Source of the DNA: Promethearchaeota archaeon
GTDB taxonomy: Archaea > Asgardarchaeota > Lokiarchaeia > Sigyniarchaeales > SOKP01
Assembly (NCBI GenBank): GCA_016839555.1
Contig: JAEOUA010000012.1
Location: forward strand, 186,001-250,000
Direction of reading: 5' to 3'
DNA: 64,000 nucleotides
Below, one piece after another: positions 1 to 64,000 of this stretch; the first letter of the stretch is position 1, and each line of letters starts with the position of its first letter. The notes under the pieces are model-generated. The model worked only from the letters and a program-made list of their open reading frames with translations, was not told the origin of the DNA and made no database searches. The position numbers and the translations under genes were made by a program.

Positions 1-39
1 AATTAATTAAATAAAACAAAATAAAAAAAAGAATTTAAA

Positions 40-2040
40 TTAGTAGGTTAATTGAGCCTTGCTGGGATGATATTCGCCTTGGCCAGTAATGGTATATGTG
101 ATTTCAATATCTTGTTCAGGTTCTAACAACTCAATCTCCCATTTCAAGGTATCTTCTCCATACTCATCAATTATTTCTGGTTTTATTGAAAATTCACCGT
201 ATTTGAAGTTATCCGGAACTTTATCTATGATAGTAAAGTTTTGAATTTCATTCTCCTTTGCATCGCCGAGGTTTGTAACGAAGAGTATAATTTTATATTT
301 CCCTTCTGCTTTCATAGGAATAATTTCTTTTCCAACTCTGAACTTACGACGAACATGTACAATGGAAATAATGGGAATTTCCTCCGGAACTGGCACGGCT
401 TCTAATTCTTCCCCTAAAGGATAGGTATTGGCATTATAAATGACATCCGCTTCAAATTCTCCTTCTCTAGGCTGGATAGCATGAATAGGATATCGTAATT
501 CTACCTTAGAATCAGCTTCTATCATTCCTATTGATGTATTTCTCAAGTTGAATTTACTAACTTGAATCATATCTTTGGTTACTCGAATATCTCCTCGATC
601 TAAGTCAACAGGCTCTCCATCAACAAGTAATTCCATCCGCTCAAAATCTTCCGGATCATCGGGATTGGGTGGACTAAAATCAGGATAATCTGAAAATCCT
701 CTCTGAGTTAATTTGATCTCATCTAAAGGTGCAGAGCCATTGTTTTCAAGCGTTAAGATTGCAATAACATCATTATCTTCATAAGAAGGTAGTGTATTTT
801 CAGGGAACCTTTTTGCAACCTCTTCTGGAAATTCATATGTTAATATACCTGTTATACTGGCTAGTACTAATTGTTCTTCTGCGAGAGAAGTTTCACCCAC
901 CACTTCTGCCTCAAACTCTGGCAGTATTCGAAAGCTTAATTCTCTTCTAAATGCCGGATAATCCTCACTTTCATATTCCCACATTGGAGATCTCCACATC
1001 GCATTTGGAGGTAATAAGAGAGGATAGTCTGGGTCAATAGTAATATAACTTTTATCGGGATTTTCTGGGGCATATACATTCGCATCATAGAATTCAATAT
1101 CAAATTCTGAAGGATTTTCAAATACTAATTCGCATTCCCACATATCAGGCTCTTCGTCCCTTTCTACTAAATCCATATAATGCTTATTAGTTGTATAACC
1201 TTCAAATGTTTCAATTTCTAATCCTCCGGTGAATGAGGAAGCACCATTATAGCTTACTTTAATTGTTCCAGTGCTAACCGCATCCTTTGTTTGGACTGTA
1301 ATATCTGCCTTTATCTTTAAAACCGCTAATCTCTCTGGTTCTAATTCTTCTATAGTCCATTCAACTTCATCACCTTCAACCTCAGCATATCCTTCTGAAG
1401 AATCTGTAATTTTAATATTTTCGAATTCAGATGGAACACTTTTAATTACTTTTAGGTTTGTTATAGGTTTTTCAAATAAATTATAAACACTAATGGCAAA
1501 TGTAACAGTATTTAGTTGTCCAATACCTATTCCAAATGATTCTAGACTCTTTTCCTCACCACGTCTCTCACTTTCAGGTTCTTTTAAAGTTAATATATTA
1601 TCTTCAATATTCCTATATCTTAAAATTTCATCAGCATTCGAAAGAGTATTTATATATTCTTTAATTAAAAGGAGATTTTGAACTTTTTCTGCTAATTTAA
1701 ATTCCTCAGTATAAGTATTATTATCCTCCTCAGTACCCAATTCTTTTATTTCAATTTCTGGAGACTTTAAATTAGTTGCTCCAACATTTTCGAATTTTAA
1801 GACAATATCCCATAATCGATTATTAGTACTAGGATTTATTACTTCTAATTGACCAGAGAAATTAATGTCTTCTATGTTTCCATAATGATCTTGCTCTACA
1901 TTAACGCTTTCAGCTAATTTAATTATAGCACTTAATCCTTTTCTTCGTTCATCGGGATAGATAATCTCTCCAGTAGTAACTCTACGAGGTTTTTTTTCTT
2001 CTTTTTTCTTTTCTTTTTCGCCAGCACCAAATAATGGCAT
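40..2040 (-). CDS. Large cytosolic protein with repeated beta-sandwich (DUF11/CARDB-like) segments
   Basis: This 666-residue protein has no signal peptide or membrane segment, so it is probably cytoplasmic. The first 20 residues are a lysine/glutamate-rich tail. The rest looks like a string of immunoglobulin-like beta-sandwich units. Segments such as the stretches around residues 190-260 and 560-660 read like the COG1361/DUF11 type, with alternating hydrophobic strands, NxG turns and a WxIxELEPE closing strand. A closing strand of this kind occurs twice (EWTIEELEPE and KWEIELLEPE). The C-terminal half of the protein at 17771-19087 has a similar character. No catalytic motif is visible. I do not recognise a specific family or function; a scaffold or binding role is a guess. 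The gene stands alone and its stop lies near the window edge. Confidence 0.7.
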   Translation of the reverse strand: MPLFGAGEKEKKKEEKKPRRVTTGEIIYPDERRKGLSAIIKLAESVNVEQDHYGNIEDINFSGQLEVINPSTNNRLWDIVLKFENVGATNLKSPEIEIKELGTEEDNNTYTEEFKLAEKVQNLLLIKEYINTLSNADEILRYRNIEDNILTLKEPESERRGEEKSLESFGIGIGQLNTVTFAISVYNLFEKPITNLKVIKSVPSEFENIKITDSSEGYAEVEGDEVEWTIEELEPERLAVLKIKADITVQTKDAVSTGTIKVSYNGASSFTGGLEIETFEGYTTNKHYMDLVERDEEPDMWECELVFENPSEFDIEFYDANVYAPENPDKSYITIDPDYPLLLPPNAMWRSPMWEYESEDYPAFRRELSFRILPEFEAEVVGETSLAEEQLVLASITGILTYEFPEEVAKRFPENTLPSYEDNDVIAILTLENNGSAPLDEIKLTQRGFSDYPDFSPPNPDDPEDFERMELLVDGEPVDLDRGDIRVTKDMIQVSKFNLRNTSIGMIEADSKVELRYPIHAIQPREGEFEADVIYNANTYPLGEELEAVPVPEEIPIISIVHVRRKFRVGKEIIPMKAEGKYKIILFVTNLGDAKENEIQNFTIIDKVPDNFKYGEFSIKPEIIDEYGEDTLKWEIELLEPEQDIEITYTITGQGEYHPSKAQLTY

Positions 2041-2425
2041 TTTTTATCACTTTTTATAAGTTTTTTTAGACTTAATTTTTTTTTAAAAAATTAATTGATT
2101 TTTATTAAAGAGTTATTTTAAATATTAAGATTTAAAAATATAAATCTTTTATGTTGATCTGAAAATAACTAGTTTTATGATTTCTTCCTTTAAAAAATAA
2201 AATTAATATATAGCTTTCTTAAAATCCATACAATCTGGTTCACTTCCTCTTAAAACCTAGGTTTATGTGGCCTTAGGGCATCGAATAGAAGTTATCATGC
2301 TTAATTTTAATTACGGAAGGAAAAAAAAGTCTAATGAAGTAAAGATCTATCTTCATTCAACGAAATAAAACAAAAAAGGTTGATTCCGCTATACTTAATA
2401 ATAGAAAGACCCAATTGTTGGGGAT
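2041..2425. other. Intergenic region with two possible hairpins
   Basis: This 385-nt gap separates two minus-strand genes. It is less AT-rich than other gaps here, mainly between about 2225 and 2425. Two inverted repeats are visible. A CCTAGG...CCTTAGG pair lies at about 2256-2277, with one bulged base. AATGAAG (2333-2339) pairs with CTTCATT (2351-2357). No ORF with recognisable content was seen. A non-coding RNA or the leader of the upstream gene are both possible, but nothing decides between them. Confidence 0.3.
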
Positions 2426-3280
2426 TTAAAGAGAACTGAGGAATTCCTGAACCTTATTTTGAATTTTATTCCCTAAGTCTTCTGAAATATTTCTCATGAT
2501 AAAGTTTCTTATGAGATTTAATCGAGTTTTTCCTATTTTAGAAATCTTTAAATCGTGCTGCATTGAATCAATTAAATCTGTATCGTAAATTTCCTTTACA
2601 TCTTCCAAAATTTTTACCGTATAATTTACTTCTTTTAAAAAATTGTTAATATCTTGTTGTATTAAAACAATTTGTTCCTCAGGATTGAAAATTTCTAAGG
2701 CTTTTTTAACTAAAAGCTCCTCGAATGAAAGTTTCTCTTCCCATGGAGTTTGCATAATATTATTATGGGCATCTATTAAGAGAGCATTTGTATTTTTTAA
2801 AGTAATTTGATTATAATCAGTTTCTGCAATGAATTCAATATTTTTAGCAGTATTATATTGATTTTGCGTTATTCTATTTAAAAAGTTATTAATTTGATTC
2901 TTAAATTCTTCAGAAATATTTTCTCTTATTATATATGCATGATATCCGAAAAATTTTGAATGAACCAAACTAAAAACTCCATATAATCCAAAAATATTAA
3001 TCAATTGATTAAGATTTAGTTTTCCCTTAAATATTTTTTCTCTTTCCCCTTTTTCAGTGGGAGCCCCCATAAGAATGTCAATTTTTTCATATCCTCTTAC
3101 TAAACCTTTTGTATCTAAAAATACAATAAATTGATGATCAGGACAAACGGCTCCCGGAGGTACTTGAATTTTAATGCTCCCAAATTGCTTCTGTGCGAAT
3201 ATTTTCTCGGGAATTTCTATCGTACTTTTAGCTTGACATACAGGACAAGTTAAATCTATCTTCCTTTTTGTAATTTCCAT
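2426..3280 (-). CDS. Hypothetical protein with N-terminal zinc-binding motif
   Basis: The 284-residue product opens with a short beta-rich module holding CPVC (about residues 12-15) and a later CPDH (about 46-49). This Cys4/Cys3His arrangement suggests a small zinc ribbon. The rest is a mixed alpha/beta region followed by a helical C-terminal third, with no catalytic motif I recognise. There is no signal peptide and no transmembrane segment. It stands alone between two long intergenic stretches. The zinc-site reading is inferred from cysteine and histidine spacing only; the function is unknown. Confidence 0.65.
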   Translation of the reverse strand: MEITKRKIDLTCPVCQAKSTIEIPEKIFAQKQFGSIKIQVPPGAVCPDHQFIVFLDTKGLVRGYEKIDILMGAPTEKGEREKIFKGKLNLNQLINIFGLYGVFSLVHSKFFGYHAYIIRENISEEFKNQINNFLNRITQNQYNTAKNIEFIAETDYNQITLKNTNALLIDAHNNIMQTPWEEKLSFEELLVKKALEIFNPEEQIVLIQQDINNFLKEVNYTVKILEDVKEIYDTDLIDSMQHDLKISKIGKTRLNLIRNFIMRNISEDLGNKIQNKVQEFLSSL

Positions 3281-3536
3281 TTTGTAATACCTTAAGATCT
3301 AATAATGTTAATAGCAACTAATCTCTAATATTCAGCTACATTAAAAATAAAAATAGATCTATATTAATATATGGTTTTTTAGATTGTGTGAAAATATAAT
3401 ATTTTAGGAATAAAATAATTAAACTATTAGAATTTATTTCTTTAATTTTATAGAAATATTATTTCAATTATAATTTTTCATTCTTTCTTTATTCGCCTAA
3501 TGATCTTTGATTTGCTGAAAAAGGAGGAATAAGTGA

Positions 3537-4382
3537 TTGTCAAAAAAAAATGATAAAGACTTAATGTATAAGATTACTAAAAAATTAATCGAAATAAAAA
3601 ATCTTATTAAAAATAATAATTTAGGAGAAATCTTAAAAAAACCCGAAACTATACGGCTAATCGAATTTAGTGTATTAAATTTAAGTTGTTTAATTGAATA
3701 TTTATCAGAGAAATTGAAAGAAAAATATCTGGCAAAAGAATGGGGCAAAATATATAATCTTGGACATTTGATTAGTAGAAATGAGATTGATTTTGATGGT
3801 GTTTGGTATATAATTAACAAGAATTTTACTAAATTTGAATTATTAATTGATTCAATTATAAAAACGGAAAACTATGATTTCACAGAGCAAGAAAGATTAG
3901 AAGAGATAAAAAGAATTTATGATTTAAACGATAAATTCAATACAAATAATTTAAACGCATGTCAAGAAGAACCACTAAAAGACAAGGAGATTCCTGAAAT
4001 TAATCCAGAAGAAAGTAGAAAGTATGGAAGATTTAAAATTGAAACCATAAACTATGGTAATGAAGAGGATGGGGGAGAGTATTCTATTGTTGAATATCTA
4101 TGTTTAAAGGAAGAAGATAAATGGAAACAACTTTTATATAATATAATTAAAGGAAGAGATATTGATTATGAACATGGTAAAATAAGTGAATACTTAGATT
4201 ATCCTCTTCAACGAGTAATTTATATTGACATAGAAGATTTGATATATTATATCGAAAATGAAATTGGGATGTTATATTGTTCTATAGATAAATTCCGTTG
4301 GTATAGATATAATGTGGAACTTAAAGAGAGACCCTATTATAATAGAATTGAAAAATTACGAAAATTTAAAATACCGAATTAG
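3537..4382 (+). CDS. Hypothetical charged protein, TTG start
   Basis: The reading frame opens with TTG at 3537, preceded at 3521-3527 by AAGGAGG, a near-perfect Shine-Dalgarno match. There is no upstream in-frame ATG, so TTG is the likely start. The 281-residue product is rich in Lys, Glu, Ile and Asn and mostly helical in its first half. The second half is richer in Tyr and acidic residues (for example IEDLIYYIENEIG). No membrane segment, metal-binding motif or known domain was recognised. It is divergent from the upstream minus-strand gene. Confidence 0.6.
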   Translation: MSKKNDKDLMYKITKKLIEIKNLIKNNNLGEILKKPETIRLIEFSVLNLSCLIEYLSEKLKEKYLAKEWGKIYNLGHLISRNEIDFDGVWYIINKNFTKFELLIDSIIKTENYDFTEQERLEEIKRIYDLNDKFNTNNLNACQEEPLKDKEIPEINPEESRKYGRFKIETINYGNEEDGGEYSIVEYLCLKEEDKWKQLLYNIIKGRDIDYEHGKISEYLDYPLQRVIYIDIEDLIYYIENEIGMLYCSIDKFRWYRYNVELKERPYYNRIEKLRKFKIPN

Positions 4383-4453
4383 CTAAAATGCTCAAATTTA
4401 TAAATTACTTAATTCTACCATAATTATTCGAATTATTAGTCTTTCTTAGAATT

Positions 4454-5344
4454 ATGATTATTACTGGTATAGATGACGAAAAATGTATTAAATGTTTAGA
4501 ATGTGTTAAAGAATGTCCATCTGGACTTTTTTATAAACCCCCTACTCAAATTGGTGAAAAACGAGTAGTAAAATTTAAAGGACAAGAGGGATGCATTGAA
4601 TGTGGTCATTGCATTGCTGTGTGTCCAACAGATGCGATCTTATATGAGGAGGCGGAAAAACCACTGAAATTTGAAAATATTAAAGATCCTGCTTCATTAA
4701 TCAATTATGATATTTTATTAAAAGCTTTCCAAGCGAGACGATCTATTAGAAGATATAAAAAACAAACGGTTTCTAAATCTGATATTGAAACAATTCTTAA
4801 GGCAATGAGGTACTCTCCGACTGCTCAGAATTCTCGCTCATGGAAATATATTGTCATTCAAGATGAGGAAAAAAGGGATCCAATAAGAAATAAAGTTATT
4901 AAAATGTTAGGATTACTCAAAAAACTTGTTGATCATAAAAGAATTTTAAAATACTTTATGCCCAAAGGAATTAAGGAATTAATAACAGATCCAAAAGAAG
5001 AAATAGTGTTAGAAGATTTTTTTGAAAGAATTGAAAATGGTGAGGATCCGGTTTTTTATAACGCACCAGTTCTTTTAATTACATATAATTCAAAATATAA
5101 TGGATTTGCCGATATTGATGCAGGTATAGCATTTACTCATGGAATGTTTGCAGCTCAATCATTAGGATTAGGAACCTGCTGCATTGGATTTGCTCAAGAG
5201 GCAATAAATAGATATAAAAATTTAAAAAAAACTCTTAATATTCCAAAAGATATGAGAATAAATGGAGTCATGATTATAGGACATTCTGAGGTAAAATTCT
5301 ATAATATTCCTCCCAGAGATCCGTTAGATGTAACTTGGGTATAA
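4454..5344 (+). CDS. Ferredoxin-nitroreductase fusion protein
   Basis: The N-terminus is a two-cluster ferredoxin. CxxCxxCxxxCP motifs occur at Cys11/14/17/21 and Cys47/50/53/57. From about residue 92 follows a nitroreductase-type FMN domain with the ARRSIRRY entry motif (residues 94-101), SPTAQNSRSWKYIV, and a late GLGTCCIGFA stretch. Such fusions are known in anaerobic archaea and bacteria. They are thought to pass electrons from [4Fe-4S] clusters to FMN to reduce an organic substrate, which cannot be told from sequence. The 296-residue length is normal for the fused family. The protein is soluble and the gene is apparently monocistronic. Confidence 0.9.
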   Translation: MIITGIDDEKCIKCLECVKECPSGLFYKPPTQIGEKRVVKFKGQEGCIECGHCIAVCPTDAILYEEAEKPLKFENIKDPASLINYDILLKAFQARRSIRRYKKQTVSKSDIETILKAMRYSPTAQNSRSWKYIVIQDEEKRDPIRNKVIKMLGLLKKLVDHKRILKYFMPKGIKELITDPKEEIVLEDFFERIENGEDPVFYNAPVLLITYNSKYNGFADIDAGIAFTHGMFAAQSLGLGTCCIGFAQEAINRYKNLKKTLNIPKDMRINGVMIIGHSEVKFYNIPPRDPLDVTWV

Positions 5345-5796
5345 AACCTAAAAAGTTAGTTTTAAAAAGAAAGTTTTAGCCTATTTTATAGACTTTTTCC
5401 TGTTTTTGCTTTTAAATTAAGACCCATTTCTATGATAATATAAATCTAGCTAATTTATTTGAACTTTCAAGTAAGTGAGAGAGAATGAAATAACCTTTAC
5501 TATAAATTGAATTAAACTGAATAATTTTTATAGATTCTTATTAATTATGACATTGGCATTAAATATGACTTATTAAATCAAAATTATTTCAAAACTGATA
5601 ATAATGAACAGATATGATCATTTACTAAATTAATCCTCACAAATTAATCCTAACTTTCAAAAAGCTATAAAAATTATTCAAGAATTGAAATGATACAAAG
5701 TTTAAAATATTTTGATTTCTCCACCCATTATGTTAATAGATATTCAACTATAAATAATTAATAAGATACTAAATTTAAAAAATAAAAAAATAGATA
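5345..5796. other. Intergenic region with a short direct repeat
   Basis: This 452-nt, very AT-rich gap lies between two converging genes (plus-strand nitroreductase, minus-strand molbindin). AAATTAATCCT occurs twice, at 5627-5637 and 5641-5651, as a 14-nt-period direct repeat. No ORF of recognisable content, RNA gene or strong hairpin was seen. Confidence 0.3.
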
Positions 5797-6009
5797 TTAA
5801 TCTTTTGCTATCATGACGCTAGTAGCTTTTATAACCGCGTAGGCTTTTACTCCCTCTTTTAGCCCTAATCGCTCTGCAGAGTTCTTTGTAATTATTGAGG
5901 TAATTTCTATTCCTCCAGGGAGTTCAATTGTTATCTCTGAATTGACCGCTCCATGAATTACTTTTTTAATTGTACCTTTTAATTGATTTCGAGCACTCCA
6001 TTCTTTCAT
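5797..6009 (-). CDS. Mop-type molbindin (molybdenum-pterin/oxyanion-binding protein)
   Basis: This 70-residue protein is a single Mop/TOBE domain. It starts SARNQLKGTIKKVIHGAVNS and continues through an EITIELPGGIEI strand pair to ITKNSAERLGL and a closing VIKATSVMIA. Stand-alone Mop proteins assemble as oligomers that bind molybdate or tungstate, and are thought to buffer the oxyanion before cofactor assembly. The length is typical. It precedes no transporter gene here, so its partner lies elsewhere. The assignment rests on the characteristic SARNxLKG and SAERLGL signatures and is firm. Whether it binds Mo or W cannot be seen. Confidence 0.9.
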   Translation of the reverse strand: MKEWSARNQLKGTIKKVIHGAVNSEITIELPGGIEITSIITKNSAERLGLKEGVKAYAVIKATSVMIAKD

Positions 6010-6097
6010 ATTAATTAGAAAGTTATATGCACTTTTAACAATTTTGATTAGAATTTATAAATTTTTAAGAGCTTTTAGTTATAATTCTTTTTATTAT

Positions 6098-6508
6098 CTA
6101 TGTTCTGAGAATTTCAGGTACTATTGCATTATTCGGGCAATTCTTAAAACATTTTAAGCAATTAAAGCAATTTTTTAAATCTTTATCATCAAAGATTATT
6201 TTCTTCTTTTCTTTTTCAAAAAAATATCGGTTTTGAAAACAAAAATCTTCTTTAGTACATTCTAAGCATAAAGTGCACTTTTCAATATCTATTGTAAATC
6301 CCGTTAATTCTCCTTCCTCTAAGGATATTACCTCAATTGCTCCGTGTTCACATACTTCAACACATTTCAAACATCCTTGACATTTATTATAATCTACATA
6401 TCGCATGGAATTTCGCCAAAATATTGCCTTTGGTGGACAAGAATATTGACATTTTTGGCAGCGTTTACAGAGTTGAGGATTAATGCTGATAGGAAAAAGT
6501 TTTTCCAT
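6098..6508 (-). CDS. Polyferredoxin with four CxxCxxC motifs
   Basis: The 136-residue protein carries 16 cysteines in four blocks: 14/17/20/24, 43/46/49/53, 78/81/84/90 and 114/117/120/124. Three blocks are textbook CxxCxxCxxxC. The third has five residues before the last Cys (CTKEDFC), a looser spacing. Four [4Fe-4S] clusters are predicted, making it an electron-transfer protein. It lacks a signal peptide. It lies downstream of the ABC exporter genes on the same strand, but I see no functional link. The redox partner is unknown. Confidence 0.88.
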   Translation of the reverse strand: MEKLFPISINPQLCKRCQKCQYSCPPKAIFWRNSMRYVDYNKCQGCLKCVEVCEHGAIEVISLEEGELTGFTIDIEKCTLCLECTKEDFCFQNRYFFEKEKKKIIFDDKDLKNCFNCLKCFKNCPNNAIVPEILRT

Positions 6509-6598
6509 ATTTTAGAAATAGAATTCAAATTATTTTCTAAGAATTATTATTCAAAAAAATAAGCAAAATAAAAAGATAATTCTTTTACAATGAAAGAT

Positions 6599-9223
6599 TT
6601 AATCAAATTTTGTTTTATTTTTAGTGGCAAAATAGACGAATAAAGAAATACAAAACATTGGAAGCACTCCAACAAATAGTAGTAAATAAAGTATTGCGAA
6701 TAGTTCTTCCGTAAACCAGACATTTAAAAATAATTGACCAACAGAATCCACTAAATAATGAAGTATGATGGAAGGATACAAGCTTTGAGTCCTTAAAAAC
6801 ATATATGCAAAAGCAAATCCTAAACAAGCGGCATAAAATAATTGTAATAAAGTATATAAAGGATTTCCTCCAAATAATACGATAATAAAATTGGCAGAAT
6901 GAGCTAATCCGAAGGCGATACCACTAATTAGGATAATGCTTCTTTTTGTATATTTTCGTTCCAGATTTGGAATAATTACTCCACGAAAGGCAACTTCTTC
7001 CCAAATTCCGGGAACAAGCATCGTTATAAACAAAAACCACCCTAAAGTAAAATAACTAGGATTGCTAAATAATATTTCTGGAACAAATTCAAAATTCCCT
7101 AATAAAATTCCTCCTAATAATATAATTCCGCTAAATATAATAAAAGAGACAACCCCAATTAATACATTTTTTACAATCTTTTTACCTCTTCCTAGACCAA
7201 TATTATTCAAATATTCAGAAAATTTTTGATTTTTGAAAGGTAGGTTTAATCCAAAAGGAACAATATAAAACAAGAGAAACGCTAAAAATCCAAACAAAAA
7301 AGCAAAATCGATGAATAAAATTGCTATGTATGGCAATTTTTCAAGAAATGGAATTAATATCAACAATTCGGGGAATTCCGGTATAAATAGAAATATCACA
7401 TATAATACTAACATAACTATTACTCCTAATATAGGAGTTTCCCTTAAAGCCCCTCCAGTTTTGTATTCACGCATTTTTTCTGGTTTTGGGAACATTCTAT
7501 TGAAAGTATACCAGCAAATCAATGTTCCAAATATTCCAACAATAAGCGTGATCAGCATTATTAGCGAGAGATCTCCTAAAATAAATGCCAATATAATCAT
7601 AAAAAAGAAGAAAATCACAAATAATCCTGCTTCAATTCCAACAATTAAAGCCCATTTTAAGATTTTTTTCTGTTTGTAAACTTCTTCAACGACATATTTA
7701 TATTTCATTTTTCCAAACAATCTAACCTTCAATATAAATATTAATAGCAGAAAAAACCATGAAAAAGGAATAGATGCTAATAGTAGCAGGAAAATAAACC
7801 ACTCCTGTGTAATGAAAACAATAATTAGCGGGGCGATGAGAAAGGATAGCGTTTGAATTATCACCATCAAAATTAATTTTGCTTTTGCCTGTTCTCTCGG
7901 TATTAAAGGTAAAGATGCGAGTATAGTTGCTCCACTCTCTTCCATATTAAGAAGTCCTGATGTAATAATGAAAGGAACATAAGTACATGTCGTCATGGAA
8001 AAAGTCCAAATCATTATTATTTCGAACTGTCCTATATTTGCTAAATCTATTCCTGCTAAAGTAGAGATAATTGTGATAACTGGTAAAACAATGGGCATTA
8101 ATAAAAACATGAAAGTCTGAATATCTCGCGAAGCTGTCGCCAAATCTTTACGGATAAATGAATTTATTGGGCTTTTTGTTTCGATTACCACCTCCATCTT
8201 TTCCTTCCTTTTTATCTCCTCTTCTTCGATTTTTTTTGTTGCTGATTCCGATGCAACCACAGATTTAAGAGATTTTTTTGCGATTTTATAAATCCCCCAA
8301 GAGAGCACTATAAATAAACTAAACCCAATTAAAGTTGTAATCCATAGTTCTAACGGAACTTGTTCTGAAGCAGACATGATTGAAACTAAAAAGGAGGGGG
8401 CAAAGGGATAGGGAATCAAACTAAAAATATAATTTAGTATAGAAATGTTTTCAAAAGAACTAAGTTGTTCAAAAAGAAACCAAATAGAACTAAATGCAAT
8501 TTGAATGATAAAACCTAATGAAAAAGCCATTATAAAATAACCTAACATCGTAAGCATTCTAATAATTGACTTTTTTTTAGACATCCTTTTTTGACCATAT
8601 AAGATCCTCGCCATTTGTTCACTTAAGAAAATAAGAATACTAAAGCTAAATATTACGTTTGGAATGGAAGTTGCCGCGCATACGAGTGCTAATATAATGT
8701 TTTGAGTAGCTATTCCCATTATTAATGGAAATGCAACTGCCAATGCTATTAATGGAAAATCTAAACTTTTAAATACTGTCATAAATCCTAATTTTTTTAA
8801 TTTCTCTTCAGAAATGGGAAGAGTTTGGAGCCATTGAAAAGAACTACCTGACATATACGAACTTACATTAAGAATGCCTAATAACAGGAGATATAAAAAC
8901 ATTAATCCAAAATATATTGAAAATAAGATAGACCCCGTAAAGATTATTGGTTCAATAGGGGGGCTATTCCCTAAATAAGAACCTGCTAAGATATTCCTAA
9001 TTTCAAAATAAGTTAAAAGCGGAAATATTGGAAGAAAAGAAAATACAAACGCATAGACCACTTTCATTGCAACGACACTATATTTAATATTTTTACTATG
9101 TTTTTCTAAGCTCTCTAAATATCTTTCTTGTCTAGAACCTGCCGATTGAATCTGTCCCTCTAAAAATACTTCATAATTTATTATCTTAGCAATAGAATAT
9201 AATTTTAAACTTTCCTTCAACAT
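6599..9223 (-). CDS. ABC-2 type permease fused to a C-terminal CPBP intramembrane protease domain
   Basis: This 874-residue membrane protein has two parts. Residues 1 to about 590 contain multiple hydrophobic segments of an ABC-2/NatB-like permease, with a cytoplasmic charged loop near 330-350. The C-terminal part is a CPBP (CAAX-protease-like) domain. It shows the EEVAFRG motif near residue 743, FGLAH near 773 and HYLVDSVGQ near 822, the Glu-Glu, His and His metal-site pattern of the family. The ATPase gene lies immediately upstream on the same strand (7-nt gap), so the two form an exporter operon. NatB-type permeases with CPBP tails are known in bacteria; substrate and protease target are unknown. 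Confidence 0.85.
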   Translation of the reverse strand: MLKESLKLYSIAKIINYEVFLEGQIQSAGSRQERYLESLEKHSKNIKYSVVAMKVVYAFVFSFLPIFPLLTYFEIRNILAGSYLGNSPPIEPIIFTGSILFSIYFGLMFLYLLLLGILNVSSYMSGSSFQWLQTLPISEEKLKKLGFMTVFKSLDFPLIALAVAFPLIMGIATQNIILALVCAATSIPNVIFSFSILIFLSEQMARILYGQKRMSKKKSIIRMLTMLGYFIMAFSLGFIIQIAFSSIWFLFEQLSSFENISILNYIFSLIPYPFAPSFLVSIMSASEQVPLELWITTLIGFSLFIVLSWGIYKIAKKSLKSVVASESATKKIEEEEIKRKEKMEVVIETKSPINSFIRKDLATASRDIQTFMFLLMPIVLPVITIISTLAGIDLANIGQFEIIMIWTFSMTTCTYVPFIITSGLLNMEESGATILASLPLIPREQAKAKLILMVIIQTLSFLIAPLIIVFITQEWFIFLLLLASIPFSWFFLLLIFILKVRLFGKMKYKYVVEEVYKQKKILKWALIVGIEAGLFVIFFFFMIILAFILGDLSLIMLITLIVGIFGTLICWYTFNRMFPKPEKMREYKTGGALRETPILGVIVMLVLYVIFLFIPEFPELLILIPFLEKLPYIAILFIDFAFLFGFLAFLLFYIVPFGLNLPFKNQKFSEYLNNIGLGRGKKIVKNVLIGVVSFIIFSGIILLGGILLGNFEFVPEILFSNPSYFTLGWFLFITMLVPGIWEEVAFRGVIIPNLERKYTKRSIILISGIAFGLAHSANFIIVLFGGNPLYTLLQLFYAACLGFAFAYMFLRTQSLYPSIILHYLVDSVGQLFLNVWFTEELFAILYLLLFVGVLPMFCISLFVYFATKNKTKFD

Positions 9224-9230
9224 TCCTTTC

Positions 9231-10043
9231 TCACATCAGCTTCTTTTTATTTTTAAAGCTATCCCTTAATTTCTTTACAATTTCATTCACAGAAGTATCT
9301 TGTTCAGTTAAGCGTAAAAATACATCTTCTAAACTGGCCCCAAGTTTATTTGCTTGCTGTCTTAACTCATCTAACCTTCCTATACCCACCATTTTTCCTT
9401 TATTTATTATACCTATTCTATCACACATATCCTCTGCGATTTCCATGATATGAGTTGAAAATAATACAGATCCCCCATTTTCTAAATGTAATTCTATAAT
9501 TTCTCTCATCACTCTTACTGATTTTGCATCCAATCCAGCCAGAGGCTCATCAAGAATTAATAATTGAGGATCATGGAGTATAGCAGCAATAATTTGCAAT
9601 TTTTGTTTATTTCCATGAGACAATGTCGCAATCATTTGATCATAATATTCAAGTGCCTCAAAACTTTCGAGATATTCTTTTGCTCTTGCTTGTATTACAT
9701 CTTCATCTAATTCTCTAATAGAGGCAATAAAATTAAATAAATCTTGGGGGGTCAAAGACTTATAAATAAGTGGGTCCTCTGCTACATATCCTACTCTCTC
9801 TTTAATTTGAACATCTTGGCGTTCAGGATTCAATCCAAATATTTCCATTTCTCCGTCATTTGGTTCTAAGAGTCCAAGTAGTAATTTTATGGTGGTTGTT
9901 TTTCCAGCACCATTAGGTCCCAATAGACCGAATACTTCTCCTTCTCTTACATCGAAGGATATTCCATCCACAGCCTTAACCGTTTCAAAATATTTTTTTA
10001 AATTTCTAACCTTAATGACTACTTTATCTGTTTTATTTGACAT
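9231..10043 (-). CDS. ABC transporter ATP-binding protein (NatA-like)
   Basis: This is a standard 270-residue nucleotide-binding subunit. It has Walker A GPNGAGKTT at 42-50, signature motif LSHGNKQ at 141-147, Walker B LLILDEP at 161-167 followed by LAGLD, and an H-loop STH. The signature carries SHGNKQ rather than SGGQxQ, as is common in ABC-2 exporters. It is first in a two-gene operon with the permease-CPBP fusion and would power that exporter at the membrane. Substrate is unknown. Confidence 0.93.
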   Translation of the reverse strand: MSNKTDKVVIKVRNLKKYFETVKAVDGISFDVREGEVFGLLGPNGAGKTTTIKLLLGLLEPNDGEMEIFGLNPERQDVQIKERVGYVAEDPLIYKSLTPQDLFNFIASIRELDEDVIQARAKEYLESFEALEYYDQMIATLSHGNKQKLQIIAAILHDPQLLILDEPLAGLDAKSVRVMREIIELHLENGGSVLFSTHIMEIAEDMCDRIGIINKGKMVGIGRLDELRQQANKLGASLEDVFLRLTEQDTSVNEIVKKLRDSFKNKKKLM

Positions 10044-10341
10044 GTTTATACTTTTATCATTTTTTTTATATTGTTGTTTAAATATTACATGTAAAATATA
10101 TTCAACATTATTATTTAAATCTTTGGATTTTATATAAATTAATAATTATTCAATTGATTTGATATTTAATATAAATTTTACATTACAAGAGTGTTTAATA
10201 AAAAATTAAAATATATTCTATATTATGACTTTGTATAGTTTATTTTACAAGCAATAATTATACTAAATTCTATTAAAATAATAATTTTTTACATAATATA
10301 AAAAATTTATTTTTTAATTAGGGCATCAAGAATTAAAGAAC

Positions 10342-11283
10342 TTACTTTTGTCTCATAATTAAAATAATTGATACGATTACAATAATTGTTCCAATAAAAT
10401 GAAAAATTGTAAATAATTCTCCTAGAATTAATGTTGCAAAAATAGCAGTTACGATTGGTGTTGGGGATACAATGATACTCGCCTTCGAAACATTCAAATA
10501 TTTTAATGTATTATACCAAAAATATAAGCCCACTCCATAGGTGGCTCCCATTAAAAAACCCCAGAAAATGACAACGGGATTACTAAGTAAACCAATTACT
10601 TCTAAGGGAAAAATAACAATAAATATCACAAATAAAATAATTGCTCCAATTATATTTCTTATAAATACAATTTGGGACGGAAAACCTTCATTTTTATCAA
10701 AAATAGGTTTTGTAAGAGTATGTGCTAACATCCAGATGGACGCTAATATGAATAAAATGATCACACCTATATTTAATTCTAATAAATTAAAAGTACCTTC
10801 CGTGACAGCTAAAATGAGCCCAAAAAATAGGGTTATAGAAAAAATTATTTGAATTTTCGTAATTTTTTCTTTTAAGATAAGAAAACCGAATAGCAATGAA
10901 AAAAAAATGGTAGATTTTTGAGCTAAGGAACCATTTATTGATCCTGCTAAACTATAACCTAAAAAGAATAGAATTTGACCGGCCCCGAAAGTAATTCCTA
11001 CATATAATAGACGCAATTTATTCTTTTTATACCCATATATATATGAATCAAGTTCATTTTGAGTAATGAGATTTCTCTCATATCTGGTTTTATACTTTTT
11101 TCTCTGAAGCAACATAATTGGAAAAAAAATGAGAGCTTCGAAAAATAGAGTTAAAATCGAATAAATATAGGGATCTATAAATTCAGGTCGAGCATTGGCA
11201 ACTATAGGTTGTAATCCAATTAAAAGCGTTGCAATAATTCCGAAGATCAATCCTTTGCGTAAATTTTCCTTTTTCTTCTCCAA
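10342..11283 (-). CDS. EamA/DMT-family transporter
   Basis: The 313-residue protein has about ten hydrophobic helices arranged as two EamA repeats. The second repeat contains the typical GATYGVGLYFWYNTLKYLNV and ASIIVSPTPIVTAIFATLILGE segments, with a glutamate at the end of the helix. Members of the drug/metabolite superfamily export or import small metabolites across the cytoplasmic membrane; the substrate cannot be predicted. It is a single gene with an AT-rich gap of about 300 nt before the next upstream gene. Confidence 0.88.
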   Translation of the reverse strand: MEKKKENLRKGLIFGIIATLLIGLQPIVANARPEFIDPYIYSILTLFFEALIFFPIMLLQRKKYKTRYERNLITQNELDSYIYGYKKNKLRLLYVGITFGAGQILFFLGYSLAGSINGSLAQKSTIFFSLLFGFLILKEKITKIQIIFSITLFFGLILAVTEGTFNLLELNIGVIILFILASIWMLAHTLTKPIFDKNEGFPSQIVFIRNIIGAIILFVIFIVIFPLEVIGLLSNPVVIFWGFLMGATYGVGLYFWYNTLKYLNVSKASIIVSPTPIVTAIFATLILGELFTIFHFIGTIIVIVSIILIMRQK

Positions 11284-11372
11284 GATATAAATGAAAATTC
11301 TAAAAGAATTAAAAAGATTTAGAAAAAACTAAAAAAAAAGAATAATTTAATATTTTTCAATTTGTTCCAGTA

Positions 11373-11558
11373 TTAAATTCCAGTTATCAGCGCACCTAAA
11401 AATATTAAAAGCCAGGCAATTATTATTAAAATTAAACCAATAATAGTCAAATATGAGTCCCCAACTCCCAAAAATGGCATAACTGCAAGAATAATTCCCA
11501 CGATGACTAAAACAATGGAGATAATTACGGTTATACTTTTTGGGGCCTGTGTTTGCAC
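11373..11558 (-). CDS. Small two-helix membrane protein
   Basis: The 61-residue product has a short polar N-terminus and two hydrophobic helices, about residues 9-31 and 37-58, joined by a GVGDSY turn. It is probably an integral membrane peptide with both ends on the same side. No family is recognised. It sits upstream of the EamA gene on the same strand, about 90 nt away, and could be co-transcribed. Clean hydrophobic patterning supports a real gene. Confidence 0.55.
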   Translation of the reverse strand: MQTQAPKSITVIISIVLVIVGIILAVMPFLGVGDSYLTIIGLILIIIAWLLIFLGALITGI

Positions 11559-12039
11559 GATTTATTCACCCTTATAATATATTTTTTTATTATATAAATT
11601 GGTTATATTATCAATTATTTTATTGTTATTTAAATATTTCTTTAAATGAGTTATTCTCTGTTCTAATAAGTGTTGTATCTTAAAGAAATAAAATTTTCAT
11701 TGAATGAATAGAAGAAACAAAAATTTTAAACATATTTATCATTTTTAATCAGATAATTTTATCTAAATTCGGTTATTTATCCGTAGATGGAAACGGATAA
11801 TATTTAAATCAATATCATGCTCAGAATCCTTTACTAAAAATTATCGTTTATTTAATTATTTCATGATTTTATTAGCAATGATTTCACATTATAATTTAAA
11901 AAATATATAATTCAATATTTTTAGGATTAGATAAAGAATACAATAATTGTATAATTTTTTTCAAAAATCATTCAATTCATAAAAAATATTTGAAAGCAAT
12001 CTTTTTTATAGGTAATACTATTACCCGAGATAACTTAGT
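11559..12039. other. Divergent intergenic region upstream of hisS with a perfect 8-bp hairpin
   Basis: This 481-nt gap separates the minus-strand small membrane protein from plus-strand hisS. TTATCCGT (11777-11784) and ACGGATAA (11793-11800) form a perfect 8-bp inverted repeat around an 8-nt loop. It lies about 240 nt upstream of the hisS start, so it may be an operator or a small RNA hairpin. The remainder is AT-rich with no ORF or RNA recognised. Confidence 0.35.
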
Positions 12040-13380
12040 ATGCCTAATAAGTTTTCAAGAGATCCGATAAAAGGTATGGATGATTTTTTCCCTTCGGATT
12101 TGCGAGTGGTTAATTATATATGCGATACATTAAGAAAAATTTCAGAATTATATTCTTATGAAGAATATGATGTCCCTTTGCTCGAACCTATCGAAATTTA
12201 TGAAGCGAAAACTTCAACGGAACTTGTGAATGAACAATCGTTTATAATTAAAAGAAAACAAGGAGAAAAGCTAATTTTAAGACCTGAAATTACACCCTCC
12301 ATGGCACGAATGATCGCTAAAAAAAATCAGGAATTAAAAAAACCAATACGCTGGTATTCTATACCGAAATGCTATAGGCGTGAAGAGCCCCAAAAAGGGA
12401 GAAGGAGGGAGTTCCTTCAATATAACGTAGATATCTTGGGAGAGGACTCACTTTATGCAGAATTAGAGATATTTAATATTATTGTGGATATATTGAGCAG
12501 TTTTGGGGCTACTTCTGATCAATTTCAGATTTACTATAATAATAGAAGATTTATTGACGCATTCTGCAATATTATTCTTGAGCTTCCAGAAGAGAAAAAC
12601 CCCCTAATATATAAGGTTTTAGATAAGTCAGATAAAATGGAGGATTCAGAATTCGAAAAATATGTGATTGATACGTTTCAAAATGAAGTTGCAATTCAAG
12701 GGATATTCAATTTAAAAGATGCCAATGATTTAGAAGAACTTCTTGAAAAATTTGATAACATCCCCGATAAATTTTATGAGAGTCGAGGTTATCAAGAATT
12801 AATACAATTAGAGGGCTTGATTGAAAAGTCTTCGTTCTCAGAATACTGTTCCTTCTCATCAGGAATTGTAAGAGGGCTGGATTATTATACGGGTACCGTT
12901 TTTGAAGTTTTTGACACTGGCAGAGAGAATATTAGGGCAATTTTTGGAGGTGGAAGGTATGATGATCTTCTTTCTATTTTTTCTGATGAACAACTGTCTG
13001 GTATAGGATTTGGAATGGGCGTGTTGATGTTAGAACTTTTCCTTCGAACCTATGATTTAATACCTCAAGAAATAAGTGAAGCAGACTATTCTGAGGTCAT
13101 TTATCTTGCTACAATCGGTGATGAGGTTGCTCCATATGTATTTAAAGTTGCGAACATAATTAGAAATGCAGGCTATTCGTGTATAATAGATTATAGATTT
13201 GACAATTTGGGTAATCAATTAAGTAAGGCAAACGATTTAGGAAATAAAATTAGTTTAATTATCGGCCCTAATGAAATGGAACAAAATAAAATCACTATCA
13301 AAAATATGATTTCGGAGGAACAAGAAACCATAGGACTTGATACACTGGTTAATATTCTTGATGATCTTTTAAAAAGTTAA
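12040..13380 (+). CDS. hisS: Histidyl-tRNA synthetase
   Basis: This 446-residue class II aminoacyl-tRNA synthetase charges tRNA-His. Motif 2 reads CYRREEPQKGRRREFLQ from about residue 111. The histidine-specific RGLDYYTG lies near residue 278, and GGGRYDDLL followed by GIGFGMGVLMLEL (motif 3) follows after about residue 302. The last roughly 90 residues are the anticodon-binding domain. The length is normal and the ATG start gives the conserved N-terminal RDPIKGMDDFFPSD. It is the first gene of a same-strand run with pdaD (56-nt gap) and pyrF. Confidence 0.96.
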   Translation: MPNKFSRDPIKGMDDFFPSDLRVVNYICDTLRKISELYSYEEYDVPLLEPIEIYEAKTSTELVNEQSFIIKRKQGEKLILRPEITPSMARMIAKKNQELKKPIRWYSIPKCYRREEPQKGRRREFLQYNVDILGEDSLYAELEIFNIIVDILSSFGATSDQFQIYYNNRRFIDAFCNIILELPEEKNPLIYKVLDKSDKMEDSEFEKYVIDTFQNEVAIQGIFNLKDANDLEELLEKFDNIPDKFYESRGYQELIQLEGLIEKSSFSEYCSFSSGIVRGLDYYTGTVFEVFDTGRENIRAIFGGGRYDDLLSIFSDEQLSGIGFGMGVLMLELFLRTYDLIPQEISEADYSEVIYLATIGDEVAPYVFKVANIIRNAGYSCIIDYRFDNLGNQLSKANDLGNKISLIIGPNEMEQNKITIKNMISEEQETIGLDTLVNILDDLLKS

Positions 13381-13435
13381 AAGAAAAGACTAGATAATAA
13401 AATATATTAGAATTTAATCAAAAGAAGTAGAAAAG

Positions 13436-13984
13436 ATGGATTTTGTCCCAAAAAAAGTTTTTTTCGTCCAAGGAACTGGTTATCATAAATCAGAATTAGG
13501 ATCGTTCGAACAAGCCTTAAGAGATGCGGGAATCGAAAGATTTAATTTAGTTAGAGTATCCTCTATTCTCCCTCCTAATTGTTTAGAAATTCCCAAAACG
13601 GATGGGTTAGCTCAACTTAAAGCAGGCCAAATTGTCCACACTGTGATGAGTAAGATAAGTAGTAATGAATTCAATTGTTTTTTGTATGCTTCAATAGGAA
13701 TTGCAAAACAAAAAGATAAGAAAGCTTATGGATATCTAAGCGAATATCGTTTCTCTGGAGTAAATGAGAAAAGGTCTGGTGAAATTGCTGAGGATTTAGC
13801 GACTGAGATGTTAGCATCCACATTAGGGATTCAATTTGGCCTTGGAGTGGATTATGATAAAAATAAAGAAATGTATAAATTAGAGGGGAAAATAATAGAA
13901 ACTAAAAATATTACAGAAACAGCCACTGTTAAAAAAGATGGAGAATGGTGCACAGTCTTGGCGGCAGCTGTTTTTATTTTATAA
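13436..13984 (+). CDS. pdaD: Pyruvoyl-dependent arginine decarboxylase
   Basis: This is a 182-residue proenzyme of the PvlArgDC family, which decarboxylates arginine to agmatine for polyamine synthesis. The self-cleavage site is visible as Val41-Ser42-Ser43 in VRVSSILPP; cleavage between the serines converts Ser43 to the pyruvoyl group. Further conserved pieces are GTGYHKSELGSFEQAL, the YGYLSEYR stretch and the C-terminal EWCTVLAAAVF. Length matches the archaeal family. It lies between hisS and pyrF on the same strand. Confidence 0.95.
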   Translation: MDFVPKKVFFVQGTGYHKSELGSFEQALRDAGIERFNLVRVSSILPPNCLEIPKTDGLAQLKAGQIVHTVMSKISSNEFNCFLYASIGIAKQKDKKAYGYLSEYRFSGVNEKRSGEIAEDLATEMLASTLGIQFGLGVDYDKNKEMYKLEGKIIETKNITETATVKKDGEWCTVLAAAVFIL

Positions 13985-14051
13985 GTCGCCGAAAAAGTTT
14001 TATAAACGTGCTTCCATTATATTAAAAAATAACTTTCATTTTTTAATTAAT

Positions 14052-14978
14052 ATGCTTTTTGTCAAAAAATTAATCGAATCTATTAAGGATAAAAAAAGTA
14101 CTATTTGCATGGGGCTCGACCCTCGTATGGATAGGGAACTATATATCCCTAAATTTGTTATTGATCAATATAATAATCCTAATGATATCATATTTGAATT
14201 TAATAAAAGATTAATTGATATAGCAAGCGAAATTATTCCGATAATTAAACCTAATATTGCATTTTACGAAAAATATGATGCTTTAAATGCATTAAAAAAC
14301 ACAATAAAATACGCTCACAAAAAAGACTTATTAGTCCTTTTAGATGCAAAAAGAAATGATATTAGTTCCACTTCTGAGGCTTATGCATACGCCAATTTTG
14401 AAGTGTATGGTGCTGATGCGTGTACGGTGAATGCATATTTTGGTATTGATGGGATAAACCCTTTTCTTCAGTATAAAAATAAAGGTACATTTATTTTAGT
14501 GAAGACATCCAATCCCAGCAGCATAGAATTCCAAGATCTATTCAGTTTTAAGTTCGAAACTAAACAAAAATCAAAAATTCGAAAGGATGATATTCCAAAT
14601 TCTATGATATTTAAAAGAAATTACATAAGAATGGCAGAATTGGTTAAAAAATGGGGCGAGGATTTAGAAATATTTCAAAATTATCATAATTTAGGAGTGG
14701 TTGTAGGCGCAACATATCCCAATGAATTAAAGAAAATAAGAACCATTGTAAAAAATTCATATATATTAATTCCTGGTTATGGGGCACAGAGAGCAACGGT
14801 AAAAGATATAAAATATGGATTTGATGAAAATGGATTAGGTGCGATTGTTAATAGTTCAAGAAATATTATTTATGCTTATACACAGAAAAAAGATTACCCC
14901 CCAGAAAAATTTGATGAAGCTGCTAAAGAAAAAATCCAGCAAATGAATATTCTAATAAACAAAGAAATCAAACTTTGA
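14052..14978 (+). CDS. pyrF: Orotidine 5'-phosphate decarboxylase
   Basis: The 308-residue product catalyses the last step of UMP synthesis. The active-site tetrad appears as DAKRND (Asp98, Lys100, Asp103). It is preceded by CMGLDPRMD at the phosphoribosyl site and IKPNIAFYEKYDA, and followed by the phosphate-binding IPGYGAQ. The extended form of about 300 residues belongs to the longer OMPDC subfamily. An open frame extends upstream into pdaD, but the ATG at 14052 gives the conserved N-terminus and avoids overlap, so it is chosen. It is third in the hisS-pdaD-pyrF run. Confidence 0.93.
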   Translation: MLFVKKLIESIKDKKSTICMGLDPRMDRELYIPKFVIDQYNNPNDIIFEFNKRLIDIASEIIPIIKPNIAFYEKYDALNALKNTIKYAHKKDLLVLLDAKRNDISSTSEAYAYANFEVYGADACTVNAYFGIDGINPFLQYKNKGTFILVKTSNPSSIEFQDLFSFKFETKQKSKIRKDDIPNSMIFKRNYIRMAELVKKWGEDLEIFQNYHNLGVVVGATYPNELKKIRTIVKNSYILIPGYGAQRATVKDIKYGFDENGLGAIVNSSRNIIYAYTQKKDYPPEKFDEAAKEKIQQMNILINKEIKL

Positions 14979-15127
14979 AGATTTTATTAAAAATTTGAAT
15001 TTGGCAAGTAAGCATTTAAAATATATCTTATTATAAACAAATAACAAATCTAAACTAATTGTTTTATTTAATTATAATAAAGATTATTTTGAATATGACA
15101 TATACAAAAATAAATATAATTAAGAAC

Positions 15128-15140
15128 ATCTTAGCAAGAT
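15128..15140 (+). promoter_or_regulatory. Small hairpin upstream of hdrA
   Basis: ATCTT (15128-15132) and AAGAT (15136-15140) form a 5-bp stem with a 3-nt loop, 42 nt upstream of the hdrA start. It is too small and lacks the UGA/GA core to be a SECIS element. It might be a leader hairpin. Low confidence. Confidence 0.2.
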
Positions 15141-15181
15141 AATAATATGATTAGGGTGATATAAGCAAAAAAGTGATAAAT

Positions 15182-17149
15182 ATGTCTGAAGAAAAACAGA
15201 CCAATGAAGAACCTAAGATATTTGTTGCTGTCTGTCGCTGAGGGATTAATATCTCTGAAATCATTGACTGCGGAGCACTTGCAGAATTTGCGAAAACATT
15301 GCCGAACGTTGTCGCCGCAGATGAGTATATTTCCATGTGTACAGAAGGTGGGGCGGATTTTATTAAAGAAAATATGAATAAATATAATGCAAATAGATTA
15401 ATAGTTGCGGCTTGAACTCCAATAACTCATGAACCGGTTTTCGAAAATGTTTTAAAATCAATTGATATGGATCCATCCTATTTGCAATTTGTTAATATTC
15501 GGGAACATTCTAGCTTTGTTCATAGAAATGATAGAGAGGGAGCACAAAGAGTAGCTGAAGATCAAATTAAAGCAGGAGTAGCTCGAGCGCTATTATTGGA
15601 AACCATATCTATAAAAGAAGTGGATATCCAAAAAACGGTCTTAATTATTGGTGGTGGTGTTGCCGGATTAACCGCTGGAATTGATCTAGCAGAAGAGGGA
15701 TATGATGTGCATTTAGTTGAAAAAACCCCTACCATTGGCGGAAAAATGGCACAACTTGATCGGACATTTCCTACTGATGATTGTTCAATATGAATTTTAG
15801 GACCTGTAATGCTGGAAGCAGCAAGAACAGAAGGACTCAATATTTATACATATAGCGAAATTGAAGACCTTGATGGATTCATTGGAAATTTTAACGTTAA
15901 AATCAGGAAAAAGGCGAGGTATACCACTAATGATTGCAATGGATGTGGAGCATGTGAAGAAATTTGTCCAACAATCGGTCCTAATGAGTTTGATAAAGGA
16001 ATGAGTGCTCGCACTGCTATATATACGGTTTTCAATCAAGCTGTTCCATTAGTTGCTCAAATAGATATGGATAGATGCATACGATGTGGGTTATGTGAAG
16101 AAGTATGCGAAGTCGATGCGATTGATTTCGATCAAGAAGATGAAATTATAGATTTAAAAGTAGGATCAGTTATCGTTGCAACGGGATGGGATGAATATGA
16201 GCCGCCAGAAGGATATCTCGGGTATAATAAATATCCTAATGTAATCACGCAATTACAATTGGAAAGAATATTAAATCCAAATGGTCCTACTGTGAGTCAT
16301 CTTGTACGTCCTTCTGATGGAAAAGTACCAAAGCGGATATTATTTATTCAATGTGTGGGATCACGAGACTTAAATAAAAATACATATTGTAGTTCAGGGG
16401 TATGTTGTATGACAACCATAAAGAATTCAAAACTAATCAAGCAACATGACCCTAATATAGAAATAGAGGTAGCATATATGGACATCCGAGCTGCCGGAAA
16501 GGATTATGAAGAATACTTTACCGCTTCTAGAAAACAAGGAATTAAGTATATTAGAACTAATATAAGTAAAGTTGAAGAGGATCCACAAACCCATAATCTA
16601 AAAGTAATAATGCAGAATACACTACGCGATTCTTTAGGTCTCCAAGAAAAAGAATATGATTTAATTGTCCTCTCATGTGCAATGGTTCCTCCGAAAGGCA
16701 TTGATAAGATAACGAATATGTTAAAATTAGAAACAAGTCAAGATGGTTTCTATAAAGAATTTCATTCACGATTAAATCCTATTGATACCAAAATTCCTGG
16801 AATGGTGTTAGCAGGGGCCAGTCAAGGACCGAAGTCTATTGCGGAGTCCATAGCCCAAGGAAGAGCTGCAGCCTCTTCGTTAGCACGACTCATGAGCAAG
16901 GATAAATATCAAATTAAGCTTATTCGAGCTAAAGTTGATGAAGAACGATGTTCTAATTGTGGATTATGTGAATTAAATTGCGCATATAACGCCATTACTC
17001 TTAATGAGGATGGAGCGGAAGTAAATGAAATTTTATGTAGAGGATGTGGTTCATGTCTATCTAATTGTCCTTCCGAGGCAATCACTCTAAGATATTATCG
17101 AGAACCTCAATATGAAACTCAAATAGATGCTATTTTAGAAGAGATATAG
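15182..17149 (+). CDS. hdrA: Heterodisulfide reductase subunit A, selenoprotein with three predicted Sec residues
   Basis: Read through three in-frame UGA codons (15239-15241, 15413-15415, 15791-15793), this frame gives a full-length 655-residue HdrA. The UGAs fall at residues 20 (VCR-U-GIN), 78 (VAA-U-TPITHEP) and 204 (DDCSI-U-ILGP), each a position where methanogen HdrA has cysteine. An FAD-binding GGGVAG lies near residue 157. Two inserted ferredoxin motifs start near 252 (CNGCGACEEIC) and 298 (CIRCGLCEEVC). YCSSGVCCM lies at about 402-410, and two more cluster motifs follow after 590. HdrA is the flavin-bifurcating core of Hdr complexes, in the cytosol. vhuD follows 14 nt later, so both form one operon and probably share the SECIS candidate after vhuD. 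Ordinary annotation would split this gene at each UGA. Confidence 0.93.
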
Positions 17150-17163
17150 AGGAGATAAATTAA

Positions 17164-17631
17164 ATGGAAAATGGAAATCTAAAAATAATCGCCTTCCTCT
17201 GCCTAAAATGAGGTTATGGAGCTTGTGACATGGCTGGCACCATGCGAGCACAATATCCGGCTTCCATACGCCCTATTAGAATGAATTGTACTGGTAGAGT
17301 GACTCCAAGTTTAATGATGAGAGCTTTGGGTAAAGGAGCAGATGGAATTATTTTAGCAGGTTGATATCCCGGCGAGTGTGATTTTGAAACGGGTAATCTT
17401 GTTGCCAGGAAAAATGTTAACTATGTAAGAGAAATTTTGGCAAGTATAGGGATATCGCCAAAACGAGTCCAAATGTTTTATTGTTCCGCAGCGGAAGGGA
17501 AGAGATTTCAAGAAGAAGTAACCCGAATAACGGAAGATATAGAAAAACTCGGTAAAAATCCCTTTAAGCAAACTGCAACAAATGAAAATTCAAAAGATTC
17601 TAAATCTAAAAGCAAGAAAAATGCCAAATAA
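17164..17631 (+). CDS. vhuD: VhuD/MvhD-type hydrogenase iron-sulfur subunit, selenoprotein with two predicted Sec residues
   Basis: The frame starts at ATG 17164, nine nucleotides after GAGGAG (17149-17154). It is open to 17631 if UGA at 17209-17211 and 17362-17364 is read as Sec. The 155-residue product aligns by eye with MvhD: AFLCLK-U-GYGACDMAGT (Sec16), RPIRMNCTGRVTPS, then GIILAG-U-YPGECDFETGN (Sec67). Family members have Cys at both positions, where they bind a [2Fe-2S] cluster. VhuD/MvhD links the [NiFe] hydrogenase to HdrA. A lysine/serine/asparagine-rich tail of about 20 residues is unusual. The stop codon lies inside the SECIS-like stem-loop. Confidence 0.92.
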
Positions 17632-17690
17632 GAATGACTCTTATAAGTAAATGGTTGTTATAAGATGACAATCCTTGCGTGGATATTTGG
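17624..17690 (+). promoter_or_regulatory. Candidate SECIS element with eukaryote-like core
   Basis: UGAC (17635-17638) and UGAC (17666-17669) face each other directly below a perfect 8-bp helix, TCTTATAA (17639-17646) with TTATAAGA (17658-17665). They form the U-N, G-A, A-G, N-N quartet of the SECIS kink-turn core. The 11-nt apical loop (17647-17657) contains unpaired AAA. Below, CCAAATA (17624-17630) can pair with TATTTGG (17684-17690) across an asymmetric internal loop. It begins inside the last codons of vhuD and is the only such structure I found near hdrA-vhuD, so it may serve all five UGA codons. Published work on Lokiarchaeota describes eukaryote-like SECIS elements. Confidence 0.78.
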
Positions 17691-17770
17691 TTAAAGTTTT
17701 AAGAATTAAGGAAAAGAATTAATATAAAATATATATATTTGAAGTATAAAAAAATAAAAAATCATATAAA

Positions 17771-19087
17771 ATGTTTTTTGGAAAATCTCCTAAAGAAAAA
17801 GCAGAAAACGATTTCAATAAAGCAGAACACCTTTTTGAAGCCCTCCAATATAAAAAAGCGGGAAAATATTATGAATCTGCGGGAGATACTTTTTATGAAA
17901 TAAAAGATTTTAGCTCTGCAGAGTTATCTTTTTTAAATGCAGCGAAGTCCTATATAAAAGAAGAACGACACATTAATGTGTTAAATTCACTAAGAAAAGC
18001 CAGTAATTGTTCTCTTCAATTGAATAATTACGCCTATTCTCAAAAAGTGTTTGAAAAGGCTCTAATATATACTAAAAAATTAAGTAAAGGGAAAGAAAAG
18101 CATAGTTTTTATATTATTTTTTCTGTTTTGTATTACTTATGCGCATTAATAAAAGGAGAACCAGAAAAAGGGGTAAATTTAATAAAAAAAATTCAAAAGA
18201 GAATTAATAAGGATTATTTTAAGGTTCATAGCTTAATCCATTTTATAACCAATTTAACGATTGCGATTAGGGATAAAAATGAATCGTATTTAGAAAAAAT
18301 AATAAATGATTTTAATGAAATAGAATTGAATCAAGTAGAGAGAGAATTAGCCCAGATTGCAATTTTATTAGTTTATATGCAAGTTTCTATATCGCCAGAG
18401 GTGGTACTAGACCAAGAGCAATGGACTATCAAAGATTTAATTGGATTACGCATTAAAGTAGATGAAACTTCCTTTAACTCAATTAAACAAAATTTGTTTT
18501 TTGAATTTCAAATTAAAGAATTTAAGATTTTAAAAGTGTCTATAGGTCATTCTGATAATCTTACAATAAAAAATAAACCTGAATTTCCATTAGATATCTC
18601 ACTTCAAAAAGGGTTTGATATGGATTTTGAATTAAAGCCTCAATTTCAAAAGGATATTTCATTCATAGGCCCTATCAAAATACAATATGAGATTAATGGC
18701 AAATATATAGGATATTTTGAAAATAGAAATGAATTTAATTTAACACTCTTATCCCCTCCCACTCATTTAGATGTCTCTATAAAAAATTTAAAACCACCAC
18801 TCATTGATAAAACTTTTCCGCTTGAAATTCTTATTGAAAATCATAGTGATAGCGAAGCACGTAATTTAGAAATTACCCTAACGCTACCGGAACCTCTCAA
18901 GTTGATGAGAGGCACTCTGGAAAAACAAATCTATTCTCTTGGAACTAATGAAAGTATTAACTGGAAAATCAGTGCAAAACCAATTGAGGCCGGAGATTTT
19001 GAAATTATTGGAGATATAAAATATAGTGACCCGGATCAAAATATTCTTAAGGAGCGAAAAATTTTTCCAATTTCAATTAAAATGTAA
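17771..19087 (+). CDS. TPR-like N-terminus with C-terminal beta-sandwich domains, hypothetical
   Basis: The 438-residue protein begins with helical repeats of TPR/SNAP type (AEHLFEALQYKKAGKYYESA, then DFSSAELSFLNAAKSYI and NNYAYSQKVFEKALIY) across about residues 12-110. The middle is helical. From about residue 220 to the end it is beta-rich, with a final DUF11/CARDB-like unit (ILIENHSDSEARNLEITLTL). No signal peptide or transmembrane segment is present. A cytosolic scaffold is plausible but inferred. It follows the hdrA-vhuD operon by 139 nt and precedes deoA on the same strand, with no clear functional link. Confidence 0.65.
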   Translation: MFFGKSPKEKAENDFNKAEHLFEALQYKKAGKYYESAGDTFYEIKDFSSAELSFLNAAKSYIKEERHINVLNSLRKASNCSLQLNNYAYSQKVFEKALIYTKKLSKGKEKHSFYIIFSVLYYLCALIKGEPEKGVNLIKKIQKRINKDYFKVHSLIHFITNLTIAIRDKNESYLEKIINDFNEIELNQVERELAQIAILLVYMQVSISPEVVLDQEQWTIKDLIGLRIKVDETSFNSIKQNLFFEFQIKEFKILKVSIGHSDNLTIKNKPEFPLDISLQKGFDMDFELKPQFQKDISFIGPIKIQYEINGKYIGYFENRNEFNLTLLSPPTHLDVSIKNLKPPLIDKTFPLEILIENHSDSEARNLEITLTLPEPLKLMRGTLEKQIYSLGTNESINWKISAKPIEAGDFEIIGDIKYSDPDQNILKERKIFPISIKM

Positions 19088-19150
19088 CTTTCTTAAGTTT
19101 CCTTTTATATTTATATAATAATCCTAAAAAACCTATAGGAAGAAATAATT

Positions 19151-20720
19151 ATGAGATTAAAAGTAAAAAAAATTAATTTTGAAACAGGCCACATGAAAGA
19201 TGTAGTTTTAAATTATCTAGATGCTGCTAAACTGGATAAAAAAGCTGGCGAACGAGTCATAATCAAAAATGTTGAATCAAAAAATTTGGATGAGAAATAT
19301 TGGGTTGCAATTATTCAAATATCACATTCTGATAATATAGTTGCACCTGGAGAATTAGGTGTTTTCGTAGATACATTAAATGATATAAAAAATCTCAGAG
19401 CTGAAAGTGAAGTTTCCGTAAAACCTGCAAACCCTCCAGATTCATATCAATATATTAAAGAAAAAATAGCTGGGAAAAAATTAAGGACTGAAGATATCAA
19501 CGATATTGTTAACGATGCAGTCTCTGGGCTTCTTTCACGAATCGAATTATCCTCTTTTATCACTAGTGTATCCATTCATGGTATGAGCAATAGAGAAATG
19601 AAGGCCTTAACCCTTGCTGAAGCAAAAAGTGGGGAGGCATTCGATTTTGGTCCGAATGTCTATGATAAGCATAGTACATAAATTTACATATCAGTAAATT
19701 TAGCTAAAAGGAGGCGTCCCGGGTAATAAGGTCTCATTAATTATCGTTCCTATTATTGCAGCAGAAGGATTAACCATTCCCAAAACGAGCACGAGAGCCA
19801 TTACTTCCCCTTCAGGTACAGCAGACTCGATGGAAGTTTTAGCTCCAATTGAATTTAACTCGGAAGAAGTAAAAAGAATCATTTCAGAAATAGGAGCTTG
19901 TATTATTTGGGGGGGTGCATTAGATATTGCTCCAGCTGATAATGTGTTAATTGAAGTAGAGAGACCTTTACATTTAGATCCATGGGGACTGATGATTCCA
20001 TCAATATTGGCAAAGAAAAAATCGATGGGGGTGAAGCAATTGGTATTGGACATCCCTGTGGGAGGCGGAACTAAATTCAGCACTCCTGATGATGGAAAGA
20101 AATTTGCTCATATATTTAAACAAATAGCAAGTAGTGTAGGAATTGAATCAGAATGCGCACTTACTTTAGCTCATCAACCCATAGGGCATAATATTGGACC
20201 TGCCTTAGAGGCGAAAGAAGCGTTAACTCTATTACGAGATTATTCTGCTGGTCCAAATTCCCTTATTGAAAAATCTACTTCATTAGCGGGAATAATTTTT
20301 GAAATGGCAGGAAAAGCATCTAAAGGAGAAGGTCAGAAATTGGCTAAGGATATATTGAAATCAGGCAAAGCCTATCAAAAAATGCAAAAAATTATCGAAA
20401 TTCAAGGTGGCAATCCGGATATTACTCCAGAAGAAATAAATTTAGGTCCCTATAAAAAGGACTTTTATTCAACTAAATCAGGATTTATTACTGAGGTTGA
20501 TAATGCGATAATTAATCAAATTTCAAAAACAGCAGGATGTCCTTTTTCTAAAACCTCTGGTGTAATTGTTTATAAGAAGCAAGGGGCAAAAATCGAAGAG
20601 GGTCAAAAAATTCTTACTGTATATTCTAACAGCAAAACTAAACTCAGAAGAGCAATGAAGTTTTATAATATTAGTGGAGGCCCAGTAATTCTAGGGGGTA
20701 TGTTGATTGAGAGAATATAA
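19151..20720 (+). CDS. deoA: AMP phosphorylase, reading frame interrupted by a 31-nt candidate intron
   Basis: Two open frames together encode one archaeal AMP phosphorylase. The first (from ATG 19151, behind AGGAAG) gives the N-terminal domain and ends VYDKHST then a stop at 19679-19681. Homology resumes in another frame at 19710 with GGVPGNK, continues through IPKTSTRAITSPSGTADSMEVLAP and runs to 20720. The break falls inside the KHS-x-GG phosphate-binding motif, so neither piece alone would be active. Removing 19678-19708 joins the frames to a 512-residue protein, the normal size of the family. The enzyme converts AMP to adenine and ribose 1,5-bisphosphate in nucleotide salvage. The partner isomerase gene is not in the window. 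Confidence 0.88.
19678..19708 (+). other. Candidate bulge-helix-bulge mRNA intron (31 nt) in deoA
   Basis: Flank and insert fold as follows. The central helix pairs TAGT (19672-19675) with GCTA (19703-19706), including one G-U pair. The 5' bulge is ACA (19676-19678). The inner helix pairs TAAATTTAC (19679-19687) with GTAAATTTA (19694-19702) around a 6-nt loop. The 3' bulge is AAA (19707-19709). Two 3-nt bulges on opposite strands separated by 4 bp is the substrate of the archaeal tRNA-splicing endonuclease. Cutting after base two of each bulge removes 31 nt and rejoins AC with A to give KHS-Thr-GGV. The outer helix expected in the strict motif is not visible, so this is the relaxed form. Confidence 0.75.
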
Positions 20721-20875
20721 ATTCTAATAAGTCTACTCCTCGAATCCTAAGATATACTTTGAGTATCCCTTTAACTTTTATTAAAAAAGTTATTACTCAA
20801 GAAAAAATTAAATAGAAATGGAGATATTTGTATAAAACTTATAAAGGATAAAGAGAAAAAATATAAAATTTATAA

Positions 20876-20890
20876 TTTTTTTTTTTTTTT
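20876..20890 (+). terminator. T-run terminator downstream of deoA
   Basis: Fifteen consecutive T residues lie about 155 nt after the deoA stop on the coding strand. Poly-T tracts are the usual intrinsic termination signal in archaea. No preceding hairpin was identified. The site is also about 70 nt upstream of the next gene, so a promoter-flanking role is possible. Confidence 0.45.
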
Positions 20891-20957
20891 ACCACTTAAG
20901 TAATATTAAAAAAACTACGATTTTTAACCATTTAAAGAAATATATATAAAACCAAGA

Positions 20958-22463
20958 ATGAACAAAATAGAAGAATTACCAAATAATATAATTGAAAGGT
21001 ATAATTCTAAGAAAATCGATAAAACCTCTACTTTCCAACAACTTATCGCTATTATAGAAAATAGCAATAATATAACTCATCGAATAGAAAGTATTAAATA
21101 TCTAATGAGGCTTGGAATCAAAAAAGAGGCATTTTTCGAATTACTAGAAAATTTATTAATTTCAGATTCTAATCCCAAAATTAGGACCATCGCTGTAAAA
21201 ATTATTAAAAATAATTTTATAGATAAAGCTTTCGAGCTCATGAATTGGGCGTATAATCATGAAGCCTCAATCGAATGTGTCTTAAATATTATTTCAACAA
21301 TGGGAGAAATAGATACCTATGAGGCAAAAAAATTTTTAATTGATAAATTAAGAAATATCAAGTCTGATAAATATAAGTCCCATTTAAAAAATATTTTTGA
21401 AGATAATAAAATAAATGATTATTCAACACACCAATTAGCAAATATCTTAAATAATTATCATGTAATAAAGTTTTTAGAGAAAAAATTTAAGAAAATTAAT
21501 TATAATCTTAAATTAGGGGTTGTTAAAACATTAGATTTATCAAATGCAAGTAATTACCATGTATTTGAATGGAACATTTTAAATAAATTACCAGATGTTA
21601 TTTGTACTTTAAATTTTTTGAATAAATTAGATATGAAATTCAATAGAATAAAGATTGTTTCAAATGCTATCAAAAATCTTCAATATTTAAAATATTTAGA
21701 TTTAAGTTATAACAAAATTAAAAACCTTCCGAATTCAATAGGGCAACTTCATTCTTTGACCTATTTAAATTTAAAGCATAATAATTTGACGAATATTCCC
21801 GACATGATTGGGGATTTAACAAATCTCAATATTTTAGATTTGCGTGCTAATAATTTAAAATTTCTTCCCAAATCGCTTAATAAATTAATAAAATTAGAAG
21901 AATTAATATTACATGGAAATAAACTTGATGATTTAGCTTTATCTTTTCATAATTCTTCATTAAAAATCTTAGAGTTAGGATTAAATAATTTAAAATATAT
22001 ACCAGATGGGTTAAAATATTTAACATCATTAAAAAGATTGGGATTAGGATCTAATAAGATTGTTGAAATCCCCTTTTGGATTGAAAATCTAATTTCTTTA
22101 GAAGAACTACATCTATATAATAATAATATAAGTAAATTACCATCTTCTATTGGAAATTTATCTAATTTAAAAGAACTAACCTTATGGAATAATAATTTAC
22201 GCACATTACCCCCAACATTTAAATCATTAACAAATTTAAAAAGGCTTAATTTAAGTTGGAATAAATTTGAGTCGATCCCAGATGTTCTCCCAAATTCTTT
22301 AGAAATATTAAGCTTATGGGGAAATAATCTGAAGGTTATCGATGAATCTACTAAAAACTTAAAAAATTTAAGAATATTAGATTTAAATTTTAATAAAAAT
22401 TTGGAAATAACTGAAAAAATTAGAAAAAAATTAGAAAAAGACGGATTAACGATATATAAATAA
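20958..22463 (+). CDS. Leucine-rich repeat protein with HEAT-like N-terminus
   Basis: The 501-residue protein has a helical, HEAT-like N-terminal region of about 170 residues. It is followed by roughly a dozen leucine-rich repeats of about 23 residues with the LxxLxLxxNxLxxLPxxI pattern (for example SLTYLNLKHNNLTNIPDMIG). The repeats resemble plant-type intracellular LRRs. There is no signal peptide, so the protein is presumably a cytosolic protein-binding scaffold. A paralogue with the same architecture follows 15 nt downstream, so the pair are a tandem duplication in one operon. The binding partner is unknown. Confidence 0.88.
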   Translation: MNKIEELPNNIIERYNSKKIDKTSTFQQLIAIIENSNNITHRIESIKYLMRLGIKKEAFFELLENLLISDSNPKIRTIAVKIIKNNFIDKAFELMNWAYNHEASIECVLNIISTMGEIDTYEAKKFLIDKLRNIKSDKYKSHLKNIFEDNKINDYSTHQLANILNNYHVIKFLEKKFKKINYNLKLGVVKTLDLSNASNYHVFEWNILNKLPDVICTLNFLNKLDMKFNRIKIVSNAIKNLQYLKYLDLSYNKIKNLPNSIGQLHSLTYLNLKHNNLTNIPDMIGDLTNLNILDLRANNLKFLPKSLNKLIKLEELILHGNKLDDLALSFHNSSLKILELGLNNLKYIPDGLKYLTSLKRLGLGSNKIVEIPFWIENLISLEELHLYNNNISKLPSSIGNLSNLKELTLWNNNLRTLPPTFKSLTNLKRLNLSWNKFESIPDVLPNSLEILSLWGNNLKVIDESTKNLKNLRILDLNFNKNLEITEKIRKKLEKDGLTIYK

Positions 22464-22478
22464 TTAAATAAAAGCGAT

Positions 22479-23837
22479 ATGAAACTAACACCTAAACAGA
22501 TTTTTACAGAGTTAATGGATAAGTCTATTAATAAGCCAACAGGGATAGAAAAATTAATCTCTATTGTCGAAAAAAGTAATGATCATGACGAGCGAATGGA
22601 GGCGCTTAATATTTTTAAGATTTTACATTTTAATGACAATGGTGTTTTTAATCTATTAGAAAATCTTTTAATTTCAGATTCTAGTGAAAAAATTAGAAAA
22701 ATCTCAGCCGAAATAATAAGAGATGATTTTCTAGACCTTTCTTACATACCTATGGAATGGACACTTAAACATGAACCCTCTCCTCAATGTTTAAAAGTAA
22801 TTTATGACACTCTAATTCTTGCTTTAAAAAAATTAGAGAATCAAGAAAACATATTTTCTAAAAAGGTATTAATTTCCTTAATAAATAAAATAGAAAAAAA
22901 AGATTTTTTAGTAGATTTAACGATATTAAAAAAACAAAAAATATTAAGTAAACTTGCTAATAAGGAATTAATTGAGATTCTAATCAATTATTATACTATT
23001 ATATATTTCGAAAAGGTATATTGGCGTATAAGATATGATATAGAAAATTTTCGAATTACTAAATTAAATTTTATTTTCAAAGGATTAATAAATCTCCCAG
23101 TAGAACTTCAGAACCTCCATTCCTTAAAATCACTCGTTTTTCGATATAATCAAATATCCTCTATTCCAGATTGGATTGGATCTTTAAAATCTCTGGAAGT
23201 ATTAAATTTTAATGTAAATGAAATCGATAAGCTCCCAGCATCAATAAGACATTTACAATCCTTAAAAGAATTATATTTATGGAAAAATAATCTTGAAGAA
23301 CTTCCCAATACTATAGGTTCTTTAAAATCATTACAAATTTTAAATTTAAGATTAAATTTTTTAAGTACATTACCATCAACAATTAAGTATTTAAAATCTT
23401 TGAGAAATTTAAACCTTCATGATAATAGATTGATCTTATTACCTGATTCAATAGGTGAATTAATAAATTTAAGAAAAATTAATTTAAGTTGGAATAAGCT
23501 TAAGGCAATTCCTCCTTCAATTGGGAGATTACGATTCCTAAAAACTCTTGATATAGGGAGAAATGAATTAAAAAATTTACCTAATTCTCTTGGAAATCTC
23601 CAATCATTAGAAATTCTTAATTTAAGTGAGAATAAATTAACCTCTTTGCCTAACAAAATAAAAAATTTGAAAAATTTGAAGCAATTAAATATATTTAGAA
23701 ATAAATTAACTGAATTACCAGAAGAAATAGAAAATTTAACGAATTTAGAAGAGCTTTATATAGGAGAGAATTATATAGATAATTTTTCAAAACTATTAAA
23801 AGTTTTAGAATCAAGGGGTGTTAAAATCTTTTTTTAA
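22479..23837 (+). CDS. Leucine-rich repeat protein, tandem paralogue
   Basis: This 452-residue product has the same layout as its upstream neighbour: a helical N-terminus, then LRRs from about residue 195 (SLKSLVFRYNQISSIPDWIG and similar). The N-terminal regions share the LLENLLISDSxxKIR segment, showing common descent. The repeats here are more regular, with LNLSENKLTSLPNKIKNL units. No membrane or catalytic motif is seen. It is co-directional with the first copy (15-nt gap) and probably co-transcribed. A role in protein-protein interaction is inferred from the fold. Confidence 0.88.
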   Translation: MKLTPKQIFTELMDKSINKPTGIEKLISIVEKSNDHDERMEALNIFKILHFNDNGVFNLLENLLISDSSEKIRKISAEIIRDDFLDLSYIPMEWTLKHEPSPQCLKVIYDTLILALKKLENQENIFSKKVLISLINKIEKKDFLVDLTILKKQKILSKLANKELIEILINYYTIIYFEKVYWRIRYDIENFRITKLNFIFKGLINLPVELQNLHSLKSLVFRYNQISSIPDWIGSLKSLEVLNFNVNEIDKLPASIRHLQSLKELYLWKNNLEELPNTIGSLKSLQILNLRLNFLSTLPSTIKYLKSLRNLNLHDNRLILLPDSIGELINLRKINLSWNKLKAIPPSIGRLRFLKTLDIGRNELKNLPNSLGNLQSLEILNLSENKLTSLPNKIKNLKNLKQLNIFRNKLTELPEEIENLTNLEELYIGENYIDNFSKLLKVLESRGVKIFF

Positions 23838-23911
23838 AAGGTTAAAATTTAAATAAAATCGGAATAATTTTTTAACTATCCTTAAAAATTAATAAAAATC
23901 ATGTGATTTTT

Positions 23912-24343
23912 ATGAGAAAAGTAGCGGGCAAAATTAAAGCTTTTATATGTTGCCTTTTAGCTGGGCTGATTTATCTTTATGTAGCCATTGAAAGCGTAAC
24001 TGGTCTTGGAGTCACTATTTTAGAATATATTCAAGAATTTTTCCCGGATTTATTGCCAATTGAACCGATTTTAAGCATTTTACTCCAAATATCCAACTGG
24101 GTTGGTATTATCGCTATAGTATGCGGGTTTTTATTCCTCGCAGGGCAAAGGAAAGCAGCTAATATTATCTTAATAATTACCATGTCTTCTGGTATTTTCG
24201 GATTTCTATTGCCTGTGATATTAGCGATTCCAGAGGGATTAGGGGCACTTGAGATTGCAATTAATGGTATCGCAACGAAATATGCTGTCCCAGTTCTATT
24301 CTTAGCTCTCGCCAGGGCTTATGCTAAAGAAGCAGAAACTTAA
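23912..24343 (+). CDS. Small four-helix membrane protein, hypothetical
   Basis: The 143-residue product has about four hydrophobic segments (near residues 8-30, 50-75, 80-105 and 115-135) and no catalytic motif. A GTG at 23903 is in frame, but ATG at 23912 gives a typical MRKVAGKIKAF positive-inside start and is preferred. It lies 65-74 nt after the LRR pair on the same strand. The family is not recognised. Confidence 0.6.
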   Translation: MRKVAGKIKAFICCLLAGLIYLYVAIESVTGLGVTILEYIQEFFPDLLPIEPILSILLQISNWVGIIAIVCGFLFLAGQRKAANIILIITMSSGIFGFLLPVILAIPEGLGALEIAINGIATKYAVPVLFLALARAYAKEAET

Positions 24344-24404
24344 AATAATTTTGTTTAATATCTTTTTTTTTCTTTTTATATTTATAAAAAAAAACTTTTT
24401 AGTA

Positions 24405-26168
24405 TTATTGTGTTTTATATAATTGAATAATTTCTTCTACAGTAGTTATATCTCTAATTCCTTTATCTGGTCGGAATCGCTGAAATACGGGAAACCTCAT
24501 GCTATAACCCAGCGTGGAAAATTTCTCACTTATTGTAATCTCATCACCAATAATTTCAATTATTATCTCAGGTATAAGCCAGATATCGGGTTTATCTTCA
24601 CATATTACATTTTGAGGCTTAGTAGATTGTTCATAAGGTTTAACTTTCTCCATTAAATCTTCCATAATTGAATCTGTCCATCCAGAGGCAATCCGTGTAA
24701 AAGCGATGAATTGATCATTTTCTTGATTATATACTGCCCCTAAATAGGTTCCATACACTCCACTTCTTCGTCCTCTTCCATAAAACGCCCCAATGAGAAC
24801 TACATCGACCGTATCTTTTAATTTTCCTCCTTCCAATCCCTTTAATTTTATCCATAAAAAGCCTCTATTTCCTGCTTTATAGATAGAATTCTTTTGAATA
24901 GATTTTGCAATAATTCCTTCAGTTCCATCTTCTCTAGCCTGATAGAAAAAGTCTAGTAATTCTTCGGTGGTCTGTATCAATTTTGATTGGACTAACTTTA
25001 ATTCATCTCGTTGATTTACAATTTTTTCTAATTTTTCCCTTCGTTTTGGAAATGTTTTTTCGATATATTGCTCATCTTGTAACATTAATAGATCAAAAAG
25101 AAAAAGACATACTGGGATCTCTTCGATGGTCTCTTCCACATCATATTTCCTCCTCCTTTTACTTAATACTTGAAAAGGCAGCATTTTCTCATAGAATGGA
25201 TCCATCGCAACAACTTCACCTTCTAAGATTGCATTCTCTGCATCGATATTCTCTCTTATGACCTGACATACATCTGGATATTGTTCAGACACCTCCAGTA
25301 ATCTCCTCGAAAAAAGAATAACTTCCTCACCTTTTTTATGGATTTGGAGCCTTTCACCATCTAATTTATACTCTGCCATGAATGGACTTTCCAATCGTGT
25401 GATAATTTCTGTATATGGAACACGAGAAGCTAACATCATTCTTATAGGAATGCCATATGATATTTTTATTTTCTTTACCTCCTCTAATCCTTTTTCTGCC
25501 AAAATTTTGGTAATATCGCCTAAATCAGGATGCAAATTATATGCATATTCGATGATATCTCTGTTTTTTTCTTTAACTCCGGTAAAGCCTAATGCGAGAC
25601 CATCTATTATTGTCTGTGTGGAGACTCCAACCCGCAATGTGGATGTTATGATTCGTAATAGATATTTTGTTTCTAAAGGGGTGATTTTACTGATTAATCC
25701 CCTTAAGATCCCCAATTTTAGGTCATGTGAGCCGCTTCCTTCAGTTTTGGCAATTTTTTCCAACTCAGAATAAAGTTCTAATATTTCTATCGAAATTTGA
25801 CCGCCTTCTTTAGTTGTATTAAAATCAAGTAATGATTTTTGTTTTTTCCTTTTTTCAAGTATGATCTCTGCCGTGCTCCCGATATCCCCTTTTTTAACTA
25901 AAATGTCTTTGATATTTTTTTTATTTATTCCAGAGTGAAGTGAAAGCGCCTCGATAATCATTTTCTCAGCAATCCCCATCTTTGGAAAATCAGCTTTAAT
26001 ATTTGAGGCCAATTGTCCCTGCAAAAGATGCATTATTTTACCTAAATCTTCAAAATTATGACTTTCCTTAATTTTATTGAAGAAATCCGAAAGTAAATCA
26101 ATCATTTCCAAACGTTTGGGCGTGCTTTCCAAATCAGATAGCAATTTAGCTAATTTATTGAATTTCAT
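24405..26168 (-). CDS. lig: ATP-dependent DNA ligase
   Basis: This 587-residue enzyme is the archaeal/eukaryotic type replicative ligase. The N-terminal DNA-binding domain spans about residues 1-235. The adenylation motif AEYKLDGER places the catalytic lysine at 268. Later motifs include ILEGEVVAMD, EGIIAK and WIKLK of the nucleotidyltransferase domain, then the OB-fold with GRGRRSGVYGTYLGAVY. It seals nicks in DNA replication and repair. Length and domain order are normal. It is convergent with the membrane-protein gene before it, and the gelsolin-like gene lies upstream on the same strand. Confidence 0.96.
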   Translation of the reverse strand: MKFNKLAKLLSDLESTPKRLEMIDLLSDFFNKIKESHNFEDLGKIMHLLQGQLASNIKADFPKMGIAEKMIIEALSLHSGINKKNIKDILVKKGDIGSTAEIILEKRKKQKSLLDFNTTKEGGQISIEILELYSELEKIAKTEGSGSHDLKLGILRGLISKITPLETKYLLRIITSTLRVGVSTQTIIDGLALGFTGVKEKNRDIIEYAYNLHPDLGDITKILAEKGLEEVKKIKISYGIPIRMMLASRVPYTEIITRLESPFMAEYKLDGERLQIHKKGEEVILFSRRLLEVSEQYPDVCQVIRENIDAENAILEGEVVAMDPFYEKMLPFQVLSKRRRKYDVEETIEEIPVCLFLFDLLMLQDEQYIEKTFPKRREKLEKIVNQRDELKLVQSKLIQTTEELLDFFYQAREDGTEGIIAKSIQKNSIYKAGNRGFLWIKLKGLEGGKLKDTVDVVLIGAFYGRGRRSGVYGTYLGAVYNQENDQFIAFTRIASGWTDSIMEDLMEKVKPYEQSTKPQNVICEDKPDIWLIPEIIIEIIGDEITISEKFSTLGYSMRFPVFQRFRPDKGIRDITTVEEIIQLYKTQ

Positions 26169-26251
26169 AGATATATTATTAAATATGTTATATAAAAAAT
26201 CTATTTATATTCAATTTCAATTAATAAGAAATAAAGAAAAAATAAAAAAAT

Positions 26252-27064
26252 TTATTTCAAAAGATTATTTAATTCCACAAATTTCTTCTGCACAGATATT
26301 TTTATATCTGGTGAGATTCCCGAGAATGAATTTTTAGTAAATTTAATCCTTCCCTCAACAATTGAAAATGTACAGATAGGACCATCCATCATTTCTACTG
26401 AAAATTGTTGATCCACCTTCCGCGATACCCAGATATCATCAAAGCTGTCAAGAAGGGATATTAACACGAAAGCTACTTTTGCTCTGGTTTTAAGATCCAT
26501 TTTTAATTTTGTTTGTGCTTCAGATTGCGGAGAGGATATTGGTATTACTTTTGGTGGTTCCAATTTTGAGACTTTTGGTTTTGATTCAGATTTTTCTATT
26601 GGTTGAGGTTTAGGAGTTGGTTTTGAAATAAGTCCAGTTTTAGGTTTTGCTTTACTTTTTGTAGAAGATACTTTTGTTACACTCCTATCAAAAGTTATTA
26701 TATTATTTTCGAGTTTTTTATGCTTTCTATGAAGAAGTTCTTGAAATTCCTCGTTCAATTCGGTTTCATGGGGGACTCTTCCTACTTTTCGCTGGTCTAT
26801 CTCCTTAATTTCCTTAATATCCCTTCCTATGATACTTTGATCAATACTATATCCATGACCCTTTAAACTATCCGCCTGTCGATGAGCCGTCCTTCGAGCA
26901 ACAAGACCCTGGGATTTTCCATGCCACAGATATAGATTCATCGATGATTCATCAAGCACAATAATCGAGCGATCGGGCTGAAGCTGATCTGGACTCCATT
27001 CGATAGGCTCGATCACCCCTCCCTCCTTGCAATTAAACATTATAGCAAAATCATGCGCTGTCAT
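26252..27064 (-). CDS. Gelsolin-like domain protein
   Basis: The 270-residue protein contains one gelsolin/villin-like domain at about residues 28-100. RSIIVLDESSMNLYLWHGK corresponds to the family strand pair VYVLD...IYVWxGK, and RRTAHRQADSLKGHGYSI to the long actin-side helix. A proline/lysine/serine-rich linker (about 145-195) leads to a C-terminal alpha/beta domain of about 75 residues with no match I recognise. Asgard archaea are known to encode gelsolin-domain proteins that can act on actin. A cytoskeletal role here is inferred. It lies upstream of DNA ligase on the same strand with no obvious link. Confidence 0.78.
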   Translation of the reverse strand: MTAHDFAIMFNCKEGGVIEPIEWSPDQLQPDRSIIVLDESSMNLYLWHGKSQGLVARRTAHRQADSLKGHGYSIDQSIIGRDIKEIKEIDQRKVGRVPHETELNEEFQELLHRKHKKLENNIITFDRSVTKVSSTKSKAKPKTGLISKPTPKPQPIEKSESKPKVSKLEPPKVIPISSPQSEAQTKLKMDLKTRAKVAFVLISLLDSFDDIWVSRKVDQQFSVEMMDGPICTFSIVEGRIKFTKNSFSGISPDIKISVQKKFVELNNLLK

Positions 27065-27444
27065 TTCACATCAATACTTCTAATTTTCGTTTTCTTATAC
27101 TCTAAATATTATACTTTATATAATAATAAAAAAATTTAAAGTTGAGCATAATTTTTCAAAAAATCTCTTAGATAGGTTATATAACCTCGATGATATATTT
27201 TTATTGTTTAAGATAATATAAAGGAATTCTAGATCTCGAATAATCTACATTTCAAAAATAATAAAGCTATTAATCAATCATTAAAAGAAAAAAAATATAA
27301 TGTATGATAGATATGTTTAATTGATATAGCTTTCGCAAAAACAAACTTTCTTATTTATTTTTGCTTATTAAAAAATACCTTTCATATTTCCATTTCAATT
27401 AAAAATTAAGATAATAAATCTTTTAAATTTGGAGGATCTTTTAG
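27065..27444. other. Divergent intergenic region with a 14-nt palindrome
   Basis: This 380-nt gap separates the minus-strand gelsolin-like gene from plus-strand hisC. The perfect palindrome AGGTTATATAACCT lies at 27174-27187, a possible dimeric regulator site. Nothing else was recognised apart from GGAGG at 27431-27435, the ribosome-binding site of hisC. Confidence 0.4.
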
Positions 27445-28521
27445 ATGAATATTAAACCACGAGAAGAAGTTCTTAAAATGCCAAAATATGATCCACCTTT
27501 AGAGGGTCGTAGGGGAAAGCTTAGATTAGATTTTAATGAGAATCCCATTGGGTGTTCCCCAAAAGTTATTGAAATGCTTAAATCATTGACAAGAGAGGAT
27601 ATTGCAATTTATCCAGAGTATAATAAAATAAATGAAAAAATAGCGAATTATTTTAATGTAAGTCAAAATGAATTTTTATTAACTAATGGAACCGATGAGG
27701 GGATTAAATTAATTATAGATACTTATATCTCACCCCAAGATGAGATGCTCCTCCCAGTACCTATATTTTCCATGTTTGAAATTTATGCATCAATTATCGG
27801 ATGCCAAATATCTAAAATTTTATATAATCCCGATTTAAGTTTTCCAACGAACAATCTTCTTAAAGCTATTTCAGCTCGAACTAAAATAATAATTCTTGCT
27901 AATCCAAATAATCCCACTGGGACTGATATTAATGAAAACGATATTTTGAAAATTTTAAAAATTACTAATAAAAAAGGTATAGTAGTACTTTTAGATGAGG
28001 CTTATTACGACTTTTATGGAGAAACATTTTTACCGTCCATAAATAAATATATGAATCTAATAATAACTCGAACTTTTTCAAAAGCTTATGGCCTGGCAGG
28101 ATTAAGGCTAGGAATAGTATTTAGTAATTCTCAAAATATTAAATTTCTAAGAAGGGTTCTCTCTCCTTACAGCGTTAATATTATTGCCGTTATGGCAGCT
28201 ATGGTTGCACTTGATGATGAAGAATATATTAAAAAATTCTCAAATATGATTAAAATTAATAGAAATATTGTTAAAAGAGAATTAGAAAAACTAGATCTAA
28301 AAGTATATCCTTCCCATACTAATTTTTTAATTACCGATTTTGGAAATGCTTGTGAATATGTTGAAAAAGAATTAAAGAAAAGAGGGATCTTAGTTCGTAA
28401 TAGAAGCAATTATCCTCTTTTGAAAAATTGTCTAAGGATTGGCATTGGCACTGAAGATCAATGTGAAAAATTACTACAAGCAATTAAAGATATCATAATT
28501 AAATGGAGAAAAAATCATTAA
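27445..28521 (+). CDS. hisC: Histidinol-phosphate aminotransferase (HisC-type PLP enzyme)
   Basis: The 358-residue class I/II aminotransferase starts behind GGAGG. It shows LDFNENPIG near the N-terminus, ANPNNPTG at the substrate/PLP site, LDEAYYDF, and the PLP lysine Lys213 in TFSKAYGLAGLRLG. The C-terminal RIGIGTEDQ binds the substrate carboxylate or phosphate. The family makes L-histidinol phosphate from imidazole acetol phosphate. Some relatives act on other substrates such as aromatic amino acids or threonine phosphate (CobD), so substrate specificity is probable, not proven. No other his biosynthesis gene is adjacent. Confidence 0.86.
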   Translation: MNIKPREEVLKMPKYDPPLEGRRGKLRLDFNENPIGCSPKVIEMLKSLTREDIAIYPEYNKINEKIANYFNVSQNEFLLTNGTDEGIKLIIDTYISPQDEMLLPVPIFSMFEIYASIIGCQISKILYNPDLSFPTNNLLKAISARTKIIILANPNNPTGTDINENDILKILKITNKKGIVVLLDEAYYDFYGETFLPSINKYMNLIITRTFSKAYGLAGLRLGIVFSNSQNIKFLRRVLSPYSVNIIAVMAAMVALDDEEYIKKFSNMIKINRNIVKRELEKLDLKVYPSHTNFLITDFGNACEYVEKELKKRGILVRNRSNYPLLKNCLRIGIGTEDQCEKLLQAIKDIIIKWRKNH

Positions 28522-28673
28522 AACCAATTAAAATCAAAATCTGCTCTTTAAAGTATTTAAATATTTTTAAGAAAGAGGGGAGTCATTTCTAAACAAAAAT
28601 AATAAATCTTTAAAATCTTCTAAAAATTAATATACTGAATTACACATATCAAAATATATTAATTTTATGGAAA

Positions 28674-31160
28674 ATGCTGACTATTCTTCAAAATGATGAA
28701 AGAGTTTTCGAATTAAAAGATAGTATTATTGAATTCAAATTTTTCACATCTGGTGAACATAAAGGAAGATTTAATATTGCATTTAAGGACTTTCAAGGTA
28801 ATAAAAGTGGTTTAAGAAAATGTTATACTTCCATTAATTATTATAACCATAATTATAAATTAAAAGAATATCCCTCATTTAATTATACTTATAAAGCAGC
28901 AGATGTCGAACAAATAGAAGATGCTTTAGGAAGCGGCCTAATTGTATTATTTTCCAGAACCACATCCGATAAAGATAAGTTTGATTTTCAAATTCTTTTT
29001 AGATTTTATGATGATACTGATTTTTTTTTAATAGAATTAATAAGCATCAAAGACCTTACGAATCAAAATTATGGAATTCATAGTATATCCCCTTTCACTA
29101 TAAAGGATACTAAATTATGGTTAACTGGAAATAAAGAACCTACAAATTTAAAAGATATAACGTGGTTTAAAAATGGTTGGCAAAGTTGGTCTCCTTGCAA
29201 AATTTTCTTTGGAAAAGAAAAGGATAGAAAAGGTCCCCCATTAAAAATTTTTAAAAGAACTCTTGATAATCAAGATTATGAAATTGAAGGGCGGTTTTAT
29301 TCTGAATATAACACAGTTATCACTGATCTCATCTCGAAAAACTCCTTAATTATCGGATTTACCACATTAAAAGACCAATTTTCAAGAATTATTATGGATT
29401 ATAAAAAAACTTATAGATTAAAAATATTAACTGCTTTTGGGTGTATGGATGGAAGAACATTCCAAGACTCCTTTATTAATTCTTCTGAAGAACTTTTTAT
29501 CGGTTTCAAAACAGAAAATAAGGGTTGTTATGGTTTAATTGATTATGCAAAGATTGTGAAAGAAAATGCGGAAGAGGAGCATCCTAATGACGTTCCCATT
29601 GGCTGGGCTTCTTGGTATTATTATTTTACAAAAGTTACTGAAAGTGATATAATTAAAAATCTAAACTTTTTTAAAAAAAATGAAGAAAAGGTTCCTATAG
29701 ATTTTATTCAGCTTGATGATGGTTATTTTGAGAAAATTGGCGATTATCAAAATATTAATAATAAATTCTCTCATGGAATATCATGGTTATTTGAAAAAAT
29801 TAAAAATACAGGATTCATAGGCGGTATCTGGACAGCTCCCTTTTTCGCAGAAAAAAATTCAAATCTTTTTCAAGAACATCCACAATGGTTTTTAAAGAAA
29901 GCGGGAAAAAATAAGTTCTTAAAAACTCATTTTAACTGGGGAACCTTTCAATATGGTCTTGATTTAACTCAACACGAAATTCTTGTTTATATTAAGAATT
30001 ATTTCAAAAAATTCCGATTTGCATTAAAGGAAAAACAAATTGAAGAGGAAAGTTTGATAGAATTTTTTAAAATTGACTTTCTCTTTGCTGCTGCTCCTTA
30101 TGATGCAGATTATGAAAATAAAAAGCTTACTAGAGCTCAATTATATTATAATGGTGTGAAAGCTATACGAGAAGGGATCTCAGAGGATTCTTTTCTACTT
30201 GGCTGCGGTGCCCCCTTAGGGCCTTGTGCGGGTTTAGTGGATGCTATGAGAATTGGCACGGATACGGCTCCTGAATGGACAAAATGGGATTGGATTGGAA
30301 ATAAATTGGGATTTGCCTTACCAAATCTTAAGCGTGCCTTAATCAATACACTCTATCGTTCATTTATGCATAAATATTTCTGGATAAATGATCCAGATTG
30401 TCTTATGATACGCAGAACTGATACAAATTTAAATCTGAATGAAATTAGACTTCAATTAACTCTATTTGGGATTTCAGGAGGGCAAATTTTAATCTCTGAT
30501 GATATGACAAAATTAACTGAAGAGGAGATTCGAGATGCTTCTCTTATGCTCCCAGTTTATAATCCAGAAGATTTTGATCCCGTTGTTCCCGATGCCTTTA
30601 TTTCAGAATTGCCTACAATTTATTTTCTCGAAACGCAAGAAACTATCGGTAAACGATATTTGGTTGCGATAATAAATTGGGATAAAAAGCCACATAATAG
30701 AAGCATTAAAATTTCACAAATTTTACCTAATCTCCCGAAAGATGAGAAAAATTTCTTTGTATTTGATTTTTGGAATAATAAATTTCTAGGGGAATATAAT
30801 AGAGATACAGCAATCTATTTAAACAAAATCCCACCTCATGGATGTAGCTATTTATCACTTATTTTTATTGATAAATTCTTAAAAAAGGAACCCATATTTT
30901 TATCGTCAGACTTACATATAACACAAGGATGCTGCGAAATAACTAATTTCGACTATAACGAAGAGGAAATGATAATTTCATTAATTCTAGATTTAATCGG
31001 AGAACGAGAGGGAAAACTATTATTAAAATTGCCTTCCCATCTGAAAATAAAGGAATGTCAATATAACTACTCTATTTTTGATAAAGAACGAAATATCTTT
31101 GAGATTGAGGTTGCTTTTATAGATCATACTTCATTTACGATTTTTTTGACCAATAAATAA
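28674..31160 (+). CDS. GH36-family alpha-galactosidase-like glycosidase
   Basis: The 828-residue protein has an N-terminal beta-sandwich domain, a catalytic TIM barrel from about residue 300 and a C-terminal beta domain. Conserved pieces include IGWASWYYYF, IQLDDGYFE and WTAPFFAEKNS. The nucleophile is predicted as Asp468 in FFKIDFLF and the acid/base as Asp530 in MRIGTD. Clan GH-D enzymes release alpha-linked galactose or related sugars with retention. No signal peptide is visible, so it acts in the cytosol, presumably on imported or recycled oligosaccharides. Substrate is uncertain because the family also includes raffinose synthases and alpha-N-acetylgalactosaminidases. Confidence 0.88.
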   Translation: MLTILQNDERVFELKDSIIEFKFFTSGEHKGRFNIAFKDFQGNKSGLRKCYTSINYYNHNYKLKEYPSFNYTYKAADVEQIEDALGSGLIVLFSRTTSDKDKFDFQILFRFYDDTDFFLIELISIKDLTNQNYGIHSISPFTIKDTKLWLTGNKEPTNLKDITWFKNGWQSWSPCKIFFGKEKDRKGPPLKIFKRTLDNQDYEIEGRFYSEYNTVITDLISKNSLIIGFTTLKDQFSRIIMDYKKTYRLKILTAFGCMDGRTFQDSFINSSEELFIGFKTENKGCYGLIDYAKIVKENAEEEHPNDVPIGWASWYYYFTKVTESDIIKNLNFFKKNEEKVPIDFIQLDDGYFEKIGDYQNINNKFSHGISWLFEKIKNTGFIGGIWTAPFFAEKNSNLFQEHPQWFLKKAGKNKFLKTHFNWGTFQYGLDLTQHEILVYIKNYFKKFRFALKEKQIEEESLIEFFKIDFLFAAAPYDADYENKKLTRAQLYYNGVKAIREGISEDSFLLGCGAPLGPCAGLVDAMRIGTDTAPEWTKWDWIGNKLGFALPNLKRALINTLYRSFMHKYFWINDPDCLMIRRTDTNLNLNEIRLQLTLFGISGGQILISDDMTKLTEEEIRDASLMLPVYNPEDFDPVVPDAFISELPTIYFLETQETIGKRYLVAIINWDKKPHNRSIKISQILPNLPKDEKNFFVFDFWNNKFLGEYNRDTAIYLNKIPPHGCSYLSLIFIDKFLKKEPIFLSSDLHITQGCCEITNFDYNEEEMIISLILDLIGEREGKLLLKLPSHLKIKECQYNYSIFDKERNIFEIEVAFIDHTSFTIFLTNK

Positions 31161-31239
31161 ATCAAAATACTCAGAGATAAATTAGAAATAGAAACTGAAA
31201 AATAAAAATAAAAATAATGAAACATTTTATCGATTACAC

Positions 31240-32715
31240 ATGGCTCATTTTTTAGAAGAGTTTTTAACTCCAGAAAGTATTGCTGTTTATGGCGCAAATA
31301 ATAAAGGAGCAGGAATTGGATCTCTTCAATTAATGGGACTCATAATTTCCGGTTTTAAAGGAAATATTTATCCTATTCACCTTAAATTGGATTCTGTTAT
31401 GGGCTTTAAAGCTTATCAAACAATTTCCGAAGTTCCTGAAATACCAGATCTAGTTTTGATTGTATTGCCTCCAAACATAGTTCCACAGATCTTTAGAGAA
31501 TGTGGTGAGAAAGGGGTCAAGAGAATAATTTTAATATCTGGAGGATTTAGAGAATTATGCGGAGAAAGAGCTAATACTTTAACAGAAGAAATTCAAGAGA
31601 TAGCAGATAAATATGGAATAAGATTTATTGGACCAAATTGTTTGGGAATTTATAATAGTTGGCTCTATCCAGATGATGAAGGGAGTGCTTTAAATACTGC
31701 TATTTGGGAACAACAACAAAGAGGATATTTTTCTATTGCTTCTCAAAGTGGAACACTTGCATCTCATATTTTTTTTGACCCCGAAAACTTAGATTTAGGT
31801 ATAAGCAGGTCCCTATCCTTAGGAAATGAAGCAAATATAGATATTGTAGATTGTCTCGAATACTATAAGAAAGATGAAAAAACGAAAGTAATAGGATTAT
31901 ACATAGAAGAATTAAAACGAGCAAAGAAATTTCTAAGGTTAACTAAAGAAATTACTCCAAAAAAACCTATAATAACAATTTATGTTGGCGGATCAAATGC
32001 AGCAAAAAGAGCTGTAAAAAGTCATACGGGCTCACTAGCGGGAAATGCTAAAATATATGAAGCTGCCTTTAAAGAAACAGGAATTATTAAAACCGAATTG
32101 GTAGAAGAATTTCTTGATTTAGCCAGAATATGTGAAAAAGGAATTTTTCCAAAAGGAAAAAGATTAGGAATTATTACCAATTCTGGAGGTCCAGGAGTTA
32201 TGATAGCATACCAAGCAGAGCAAAAAGGTTTAACTGTTCCCAAATTTTCTGAAGAATTAAGAAATGATCTGAAGCAATACGTTATAAAAACGGCTTCAGT
32301 TGAGAATCCTGTCGATACTACTTTTGATATAAATCTTAATAATTTTTATATAAATATTCCAAAGACGCTTATGAAGTCAGGGGAGGTGGATGCAATAATT
32401 ATGTATGGGGTATTCGGATTTCAAGATGTTTTAAATGAATTATTGCAATATGAAAGAATTGCTAAATATCAGAATTTTCCGGAACAACCAAATGTTCCAT
32501 TAGAGAAAATTTTTATTTCTCCCATCTTAAAAACTTCAAAAAGATATTCAATACCGATCTTTTATATTAATCCACAGAATTACAATAACCCTTGGTCCAA
32601 AAAAATAAGAAGCACAGGTGCTCTTTTATTTAAATTGTGGGATAGCCCAGTAAGATGTTTAGCAAAATTGTCGGAATATGCTTCATATAGGAAAAGGATG
32701 CAATCAAAAGAGTAA
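31240..32715 (+). CDS. ADP-forming acyl-CoA synthetase, alpha-type subunit
   Basis: The 491-residue product carries the CoA-binding domain (LTPESIAVYGANNKGAGIG, PNCLGIYNSW) and a succinyl-CoA-ligase-like domain with SQSGTLASHIFFD. KSHTGSLAG follows around residue 259, where the histidine is the expected phosphoryl carrier. The third domain has LGIITNSGGPGVM. The enzyme class makes ATP from acyl-CoA, ADP and Pi in archaeal fermentation. No beta (ATP-grasp) subunit is adjacent, so it must pair with one elsewhere. A second homologue lies at 49866-51314. Confidence 0.88.
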   Translation: MAHFLEEFLTPESIAVYGANNKGAGIGSLQLMGLIISGFKGNIYPIHLKLDSVMGFKAYQTISEVPEIPDLVLIVLPPNIVPQIFRECGEKGVKRIILISGGFRELCGERANTLTEEIQEIADKYGIRFIGPNCLGIYNSWLYPDDEGSALNTAIWEQQQRGYFSIASQSGTLASHIFFDPENLDLGISRSLSLGNEANIDIVDCLEYYKKDEKTKVIGLYIEELKRAKKFLRLTKEITPKKPIITIYVGGSNAAKRAVKSHTGSLAGNAKIYEAAFKETGIIKTELVEEFLDLARICEKGIFPKGKRLGIITNSGGPGVMIAYQAEQKGLTVPKFSEELRNDLKQYVIKTASVENPVDTTFDINLNNFYINIPKTLMKSGEVDAIIMYGVFGFQDVLNELLQYERIAKYQNFPEQPNVPLEKIFISPILKTSKRYSIPIFYINPQNYNNPWSKKIRSTGALLFKLWDSPVRCLAKLSEYASYRKRMQSKE

Positions 32716-32735
32716 AAATTATTGATAAATGGCAG

Positions 32736-33164
32736 TTATTCATAACATTTTTTATTTAAATCTTTCTTATTAGTTGTCTTCCCACTGAGAATGCAATTTT
32801 TAAGGGTTAAATTATTGAAATTGAATTCACTGTCTTTATCAACAATGCAATAATCCAATTTGAATATCTCACCTAATCTAACATTATTAAATATTATAGA
32901 ATTTGAGATCTCATCATAATCTCCAATTACAGAATTATCTCCAATATATACATTTGGGCCCAATAAAACATCATCTCCTATAGTTACATTATCTCCAATA
33001 AAGACTGGTTCTATGATCGAAGGAAAATCCCCAATATATTCTTTAATACGATTTTTTGTGATATTATTATTTAAAAAATGTTTCAAACTTCTCTTAAACT
33101 CTTCAATTGTGAGATTTTCTTTATTAACTATTAAATCTTTTATTGATTCAAGTATATCCTTCAT
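32736..33164 (-). CDS. Left-handed beta-helix (hexapeptide repeat) protein
   Basis: The 142-residue product has about 50 helical residues, then hexapeptide repeats (VFIGDNVTIGDDVLLGPNVY, then IGDNSVIGDYDEI) typical of the left-handed beta-helix in acyltransferases and in the C-terminal half of sugar-nucleotidyltransferases. It is much shorter than GlmU-like enzymes and has no nucleotidyltransferase domain. No catalytic histidine typical of acetyltransferases is obvious. It might be a stand-alone regulatory or assembly module. The gene is convergent with the acyl-CoA synthetase subunit and lies downstream of the HypB-like gene on the same strand. Confidence 0.72.
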   Translation of the reverse strand: MKDILESIKDLIVNKENLTIEEFKRSLKHFLNNNITKNRIKEYIGDFPSIIEPVFIGDNVTIGDDVLLGPNVYIGDNSVIGDYDEISNSIIFNNVRLGEIFKLDYCIVDKDSEFNFNNLTLKNCILSGKTTNKKDLNKKCYE

Positions 33165-33244
33165 TTTTTCACTTCTTGTATTTTTTTGCTTTTTTAATTT
33201 ATTATTTCAAAAATTTTTAAAATGAATCCTAAAATCTTATAATT

Positions 33245-33961
33245 TTATAATAATCCCATCGCATTCATTAACTTCTCTATTCCCTCCCCTGTACGCGCAC
33301 TTGTTTGAATAACTTTTATATTTGGATTAATCTTTTTTGCATCTTTCACCATTTTATTAATATCTGTATTCAATCTCTCAACCAGATCGATTTTATTAAT
33401 AATTGCTATTTCAGACATTTTGAATAATAAGGGATGCTTTTCAATCACCCATTCTCCCTCAGTCACTGATACTACCGTAATTCTCATATCCATCCCTAGG
33501 ATAAATTCTGAAGGGCAAATTAAATTTCCCACATTCTCAACAAAAATAATATCATATTTTTCAAGTTCGATATTTTGTGTTATTTTATTAATATGATAGG
33601 CATTTAAAGCACATTCACGCCCGGTGTTGATCTGTATAGTATCCACATGTTTTTTTTGAATCCGATCGGCATCTAATCGGGTAGTAACATCTCCACAGAT
33701 GACTAATATTTTCTTTTTTGGTCCTAACTTTTCTGCTAATTTTTCCAATATAGCAGTTTTTCCTGAACCGATTGCTCCCACAATATCAAAGGATTTAATA
33801 TCATAATGATTTAATTTTTGTTTTATATTGAGAGCGATTATATCATTATTTTTTCCCACTTCTTTTTGCATTCTTACAATCTCTTCTCTATTTATTTCAT
33901 TTGCTAATTTTCTGCTTTCTAATTCCATCACTCTTTCAAAATCTTTTTCTTGCTTAGCCAT
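33245..33961 (-). CDS. hypB: HypB-like hydrogenase nickel-incorporation GTPase
   Basis: This 238-residue SIMIBI-class GTPase has a P-loop GAIGSGKT at 62-69, an ICGDVTTRLDADRI switch region, ENVGNLICPSEF and NKIDLVE. HypB loads nickel into [NiFe]-hydrogenase precursors, which fits the vhuD gene in this window. The metal-site cysteines Cys117 and Cys149 are present, but the histidine that usually follows the first (C-H-L-D-A) is alanine here (ECALNA). There is no His-rich N-terminal tail. Metal handling may therefore differ from characterised HypB. The hypA partner is not adjacent. Confidence 0.88.
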   Translation of the reverse strand: MAKQEKDFERVMELESRKLANEINREEIVRMQKEVGKNNDIIALNIKQKLNHYDIKSFDIVGAIGSGKTAILEKLAEKLGPKKKILVICGDVTTRLDADRIQKKHVDTIQINTGRECALNAYHINKITQNIELEKYDIIFVENVGNLICPSEFILGMDMRITVVSVTEGEWVIEKHPLLFKMSEIAIINKIDLVERLNTDINKMVKDAKKINPNIKVIQTSARTGEGIEKLMNAMGLL

Positions 33962-34186
33962 TCTTTTATAAACCGATTTTTACCTTACTTTTATACTATA
34001 TTTCTAATAATAATAAATTACATTAAAAATTACTTCTAAGAAAATAAAATTAAGATATAGCTGAAAAATTGTTAAAAACCATAAGTGGTTTCAGAAAATA
34101 GAAAAAAATGAAAAGAGAAAATAAAAAATTAATAAAAATAAAAATTAATTATTAATAGGGTTTCCAGGTATACGGAAAGATCATAT

Positions 34187-35551
34187 TCAAACAGAAGTAA
34201 ATTCGGTTTTTTTTGGTGGAAATAAGTTTAAGGATACACCTAATTCATGTGCCTCTTCTTGTTTGGCGTATTGTTTAACTGATATTCCTTGCATTGCAGC
34301 ATCTATAGCTTGTCGAAAGGCTCTAGCCCCTGCAATTGGTCCCTCCGGATGAGCATGTATTGCTCCTCCACTCCCAATCATAATATTTGGACCTAAATCC
34401 TCCACAATCTTTTCAACTAATCCTTGTGTAATACCACCACTGGGCATTGGCATTGTACGTTTAATATGAGGCGCATTGCGCATCGGCATAACCATTTGAC
34501 GAGCAGTTTCCAAAAACTTGTCTTTACTTGTAGGTGCTTTTCCATAAGGAGCAGGATGGACAATTGTATCACAGCCAGCTAATCTTCCGAATTTTCCAAG
34601 TATTAAGGGGCTACTAACGCCTCCCCATGGATCTTGATATATAGCTCCAGCAAAATCCATATGTCCTAAGATGGGAACTTTCACGGAAGGATCTTCTGCC
34701 AATTTTCTCATTGCAGAATATCCAACTGAGATGTGATTAACCATTAATGCATTTGCTCCATGTTCTTGGGCTATGTCTGCAAGCTCGAACATCCGATCTA
34801 CTCTATCTGTGATATTGACGGTATATAATGTTTTTTCTCCTTTTTCCTCATCTGCCCTATCAAGCGCTTCCATAAATTTGGTAAGCCTTTCGGTTAAAGG
34901 ATTAAAATCAACATCAGCAATTAATTCATCGTCTTTGATCACATCGCAGCCTCCTACAGCCGCTTGATAAGCTAATTCTGCAGCTGGTGTTTCTGAAAGC
35001 GTATAGACACAAGGTTTTATCATATTATTTAATAAAGGTCTCTCAGGTACTCCTAAGATTTTTCTAATCCCTATATCTCCAAATTTTGGCCCTTTAAATT
35101 CCTTCAAGAATGCTTTTGGAAAACGCACGTCCACCATTTTAAGAGGTCCACCCATAGAAATATTACCGAAAATAGTGGTAAATAGCATAGGAAATTGCGG
35201 TCTGAAATTTAATGGATAAGCGACTTGTACTATCCAATCTCTATATTTAGGATTATCAAAAAAGTCTTCGACACCTTCATATTCATAATCGGGAACTGAC
35301 CATAACCCAATAACTTTTGCAACGTGTTTTCTCCTTGTTTCGGGTGTTTCCGCAGGAACAGCAACAAATGTCCCTGTGCTCTGCTCTATACATAAACTCT
35401 GTGTCATATAAAACGCATCCATTTTCCTATGGAGTTTGGCAATATAAGTTGCGATGATATGAGTCTCATAATCAATATCTTCTGGTAAGGCATTAGGTCT
35501 ACTTAATCTATCTAAATCAAATTTATCAAATTCTTCCGGCAATTTTGACAT
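34187..35551 (-). CDS. RuBisCO-like protein (form IV/III-like large subunit)
   Basis: The 454-residue protein is a RuBisCO large-chain homologue, with IKP containing Lys179, KDDE with the carbamylation-type Lys206, Asp208 and Glu209, SGG at 371-373 and GSGG at 393-396. Several carboxylase residues are replaced. The HRA(M)H segment reads LGHMDFAG (295-302), and the loop-6 region reads YGKAPTS with a lysine but without the usual GKLEG. These changes argue for an enolase/isomerase-type RuBisCO-like protein rather than true carboxylase. AMP phosphorylase elsewhere in the window would fit a form III pathway, so carboxylase activity is not fully excluded. It stands as a single gene. Confidence 0.85.
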   Translation of the reverse strand: MSKLPEEFDKFDLDRLSRPNALPEDIDYETHIIATYIAKLHRKMDAFYMTQSLCIEQSTGTFVAVPAETPETRRKHVAKVIGLWSVPDYEYEGVEDFFDNPKYRDWIVQVAYPLNFRPQFPMLFTTIFGNISMGGPLKMVDVRFPKAFLKEFKGPKFGDIGIRKILGVPERPLLNNMIKPCVYTLSETPAAELAYQAAVGGCDVIKDDELIADVDFNPLTERLTKFMEALDRADEEKGEKTLYTVNITDRVDRMFELADIAQEHGANALMVNHISVGYSAMRKLAEDPSVKVPILGHMDFAGAIYQDPWGGVSSPLILGKFGRLAGCDTIVHPAPYGKAPTSKDKFLETARQMVMPMRNAPHIKRTMPMPSGGITQGLVEKIVEDLGPNIMIGSGGAIHAHPEGPIAGARAFRQAIDAAMQGISVKQYAKQEEAHELGVSLNLFPPKKTEFTSV

Positions 35552-35858
35552 TTTTATTCTTTTATTTTAGTTTTTTTTTATATTAATTTAATAAATTTTT
35601 TCATTAAAATAAAAGTGAAGAAGATTTTTCAATTTTATTGAAGAAAAGAAAAAATACTCATTTTTAAAACCCAAAACTAAAATTTTAAATATATTTAATA
35701 TGATTAGCACAAGTATGTTTAAATCCTTGAATTTAGTAGAAATAGAAAAAATAAATAAATTAACAATTAGATACGAATAAAAATTATATAAACAAAAAAT
35801 TTCTAAAAAAAATAATATAATATTATAAAAAAAAAAAAAAATTAAAGTATTTAAATTC
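35552..35858. other. AT-rich intergenic region with poly-A tract
   Basis: This 307-nt gap lies between minus-strand genes. Fifteen consecutive A residues occupy 35827-35841, a T-run terminator for the longin-like gene when read on the minus strand. The rest holds no ORF, repeat or RNA that I can recognise. Confidence 0.4.
35827..35841 (-). terminator. T-run terminator after the surface-protein operon
   Basis: Fifteen A on the plus strand give fifteen T on the coding strand, starting 18 nt after the stop at 35859. This is the expected archaeal poly-T termination signal for the two-gene operon at 35859-41636. Confidence 0.6.
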
Positions 35859-36977
35859 TTATTCTGCAGTTTCTATTTCTTCTGCCTCGGTTTCTTCTTT
35901 AAGTGTTAAACATGTATCTTCTAACACATTCAGATATTCTATTAAAACATCGTTGGTTTTTGATTTCTGGAAATATTGTTTCTTAATGATATTTAAGAGA
36001 TAATTCGGAAACACCTTTTCAATGGTAAAGTCTGATAAAAGCCCGTAATATTCATTTCCTTTATCATCTTGAAATACTTGAATCATTTTATTCTCCCATA
36101 GAAGTCGTAAAACTTCATCGAGATTATCAACACCTTTCTTCTTCAGCTTTTCTAATTCATTTTTAGTAACTATAGAAGTACGCAGCAATTTCAAGGTTTC
36201 ATATGTCTGAGGGTTTGTAAACAATTTAACTAAGCTAATATTATCATACTCTTCTAACTTATATTCCGAAAAGAATTTTCTACATTCTGCGCGATAATCA
36301 TCTGCTAATCGAGCTGGCAAACCATGATCAGCAGGATTCTTTAATAGATTTACTGGAGGACGACGAAGAATCAACAAATCATTAATAAAGAAGATCAAAG
36401 GTGATGGCATTCCTTTTACTGACGCTTCCTTGACCAATCCTCTTCTTATTAATTCAATAAAGATACTTTCTAAATCTATAAAACCTTGCTTATACTGATC
36501 CTTTAGCCACACTGCTAATTCTGACCTCGAAACTACTCCTTCATCACGTAATCGATTAATAATCATTCGTTTAATCTCATCCTCATAAGTCATTGCTAAC
36601 CTCTGCTCTTCATTTAAAGTTGGATATACAGATAATCTCTGAAATAATGAAGGAATCATATCTTTATAGGCATCATCTTCTAGATTTTGTAATATTGTGA
36701 GTGCAACATTAGATAAACCACCTTCGTACGCATCTGGATCATCATCCACATTCAATAATAGAAGGATATAATAGCCAGAGTCTGGTCCCGTATAATAGGA
36801 GGCAATATTGAGTGAGCCAACCATTAAACTAATCATTCCAGCCTCTCCACTATATTCATGAGTGCTATATACCTGCATTAGAGTTTTATCCGTTATGTTA
36901 ATTTCTTCCGGATATTTAGCGAGAATCTCTGTACCAACTCTTTCATTCCATCTCATTATGACTAATCCAACTGGCAT
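35859..36977 (-). CDS. Cytosolic protein with longin-like N-terminus and helical/winged-helix C-terminus
   Basis: The 372-residue product begins with an alpha/beta domain of about 120 residues, in which MPVGLVIMRWNERVG and later YYILLLLNVDDD form the strands. This reads like a longin/roadblock-type fold. From about 130 onward it is helical, with segments resembling winged helices (RLRDEGVVSRSELAVWLKDQ, then LKLLRTSIVTKNELEKLKKK). The C-terminus is acidic. No membrane segment is present. Its start lies 3 nt after the stop of the large surface protein gene, so the two are translationally linked, and a function on the cytosolic side of that protein is plausible. The function itself is unknown. 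Confidence 0.65.
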   Translation of the reverse strand: MPVGLVIMRWNERVGTEILAKYPEEINITDKTLMQVYSTHEYSGEAGMISLMVGSLNIASYYTGPDSGYYILLLLNVDDDPDAYEGGLSNVALTILQNLEDDAYKDMIPSLFQRLSVYPTLNEEQRLAMTYEDEIKRMIINRLRDEGVVSRSELAVWLKDQYKQGFIDLESIFIELIRRGLVKEASVKGMPSPLIFFINDLLILRRPPVNLLKNPADHGLPARLADDYRAECRKFFSEYKLEEYDNISLVKLFTNPQTYETLKLLRTSIVTKNELEKLKKKGVDNLDEVLRLLWENKMIQVFQDDKGNEYYGLLSDFTIEKVFPNYLLNIIKKQYFQKSKTNDVLIEYLNVLEDTCLTLKEETEAEEIETAE

Positions 36978-36980
36978 GAT

Positions 36981-39900
36981 TTATTGAGCACCTCCTTCTT
37001 TAAATGATTTATTGGATAATTTTTTTCCACCTTTTTTTTCTAATCCTAAAGAATCATCTATGGATAATCCTAACTCCTTCCACTCATCTCCGTATTGTTC
37101 TGCGATGAATTGTTCTTTAATCGGGTAGAGATATTCTTCTGAGATGGCTTCTTTCGCCTTAATCTGCTTTTTAATGTTCCTTGCTTTCTTTACAAATTCA
37201 GGTATCTTTGCTAACTGAACGTATCGATAAATCGCAACAGCAGCTATAACAGTGGCAGTGATAGCAACACCCAATATGAAATAAAAGAGTGGCACGCCCT
37301 CAAAAATTTCTTGCATGTTTACAACAATATTAAAGTCTTGATTTATTGATACGTAATTATCTTTTGTAATGCTTAATTTACAAGATAACGTTTTATCTGC
37401 AAAGAAGGCATCCATATCACTTGTTGGGATACTTACTTGATAAAGTCCATCTCCAATTTCTATAAAGGGGTATAAAGCTCCATCCAGAGTTAATATAACA
37501 CTAGCATCATTTAATGGCAAATTACTGAAACCATCAGACAGTTGAATCGAAAATTGAATATTTTCTCCATAATCTACATCAACTTGGAATTTTAAGGGAA
37601 TAATTGAAATTGGTCGTTCTAGAATTGTTAGAGAGAAATATACAGTCTGTTCTTCATAATTTTCTTTTCTAATATGAGCGGCAATTTCATATTTTCCCAC
37701 TGGTTTATTGGCAGTATCAAAATTTAATACATATAATGAGTCTACAGTTTCAGTTATATTATTGACAGCAAGTCCGTAATTGCCTTCGCTAGTTAATCTA
37801 TTTCCATCTGCGTCTAATTTCCACCAGTTATAATATAATATTTCACAATCGCTAACTCTTGTAGCAACTCGAGTATCCTTATATTCAAGAGTGAAGTTCT
37901 TAGCTTGCCAGACATAAACTTGAAGGGTAAAAGAAGCATCTATAGAATCGTTCACGGAGGTTGGTCTGGATAATATTTGAAGATCCAAGCCTCGAGTACC
38001 ATCTAAATAATATTTTTTTGCTACTGTAAATGTTACTGTATATGTTCTCACTTCCAATGCTGTTGTATTTATTCTCTGAGTATAGTATTCTTGGTTCGAA
38101 TTATATGAAACTGATCCGCTAAGCGGTCCTACTAAATAAGTGACGGATGATACATCATTTTTTAAATCCTTAAATACAGACCTTGAATAATCGGCTTCAA
38201 ATCTAACTGTATAATTTACTGGTTGAGAAGTTTCTATAGAAACACTATAGATTGTATTTTTACTGAAAGCCAATAATTGATCCATTAAGAAATATCCTCC
38301 TCCCACACTATCCGCAACGCTGAATTCCTGACCTGCTATTGTAATTTTCATATTTACCTCTGAAGCTTGAAAATACTGGGTTCCATTATTAATATTATCG
38401 AAATATAATATGGGTGTTTGCATATCCTGCCAACCAAGGTCATCTGCAATAATTTGAAAACTTTGTGAATAGCTAATATCTAGTATTGTATCTGTTTGTG
38501 TAATATTTTCTAAGTTATAATATTCATAGAAATATTGAATATATTTAACACTCATATTTACGTCAAATATTACATTTGGATTATCTGCTTCAACCGAAAA
38601 GCTAAATTGATTACTATATGGAAATAAAGTTATATTATCAATAGATAATAGACCCTTTCCAACACCATTATTAGCTACTGAGTAAGTAAATCTATTTGTA
38701 GCAGTAAAATTCTGATTTGCTCTGATTACTAAGTTCACATCTTCAGGATTTATATCGCTCCAATCTGTTTTGTCTTTGCAGTTATAAATATTAAAGGTTA
38801 TATTTTTAATGGCCCATCCTTCTCCGCTATATGGTATAGAAATAGAATCTGTTATATTAAATTGCGTGTATTGAACATCTATTTGATCCCTTACTAGTTT
38901 AGCTTGGGCTGTAACATCTACCGCATTATTAAAAGTTCCATATAGTTTAAAATTAAAAATATTATTTGTTGTAGGACTCTTTTTATTTAGATATTCCTTT
39001 GGAATTATTATATCATGACAATAACCTAAATTATCTCCTATTGGAACATTTAAGCTACTATTAATTTGAGTAAATGTGTGATTGTTTCCCCAGGGATCTT
39101 CAATTATTATATTCGCAAAAAGACTATCAGCCGTCCAATTTATATTATCAATATTAAGTTCTAATTCCGTTAAATTCCAAACATTTGATGCATCAGGGAT
39201 AGAGAATTGAAACTCATTATTATTATTAAAAATATTATCCTCTATCGTTAAAAATTCTTCATATTGGCCGTATGGTTTAATTGACATATTCACATCTTCA
39301 TTCCAATACGTTGTTTGCATGGAATTATCATTCTCAGATTGATTTACCAATAAATCATTTTTTTGAACCGTCAAATAAAAATACTTCGGTGATGGTGATT
39401 GAAATTGAGTTTTTGAAGCAGTTATTGTTATAGTATATGTCCCAATATCCATATCTCGAAGACGTGTATCAATAATGCCATAATAATAACCAATACCCAT
39501 CTCTTCCTCAGGATACAGATTTCCTGAGAAAACCCTTCCCACTCCTATAACCGTGTATTTAATTGAATCTGTAGTATTAGGTCCAACATAGGGATGATTT
39601 ATATCATTATCGTATTTTGTTATATTGAATAAGACTCTGATTTTGAATTGTGCACCTTGTTTAATAGAGGGATATATCGTAGGATTTAAGTCTATTAACT
39701 CCGTTTGGAAGAAAGTTGGATCTACATTGAGAGAAATGTTAAAATTTTCTTGAGTAGCAAAATTAAATGTATAAGACCAATATGTAGCCGAAATAGGAGT
39801 ATTAACTCCAAACTGCTTTATACCTCCAAAATATGCTCGTAAAGTATAGTTTCCATTAGCTCCTACATCGTAAGTAGAGAGTTCCGAGCTAATAAACCAT

Positions 39901-41636
39901 CGCAATGTTGCTTGACCTGAAGTGTTTGTAACTAAATCAACGATTGGATTGCCCGTCCCATTCTCTTTAAATTCCAGTTTAACATTACTAACTGTAGCCT
40001 CTATATCATTAAGTTCATGGACCATAAAAACAATTGTTGTCATATTTACTATTACATTATCATAGCGATCGGTTGGATCTGTGAAATTCCCCGTAGCTAA
40101 GACTATTTTACTAGATGGATATTCATAATCGGAATCTTCATAATAGACTGTATAATTATAATTATAATTCGTGGTATCATTAATCCAAATGAAGGTTGCA
40201 TTACCAATAGAATTTATCGAACAGTTTTGAATAAATGGAGATGTTGAATTCCCTACTTCTACCCATGCAGTATCGACCGGTACTCCATCAACATCTTTAA
40301 CGTTCAAAATATGTGTACTCGCATCGCAAATTAAATTAATTTCTGTATATGTTTCGTCAATTGGTATTGTTTCAATTATTATTGGATCTGAAGTTGTATT
40401 TATAATTCTGGTTAGCCCACTGTCAGATGTAATCGATACATTAAAAGTTAAATTTAATGGCATAAATCCTAAATCTTCAAATAGAATACTACCCGTATCA
40501 TTTGTTAGCCCGCTTATTAGATAACTTTCCCCAGCGGTATAATTATAGATTGAGACGTTTGCATTAGGTATTGGATACCCATATAAATCAAATGCATTCA
40601 CCTTTATAGAGGCCAGTCCCGGTTCTGCCTCACCAATAGATACGGTCGGTTCAGTCTCCGAATATTTCCTGCACCAAAGATGCGAACCAGGAATAGGATA
40701 AGTCTTTGAACCCCCTGGTGGGGTCCATCCAAGCTGTGAAACAGCTTGTCCGCCCCATTCATACCACTCATATTTAATAGGAATTATTGATGAAAAAATA
40801 TATGGAGTAGAATAATGCTCGTGTGGGGATTGATCATACCATTTATCCATAATTACTGTATTATTAATCCATAATTTGCTGCCATCGTCAGTATAGATCC
40901 AGAATATATGTCCTCCATCACCATCATTAGCAATCCAGCCCTCCCACCTTATACTTACATAATCTGAGAGATTTTCCCAAGGATTACCATTTAATATGAT
41001 ATAGTTTCCGCCCCAATTAAAGTTCGGTGCTGTAGAATAGACATCGGTCCCATGAAATGTGTGAAAATAGTCTCTATTAATGTCTCTATAGTAAAAATAC
41101 CTCAACCCTGAATCCATAGTATTATCAATGCTACTTGCCATTTCTGCATCAAGATTTCCAAAATACATATAAATAGTTTCTATTTCGCTTTGAGATATTT
41201 TTGGAATTTTTACCCATATTGTACTTTTTTCACCCGAAACTTCCATATCTTCTATCCAAAAATCAAGCTCTACACCTGAGGAGTTTGCAAAGCGAATATC
41301 TTTTCCAGATTCATCAAGGTATCCCTTTTCATACCATTCTGTAAGGTTGATATCAATTTGAACTTGATAATCAGTTAAATCTACTCCTGATGATATATTT
41401 ATTGGAATTCTGTATCGCCAACTATAATTCCACCATACATCTCCTCCATTTCCTTGGCTTACAGAAATCGGATTATTGTCAGAAAAATTCTGATTGCCCG
41501 TTAATAACTTATTGGATTCTGAGGTATCTCTAAAATCTAATGAAATCATTACCAAAAAGGGAATAAACATTATAACGAAAAGAATCAATGTGGCTATGAT
41601 TTTTTTTTTTCTAATATTTTTAAATAAAGAATTCAT
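36981..41636 (-). CDS. Giant membrane-anchored surface protein with DUF2341, PA14-like and multiple beta-sandwich domains
   Basis: At 1551 residues this is the largest gene here. A hydrophobic segment near residues 12-34 acts as signal or anchor. A DUF2341-type domain follows (WWNYSWRYRIPINISSGVDL), then a PA14-like module (about residues 175-330, with IFWIYTDDGSKLWINN). Carboxypeptidase-like and Ig-like beta-sandwiches fill the middle, with many Asn-x-Ser/Thr sites. Near residue 1450-1473 a transmembrane helix (FILGVAITATVIAAVAIYRY) precedes a charged cytosolic tail of about 78 residues. The protein is probably a cell-surface adhesin or sugar-binding protein. The longin-like protein is co-transcribed downstream. 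Confidence 0.82.
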   Translation of the reverse strand: MNSLFKNIRKKKIIATLILFVIMFIPFLVMISLDFRDTSESNKLLTGNQNFSDNNPISVSQGNGGDVWWNYSWRYRIPINISSGVDLTDYQVQIDINLTEWYEKGYLDESGKDIRFANSSGVELDFWIEDMEVSGEKSTIWVKIPKISQSEIETIYMYFGNLDAEMASSIDNTMDSGLRYFYYRDINRDYFHTFHGTDVYSTAPNFNWGGNYIILNGNPWENLSDYVSIRWEGWIANDGDGGHIFWIYTDDGSKLWINNTVIMDKWYDQSPHEHYSTPYIFSSIIPIKYEWYEWGGQAVSQLGWTPPGGSKTYPIPGSHLWCRKYSETEPTVSIGEAEPGLASIKVNAFDLYGYPIPNANVSIYNYTAGESYLISGLTNDTGSILFEDLGFMPLNLTFNVSITSDSGLTRIINTTSDPIIIETIPIDETYTEINLICDASTHILNVKDVDGVPVDTAWVEVGNSTSPFIQNCSINSIGNATFIWINDTTNYNYNYTVYYEDSDYEYPSSKIVLATGNFTDPTDRYDNVIVNMTTIVFMVHELNDIEATVSNVKLEFKENGTGNPIVDLVTNTSGQATLRWFISSELSTYDVGANGNYTLRAYFGGIKQFGVNTPISATYWSYTFNFATQENFNISLNVDPTFFQTELIDLNPTIYPSIKQGAQFKIRVLFNITKYDNDINHPYVGPNTTDSIKYTVIGVGRVFSGNLYPEEEMGIGYYYGIIDTRLRDMDIGTYTITITASKTQFQSPSPKYFYLTVQKNDLLVNQSENDNSMQTTYWNEDVNMSIKPYGQYEEFLTIEDNIFNNNNEFQFSIPDASNVWNLTELELNIDNINWTADSLFANIIIEDPWGNNHTFTQINSSLNVPIGDNLGYCHDIIIPKEYLNKKSPTTNNIFNFKLYGTFNNAVDVTAQAKLVRDQIDVQYTQFNITDSISIPYSGEGWAIKNITFNIYNCKDKTDWSDINPEDVNLVIRANQNFTATNRFTYSVANNGVGKGLLSIDNITLFPYSNQFSFSVEADNPNVIFDVNMSVKYIQYFYEYYNLENITQTDTILDISYSQSFQIIADDLGWQDMQTPILYFDNINNGTQYFQASEVNMKITIAGQEFSVADSVGGGYFLMDQLLAFSKNTIYSVSIETSQPVNYTVRFEADYSRSVFKDLKNDVSSVTYLVGPLSGSVSYNSNQEYYTQRINTTALEVRTYTVTFTVAKKYYLDGTRGLDLQILSRPTSVNDSIDASFTLQVYVWQAKNFTLEYKDTRVATRVSDCEILYYNWWKLDADGNRLTSEGNYGLAVNNITETVDSLYVLNFDTANKPVGKYEIAAHIRKENYEEQTVYFSLTILERPISIIPLKFQVDVDYGENIQFSIQLSDGFSNLPLNDASVILTLDGALYPFIEIGDGLYQVSIPTSDMDAFFADKTLSCKLSITKDNYVSINQDFNIVVNMQEIFEGVPLFYFILGVAITATVIAAVAIYRYVQLAKIPEFVKKARNIKKQIKAKEAISEEYLYPIKEQFIAEQYGDEWKELGLSIDDSLGLEKKGGKKLSNKSFKEGGAQ

Positions 41637-41703
41637 TGTAATTGCCTTTTTCTTTTTTAATTTTTCTAATTATTAATTTTTTCAATTTTTGATAAATAAA
41701 TTT

Positions 41704-41727
41704 AAAAAAAAAAAACAAAAAAAAAAA
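41704..41727 (-). terminator. Interrupted poly-A/poly-T tract after the BUD23-like gene
   Basis: Twelve A, one C and eleven A on the plus strand give a long T tract on the minus strand, about 100 nt downstream of the BUD23-like stop. It also sits about 70 nt upstream of the surface-protein start. It fits a T-run terminator, or a nucleosome-excluding promoter flank. Confidence 0.45.
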
Positions 41728-41826
41728 TTTTACTAAATTTTTGTATAATAAATAAAATATTGAATATAAAAACTTTAACTAATTTGACAAAATAAGCGAT
41801 AATCTATCTCCAAAGTCGAAATTTAT

Positions 41827-42462
41827 TTATTTCATTTTTTCTAATATTAAAAAAATTTTTCGTTTTTTAGGATTATTCGGATTATCTATTACATAACCAC
41901 CATTAAAATCTATTTGTGAATTAATTAGAGCTTTCATTTTATCCATCAATTTGAAATTTTTTGGATAAAAGTGAAAGACAATTTTGCAGTTAAATTTTAA
42001 AATACTATAAAACGATGAAATTAACTCAATAAAATCATTTTCCATCGTTTTATCTGAAATATCTCTATAAATCCATTGTAGAGCAGAGATAGAAATGATT
42101 CCATTAAACATTTCAGGTTTAAATGGAGATCTACACATATCTGCAACAACAGGATTGATATCCTTCATTTCATAATAGTATAAAAATTGAGATATAATAT
42201 CTAAAGCAACTACTTTATAACCCAATTCTTTTATAAAAAATGAAGCAAATCCAGGGCCACATCCGGCATCTAATAATAAAGAAGATTTTTGGTTAATATC
42301 CAATAATTGTAAAGCTCTTATAGTAATTTTAGTTTGAATTCTCTGCATATTTTTGGAGAGTGAATAGTCTTCAATTCTTTCGGCTGTAAAATAATCACTC
42401 ATATTTTTGTAGAGATCTTCTGGTCTTTCCTTTTTTACATCAAATAAGAATTCATCGTTCAT
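41827..42462 (-). CDS. BUD23/WBSCR22-like SAM-dependent methyltransferase
   Basis: The 211-residue class I methyltransferase has motif I SLLLDAGCGPG at 61-71. It shows strong resemblance to eukaryotic Bud23: RPEDLY near the N-terminus, NMQRIQTKITIRALQLL, SISALQW (124-130), FHFYPKN (164-169) and FNGGYVIDNPN (186-196). Bud23 makes N7-methylguanosine in the small-subunit rRNA. By analogy this enzyme would modify 16S rRNA during ribosome assembly. It is divergent from S25e, the next gene upstream. The lysine-rich C-terminal tail of the eukaryotic protein is absent. Confidence 0.85.
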   Translation of the reverse strand: MNDEFLFDVKKERPEDLYKNMSDYFTAERIEDYSLSKNMQRIQTKITIRALQLLDINQKSSLLLDAGCGPGFASFFIKELGYKVVALDIISQFLYYYEMKDINPVVADMCRSPFKPEMFNGIISISALQWIYRDISDKTMENDFIELISSFYSILKFNCKIVFHFYPKNFKLMDKMKALINSQIDFNGGYVIDNPNNPKKRKIFLILEKMK

Positions 42463-42567
42463 CCTATTACTATTAAAAATTTAGAATTTTATTGGAATTG
42501 TTTTTAAAATAGATCAAAAATTTTATTATTTTTAATTATTTACTATTAATAAGAGTATAGCATAGAA

Positions 42568-42580
42568 TTTATATATTTAA
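42568..42580 (+). promoter_or_regulatory. TATA box of the S25e gene
   Basis: TTTATATATTTAA at 42568-42580 lies about 23-27 nt before the GTG start at 42595. This is normal archaeal TATA-to-start-site distance, so the transcript is probably leaderless or nearly so. Confidence 0.5.
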
Positions 42581-42594
42581 AGGTATGTATCACT

Positions 42595-42894
42595 GTGTCC
42601 GAAAAAGAAGATAAGGTTTTATTCCGCAAGGATACTCTCAATTTAAGGAGAAAATATGGAAGATCTCAGCGAATAGATGTTATAGAGCGAGATGCTTTTA
42701 TCCCTAAGGGGTTAGAAGAAGAAATTAAAAAGGATATTCTAAATCGAAAAGCCATATTAGCAACGGATATAGCAATTAAATACGATGTGCGAGTCTCTAC
42801 GGTTAAAAAATTATTGGAAAAATATGAGAAAGAAGGAATCATTCAATTACATGATCCATCCTTAAAAATAAATATATATGTCCCTATTTCTTAG
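42595..42894 (+). CDS. Small-subunit ribosomal protein eS25
   Basis: The frame starts with GTG at 42595 and encodes 99 residues. The C-terminal two thirds match the winged-helix S25e family: a helix, then ILATDIAIKYDVRVSTVKKLLEKYEKEGIIQLHDPSLKINIYVP. The basic N-terminal arm (LRRKYGRSQR) is typical. S25e occurs in eukaryotes and some archaea, including Asgard lineages. It lies back to back with the BUD23-like rRNA methyltransferase and just before a tRNA gene, so the neighbourhood is translational. Confidence 0.8.
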   Translation: MSEKEDKVLFRKDTLNLRRKYGRSQRIDVIERDAFIPKGLEEEIKKDILNRKAILATDIAIKYDVRVSTVKKLLEKYEKEGIIQLHDPSLKINIYVPIS

Positions 42895-43009
42895 AACAGC
42901 AATTATTTTTTAATGCAATTCTATAACTTTTAAAAATCTTAAAATGCTTTAAATTAACGGAAACTTATTTTATAACTCATCCAATTTTTTATTATAAAAA
43001 TATTTTAAA

Positions 43010-43091
43010 GCAGATGTAGCCTAGTGGTAAGACGCTGGCCTCGAGAGCCAGTGCGTGAAAGCGCTCGAGGGTTCGAATCCCTCCATCTGCG
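43010..43091 (+). tRNA. tRNA-Ser (CGA anticodon)
   Basis: The acceptor stem GCAGATG (43010-43016) pairs with CATCTGC (43084-43090), with discriminator G. The anticodon stem CTGGC/GCCAG encloses CTCGAGA, giving anticodon CGA. A GCG/CGC variable arm makes it class II, as expected for serine. The T arm is GAGGG-TTCGAAT-CCCTC. The D stem has one C-A mismatch. No intron and no encoded CCA. Confidence 0.93.
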
Positions 43092-43148
43092 TTTAAAAAT
43101 TCTTTCAAAAAAAAATTCTTTTATAAATTATTATCTGAAAAAATTTAT

Positions 43149-44084
43149 TTATTGAACTATTTGTGAGATGATAGTTTCCATTTTTGGCTTAGCTGCTTCA
43201 ATTTCATCTAATAACCTAACCGTTTCTTCCAAATTTTCCTCATTTTCTTCAATAATAAAAAGCAAATAAAAATGAAGCATCCCAAAGGTTAAAACCTCAA
43301 TTACGCCCGAAAATCTACTCCCCTCTCTAAATTTATCTGAAAATTCATATAACGAAAGGTTTTCTGATAAGATTCTCTTCTGCAGATGTAAATATCTATC
43401 ATAGATTTTCATTTTTTCATCCAATCGAAGATTAGGTCTCGTATATTCTCCCACCGTAAATCCATTTGAATCATATAAACTAATCAAGACTACATTATAT
43501 TTTTTACTGATTTCATTAAATAATTGAGTTATCATTTCCATTTTATCAAAAAGTAAAGCTAGTCCACTGGAAAAAGCATCCATCACGGATTTTAGATCAT
43601 AAATGCTCGTTTCGAAGAAAAAAAGATCATAATCGGGAGAAAATTTCATCAATGTCTGCCTAAGTGTAAGTGCTTTTTGATTAAGATAATCATTGTTAAT
43701 GAGATCTGGGTCGAATTTATGGAATAATATCGCAACCGGCGGATATTCTCTAATTTCTTTAAAAAAAAGTAGTACTTCTTCTAAATAATCTATTGATTCA
43801 AGGTATCTATCTGGATCTTGAATATCTACTACATAAAAAATTAAGTCTGTACCACCTATATATTTTCCAAGATTATCTAAATACTCTCTTCTATATTCCA
43901 ATTGACCACCAAAATCCATTCTTATGAATTTTATTCCCAAAAATCCAAAAGTATCTCTGCTAACTCTTCGTGTTGGTAAAATTTCTTTTAGTTCTTCTTC
44001 AAATCCGAATTTCTTAGTTATCGCAGTAATAATACTTGTCTTTCCTGCATTATCTAGACCTAAAAAAGCAATTTTTCTCGGCAT
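43149..44084 (-). CDS. Rag/Arf-like small GTPase with C-terminal roadblock/longin-like domain
   Basis: The 311-residue protein has an N-terminal GTPase domain with P-loop GLDNAGKTS (9-17), Walker B/G3 MDFGGQ (56-61) and G4 FHKFD (121-125). G3 has Gly-Gly-Gln as in Arf and Rag families, and HKFD resembles the HKxD of Rag GTPases. From about residue 195 an alpha/beta domain of about 110 residues (VVLISLYDSNGFTVGEY...) resembles the roadblock/longin domain of Rag proteins. Asgard genomes are known for expanded small GTPases of this sort. It probably acts in nutrient or membrane signalling, by analogy only. It is a single gene. Confidence 0.85.
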   Translation of the reverse strand: MPRKIAFLGLDNAGKTSIITAITKKFGFEEELKEILPTRRVSRDTFGFLGIKFIRMDFGGQLEYRREYLDNLGKYIGGTDLIFYVVDIQDPDRYLESIDYLEEVLLFFKEIREYPPVAILFHKFDPDLINNDYLNQKALTLRQTLMKFSPDYDLFFFETSIYDLKSVMDAFSSGLALLFDKMEMITQLFNEISKKYNVVLISLYDSNGFTVGEYTRPNLRLDEKMKIYDRYLHLQKRILSENLSLYEFSDKFREGSRFSGVIEVLTFGMLHFYLLFIIEENEENLEETVRLLDEIEAAKPKMETIISQIVQ

Positions 44085-44223
44085 TTTTTAATTGGAAATT
44101 ATTAATTAAAATTTATATCTTAAAAAGCAACTCTAACTTTTATATTTATATATACAAATTATTGAGAGATATTTTTTCAGTAAAAAACCATCATTTATAT
44201 TATTAGTTTTTGAGATTTTTAAA

Positions 44224-45453
44224 TTATTTTATAATAATTATTTCTTGATTCTTAAGTGCAGTTGAAATTAAATCTTTAATTTTTAATTGTAAGGAATTAT
44301 ACAATTTTATTACTGTTTCCCATTCAAATTCTTGTTTTTTCGGTTTATACTTGCAATAATCTGAATCATAGAGATTATCTGATATTTTTTTCAGCAATTT
44401 CTTAATTTCATCTAATTCCAACCCAATTAAAGGAGTAAAAAGGGGTAAATTTACATAATTATAACTGGCTGCAATTGTATTTAGATCAATTTCCTCGGGA
44501 CAAAAATTATTATTATTAAAATTTAAACCGTCTGTTATGGCTTTAGACTTTTCAATTCCAGTGATATTTTGGGTATTAAGTAGTTTAGAAATAATTTCAA
44601 ATCGCATTAAGCGACAAATCGCACATAAATATTTTTCTTCTTTTGATAAATCTCTTATTGTATCAAGTATTTCAATAAGATTAATTTTTATTATTGTAAA
44701 TTTTGAAAAAGGAGTATAAGAAAAAACTTTTTTCCAATTTGCAATTCTTTTTTCCCATTCTCTATATTCATCTGTAATTTTAAACAAAACAGGATAAATT
44801 GTACATCCTCTTCTCATCATAAAAAAGGCTGCGAGGATATCATCTAATCTCCCAATTTCCATTACTATTAGTTTTTTATTGCTCTCTATTGGAAGTCCTT
44901 TCCATTTATTTTCAATTATTTCTGTAAAAATATAAGAAAATTGGTTTCTCACTTCTATAAAAATTTTTTTATCTGGATTCCCTAAATCAACCGTTAGATC
45001 TAAATCACTAAATTGATCTAAGATTATTTGCCCAACCTTTACTGCCACATCTTGGGAACTAAACTCATGTTTCCCCGAACGTTTCACTCGTAATGCAAAG
45101 CTGTCACCTTTTTGCAGAATTTTTTCAGCAACTTCTAAAGTTCTTTCCGAAATATTTTTTATTTTATTTGAAGTTCTTAATGCGGGACTTATTGAATAAA
45201 TTCCAAATACTTTCTTTAAAACATCAATTGCATTGGCGATGTCTTTGTTTTCGAAAAAGAAAAATATCCTTGCTGTATCTTTACTTATTTGATATTTGTG
45301 ATATGAAATATTTACTTTCCCTAACATACTTTTTATATTGTCTATTAGGGTATGTATCATTCGAAGCTTAATTTTAGTGGATTTTAACCAAATTTCATCA
45401 GTATAGCGAATAAGAATTAAATTATATATTGTTAAAATTTTATTATGTCCCAT
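44224..45453 (-). CDS. ThiI-like THUMP/PP-loop protein with degenerate PP-loop
   Basis: The 409-residue product follows the ThiI layout: an N-terminal ferredoxin-like region, a THUMP domain (about residues 75-180, with IFIEVRNQFSYIF) and a PP-loop domain. The ATP-pyrophosphatase motif SGGxDS is degenerate: at 199-205 it reads EIGRLDD, although the following ILAAFFMMRRG is family-like. A CAIC pair lies at Cys277/Cys280. ThiI makes 4-thiouridine in tRNA by activating U8 with ATP. The lost motif suggests an altered or missing adenylation activity. It is followed by the phosphoesterase gene on the same strand (2-nt gap from that stop). Confidence 0.8.
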   Translation of the reverse strand: MGHNKILTIYNLILIRYTDEIWLKSTKIKLRMIHTLIDNIKSMLGKVNISYHKYQISKDTARIFFFFENKDIANAIDVLKKVFGIYSISPALRTSNKIKNISERTLEVAEKILQKGDSFALRVKRSGKHEFSSQDVAVKVGQIILDQFSDLDLTVDLGNPDKKIFIEVRNQFSYIFTEIIENKWKGLPIESNKKLIVMEIGRLDDILAAFFMMRRGCTIYPVLFKITDEYREWEKRIANWKKVFSYTPFSKFTIIKINLIEILDTIRDLSKEEKYLCAICRLMRFEIISKLLNTQNITGIEKSKAITDGLNFNNNNFCPEEIDLNTIAASYNYVNLPLFTPLIGLELDEIKKLLKKISDNLYDSDYCKYKPKKQEFEWETVIKLYNSLQLKIKDLISTALKNQEIIIIK

Positions 45454-45455
45454 TA

Positions 45456-47051
45456 TTAAGAAAAGATATTTACGTGATAAGATCCAATCAAAATTCTTTC
45501 TTTTTCTCTTAGTTTATTTTCATAGATATTTATTAGTCCGTCTTTATATATAATAATTTCAATTAATTCTTCATCAAAACGTTTTGTTCTAAGATTTCCA
45601 CCATTAGAAATTAATGAATTCTCTACTTTTAAATTAAATGGGACGCTTGGAGTACTATTTAAAATAATATCAATTTGAGAGAGTGCTAATTGAGATAAAA
45701 CATCTCCACTATCAGATAGTTCTGTACGCCAAATGCTTAAAGGGGTTGGAATTAAGCTATGAAAGCACGCAAATCCACAAACCTTTTCCCTACTAAACCG
45801 CAAAACCTTTTCAATTAATAAACGTAGTCGTTTTCTCCCAATATATCCGACTGTAGAATCTTTCGTACTCGAATTTATCCCTTGAAAAAATAGTTTATCA
45901 TTTTTATACGAAGGATCCAAAGGACCAATATATTCTTCCCAATAGTCCCATGCAGGAGGGCTGGAATCAGTTTGCCCTGGGACTACAATATAAGGATGTT
46001 TTAATTTATCTAATTTTTCTTTAGCAGTTATAAATTCAGATTTATAACCGTTTTTTGTTAAATTTCCCGTATGTACAATCAAATCTATGTTATCCTTATT
46101 ATTAATATAATTAATGGTTCTATCAATATTTAGACTATTATTATTGTTTTTATTTGAGATTAAAGTGTTTGAGATTTGAACGATCTTACAAAATGGTACT
46201 TCATTGGCTTCTACTTCTCTCGGCTGATAATAATTAATAGATCTCTCAATATCCTTCATATATTGGGATTCTAATACAGGAAAAATTCTAAAATTTATCT
46301 TATTTCCTTCGATATCAATGACATTATATGTGAATAATTCTCTATATCGTGTTTTATTGCAGGAAAACGTACCAGAATTGAAAATATATAGATCTTTTTC
46401 AGGAGAACCAACATTATATAAATTTGAAATATGGCGATGTCCATTAATCACTAAATCTACATGCGTACCCAATAACATCTGAAGAGTGTCTCCAGAATCG
46501 TCTATTGCGGATCTTTCCTTTCCTGTTTTTGGAATAGGAATTGTTTGATGATGAAAACAGATTATTTTTATTTTTTCGTCTCGATCAGCTTTTTCTAATT
46601 GATTTTTAACTGATCTTAAGGTGCTCTGATGGATAATTCCACTTGCTAAATCGGGTTTGGTACTATCAATACCCACTATATAAAGGTCGTTATCTTCATA
46701 TTCAAAGTGCCTTTCACCAATAATTTCTTCAAACAAGAGGTATCCAACATTTTCAGAATCATGATTACCTATTATATAATAAAGTGGTGCCTCAGAAGCA
46801 GGTTTAAATTTACTCATTTGTTGTAAAGCATGTTCATAATCTAATAATGTTCCTGAATGAGTAAGATCACCAAGATGTAAGTAGCACGTCACATCTTTTA
46901 TTTTATTAATCTTTTCGATACCCACATGGAAAATATCTGAATTAAATACTGCATTATGAGGGGTTATATGAGTATCAGAAAAAATTACTAATCGCTTCCT
47001 TTTATTGGTTCCTTTTGAACCCTTAACAATACTTTCAACCATTTTGTTCAC
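45456..47051 (-). CDS. Tandem calcineurin-like phosphoesterase, second domain degenerate
   Basis: The 531-residue protein has two metallophosphoesterase domains. The first is intact: Asp26/His28 in FSDTHIT, GD at 61-62, GNHD with Asn96/His97, FHHQT and GHRHIS. The second, from about residue 285, keeps the fold but has lost ligands: QISNTLIS in place of DxH, HTGNLTKNG for GD, and VPGQTDS in place of GNHD. It may be a pseudo-domain for dimerisation or regulation. Such enzymes cleave phosphoesters or cyclic nucleotides with a two-metal centre. It is soluble and forms a tight cluster with the ThiI-like gene and the acyltransferase upstream. Confidence 0.84.
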   Translation of the reverse strand: MNKMVESIVKGSKGTNKRKRLVIFSDTHITPHNAVFNSDIFHVGIEKINKIKDVTCYLHLGDLTHSGTLLDYEHALQQMSKFKPASEAPLYYIIGNHDSENVGYLLFEEIIGERHFEYEDNDLYIVGIDSTKPDLASGIIHQSTLRSVKNQLEKADRDEKIKIICFHHQTIPIPKTGKERSAIDDSGDTLQMLLGTHVDLVINGHRHISNLYNVGSPEKDLYIFNSGTFSCNKTRYRELFTYNVIDIEGNKINFRIFPVLESQYMKDIERSINYYQPREVEANEVPFCKIVQISNTLISNKNNNNSLNIDRTINYINNKDNIDLIVHTGNLTKNGYKSEFITAKEKLDKLKHPYIVVPGQTDSSPPAWDYWEEYIGPLDPSYKNDKLFFQGINSSTKDSTVGYIGRKRLRLLIEKVLRFSREKVCGFACFHSLIPTPLSIWRTELSDSGDVLSQLALSQIDIILNSTPSVPFNLKVENSLISNGGNLRTKRFDEELIEIIIYKDGLINIYENKLREKERILIGSYHVNIFS

Positions 47052-47065
47052 ATTTTCATTTTTTA

Positions 47066-47800
47066 TTATTTATGTAATGTTGCTGGTTGTCCCATGTATA
47101 AAGAATTTTCTTTTAAAACTTGATTATATTTTGTAAAAGATTGTGCGGAAAGCTCTACTCCCTTACCTATTTTCGTTCCAGGCATCAATGAACACTTGGC
47201 CCCGATTAAAACATTATCCTCAATTATGATCCTTCTAAGAATGAATGTATCTTGTTCGATACCAAAAGGTAAAATAGTAGAACCCATTCCAATTATAACA
47301 TTATCTCCTATATCAACAAATTCAGAAAAAATCCATGCATTATCACAAATTGTATGTTTTCCAATTTTAACGCCGAAAAATCTAAGAGTGAACCTATTCT
47401 TAATCCAAGGTAGTGGATTTGTAGCTATCAGAAATAAAGGCCATTTTTTTATCATATTACGCAAATTCCAATATCTATAATTTTTATCATCAATCTTTCT
47501 TGTAAAAACTCCTTCTACTGGATAATATATTAATTTACAAATTATTAAATTTAATGTAGAAAATAATATTGCTCCTAATTGAAGAATATATAAAAGCACA
47601 CAAATATTAAGTGGTAATAGTAAAAAAAATATCCAATAGAATTTATTATTCCATAAAAAAAAGATATAATTATATTCTAATATGCTAATGGGAATAAAAC
47701 TTAAGAAAATAATTAAAAGGTAAATTGGTAGATATTTACGACGTAAGCGCTCGTCTATAGGAGTAGGCGAATCACCCTTTGAACTAGCTGGAGAGAACAT
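47066..47800 (-). CDS. Membrane-anchored hexapeptide-repeat acyltransferase-like protein
   Basis: The 244-residue protein starts with a polar tail and two hydrophobic helices (about 28-48 and 55-90), then a left-handed beta-helix domain from about residue 150 (VDIGDNVIIGMGSTILPFGI, later IEDNVLIGAKCSLMPGTKIG). It is related to the protein at 47924-48739. Such domains transfer acyl groups or bind sugars at the membrane. It lies 14 nt upstream of the phosphoesterase gene on the same strand. Enzyme activity and substrate are not determinable from the sequence. Confidence 0.72.
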   Translation of the reverse strand: MFSPASSKGDSPTPIDERLRRKYLPIYLLIIFLSFIPISILEYNYIFFLWNNKFYWIFFLLLPLNICVLLYILQLGAILFSTLNLIICKLIYYPVEGVFTRKIDDKNYRYWNLRNMIKKWPLFLIATNPLPWIKNRFTLRFFGVKIGKHTICDNAWIFSEFVDIGDNVIIGMGSTILPFGIEQDTFILRRIIIEDNVLIGAKCSLMPGTKIGKGVELSAQSFTKYNQVLKENSLYMGQPATLHK

Positions 47801-47923
47801 AATTGTTAAAAATTAATAGTTTGATGCATAAAATTTAGTGTTTATCGTTTATAAATTTAAGTTCATTAACCTTAATATCCTTAAACTAATTAATTTAGAT
47901 AATTATCTGTATTATTTGGGTTT

Positions 47924-48739
47924 TTAATCTTTTTTAGTGGAATTTTCTTTAGAATTTTTTGTAGGGGATAATGAGAATGTTTTTGTAGCAGGTCTCCCTA
48001 TCCAAATTAAATCTCCCTTTAAAATTTGATTGGGTCTAGTATATGAAGCAGCCCCCAAAACCGCTCCATCTTCTAAAACAGTTCCCGGAGATAAAATAGA
48101 ATGTGGTCCTATGACACAATTCTTCCCTACTGTTATTTTTTTAATCAAAACCTCATCATGATAAATTAAATGTGAAAAAATACATATTTGTAACGAAGTC
48201 ATACTAGAATCGCCTATTTCTATCAATTCCGGGTCAATATATCCTTCATATGCTACTACACTTTTCCCGATTTTTACACCAAATAGACGATAGACAATTA
48301 TGTCAGACCAAGGAAAAGGCATCGCTCTTGCCAACCAAATTGGAAAATAGGCAGTCCAAAATCTCCTATGCACATACTTCCAATCCTTACTTCCTTTTTT
48401 AAATCTTCCTTCCCGAGGAGGATATAATTTATTAAGTATCTTAAAGATTATTACCGATATCAACATAGTTACTATCAGAAATAAAAAAAGATTTCCGTAT
48501 ATATTTAAGGGGAGCAATAACCAAAACCACCATTTAGCATTCGGGCTAAAAGGAAATAATTTTTCGCTTGTTAAGAGATAATATATTCCACTATAATACC
48601 ATAGATTTAAAAGTACGACAATAATGCCCGATATAAAAATTTCCACCAAAATTATTATTGTGAATGGTGTTTTATAGACCCCTGATGTGCTTATAATCTC
48701 AAATTTATGATCTTTAATTTTTATGTTATTTTTTTCCAT
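47924..48739 (-). CDS. Membrane-anchored hexapeptide-repeat acyltransferase-like protein, paralogue
   Basis: This 271-residue protein has the same architecture as its downstream neighbour: two long hydrophobic segments (about 22-50 and 70-100), an aromatic middle (KYVHRRFWTAYFPIWLARAM) and a beta-helix domain (ELIEIGDSSMTSLQICIFSH, KITVGKNCVIGPHSILSPG). Shared segments include VYRLFGVKIGKS here and LRFFGVKIGKH in the neighbour, showing paralogy. A role in modifying surface glycans or lipids is a guess. 123 nt separate it from the neighbour on the same strand. Confidence 0.72.
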   Translation of the reverse strand: MEKNNIKIKDHKFEIISTSGVYKTPFTIIILVEIFISGIIVVLLNLWYYSGIYYLLTSEKLFPFSPNAKWWFWLLLPLNIYGNLFLFLIVTMLISVIIFKILNKLYPPREGRFKKGSKDWKYVHRRFWTAYFPIWLARAMPFPWSDIIVYRLFGVKIGKSVVAYEGYIDPELIEIGDSSMTSLQICIFSHLIYHDEVLIKKITVGKNCVIGPHSILSPGTVLEDGAVLGAASYTRPNQILKGDLIWIGRPATKTFSLSPTKNSKENSTKKD

Positions 48740-48964
48740 CTTTACTGTATCATTTTATAAAACGCTACATTCTTTTTATTTTATGTAAAAAGATACTTTT
48801 TTTATTATCATATAAATCAAATAATATGGAAATCATTCTTATTAATAAAAAGAGACCTTTTTCAATTAACAAAAACATAAAAATAATATATTTATATTAT
48901 ATTTATATTATTTTAATTTTAACAAAATTAAATTTTTTAAATTACAAAAGTTGAAAATTAGACT

Positions 48965-49693
48965 ATGAGTATAGATTGGCAAAAAGCCGAAGAGAATCCC
49001 GATAAAAGTCAAAAAATCGAAGGCAAAAGGTTATTAGATTTACGGTCGAAAATAAATGATCTTGAAAAAGAGCTAGTTGAAACAAAAAATTTTTTGTCCC
49101 AAACTGAGGAGAATTTAACAATAGCCACTAATGAAATACAAAATATGACGCAAAAAGCTAAAGAAAAAGACCAAGAGAATGCACAATTAAATCAAAAAAT
49201 CCAGAATTATTCCAATCAAGTTCAAAATCTTGAAAATAAATTAGATGAGCTTGCCAAGTTATCAGAAGAGACTCATAATACTATTGCTCAAAAAGATGAA
49301 AAAATTGCATCATTAAATAACGAAATTTCACAAACACAACAAACACAACAACAATTAGATAGCCTACAACAACAATTAGAAGAAGCAAAGAATTCAATTA
49401 ATGAAAAAGATGAAATAATTACTTCTCTGAATGTAAATCTAAAAGAAAAAGAAAAACAAATGGATCAAACCATTAGTAGACTGGAAGAGACTGAGCAAGC
49501 ATTGAAAGAATATGCCCCCCTTGAAATGGAAGAAACAATTGAAGTAAATGAGCGTCTATCGTGCCCTCAATGCGGTGCTGTGGGTCAGGATATTAGAACA
49601 ACTGAGGACAAATCGAAAGTGATTAGCTATGTAGGACATGTGCCTATGTATGCTAAGAAACATGTATGTAAAAAGTGTGGAAAGGAATTCTAA
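48965..49693 (+). CDS. Coiled-coil protein with C-terminal zinc ribbon
   Basis: The 242-residue product is a heptad-patterned coiled coil from about residue 25 to 190, rich in Gln, Asn and Glu. The last 40 residues form a zinc ribbon, with CPQC near residue 201 and CKKC near the end. The region around 49325-49380 encodes Gln-rich stretches from CAA/ACA-type repeats. Function is unknown; the architecture suits a dimeric nucleic-acid or protein-binding factor. There is no membrane segment. It is a single gene between the acyltransferase genes and the second acyl-CoA synthetase subunit. Confidence 0.75.
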   Translation: MSIDWQKAEENPDKSQKIEGKRLLDLRSKINDLEKELVETKNFLSQTEENLTIATNEIQNMTQKAKEKDQENAQLNQKIQNYSNQVQNLENKLDELAKLSEETHNTIAQKDEKIASLNNEISQTQQTQQQLDSLQQQLEEAKNSINEKDEIITSLNVNLKEKEKQMDQTISRLEETEQALKEYAPLEMEETIEVNERLSCPQCGAVGQDIRTTEDKSKVISYVGHVPMYAKKHVCKKCGKEF

Positions 49694-49865
49694 CCTGGTT
49701 GATATAACTAATATTTTCTTTATTTTTTTTAACTTTTTTCTGTGTTGGGATGATTTAAAAATTTTTAGTATCAAATCTAATATTAAATAATTATAAAAAA
49801 TCATGGAAATTGATATTTCATAGATTGTTTATAATATTATCATGTAAATATCATTACTGAGAAAT

Positions 49866-51314
49866 ATGGATCTAGACAAACTTTTTAGACCTAAATCAAT
49901 GGCAGTGGTTGGGATTTCACGGAAAAATAACTTATCTCCGGGAAGAATTATTTTATTAAAAAATGAATTCGAAATGAATGTAGATGTATATGGCATTCAT
50001 CCAGAGGGAGGAAATGTTGAGGGAGTTGACTTATACAAAAGTCTGGGAGCCCTGCCTGTAAATCCGGACATCTTAGTCATTGCAGTGGGACCAGATGATA
50101 CAATTGAATATATTAGGGAATGTGTGGAATATGAAATTCCTGCTAGTATCATCATTGGTGGTGGTTTTGCGGAGATTGGAGGAGAAGGAATAAAAAGGCA
50201 AGAGACATTAGAAAAGATCGCTATAGATAATGATATTGCCGTTTTGGGACCAAATTGCATTGGCGTGTATTCTCCTCCCTTAATTGATACCGTTTTTTTA
50301 CCCACTGAGAGAATAACTCGCCCCCCGAAAGGTTCTGTAGCATTAATTAGTCAATCAGGAGGAGTACTTGTGGATCAATTTTTTGTAAAATTTAAGGAGA
50401 GAAATATAGGTGTCTCAACAGCCGTTTCTATTGGTAATAGAGCCGTTGTGGATGAATCTATGTTATTAGAATATTTTAGTAAAGTGGATCCCGAAACGAG
50501 CAATATTGCCTTTTATTTAGAAGGATTTAAAATAGGAAAATCAAGAAAATTTCTTACTTTAGCGAAAGAATCCGATGATATGACAATTTGTTACTTTGGG
50601 GGAATAACTGAGCAAGGAAAGGTTGCAACTCTATCGCATACTGCAAGCTTAGGAGGAAATTATAAGATACTCTCGGGAGCTTTAAAGCAATACTACATTA
50701 TTCAACCTCATTCAGAACGAGAATTGTTAACAATGCTTAAAGTCTATGATGTACTTTCACATAAAAAAAATCCTTTTGGAGCGAATACTATTACCTTTGG
50801 TAAAGTAGCGATCCTATCTGTGTCTGGGGGACATGGAGTTCTCTGTTCAGACATGTTAAGCGATTACGGATTGAGTGCTATAACTTTTACTGAAGAAGAA
50901 AAGGAAGAAATGTATGAAATGATAAACCCAATTGCTAGAGAAATCGCCTCCTTCAATAATCCCATTGATTTGACAGGATCAGTATTGGACAAAGATATTG
51001 AAAACATTATTCAATATCTATCTAATATCGAGAGAATTGAATGTATTCTTTTATTGTTATTACCTTATCCACCAAATATTTCTTTCCAAATTGGAAGAAG
51101 AATTGCTAATGTAGTAACTGCTAAAAAAAAGCCCATCATAACCTTTATTCCATATGTGGAAAAATATCAAATGATTATAGAATCTTTAGAATTAAGTAAA
51201 ATTCCTGTCTTTCACAGCATCAAGGAGGTTGTACAAGCAGCCTCAGCACTTAAGGATAGAACGAGGATTATGAATTTAAAGAAAGATAATATTTTTTGGG
51301 AAGATAAAAGGTAA
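49866..51314 (+). CDS. ADP-forming acyl-CoA synthetase, alpha-type subunit (second copy)
   Basis: The 482-residue protein matches the first copy at 31240-32715. It has an N-terminal CoA-binding domain (RPKSMAVVGISRKNNLSPG, GPNCIGVY), a ligase domain (LISQSGGVLVDQF) with LSHTASLGG at the phosphohistidine position, and a final CoA-ligase part (ILSVSGGHGVL). The two are clearly diverged paralogues and probably differ in acyl specificity. As before, the ATP-grasp beta subunit is missing nearby. It converges with the ferredoxin-type gene. Function in energy-yielding acyl-CoA conversion is inferred from the family. Confidence 0.87.
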   Translation: MDLDKLFRPKSMAVVGISRKNNLSPGRIILLKNEFEMNVDVYGIHPEGGNVEGVDLYKSLGALPVNPDILVIAVGPDDTIEYIRECVEYEIPASIIIGGGFAEIGGEGIKRQETLEKIAIDNDIAVLGPNCIGVYSPPLIDTVFLPTERITRPPKGSVALISQSGGVLVDQFFVKFKERNIGVSTAVSIGNRAVVDESMLLEYFSKVDPETSNIAFYLEGFKIGKSRKFLTLAKESDDMTICYFGGITEQGKVATLSHTASLGGNYKILSGALKQYYIIQPHSERELLTMLKVYDVLSHKKNPFGANTITFGKVAILSVSGGHGVLCSDMLSDYGLSAITFTEEEKEEMYEMINPIAREIASFNNPIDLTGSVLDKDIENIIQYLSNIERIECILLLLLPYPPNISFQIGRRIANVVTAKKKPIITFIPYVEKYQMIIESLELSKIPVFHSIKEVVQAASALKDRTRIMNLKKDNIFWEDKR

Positions 51315-51340
51315 AATAAATATTAAGATTATTTAAAAAA

Positions 51341-52159
51341 TTAATTTTCAATATTTACTAATTTATCTATCTGCTTAATCGCTTTATTAATGTAATCTTC
51401 ATCTTCTATTATTAATTCAATAGCATCATTGGGACACACTTCTATGCAACGCCCACACGCTCGACATTGGTCAGTAATATGGGCCTTTTTATTTATAATT
51501 TTAATCGCATCAACAAAACAAATGTCTTTCGTGCAAGTCCCGCACCCAACACAATTATCATTAATAAATACCTTCACTCCGGGTATTTTTTTCACTTTGT
51601 TCGAAAGACTTGAATGCAAAATTGGTGCTATCCGCCATAAACAACAGCAAGGGCAGCAATTACAAATAGATAACAGCTTTGCCCCATCCTTCACACCTAA
51701 CCATTGCTTATCCAAAAGGTTTCTACCAATCATATGGACTAATCCCGCATCTCTACATTTTCGAATATGATCAAGAGCTTCTTGTTTAGTAGCTAGATGT
51801 CCTAAACTAGGATTTATATCTAGAACACCTTTACCCAAGAAGAGGCAACCTAAATCAATGGGATAATCTTTACATTTCATAGAAGCTCGACAAATACAGA
51901 AGTCCATGATCCAATGATAATTTGCTTTCTCAATAAAATATTCTAATACTCTTGTAGGAAGGACATAATTATCAGGTTGGTCTACATTCTGGTTTACTTC
52001 AATTACACTATCTTTTGGTAGGTATATTATATTATCTTCTTTAAACAACAGAATCTCAAAAAGTTTATTCATGAATGGTAAATTACTTAATTTTGCGAGG
52101 ACTTTGATACTTCGAAAAGCTTTTTTTAATAACTTTACAAACCATAATGGTCTAGCCAT
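51341..52159 (-). CDS. Iron-sulfur protein with C-terminal two-cluster ferredoxin domain
   Basis: The 272-residue protein ends with two ferredoxin motifs, CVGCGTCTKDIC and CRACGRCIEVCP (last 75 residues). A central Cys-rich block (CICRASMKC and later CNCCPCCCLW) could bind another cluster or metal. The N-terminal 55 residues are basic and hydrophobic, possibly amphipathic. No catalytic domain is recognised. The first ferredoxin block has a four-residue gap before its last Cys (TKDIC). It is likely an electron carrier or a redox maturase. It converges with the preceding acyl-CoA synthetase gene. Confidence 0.78.
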   Translation of the reverse strand: MARPLWFVKLLKKAFRSIKVLAKLSNLPFMNKLFEILLFKEDNIIYLPKDSVIEVNQNVDQPDNYVLPTRVLEYFIEKANYHWIMDFCICRASMKCKDYPIDLGCLFLGKGVLDINPSLGHLATKQEALDHIRKCRDAGLVHMIGRNLLDKQWLGVKDGAKLLSICNCCPCCCLWRIAPILHSSLSNKVKKIPGVKVFINDNCVGCGTCTKDICFVDAIKIINKKAHITDQCRACGRCIEVCPNDAIELIIEDEDYINKAIKQIDKLVNIEN

Positions 52160-52294
52160 TTTAAATCAAAAATTTTCTTTTTAAAATATTTTATTCATAA
52201 TTATTAATATAATATAATAAATAATATAAGTTTCAGATTCTCGAAAAAATTAGCCAATAATGATGGAATTAAGCTTATTAAATAGAAAAAGAAA

Positions 52295-54355
52295 TTATTT
52301 TAAATAATTTATTTTTATAGATAAAGGAAGTTCTCTAGAAGAAGTACCTGCCCAAATTGTGAAAGATCCAGATTCAGATATGAATTTTTTCTCCTTTTCT
52401 GAATAAAATTCAAATGATGAATCATCTAAAGTGATTGATACAGTTTTTTTCTCCCCCGGATTTAAATAAACTTTCTCAAAACCCTGTAATTCCTTTGGTG
52501 GACGTTCCACCGAACACTCATCATCTCCAATATAGATTTGAATTACTTCTGCTCCAGCAATTTTCCCAGTATTTTTCACTTCTACAGAAATGGTAAAATT
52601 TCCTTTTCCTTGAAGATTACTCTTATCTGATTGAATATTAGATAACTCAAATTCAGAATAAGAAAGACCAAAACCAAATGGGAAAAAGGGTTCAATTTTG
52701 TGTTTATCGAAATAACGATAGCCAACAAAGATTCCTTCGTCAAAATAAATTTTCATTTCCTTGAGATCTCCAGGAAATCTCTTTTTAGATTTATGCGCAG
52801 GATGATCTTGAATCTTTTTCGGATAAGTCACTGGTAATTTGCCAGATGGATTCACTTCACCAAAGAGTACCCGAGCGAGAGCGTTTCCCCCCATCATACC
52901 TGGATACCATGCGTTTAGAATAGCGGGAACATTATCATACCAATCCGAACAATCTATTGGACTTCCAGCAATTAATATGATTATAGTTTTCGGATTTTTT
53001 GCTACGGTTTCATTAATTAATTTAATTTGCTTCTGAGGTAATCCATAATGCGTCCGATCACTTCCTTCGGTATCCCCCTCTGTTTTAAATAAAAGGGTTT
53101 TAAAAAAACCGCCTCCATGGTCAAGCCCAATAATTAAGAGAGTGATATCAGCATCTTTTGGATCATCAATAATTTCTGCACTCTTCGAAACATATCTTTT
53201 AATTCCATTATATGGTGTAATAAATCGTGGAGGAATCACAGCAGAACTTCCTCCCTGGAATGGTTTCCCAAATTTTTTTTTCGCATTTGGACCTATAATT
53301 GCAATTTTTTTAATTGCCTTTAAATTTAAAGGAAGAATGTCAGAATCATTTTTTAGCAGTACCATACTCTCCTCGGCAATCTGCTGAGCTATATCTTGAT
53401 GCTCGGGGATATCTGTAACCTTAAGATAAGATTCTTCTTCTTGTTCAAATAATCCTACTCTCATGAAAGTACGAAGTAATGGTTTTAAAATATAATTTAT
53501 GTCTTCTTCAACAATTTCTCCAGCATCTAATGCTTTCTGAACCTTTTTAGGGGTCAAAACTCTACCCAAGAGCATACCAGGCATTTCTAAGCTAAGTCCT
53601 GCTTTTATGCAAGCCGCAGCTCCTGATGTATTTCTCGCTGCCCCCCAATCTGATGTAACATGACCTATAAATCCGATCTGATCCCTTAATATATCCTTAA
53701 GAATATATTTATTCTCCGGACCATAAATGCCATTAAATTTGTTATAACAGACCATCAATCCCCAAGGGTCTGATTTTTTAATGATTCTCATATAATTCTT
53801 AACATAAATCTCTTGGAAAGCACGTTCACTGATCTCTGTACTAATTTTCATTCTTTTTGTCTCGGAATTATTCGTAATATAGTGTTTGATACAGGCTGCA
53901 ATATTTTGAGATTGAATGCCCCTTACTAATTCTGATGCGATATTGGAGGAAAGAATCGGATCTTCACTCAAATATTCAAAATTCCGACCACATAGAGGAG
54001 AGCGAATTATATTAACTCCAGGTCCTAAAATTTGATGCCGGCCCGCTAATTTCGTTTCTTTACCCAGAACTTCTCCCATTTTATATGCTAATTCTTTATT
54101 CCAGGTGGCAGCCAATCCGATTGTAGCGGGGAACCTCGTATGCTTTCCCCAATGGCTGGAATGCCAGGCGACGCCTAAAGGACCATCCGTCATACCAAAA
54201 GAAGGAATTTCTAATCGATCGATTGGATTTGTGGTCCAAAAATCTTTGCCTCGGATTAAAGTGATTTTTTCATCTATATTCAGTCTTTTTATGAGATCAT
54301 TTACTCTTTTTTCTAAATCCAAATTAGGATCTAAATATTTTGCGTTTTTATCCAT
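52295..54355 (-). CDS. GH3-family beta-glucosidase
   Basis: The 686-residue enzyme has the (beta/alpha)8 barrel with MTDGPLG near residue 55, CIKHYITNN (Lys157/His158) and the nucleophile Asp236 in VTSDWGA. The alpha/beta sandwich holds VLLKNDSDILPLN and NAWYPGMMGGNALARVLFG. It closes with a fibronectin type III-like domain (last 100 residues, with VQIYIGD and KELQGFEKVYLNPGE). The enzyme removes terminal beta-linked glucose or xylose. No signal peptide was found, so it acts in the cytosol. Together with the GH36 enzyme it points to use of plant or algal oligosaccharides. Confidence 0.93.
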   Translation of the reverse strand: MDKNAKYLDPNLDLEKRVNDLIKRLNIDEKITLIRGKDFWTTNPIDRLEIPSFGMTDGPLGVAWHSSHWGKHTRFPATIGLAATWNKELAYKMGEVLGKETKLAGRHQILGPGVNIIRSPLCGRNFEYLSEDPILSSNIASELVRGIQSQNIAACIKHYITNNSETKRMKISTEISERAFQEIYVKNYMRIIKKSDPWGLMVCYNKFNGIYGPENKYILKDILRDQIGFIGHVTSDWGAARNTSGAAACIKAGLSLEMPGMLLGRVLTPKKVQKALDAGEIVEEDINYILKPLLRTFMRVGLFEQEEESYLKVTDIPEHQDIAQQIAEESMVLLKNDSDILPLNLKAIKKIAIIGPNAKKKFGKPFQGGSSAVIPPRFITPYNGIKRYVSKSAEIIDDPKDADITLLIIGLDHGGGFFKTLLFKTEGDTEGSDRTHYGLPQKQIKLINETVAKNPKTIIILIAGSPIDCSDWYDNVPAILNAWYPGMMGGNALARVLFGEVNPSGKLPVTYPKKIQDHPAHKSKKRFPGDLKEMKIYFDEGIFVGYRYFDKHKIEPFFPFGFGLSYSEFELSNIQSDKSNLQGKGNFTISVEVKNTGKIAGAEVIQIYIGDDECSVERPPKELQGFEKVYLNPGEKKTVSITLDDSSFEFYSEKEKKFISESGSFTIWAGTSSRELPLSIKINYLK

Positions 54356-54589
54356 AATAATCGTATTGAATCAGAATTTATTTAATTTATATTTTACATA
54401 TTTATTTTATTTATCTTTATGTTTTACTAGAATAAATAGTATTATATCAAATGAAAAACCTCAATTCAAAAGAAGCTATTTTTTTATTAAAATAACAGAG
54501 AACTAGTAAAAAGGACATTTATAAATATAATAAGATTATAAAATGTGCATAATTAATTTTCTTAACATACAAAAACACTATTACTAAAT

Positions 54590-55174
54590 ATGATTAGAAC
54601 TTTTATTGCTTTTAAGCTAAATAATGAAGAAACGCTTTCTGAAATTAGAGAATTTACAAATCGTCTTAATCAAAATCAAAAACGAATAAAAATCATAAAA
54701 CCAGAAAATATTCATTTAACGGTTAAGTTTATTGGTAATATAAAAGAGTCTATGGCTCCTAAAATATATGATATCTTAGAAAGAGAGATTAATAAAAAGA
54801 TACTTCACGGAGATAAACATATTTATCTCTTGAAAGGAGTGGGAAATTTTAGAAATTATGAAATTATTTGGATAGGCATGGAAGGAGATATTGAATTGCT
54901 CCAAAAGATTAAAGATACTGTAGAGGAAAAATTAGATGAGCATCTAAAAATTAAAAAAGATAAACGTCTTAAATTTAAACCCCACATTACTATTGCTCGA
55001 TTAAAAAAAGATAGAAGAGATTATACATCCTTTGATAGCTTTAAAACATTCATAAACGAAAATAGAAATAAGGAATTCGGCGAATTTCTCATTGAAAAAA
55101 TTGTATTAAAAAAATCAGACCTGACTCCAAAAGGTCCCATCTACACAACTTATAATGGAAAGGAATTTGTCTAA
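54590..55174 (+). CDS. thpR: RNA 2',3'-cyclic phosphodiesterase (ThpR/LigT)
   Basis: The 194-residue protein belongs to the 2H phosphoesterase family, with both signature tetrapeptides: HLTV (His42, Thr44) and HITI (His132, Thr134). It starts RTFIAFKL, typical of the family, and ends with the usual KSDLTPKGPIYTTY. It hydrolyses 2',3'-cyclic phosphate ends or ligates tRNA halves in vitro. Length is normal. In an organism with RNA splicing by endonuclease cleavage, cyclic phosphate handling is relevant, but no direct link is shown. Confidence 0.94.
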   Translation: MIRTFIAFKLNNEETLSEIREFTNRLNQNQKRIKIIKPENIHLTVKFIGNIKESMAPKIYDILEREINKKILHGDKHIYLLKGVGNFRNYEIIWIGMEGDIELLQKIKDTVEEKLDEHLKIKKDKRLKFKPHITIARLKKDRRDYTSFDSFKTFINENRNKEFGEFLIEKIVLKKSDLTPKGPIYTTYNGKEFV

Positions 55175-55227
55175 TTCGATTTATAAATTTTGTATTCTAA
55201 TAGAATTGATTATAATAAATAGGAATA

Positions 55228-56019
55228 ATGAACTCTTATAATAAATTAAGTATCATAATTTATGTCATTATCGCCTACGGAATGACTTGGTGTATAACAA
55301 TCCCGTTAATTTTTTATTATGATATCATAAATTATGAAATAAGAGAATTATGGCATTCTCTAGGTTCTATTGGACCAACTCTGGCGGGATTAATAATAAT
55401 TTATACGAGAAAACGTAAATTGGGACTAGTTCAGTTAAAAGATCGAATCTTAAAAGTTGCTGATAAAAAATTATTTCTTGTTGCTTTTTCACCTTTAATA
55501 ATTCTAGCTCTAATATTGCCTTTCGAAGCAGTTTTTGGATTATTTGATTATTATACATTCTTAAAAACTAATAATCTGGAAGATATAAAATCTTTTATCC
55601 TGTTTTTCTTACCTTCTCTCTGTTATGGATTTTTTGAAGAAATAGGATGGAGAGGATATCTTTTACCGGAATTACAAAACTTTTATACTGCTTTAAAATC
55701 AACAATAATTCTCACCGTAATTTGGTGGTTATGGCACGTTCCCATGTTTTTTTATCGATTCGATTTATACTTTTCCCTTATTTTTATGTTTCCCTTACTG
55801 TTAAGTGGTTCAATCGCTTTTACATTTTTGTTTAATCAATCGGGAGGAAGTTTATTAATGATTATCATATTCCATATTAGCTATGATATCGTTACTTCCA
55901 GTGAGATTTCACTTATAGCAATTCTAGTTGTAAGTGCGTTATTTATCTTTATTGATGTTCGAGCAATTAAAGTATATGGAATAGAAAGTTTATCCCAAAA
56001 AGAAAAAATTCTTATATAA
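55228..56019 (+). CDS. CPBP-family intramembrane metalloprotease
   Basis: The 263-residue integral membrane protein has about eight hydrophobic helices. The catalytic site shows FEEIGWRGY (Glu137, Glu138, Arg142), WWLWHVP (His170) and HISYD near residue 217. Related proteins include CAAX prenyl proteases and bacteriocin-immunity proteases. The substrate is unknown. The gene is 53 nt downstream of thpR on the same strand. The window carries a second CPBP domain in the ABC permease fusion. Confidence 0.9.
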   Translation: MNSYNKLSIIIYVIIAYGMTWCITIPLIFYYDIINYEIRELWHSLGSIGPTLAGLIIIYTRKRKLGLVQLKDRILKVADKKLFLVAFSPLIILALILPFEAVFGLFDYYTFLKTNNLEDIKSFILFFLPSLCYGFFEEIGWRGYLLPELQNFYTALKSTIILTVIWWLWHVPMFFYRFDLYFSLIFMFPLLLSGSIAFTFLFNQSGGSLLMIIIFHISYDIVTSSEISLIAILVVSALFIFIDVRAIKVYGIESLSQKEKILI

Positions 56020-56079
56020 TTCAAACTACATTATAAAAAGAAATTTATATTTATAAAATAATTCTGCATGACTTAATTG

Positions 56080-56778
56080 ATGAAAGAAATACGCATAAAA
56101 GCATTAATATGGGATCTTGATGGGACTCTGATCCATTTTAGAATAGATTATTTAAAAGCTCGAAGAGTAGCGATTAAAATTTTAATTCATCATGGAATAC
56201 CAAAAAAGGAATTAGCGATAACACAGAGTATTTTAGATAATTTGAAAATCTCCATTGAAATCTTCAAGAAAAAAAATTATAGTTTAGAGAAAATAGATCA
56301 AATTAAAAAAGAAATTAATGATGCTGTGAGCGACATTGAATATGAGGCTGCTTTACATGCTAGTAAAATTCAGGGAATTGAAGATGTATTAAAATATGCC
56401 CAAAAAATTAAGCTAAAACAAGCAATTTATACTTATAATACCCATAAAAACGCAGAAGTTTCTTTAAAAACAGTTAAATTGCTTAAATATTTTAATGTTA
56501 TTGTGGGAAGGGATGATGTTGATAATCCAAAACCCCATAAAGACCATCTTTTAATGATTTGTAAAAAGCTTAATGTAGAACCTTTAAATGTAATCGTGAT
56601 CGGAGATACCTATCGAGATATCCAAGGAGCTCTTCACTTGGGTGCAAAATCAATTGCTATAGAAACCCCCACCTCCAAATTTTCTAATATTTCAAATTTT
56701 CACAAAGCAGATCTCATAATAAAACAAGATTCCCAATTTTCCAAAGAATTAATTAAATCAATTATTTCATTTCTTTAA
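56080..56778 (+). CDS. HAD-family hydrolase
   Basis: ATG at 56080 is preferred over the in-frame TTG at 56077. The 232-residue product has the HAD nucleophile motif DLDGTL (Asp12, Asp14), a helical cap of about 80 residues, YTYNTHKN (motif II region), KPHKDH with the motif III lysine and IGDTYRDIQGA (motif IV). It is a phosphoglycolate-phosphatase-like phosphatase. Substrate is not known. The next gene is DUF211, 89 nt further on. Confidence 0.9.
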   Translation: MKEIRIKALIWDLDGTLIHFRIDYLKARRVAIKILIHHGIPKKELAITQSILDNLKISIEIFKKKNYSLEKIDQIKKEINDAVSDIEYEAALHASKIQGIEDVLKYAQKIKLKQAIYTYNTHKNAEVSLKTVKLLKYFNVIVGRDDVDNPKPHKDHLLMICKKLNVEPLNVIVIGDTYRDIQGALHLGAKSIAIETPTSKFSNISNFHKADLIIKQDSQFSKELIKSIISFL

Positions 56779-56867
56779 AGAAAAATATAAATCTTTTAAA
56801 TAATTGTAATATATATTGATATAATCTAATTATTTTATGAAAATAATAAAACACGGATATAATTTTA

Positions 56868-57134
56868 ATGTTAAAAATTGAATATTGGCTTGACGTGCTG
56901 AAGCCCCACCAACCAAGCTCTGATATTATTGCGCACGCATTAATGGAAATCGATGGTATAAGTGAAGTAAGAGTAAATGTAGATGAGCTTGACCAAAAGA
57001 CAGCTTCATTACACATTAAAGTTGTAGGAACTGATCTTGGTATTGATGTTATTCGGGAAAAATTGGAAGAACTGAATTGTGCTCTACATAGTGTGGATGA
57101 AGTTACAATGTATAAAATCGAAGATAATAAATGA
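56868..57134 (+). CDS. DUF211 family protein
   Basis: The 88-residue product matches the archaeal DUF211 family: MLKIEYWLDVLKPHQPSS, a GISEVRVNVDELDQ strand and a C-terminal LHSVDEVT. The fold is ferredoxin-like and small oligomers are expected. Its biological role is not established. Length is normal. It follows the HAD gene on the same strand. Confidence 0.88.
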   Translation: MLKIEYWLDVLKPHQPSSDIIAHALMEIDGISEVRVNVDELDQKTASLHIKVVGTDLGIDVIREKLEELNCALHSVDEVTMYKIEDNK

Positions 57135-57418
57135 GTCAATTTAACTTAATTTTATAAATAATTAATATCTCCTTCTAATAATTTAATTTGAATACTTAAT
57201 TAAATTTGTTTTTTAAGATTATTTTAAAATTTTTCATACAACGAAATTTCTGAATATAAAAATTATTCTTATTAGATGATATTTTAATTAAAAAGTTGTA
57301 AATTAATATACCAAAATAAATAATTAGTATTAACTAGTTTTAACCAAACATTTAAAATTTTAGATTTATACAAAAATATAAGAATTAATCAATTAAATTA
57401 TAGGATTTATAGATAATT

Positions 57419-57772
57419 ATGACGGTTCCAAAAATAAAAAAGGTCTTGGAAGAAAAGGGAGAAATTTCTGATGAGTTAGATTTTGCTCTAATGAATTTTC
57501 TTCTTAAGAATCGGGGTACGGGATACACTGCCTGCCAACCGCAATTAGTAGAATTGGAAAGTGGAAAAGAAGTAATTAAAATGAATATTGATAATACTTT
57601 TATAGATAAAAATAATCATTTGATGGGCCTAGGTATAGTGGGAAAAATATTTATAGATCCAGACTCCTATGAAGTAATTTATGCTACATCTAAAGAAGAG
57701 TTAGAAAAAAATATTCAAAAATTGGAAGACGCCGGTGTTGAGCCTAAGCCAAGACCTAGAGGTAAGTATTAA
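57419..57772 (+). CDS. Hypothetical protein, 117 residues
   Basis: The product is charged, with an alpha/beta pattern (DELDFALMNFLLKNRG, a strand-rich middle ending in IFIDPDSYEVIYATS, then a helix and a Pro/Arg tail). No family is recognised. There is no membrane segment. The frame is well formed with an ATG start, between DUF211 and the next hypothetical gene on the same strand; it is probably real. Confidence 0.55.
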   Translation: MTVPKIKKVLEEKGEISDELDFALMNFLLKNRGTGYTACQPQLVELESGKEVIKMNIDNTFIDKNNHLMGLGIVGKIFIDPDSYEVIYATSKEELEKNIQKLEDAGVEPKPRPRGKY

Positions 57773-57872
57773 TTTATATAACGATAATCCCAGAATATAA
57801 TGAAAATACTTCAAATTAATTCATACTAATAAATTTAAGTATATATTTCAGTTATTAAATAATGAAAATTTA

Positions 57873-58427
57873 ATGAATAAAAAAACTACACATTCTAATA
57901 AAATCGAGGCTATTATTAGGGAATATTTATTAGATGAAGGTATTTTAAGAAAAAAATTACAAAATAACAACATTGAATTTGGCTTTCAATTTGTATTTCC
58001 TCCTATCCATCCTCAAGAGGAATTTAAAAAAAGTCAATTTATGGTAGTTTTTCAACCGAAAAATAAGAATGATTTACTTATTGTTTCAATCGGAACACAA
58101 ATTAGTCCTGCTCATATCGAAGCATTACAAAAGAATAAGGATAAAGAACTGCTATTTTTTAAAGAGTTAAAAAAGTTTTTTCATCTAAAAAACGTATTTT
58201 TTTACTTAGATATTAAAAATCATCGATATGAAGTAAGTGATCAAATCTTTTTAAATGAAAATTACATTTCGAAAAATAATTTTTTTCTGCTTATACGTAG
58301 AATTTTTAATATTCAAGCATATACTAATCTAATACTATTAGATTTTTGTTCTGGAGAATTAAATTCTGAAAATTATGATAATTCAAGTAAATATGACTCG
58401 GGATCGCATTTTTCCCTTTATTCTTAA
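57873..58427 (+). CDS. Hypothetical archaeal protein (DUF2299-like by eye)
   Basis: The 184-residue product has an alpha/beta core: IEFGFQFVFPP, FMVVFQPKNKNDLLIVSIGTQISPAH, a helix, then LKNVFFYLDIKN. The FxFxxP-QPK pattern recalls DUF2299, but I am not certain. The C-terminal 30 residues are Ser/Asn-rich and probably disordered. The HIT gene begins 11 nt after its stop, so they are likely co-transcribed. Confidence 0.55.
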   Translation: MNKKTTHSNKIEAIIREYLLDEGILRKKLQNNNIEFGFQFVFPPIHPQEEFKKSQFMVVFQPKNKNDLLIVSIGTQISPAHIEALQKNKDKELLFFKELKKFFHLKNVFFYLDIKNHRYEVSDQIFLNENYISKNNFFLLIRRIFNIQAYTNLILLDFCSGELNSENYDNSSKYDSGSHFSLYS

Positions 58428-58438
58428 TTATTCTAAAA

Positions 58439-58963
58439 ATGATTGTTATGTTTGAAAAGTGGCTACAAGCTCTCGGAAAATTGGATTACGTCCAAGGAAA
58501 AGACCGTCCCAAAGTTGATTGTATTCTATGTGCAGTAAAGAATGAAGATAAACAAGTTACTTCTATAAAAGTTTATCAAGATGATTTAATATTTATTTGT
58601 TTGAATATTTATCCTTACAATCCGGGTCATTGTATGGTAGTTCCCAATCGACATGTGCTTAGATTCATTGAATTGACGAGAAAGGAAGTCAAAAGAATCT
58701 TTAGAGCCATACAAGGATTACAAATGTTATTTGATGATTTATATTCCCCGAAGGGATACAATATTGGATTCAATGAAGGTGTGGCCGGGGCGAGTATCCC
58801 TCATATACATTGTCACATCGTCCCAAGATACGGATCTGAATTAGGGTTTATAGATATTTTTGCAAAGACAAGAGTTGTCCCAGAAGGACTAGAATCAGTC
58901 AAGAAGAAGTTAGATGAGAATATTGATAAATATCTGAATAAAGATTTTTTTGAAAGTTTTTAA
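58439..58963 (+). CDS. HIT-family nucleotide hydrolase
   Basis: The 174-residue protein carries the catalytic HIHCH (His122, His124, His126) in SIPHIHCHIVPRYG, with upstream NPGHCMVVPNRH and CILC (Cys28/Cys31) typical of archaeal Ap4A-type HIT proteins. It hydrolyses dinucleoside polyphosphates or AMP derivatives. A second ATG at 58448 is possible. Length is normal. It follows the hypothetical gene on the same strand and faces the histone gene. Confidence 0.93.
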   Translation: MIVMFEKWLQALGKLDYVQGKDRPKVDCILCAVKNEDKQVTSIKVYQDDLIFICLNIYPYNPGHCMVVPNRHVLRFIELTRKEVKRIFRAIQGLQMLFDDLYSPKGYNIGFNEGVAGASIPHIHCHIVPRYGSELGFIDIFAKTRVVPEGLESVKKKLDENIDKYLNKDFFESF

Positions 58964-59042
58964 AATAGTAATTCAGATCATGAATAAAGAATGAACTTCA
59001 ATAAATTAATAAAAATAAAAAAATATAAGGATTAAAAACAAC

Positions 59043-59255
59043 TTAATACCAAATTCTGCTCGCGTTTCTAATATCTGCTTGAGTTACTCTTTTACGTTTG
59101 TCCGCCTTACATACACTAAGGGCTTTATCTGTCGTTTCAGCCGCTACGTTCTCTAAAAATTCAATTAATCGGTCTAATGCATCAGCGGCTACTAAATCTG
59201 CTCCTCGTTGTTTCATCAGCCTTCTAATCGGGGCTTTTGCAATATAACCAGCCAT
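59043..59255 (-). CDS. Archaeal histone
   Basis: The 70-residue protein is a single histone fold: PIRRLMKQRGADLVAADALD, then a central helix, then DKRKRVTQADIRNA. The open frame extends to a GTG at 59273, but GGAGGAG lies inside that extension, 8 nt upstream of the ATG at 59255. That ATG, giving MAGYIAKAPIRR, is the better start. No extended tail like those of eukaryotic histones is present. The protein dimerises and packs DNA. A single-gene locus with a 600-nt gap upstream. Confidence 0.95.
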   Translation of the reverse strand: MAGYIAKAPIRRLMKQRGADLVAADALDRLIEFLENVAAETTDKALSVCKADKRKRVTQADIRNASRIWY

Positions 59256-59891
59256 AATATTTTTCTCCTCCACTAAATTTTTAAATTTTTTTATTTAATT
59301 TTTAGTTTATAATTAATTTCTTAATAATAAATTGAATTTTCTTATATATAAATCTTATGGTTGGAATTAATATTTTTATGAATCTAAATAGATTTTTTTG
59401 ATGATTGAAAAATAAATTTAATTTTTTATCATCCGACAAAATTTTTAATTCAAAATAATTTTTTAAAATCCTTTTAATGTAGTATGATAATATTTTGGGT
59501 GAAATTATAAATAAGAGACTTTATTTTAAATATTTTTACTAAATATTATTTGCTTATGAATAAACTTATTAAACTTTTGATTATTCTGGAAATCTTATAA
59601 TAAATCTCATGTTGAGGTAAAAATAAACAATTTTTTATATTGTTATTAGAGATAATTTGCCCAAACATAAATGAGTTAGATGAACAATCAAAATTGAACT
59701 CAAAATAGGTATTTTTCAAGTTTTCTAAGGATTATATGCATAGTTTATTTAGCCAGCAATAAATCTAGTTTTTATAACAATTAAGAATTAATAAAAAAAA
59801 ATCTTAAAATAATGTGCTATAAAGAATACTGCAAAAAATTTAAAAAAGAAATCAATCATAAAATAAGTATATAGTTAAATTTAGGTGACGG
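59256..59891. other. Long divergent intergenic region, no gene recognised
   Basis: This gap of about 640 nt between the minus-strand histone gene and the plus-strand TrmB-like gene is very AT-rich. It contains the GGAGGAG ribosome-binding site of the histone gene (about 59263-59272, minus strand). I see no ORF with recognisable content, no strong hairpin, no tRNA and no repeat. A small unannotated RNA cannot be excluded. Confidence 0.3.
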
Positions 59892-60761
59892 ATTTTCGAT
59901 CTGATAATTGATAAACAATATGAAAAACTTCTTGATGAGTCAGAAATAGAAAAAATTTTACGAAACTTAGGGTTTACAAAAAATGATTCAAAAGTATTTC
60001 TAACTCTTGCCAAATATAAAGTCTTATCACCAGCAGACATCGCTCGAGCGAGTGATGTTGACCGAGCAAGAGTCTATGACTCACTTAAACGTTTAATGGA
60101 AAAAGGATTCATAAGAAAAGAACCTGTAAAAAGAGGAGCGAATTATAAAATTATCTCTATTAAACGAATATTTAAATCCATACGCGACGATTATAAAGAA
60201 AAAATTGAAGAAACTGTTTTATTAGAAAAATCTATACGAGAATTGGAAGTGAAACAAGAAGAACCAGAATCGCGAGTATGGGCAATAAATTCAAAACAAA
60301 AGATTAGAAATAAAATTAAACAACTTATTAATGAAGCAGAAGAAAGATTATATTTTATCATAACCCCAGATTTATTAATGGAAGAGTTAGGCGGTTTTGA
60401 GTGGATTTTAAAAGAAATTTGGAATAAAAAATTTTCCTCGGAAAAGATAGATATTATACTCGCATTGAAATATTTTGAATCATTAAAAGAGGAAATCAAA
60501 AAATTATTGAATATTAATGTGAAAATTCATGCAATTGAAGGAGAAAATGTAATTCCATTTGGATTGTTGATTGCTGATAATGATTTCTTACTCACTACCT
60601 TAGATCAAGTAAGAGAAGCTCCTGAATATACTTCTGGAATTTGGCTTGAAGATGGATTTGAACGACAAATTTTAGGCTATGAACATCTTTTTAAACATTT
60701 TCTTACCTCGGAATGTAAGGAAATTAAACTCACAACCAGAAAAAATGCTACTCAGAACTGA
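59892..60761 (+). CDS. TrmB-family transcriptional regulator, non-ATG start
   Basis: The protein of about 289 residues has an N-terminal winged helix (LGFTKNDSKVFLTLAKYKVL, SPADIARASDVDRARVYDSL) followed by a coiled coil and a TrmB-like effector domain with a PLD-like alpha/beta pattern. The DNA-binding helix region lies upstream of the first in-frame ATG (60096), so that ATG is not the start. The frame opens at 59889 after a UGA. Candidate starts are ATT at 59892 or CTG at 59901, with GGTGA at 59884-59888 just upstream. The exact start is unsettled. TrmB proteins usually control sugar uptake or metabolism. The Rab-like gene follows 75 nt downstream. Confidence 0.78.
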   Translation: MFDLIIDKQYEKLLDESEIEKILRNLGFTKNDSKVFLTLAKYKVLSPADIARASDVDRARVYDSLKRLMEKGFIRKEPVKRGANYKIISIKRIFKSIRDDYKEKIEETVLLEKSIRELEVKQEEPESRVWAINSKQKIRNKIKQLINEAEERLYFIITPDLLMEELGGFEWILKEIWNKKFSSEKIDIILALKYFESLKEEIKKLLNINVKIHAIEGENVIPFGLLIADNDFLLTTLDQVREAPEYTSGIWLEDGFERQILGYEHLFKHFLTSECKEIKLTTRKNATQN

Positions 60762-60836
60762 ATTTTAAATTAAATTTAAATACAAAAAATCAATATATAA
60801 ATCGTATCATCAAAAATCATATCTAGATAATGAATT

Positions 60837-61403
60837 ATGAGCTATCGAGGTAAAGTAATATTATTGGGTAATCCTTCAGTAGGAAAAACCTCTTTACTTA
60901 GTAGATATGTTGATAATACATTTCCTGATCAATATAATCCTACTATTGGAGCTAATTTTTTAATTAAAGAAGTAGATTTAAAAGGGATTATAAATAATTT
61001 AACGCAGTTGAATGATAATTTAAAACAACAAATAAAAGAGAAAGGGTTTAAAATTTATTTCTGGGACATCGGTGGTCAGCGGGACAAATTATTCGCTAAT
61101 GAATACTATTTTCAAGATGCTGTTGGAGCAATAATAGTTTTTGATGTAGTAGATAGAAACTCGTTTGAAACTCTAGAATTTTGGATATCAAAATTAAAAG
61201 AATTAAGTGGAAAAGATGTTCCCTTTATAATTGTAGGGAATAAAACTGATTTATCTAAAGACAGGAAGATTTCCGAGAAAGAAATTAAGGATAAAGCAAA
61301 TAAATATGAGGTTGAATATTTTGAAACTTCAGCAAAAATAAATGAAAACGTTATAAAAGCCTTTGAAGCATTATCTACTAAAATATTGAATAATTTAAAA
61401 TGA
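60837..61403 (+). CDS. Rab/Ras-type small GTPase
   Basis: The 188-residue protein has all five G motifs: GNPSVGKTS (11-19), Thr36 in NPTIGA, WDIGGQ (76-81), NKTD (134-137) and ETSAK (162-166). Glutamine at the catalytic position (Gln81) is kept. Between strands beta-2 and beta-3 is an extra loop of about 20 residues (about 50-70, rich in Asn/Gln/Lys). There is no C-terminal cysteine, so no prenylation as in eukaryotic Rabs. Asgard archaea carry many such GTPases; the cellular role is not known. It lies between the TrmB-like gene and cofC. Confidence 0.92.
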   Translation: MSYRGKVILLGNPSVGKTSLLSRYVDNTFPDQYNPTIGANFLIKEVDLKGIINNLTQLNDNLKQQIKEKGFKIYFWDIGGQRDKLFANEYYFQDAVGAIIVFDVVDRNSFETLEFWISKLKELSGKDVPFIIVGNKTDLSKDRKISEKEIKDKANKYEVEYFETSAKINENVIKAFEALSTKILNNLK

Positions 61404-61476
61404 AGGAGAAATTTCTTATATAAAGTTAAATTCCTTCTACCAAATAAATTAGATATTCTATTTATTAAGTTAACAA

Positions 61477-62208
61477 ATGAGCAGTCTTTTAATTCCAATT
61501 AGTCCTTTAGCAAAAGCTAAGTCTCGGTTACGTGAAGTATTTACGGGAGGACAAATTGAGAATTTAATCATTTCAATGGTTAAAGATCTTGGAAATATTT
61601 TATCAACTATAGACTGCTTTAAAAATATTCTTGTATATTGTCATAATAATAAAATACTAGAGTTAGTTCAAAAATTCGGTTTAATTGGTATTAAAGAAAA
61701 AGTTATATCTCCACGCAAATCATTCGATAAAGTTATTAACGAGATAAATTCTATTGCTATAAATGATTATCACGCAAAACAAACTATCATTACCTTTTTA
61801 GATACCATATTAATTTCAGCAAAAAATTTTAAAGAGATAAATTCCTTGCTTCAAAAGAATCAGATAGTGATATGTCCTGCGTTCCATTCAGCAGGCATAT
61901 CTGTTTTAGGAAGGAATCCTCCCAATATTATTCCAACATTTTTTTCAGATACCAAAACACCTTCCCTAATTGCTCTAATTAATGAAGCGAAAAAGCGTGG
62001 CATATCAGAAATTAAGATTTATGACTCATTTAGAGCGGGTTTTGATATTGACACAAAAAAAGATTTAGTACTTGCTTTTGAATATATGAAAATCTTAAAT
62101 CTAACTAACACTAATATTTATAGATTTTTAATAAATAATTTGAATCTTAAATTAAAGAAATCTAATGATAATAACAGAGAATTTAGAATTAAAGAAAATT
62201 ATAAATAG
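61477..62208 (+). CDS. cofC: 2-phospho-L-lactate guanylyltransferase, F420 synthesis
   Basis: The 243-residue protein matches CofC: the N-terminal LIPISPLAKAKSRLREVF nucleotide-binding motif, ISPRKSFDKVINEI, the strand ending FLDTILIS, and SFRAGFDIDTKKDL near the C-terminus. It makes the activated lactyl intermediate for coenzyme F420. F420 use fits the Hdr/hydrogenase genes here. The usual strong LxxDLP loop is altered to FLDTI, which might affect activity. Single gene, 73 nt after the GTPase. Confidence 0.82.
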   Translation: MSSLLIPISPLAKAKSRLREVFTGGQIENLIISMVKDLGNILSTIDCFKNILVYCHNNKILELVQKFGLIGIKEKVISPRKSFDKVINEINSIAINDYHAKQTIITFLDTILISAKNFKEINSLLQKNQIVICPAFHSAGISVLGRNPPNIIPTFFSDTKTPSLIALINEAKKRGISEIKIYDSFRAGFDIDTKKDLVLAFEYMKILNLTNTNIYRFLINNLNLKLKKSNDNNREFRIKENYK

Positions 62209-62221
62209 TCGATTTTAAATT

Positions 62222-63457
62222 TTAGAAGGAAAATTTAATTGTTAATTTAATTTTTTCACCAATAAAGTTTTCTACAAGTTTTTGAAACTCATCTCTGTCT
62301 TTCTTAAGCCGAGCCAAATATTTCAGATAATCTCTATTTTTTCTTTCAATATCGCTTTCATTATGTTCTAATCTCTGAGTATACACTGAGATATCGTTTT
62401 TTACAGACTCCAGTTTTTCATCTAAACCTTTACTTTGAATTTTTTTCCTAATTTTTTCAATAGTGCTTCTTATTTCTTTATATTGTTCTAAATTTTCATA
62501 AATTTCCCGATCATCAAAAATTTTATTAATTTGGTCGATTGTCTTTTCTCTCTTGTCTGATTTCAAATTTAATTTATTTTGCTCAAGCACATGCCTGAGT
62601 TGAACTAATAAACCTCGAAATTTAGTTAGGTCCTTTCCTTCCTTTCGTAGTACACCTATTGGATTTTTTACAAAAGCTCTCACATAATTTTCATCTATAT
62701 TTGTTAAATGAATATTATCGCGCTCCACTTCTACTTTGAGTTTTTTTAATGCTTTTTTAAATGCTAATTCATTATTTATTTTTATTTTCAATTGAAATAG
62801 ATTTTCTCTATTTTGTTTAAGCTTTTGAAATAAACTATCCTTTTCTAACTTTAATAAAGTTTTTTTTAATTCTTCTAATTCTTCTTTTATTTCTTCCTGT
62901 TCTTTTTCAAACTGTTCTAAATTTTGTTTAGCATTTTCAATATTACTTCTAAGAGTATAAAATTTAGGGACTTTTTGGGACAAATCCTCCGCTTCTTTCA
63001 CATCATTATATTTTTTTAGTAAAAATTGTTCTAAAATGGATTGTTTTTTGCCAAGCTTTCTCGAAAGATAATTTAACTCCTTTATTTCTGATTGAACTTC
63101 GCTTTGAAATTTCGGGAGTGATTTTTTGGCTGCATCGTTAATACTAGTAAATAATTGCTTTACTGCTTTTAAAAGTTGATTAAGATCTTCATAACTTATA
63201 TGATCTTCAGGAATTTTAATCTCGTCAATTTCCTTTTTAATTTTATCACAAAAAAAATCTAAAGATTTCAGAGCTTTTTCATTAAGTCTATCCTTTACTT
63301 CTCGGAAGTGATTCATGCACGTTTTAATATCGAGCAAATTTTCCCTTATATCCTCAATTAACTTAAGCGCTACTTTCTTTTTTTTATTGAATATCTCATT
63401 TATCTTTTCTCTGTAAAAATCTTCGAAATCTTCAAGATTAATTTCAATTTCGGACAT
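62222..63457 (-). CDS. Coiled-coil protein, hypothetical
   Basis: The 411-residue product is nearly all helix with long heptad-patterned coiled coils (about residues 85-225 and 330-400), rich in Lys and Glu. No globular domain, membrane segment or ATPase motif is seen. It could be structural or an adaptor. It converges with cofC. Confidence 0.65.
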   Translation of the reverse strand: MSEIEINLEDFEDFYREKINEIFNKKKKVALKLIEDIRENLLDIKTCMNHFREVKDRLNEKALKSLDFFCDKIKKEIDEIKIPEDHISYEDLNQLLKAVKQLFTSINDAAKKSLPKFQSEVQSEIKELNYLSRKLGKKQSILEQFLLKKYNDVKEAEDLSQKVPKFYTLRSNIENAKQNLEQFEKEQEEIKEELEELKKTLLKLEKDSLFQKLKQNRENLFQLKIKINNELAFKKALKKLKVEVERDNIHLTNIDENYVRAFVKNPIGVLRKEGKDLTKFRGLLVQLRHVLEQNKLNLKSDKREKTIDQINKIFDDREIYENLEQYKEIRSTIEKIRKKIQSKGLDEKLESVKNDISVYTQRLEHNESDIERKNRDYLKYLARLKKDRDEFQKLVENFIGEKIKLTIKFSF

Positions 63458-63583
63458 ATTATTGGATCAATTAAAATGTTTCTATTTCTAAATTTTTTTT
63501 AATTTTTCTTCTAATCAAGTAAGTTTAAATTAAACCGGTTTAATTAATATTTTGGATGTTCAAAAATTCATAAAACGTAAGCA

Positions 63584-63769
63584 TTATTCATGATTAATTC
63601 TGTTCTTAATAGTTGATCTTAAAAGCGCCGTTTTAATCTTTCTTTTATCAAAACCAACCGTCTCGATTATTCTAATAATTTTCATTCGTCTTGCCTTGCC
63701 TTTTAATCCTTCCTCACTCATGAATTCATTTGCGAACTCCTCAATGTCTTCTTTATCCTTATCACTCAT
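63584..63769 (-). CDS. Small charged protein, hypothetical
   Basis: The 61-residue product has an acidic first half (DKEDIEEFANEFMSEE) and a basic second half (KARRMKIIRI, FDKRKIKTALLRS), suggesting a helical protein. No family recognised. The upstream gap of about 230 nt to the window end holds nothing else. It could be a nucleic-acid-binding or regulatory peptide, but this is a guess. Confidence 0.45.
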   Translation of the reverse strand: MSDKDKEDIEEFANEFMSEEGLKGKARRMKIIRIIETVGFDKRKIKTALLRSTIKNRINHE

Positions 63770-64000
63770 TTAAGTCTTTAAATGTTTATTTTAATAAAAA
63801 ATTTAAGGAGATTTCTTTTTTCTATTTTCATTTAATAATAAAACGATTAATCTAAAAGAATAATAATCATATTTTTTTAAGATCCTAATTTTAAAATCTT
63901 TTAAATCTATTCAAAGTAATGATTTATCTTGATCATGTAGTTTTCATTTTACAAAAATAATTATTATATTTTATAACAAAAAATAAATTATTATTTTAAT

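Follow-up and report, generated by a model that had tools for sequence, protein, structure and literature searches.

A conserved SECIS element with a third arm ends a UGA-containing hdrA-vhuD gene pair of an Asgard archaeon and very probably serves both genes

Two neighbouring genes, hdrA and vhuD, in a 64,000-nucleotide stretch of a Promethearchaeota archaeon genome (contig JAEOUA010000012.1, positions 186,001 to 250,000; hereafter the window) together hold five in-frame UGA codons, and the question raised by the locus is whether one SECIS element at the far end of the second gene could decode all of them, across the stop codon of the first. The genes are 14 nt apart, and the TAG stop of hdrA overlaps the Shine-Dalgarno-like motif AGAGGAG shortly before vhuD, which is the layout of a co-translated pair and suggests co-transcription. 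A scan with sigma-70-type promoter and terminator models, which are unsuited to archaea, gave counts at shuffle level. Against the NCBIfam HdrA2 model (NF040770), HdrA matched model positions 2-643 with 762 bits, the 1100-bit cut-off applying to the whole fused protein, and VhuD covered positions 647-773; since the two proteins cover adjacent parts of one model, the pair looks like a split HdrA2. On the evidence given below, hdrA and vhuD very likely form one transcription unit, in which the single 3′ SECIS would decode all five UGAs with Sec at each.

Table 1. Coordinates of the hdrA-vhuD genes, their in-frame UGA codons and the parts of the SECIS element in the window.
Feature	Position	Strand	Remarks
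hdrA (HdrA2-like, 655 codons, three in-frame UGA)	15182..17149	+	translation with TGA read through; stop TAG 17147-17149
HdrA residue 20, UGA	15239..15241	+	2396 nt 5′ of the SECIS core UGA
HdrA residue 78, UGA	15413..15415	+	varies among relatives
HdrA residue 204, UGA, DDCSIU motif	15791..15793	+	87 occurrences across sampled loci, all DDCSIU
AGAGGAG, Shine-Dalgarno-like, overlapping the hdrA stop ahead of vhuD	17148..17154	+	read from sequence; putative role
vhuD (MvhD/FlpD domain, 155 codons, two in-frame UGA)	17164..17631	+	stop TAA 17629-17631; Pfam FlpD 154 bits
VhuD residue 16, UGA	17209..17211	+	read from sequence; relatives compared
VhuD residue 67, UGA	17362..17364	+	read from sequence; relatives compared
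Complete SECIS element, three-way junction	17623..17691	+	overlaps the vhuD stop; R1 match 17625-17689, 43.4 bits
P1 lower stem, 5′ strand CCAAAU	17624..17629	+	within the last vhuD codons; partner 17685-17690
Quartet, 5′ side UGAC (non-Watson-Crick)	17635..17638	+	UGA invariant in 52/52 aligned rows
P2 upper helix, 5′ strand UCUUAUAA	17639..17646	+	partner 17658-17665; 8/8 pairs covary
Apical loop GUAAAUGGUUG, 11 nt	17647..17657	+	AAA 17649-17651 invariant in 52/52
P2 upper helix, 3′ strand UUAUAAGA	17658..17665	+	partner 17639-17646; 8/8 pairs covary
Quartet, 3′ side UGAC	17666..17669	+	GAC invariant in 52/52
P3 side hairpin AUCC-UUGCGU-GGAU, third arm	17671..17684	+	loop G 17677 invariant in 52/52
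P1 lower stem, 3′ strand AUUUGG	17685..17690	+	partner 17624-17629

The position of HdrA residue 20 was occupied by UGA in many sampled paired loci and was of Cys type in some. The richest pair (L326) carried seven UGAs, five of them in hdrA and the other two in vhuD. In the hdrA genes of three genomes (L321, L322 and L326, of G093, G097 and G132, respectively) a UGA fell at the alignment column of Cys 302 or Cys 305 of the window's HdrA, within a CxxCxxC iron-sulphur motif, where Sec might possibly act as a cluster ligand. The window's own genome contained three more UGA-type hdrA-vhuD pairs, on contigs C7, C10 and C12 (L090, L091, L092), with a terminal element each; Cys-type copies, which are without element, lie beside UGA-type pairs.

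The genome is predicted to decode Sec, as it contains a tRNASec, a SecS, an EFSec candidate and a selenoprotein gene. The tRNASec has a UCA anticodon and scored 45.3 bits, just below the gathering score of 47, and was not reported in the genome by ARAGORN; SepSecS scored 388 bits, and the SelB-like factor, which is the EFSec candidate, 237.4 bits, just below the 242 cut-off. All three are located on one contig (C5) within 10 kb, and the selD gene of the genome itself contains one in-frame TGA. Several genes have in-frame UGA, as would be expected if UGA were reassigned genome-wide or leaky and a SECIS were not needed, and yet UGA terminates 5/48 non-overlapping window ORFs of at least 100 amino acids outside the hdrA-vhuD operon, on which ground global reassignment was rejected. 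Moreover, the in-frame UGAs occupy Cys-type positions, and a covarying element comes after them; Cys-type paralogs are without one. This alternative therefore has next to no probability in our judgement.

The initial annotation had described, overlapping the vhuD stop, a stem-loop with a UGAN/NGAN quartet, an 8-bp helix and an A-rich apical loop, the lower stem of which begins inside coding sequence. These parts were all recovered at the same coordinates: the quartet is UGAC/UGAC, the loop holds an AAA conserved throughout the alignment, and the first strand of the lower stem lies in the last vhuD codons. The 5′ UGA of the quartet lies in the reading frame of vhuD, two codons past the UAA. The designation “eukaryote-like” held for the quartet and the apical adenines, but the two-helix description was incomplete: a third hairpin had been missed, with which the element forms a three-way junction.

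Thermodynamics alone would not single out the element, and comparison is decisive. In isolation, the segment 17624-17690 had a different fold as its minimum free energy structure (−12.4 kcal/mol, z −1.68, 10/200 shuffles as good), and with flanks the folding z was −0.75 (37/200 shuffles as good). The SECIS fold in the window reached −10.8 kcal/mol, i.e. 1.6 kcal/mol weaker than the alternative, and isolated folding was accordingly discarded as uninformative. Of the two checks proposed in the initial annotation for the structure itself, RNA folding spoke for the other fold, and the search for the element succeeded when carried out with a covariance model. This model (R1), built from 13 relatives with the window excluded, matched the element with 43.4 bits (E 3e-9) and gave no other match at E≤1 anywhere in the 64-kb window. 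A second covariance model (R2), which has the window in its training set, gave the window element 61.5 bits in its own genome. No Rfam SECIS-family match was obtained in the whole window at gathering scores, nor in 17000-17900 at E≤5.

For comparison, 227 genomes of the phylum were screened for vhuD; 212 gave a match at E≤1e-20, and 120 vhuD places, UGA-type and Cys-type, were sampled among the matches listed; a scan of named genomes gave mostly bacterial and Cys-type relatives. In a sequence-only alignment of 52 orthologous 3′ regions (50 distinct rows), all eight P2 pairs changed on both sides, while the UGA and GAC of the quartet did not vary, so that the covariation anticipated across Asgard hdrA-vhuD loci was indeed found for the helix. 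In these 52 loci, 95.5% of the P2 cells were paired, in comparison to 36.5-56.8% in slid registers, and the value was reached by 0/500 shuffles. Only P2 was counted on this alignment (A1), because the registers of P1 and P3 shift between subfamilies in the MAFFT alignments (A1, A3, A4). L071 was excluded from A1, as its element is of another subfamily: this locus, in G116, has a vhuD of the window type, and the element after it resembles by eye the subfamily of the second paralog, possibly a SECIS swap between paralogous operons. In a model-fitted alignment of 49 matches, both-side changes were seen in 5/5 pairs of P1, 8/8 of P2 and 6/6 of P3; this alignment is biased in favour of the structure, and two of its matches are dubious (L133 on the minus strand and L069 1957). 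P1 reads CCGAA/UUCGG in most relatives and CCAAAU/AUUUGG in the window, a compensatory change. We regard it as confirmed that this is a genuine and conserved element, which belongs to the Asgard eSECIS-like kind and has one arm more.

The number of elements per operon was addressed in 99 tight hdrA-vhuD pairs with UGA in both genes. With the strict parser, to which the tight-pair counts refer, an element with a score of at least 34 followed vhuD in 80/99 pairs, in comparison to 1/99 shuffled tails. The covariance models added 11 pairs, seven by R1 (L039, L057, L115, L123, L137, L138, L146) and four by R2 (L120, L121, L127, L130). Neither automatic method found an element in the remaining 8/99 (L071, L099, L117, L132, L134, L135, L139, L145), of which several do show one by eye and with a one-mismatch parser. 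A looser-looking parser produced fewer elements because stronger helices were demanded, 71/99 at score 40 with 0/297 in shuffles. At 16 loci with Cys-type vhuD none matched R2 at E≤0.1 and none reached parser score 30 (the best being 23.9 and 26.8).

Upstream of these terminal elements, the interiors (leader, hdrA, gap and most of vhuD) contained nothing above score 40 in 94/99 tight pairs, with shuffles peaking at 37.1. No second conserved SECIS inside hdrA, the observation named beforehand as adverse to sharing, was thus detectable in these pairs, and the earlier remark that neither the 14-nt gap nor the hdrA leader holds a comparable structure agrees with the finding of no second element in the window by R1. 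At the lower score of 34, positive interiors numbered 12/99 vs 8/99 in shuffles, which leaves room for a weak or different internal signal.

The five interiors that exceeded score 40 (L124, L140, L143, L148, L149) had gaps of 132-144 nt, each with a complete element for hdrA. Together with G161, in which hdrA and vhuD are 707 nt apart and carry an element each (R1 33.6 and 27.8 bits; R2 44.6 and 47.5 bits), two elements were found at six wide-gap loci. A second SECIS between the genes in some other lineages means that sharing is not universal, and the separate hdrA SECIS of the five wide-gap pairs and of G161 shows that distal action is dispensed with at some loci.

Stand-alone genes were obtained by a DDCSIU pattern search, which had matches in 101/227 genomes and from which 20 further places were sampled among the matches listed. 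Seven were stand-alone hdrA, seven were paired, three had no hdrA match (L312, L313, L331) and two were at a contig edge (L323, L330). One place (L324, G122:C1:3249155-3252855), a UGA-containing hdrA within a 1185-codon open frame extending beyond the HdrA match, was left out of the count. An element was present in 7/7 stand-alone UGA-containing hdrA genes, with the core 4-70 nt past the hdrA stop and scores of 46.2-51.6 (parser with one mismatch per helix), when none of 140 shuffles scored above 34.4. Stand-alone was defined by no vhuD match downstream, within 1.5 kb in six and within the 0.44 kb to the contig end in L317. The seven cases are not independent, as the upper helices of L317-L319 are nearly identical and these three genes are likely to be orthologous. 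R2 also matched the element at three of them (L314, L315, L320), and gave a weak match of 23.3 bits away from the expected place at L316 (3125-3190). In the seven further pairs from the same search the element was at the vhuD end in 7/7. Finally, in two relatives (L130, L146) the halves were truly fused into one ORF uninterrupted by a stop, with UGAs in both halves and one element after the fusion. The SECIS, in summary, follows whichever UGA-containing gene comes last, and most tight pairs, the window's included, show one, after vhuD.

These arrangements bear on the main rival explanation, according to which the 3′ element serves vhuD only and hdrA has its own unrecognised signal in the leader, coding region or context. 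The hdrA genes with their own SECIS (five wide-gap pairs, G161 and seven stand-alone genes) are in line with it, and so is a 22.8-bit R2 match inside the hdrA of G118 (L079 1957-2027), though the training set of R2 included a dubious match at the corresponding position of L069, to which R1 had given 14.5 bits (E 0.69). However, an hdrA-own SECIS, when present, is of the same recognisable type just past the stop, and for this the 14-nt gap of the window is too small; the leader, hdrA and gap of the other 94/99 pairs had nothing clearly above background. Furthermore, at least one hdrA UGA was present in all sampled UGA-type vhuD pairs that covered hdrA. We consider the vhuD-only explanation improbable. 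The proposal made in the initial annotation, that one 3′ element may decode UGA codons up to about 2.4 kb upstream across a stop, in turn gained support from the stand-alone, wide-gap and fused comparisons.

A further possibility concerns origin: a gene for HdrA2 may have been cut in two, with the SECIS inherited from a one-ORF ancestor and hdrA perhaps now made inefficiently. The mechanism would be the same as with a shared element, and only the history would differ. The adjacent coverage of one HdrA2 model (HdrA 2-643, VhuD 647-773) and the two relatives with a fused ORF, UGAs in both halves and one SECIS fit this history, although fusion could be secondary and there are also stand-alone hdrA genes that carry a SECIS themselves. 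We rate the split as possible and rather doubtful.

In the shared-element reading, the 3′ end of the transcript would fold to a three-way junction of P1, P2 with the tandem G.A (kink-turn) quartet and A-containing loop, and P3. A putative SECIS-binding factor, perhaps of the L7Ae/L30 type, would then bring EFSec and Sec-tRNASec to any upstream ribosome on the mRNA, including those on hdrA, even though the UAG of this gene precedes the element by about 470 nt. A stop in between would be irrelevant because a SECIS acts through space. Translation of vhuD would terminate beside or inside the element, and the arriving ribosome would probably melt it.

Stop codons of the operon were compared with this mechanism. 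In 97 unfused pairs hdrA ended in TAG (50) or TAA (47) and never in TGA, when 9/189 background ORFs of at least 150 amino acids had a TGA stop (binomial 0.009, Fisher 0.03, calculated on related sequences that are not independent). The bias supports sharing weakly. It may have its cause in the vhuD Shine-Dalgarno, with which the hdrA stop overlaps; TAG is over-represented there. At 16 unfused loci vhuD itself ended in UGA; among the 14 that were assessed, the stop was the core UGA at 11 and was 4 nt before the core at three, which fits a signal that recodes upstream UGAs but not the overlapped one.

The distance from the first hdrA UGA to the core UGA had a median of 2394 and a maximum of 2408 nt in 73 single-element pairs placed by the parser. 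For archaea, a UGA-SECIS distance range of 70-1500 nt has been quoted (PMC9499178), and for some Asgard genomes 30-500 bases were reported (PMC9723677). The distance of 2.4 kb in the window is larger than both and counts against sharing, as does the failure of a lokiarchaeal SECIS in M. maripaludis (PMC11881835), when a reporter study is described as arguing against strict distance limits (PMC9622424).

The third arm was supported by a test that involved no fitting: a perfect hairpin with a score of at least 10 was present after the quartet in 41/45 distinct ortholog segments vs 1098/9000 letter shuffles. The stems in relatives were ACCAU/AUGGU, AUGG/CCAU, CCCCU/AGGGG, GAUCCUC/GAGGAUU and others. 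In the window, P3 contributed 6.0 kcal/mol over the fold with P1 and P2 (−10.8 with and −4.8 kcal/mol without it).

P3 is not special to multi-UGA genes, a notion ruled out by its presence in selD elements: 30 selD loci were sampled, three being too short to parse, and P3 was found in 23/27 parsable loci vs 0/270 shuffles at the same score. Two of the other four (L178, L185), by R1 as run on 8 of the 30 selD loci, carried a 3′ element of the vhuD subfamily, unlike other selD elements, possibly by a SECIS swap. Further R2 matches in the window's own genome were located downstream of two vhuU-like genes and of a prx-like gene (WUHAU), the labels being given by eye. P3 may have a role in Sec insertion, and the conserved arm offers a concrete bait and mutation target towards an archaeal SECIS-binding factor.

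The covariance model finds Asgard selenoprotein genes without protein homology, and it yielded a protein family with two adjacent in-frame UGAs. The member in the window's own genome (G000:C7:6073-6537; L332, and L307 1047-1508) is a small protein of about 155 amino acids with the motif PDxGC-U-U, and R1 matched a SECIS with 36 bits where its gene ends. Comparison of the protein with Pfam (at the cut-off), NCBIfam and PDB gave no match, and a MoaD/ThiS-like ORF ending in GG (label by eye) lies upstream of the gene. The family had a match in 59/227 phylum genomes, all of the window's class, and among the matches listed at least two TGA were present in every row covering the motif; CUU was found in 30/30 sampled loci. 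A terminal element with a score of at least 38 was present in 22/28 loci with enough sequence vs 0/135 shuffles; this score was used because the one-mismatch parser at score 30 did not discriminate (18/135 shuffles). The family, putatively a conserved selenoprotein with two adjacent Sec residues, seems to be new and is outside the seven selenoprotein families named by Huang et al. (2024, PMC11227280).

Joining these observations, we tentatively suggest, with somewhat less than even confidence, that SECIS elements of the window's Asgard class are three-way junctions, the P3 of which, with its conserved loop G, would be an undescribed recognition element for a factor replacing SBP2; that one element may serve a unit of several genes, with as many as seven UGAs spread over two genes and a reach of about 2.4 kb upstream; and that the same signal marks an unrecorded family with two adjacent Sec. 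No SBP2 is reported for Asgard genomes or for archaea (Huang et al. 2024, PMC11227280). If Asgard elements had the side arm, eukaryotes lost it, which bears on the origin of the eukaryotic SECIS. The series of shared, separate, stand-alone and fused arrangements makes the reach of the SECIS and its barriers directly testable in one reporter.

The headline of SECIS sharing is known: according to Huang et al. (2024, PMC11227280), Asgard hdrA and frhD (here vhuD) are adjacent in every case and nearly all of them have an eSECIS-like structure in common, for which the AUGA_GA core is typical. Huang et al. place their Asgard eSECIS-like type I in the same genes and the same position, with the same core, an upper stem of 7-15 bp and a loop of 8-20 nt, and the window element agrees with it in the following features. 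The core 5′-GA_[G/A]A is represented by UGAC/UGAC at 17635 and 17666, the upper stem (with up to 2 mismatches in type I) has 8 bp and zero mismatches, and the apical loop, without ministem, has 11 nt. The position, for which type I extends from −30 to +600 nt of the gene 3′ end, overlaps the vhuD stop, and the energy, below −5 kcal/mol in type I, is −10.8 kcal/mol with P3 (−4.8 without).

The published model, as worded, consists of core, upper stem, apical loop, internal loop and lower stem, to which the window element adds the covarying third arm; a side hairpin is absent from the text of that model (PMC11227280) and from that of a 2026 review. The conserved arm seems new, and we claim no priority for it, as the comparison stops short of Mariotti et al. 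(2016, MBE 33:2441); this study, by the account of citing papers, described a eukaryote-like quartet in Loki selenoprotein genes, which the window element has in common with those Lokiarchaeota SECIS. Unlike in the account of Huang et al., pairs with separate elements are here told apart from sharing pairs. This distinction of shared and separate arrangements, the weak stop-codon bias, the homology-free finding of families and the UGA-UGA family also seem new.

With eukaryotic SECIS, as generally described, the window element shares the AUGA...NGAN tandem G.A quartet, unpaired apical adenines, 3′ location and, in the reading proposed here, kilobase reach; it differs in its third arm P3 and in having no Rfam SECIS match. 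Euryarchaeal (methanogen) SECIS are likewise archaeal and 3′-located, and have a GAA_A kink-turn-like motif, unlike the window element, the two being set apart by description and not by sequence; for methanogen hdrA/frhD elements an [A/G]UGA_[G/A]A motif is reported (Huang et al. 2024, PMC11227280). In comparison to HdrA2 (NF040770), finally, HdrA and VhuD together span the model, here as two ORFs with UGA at five positions.
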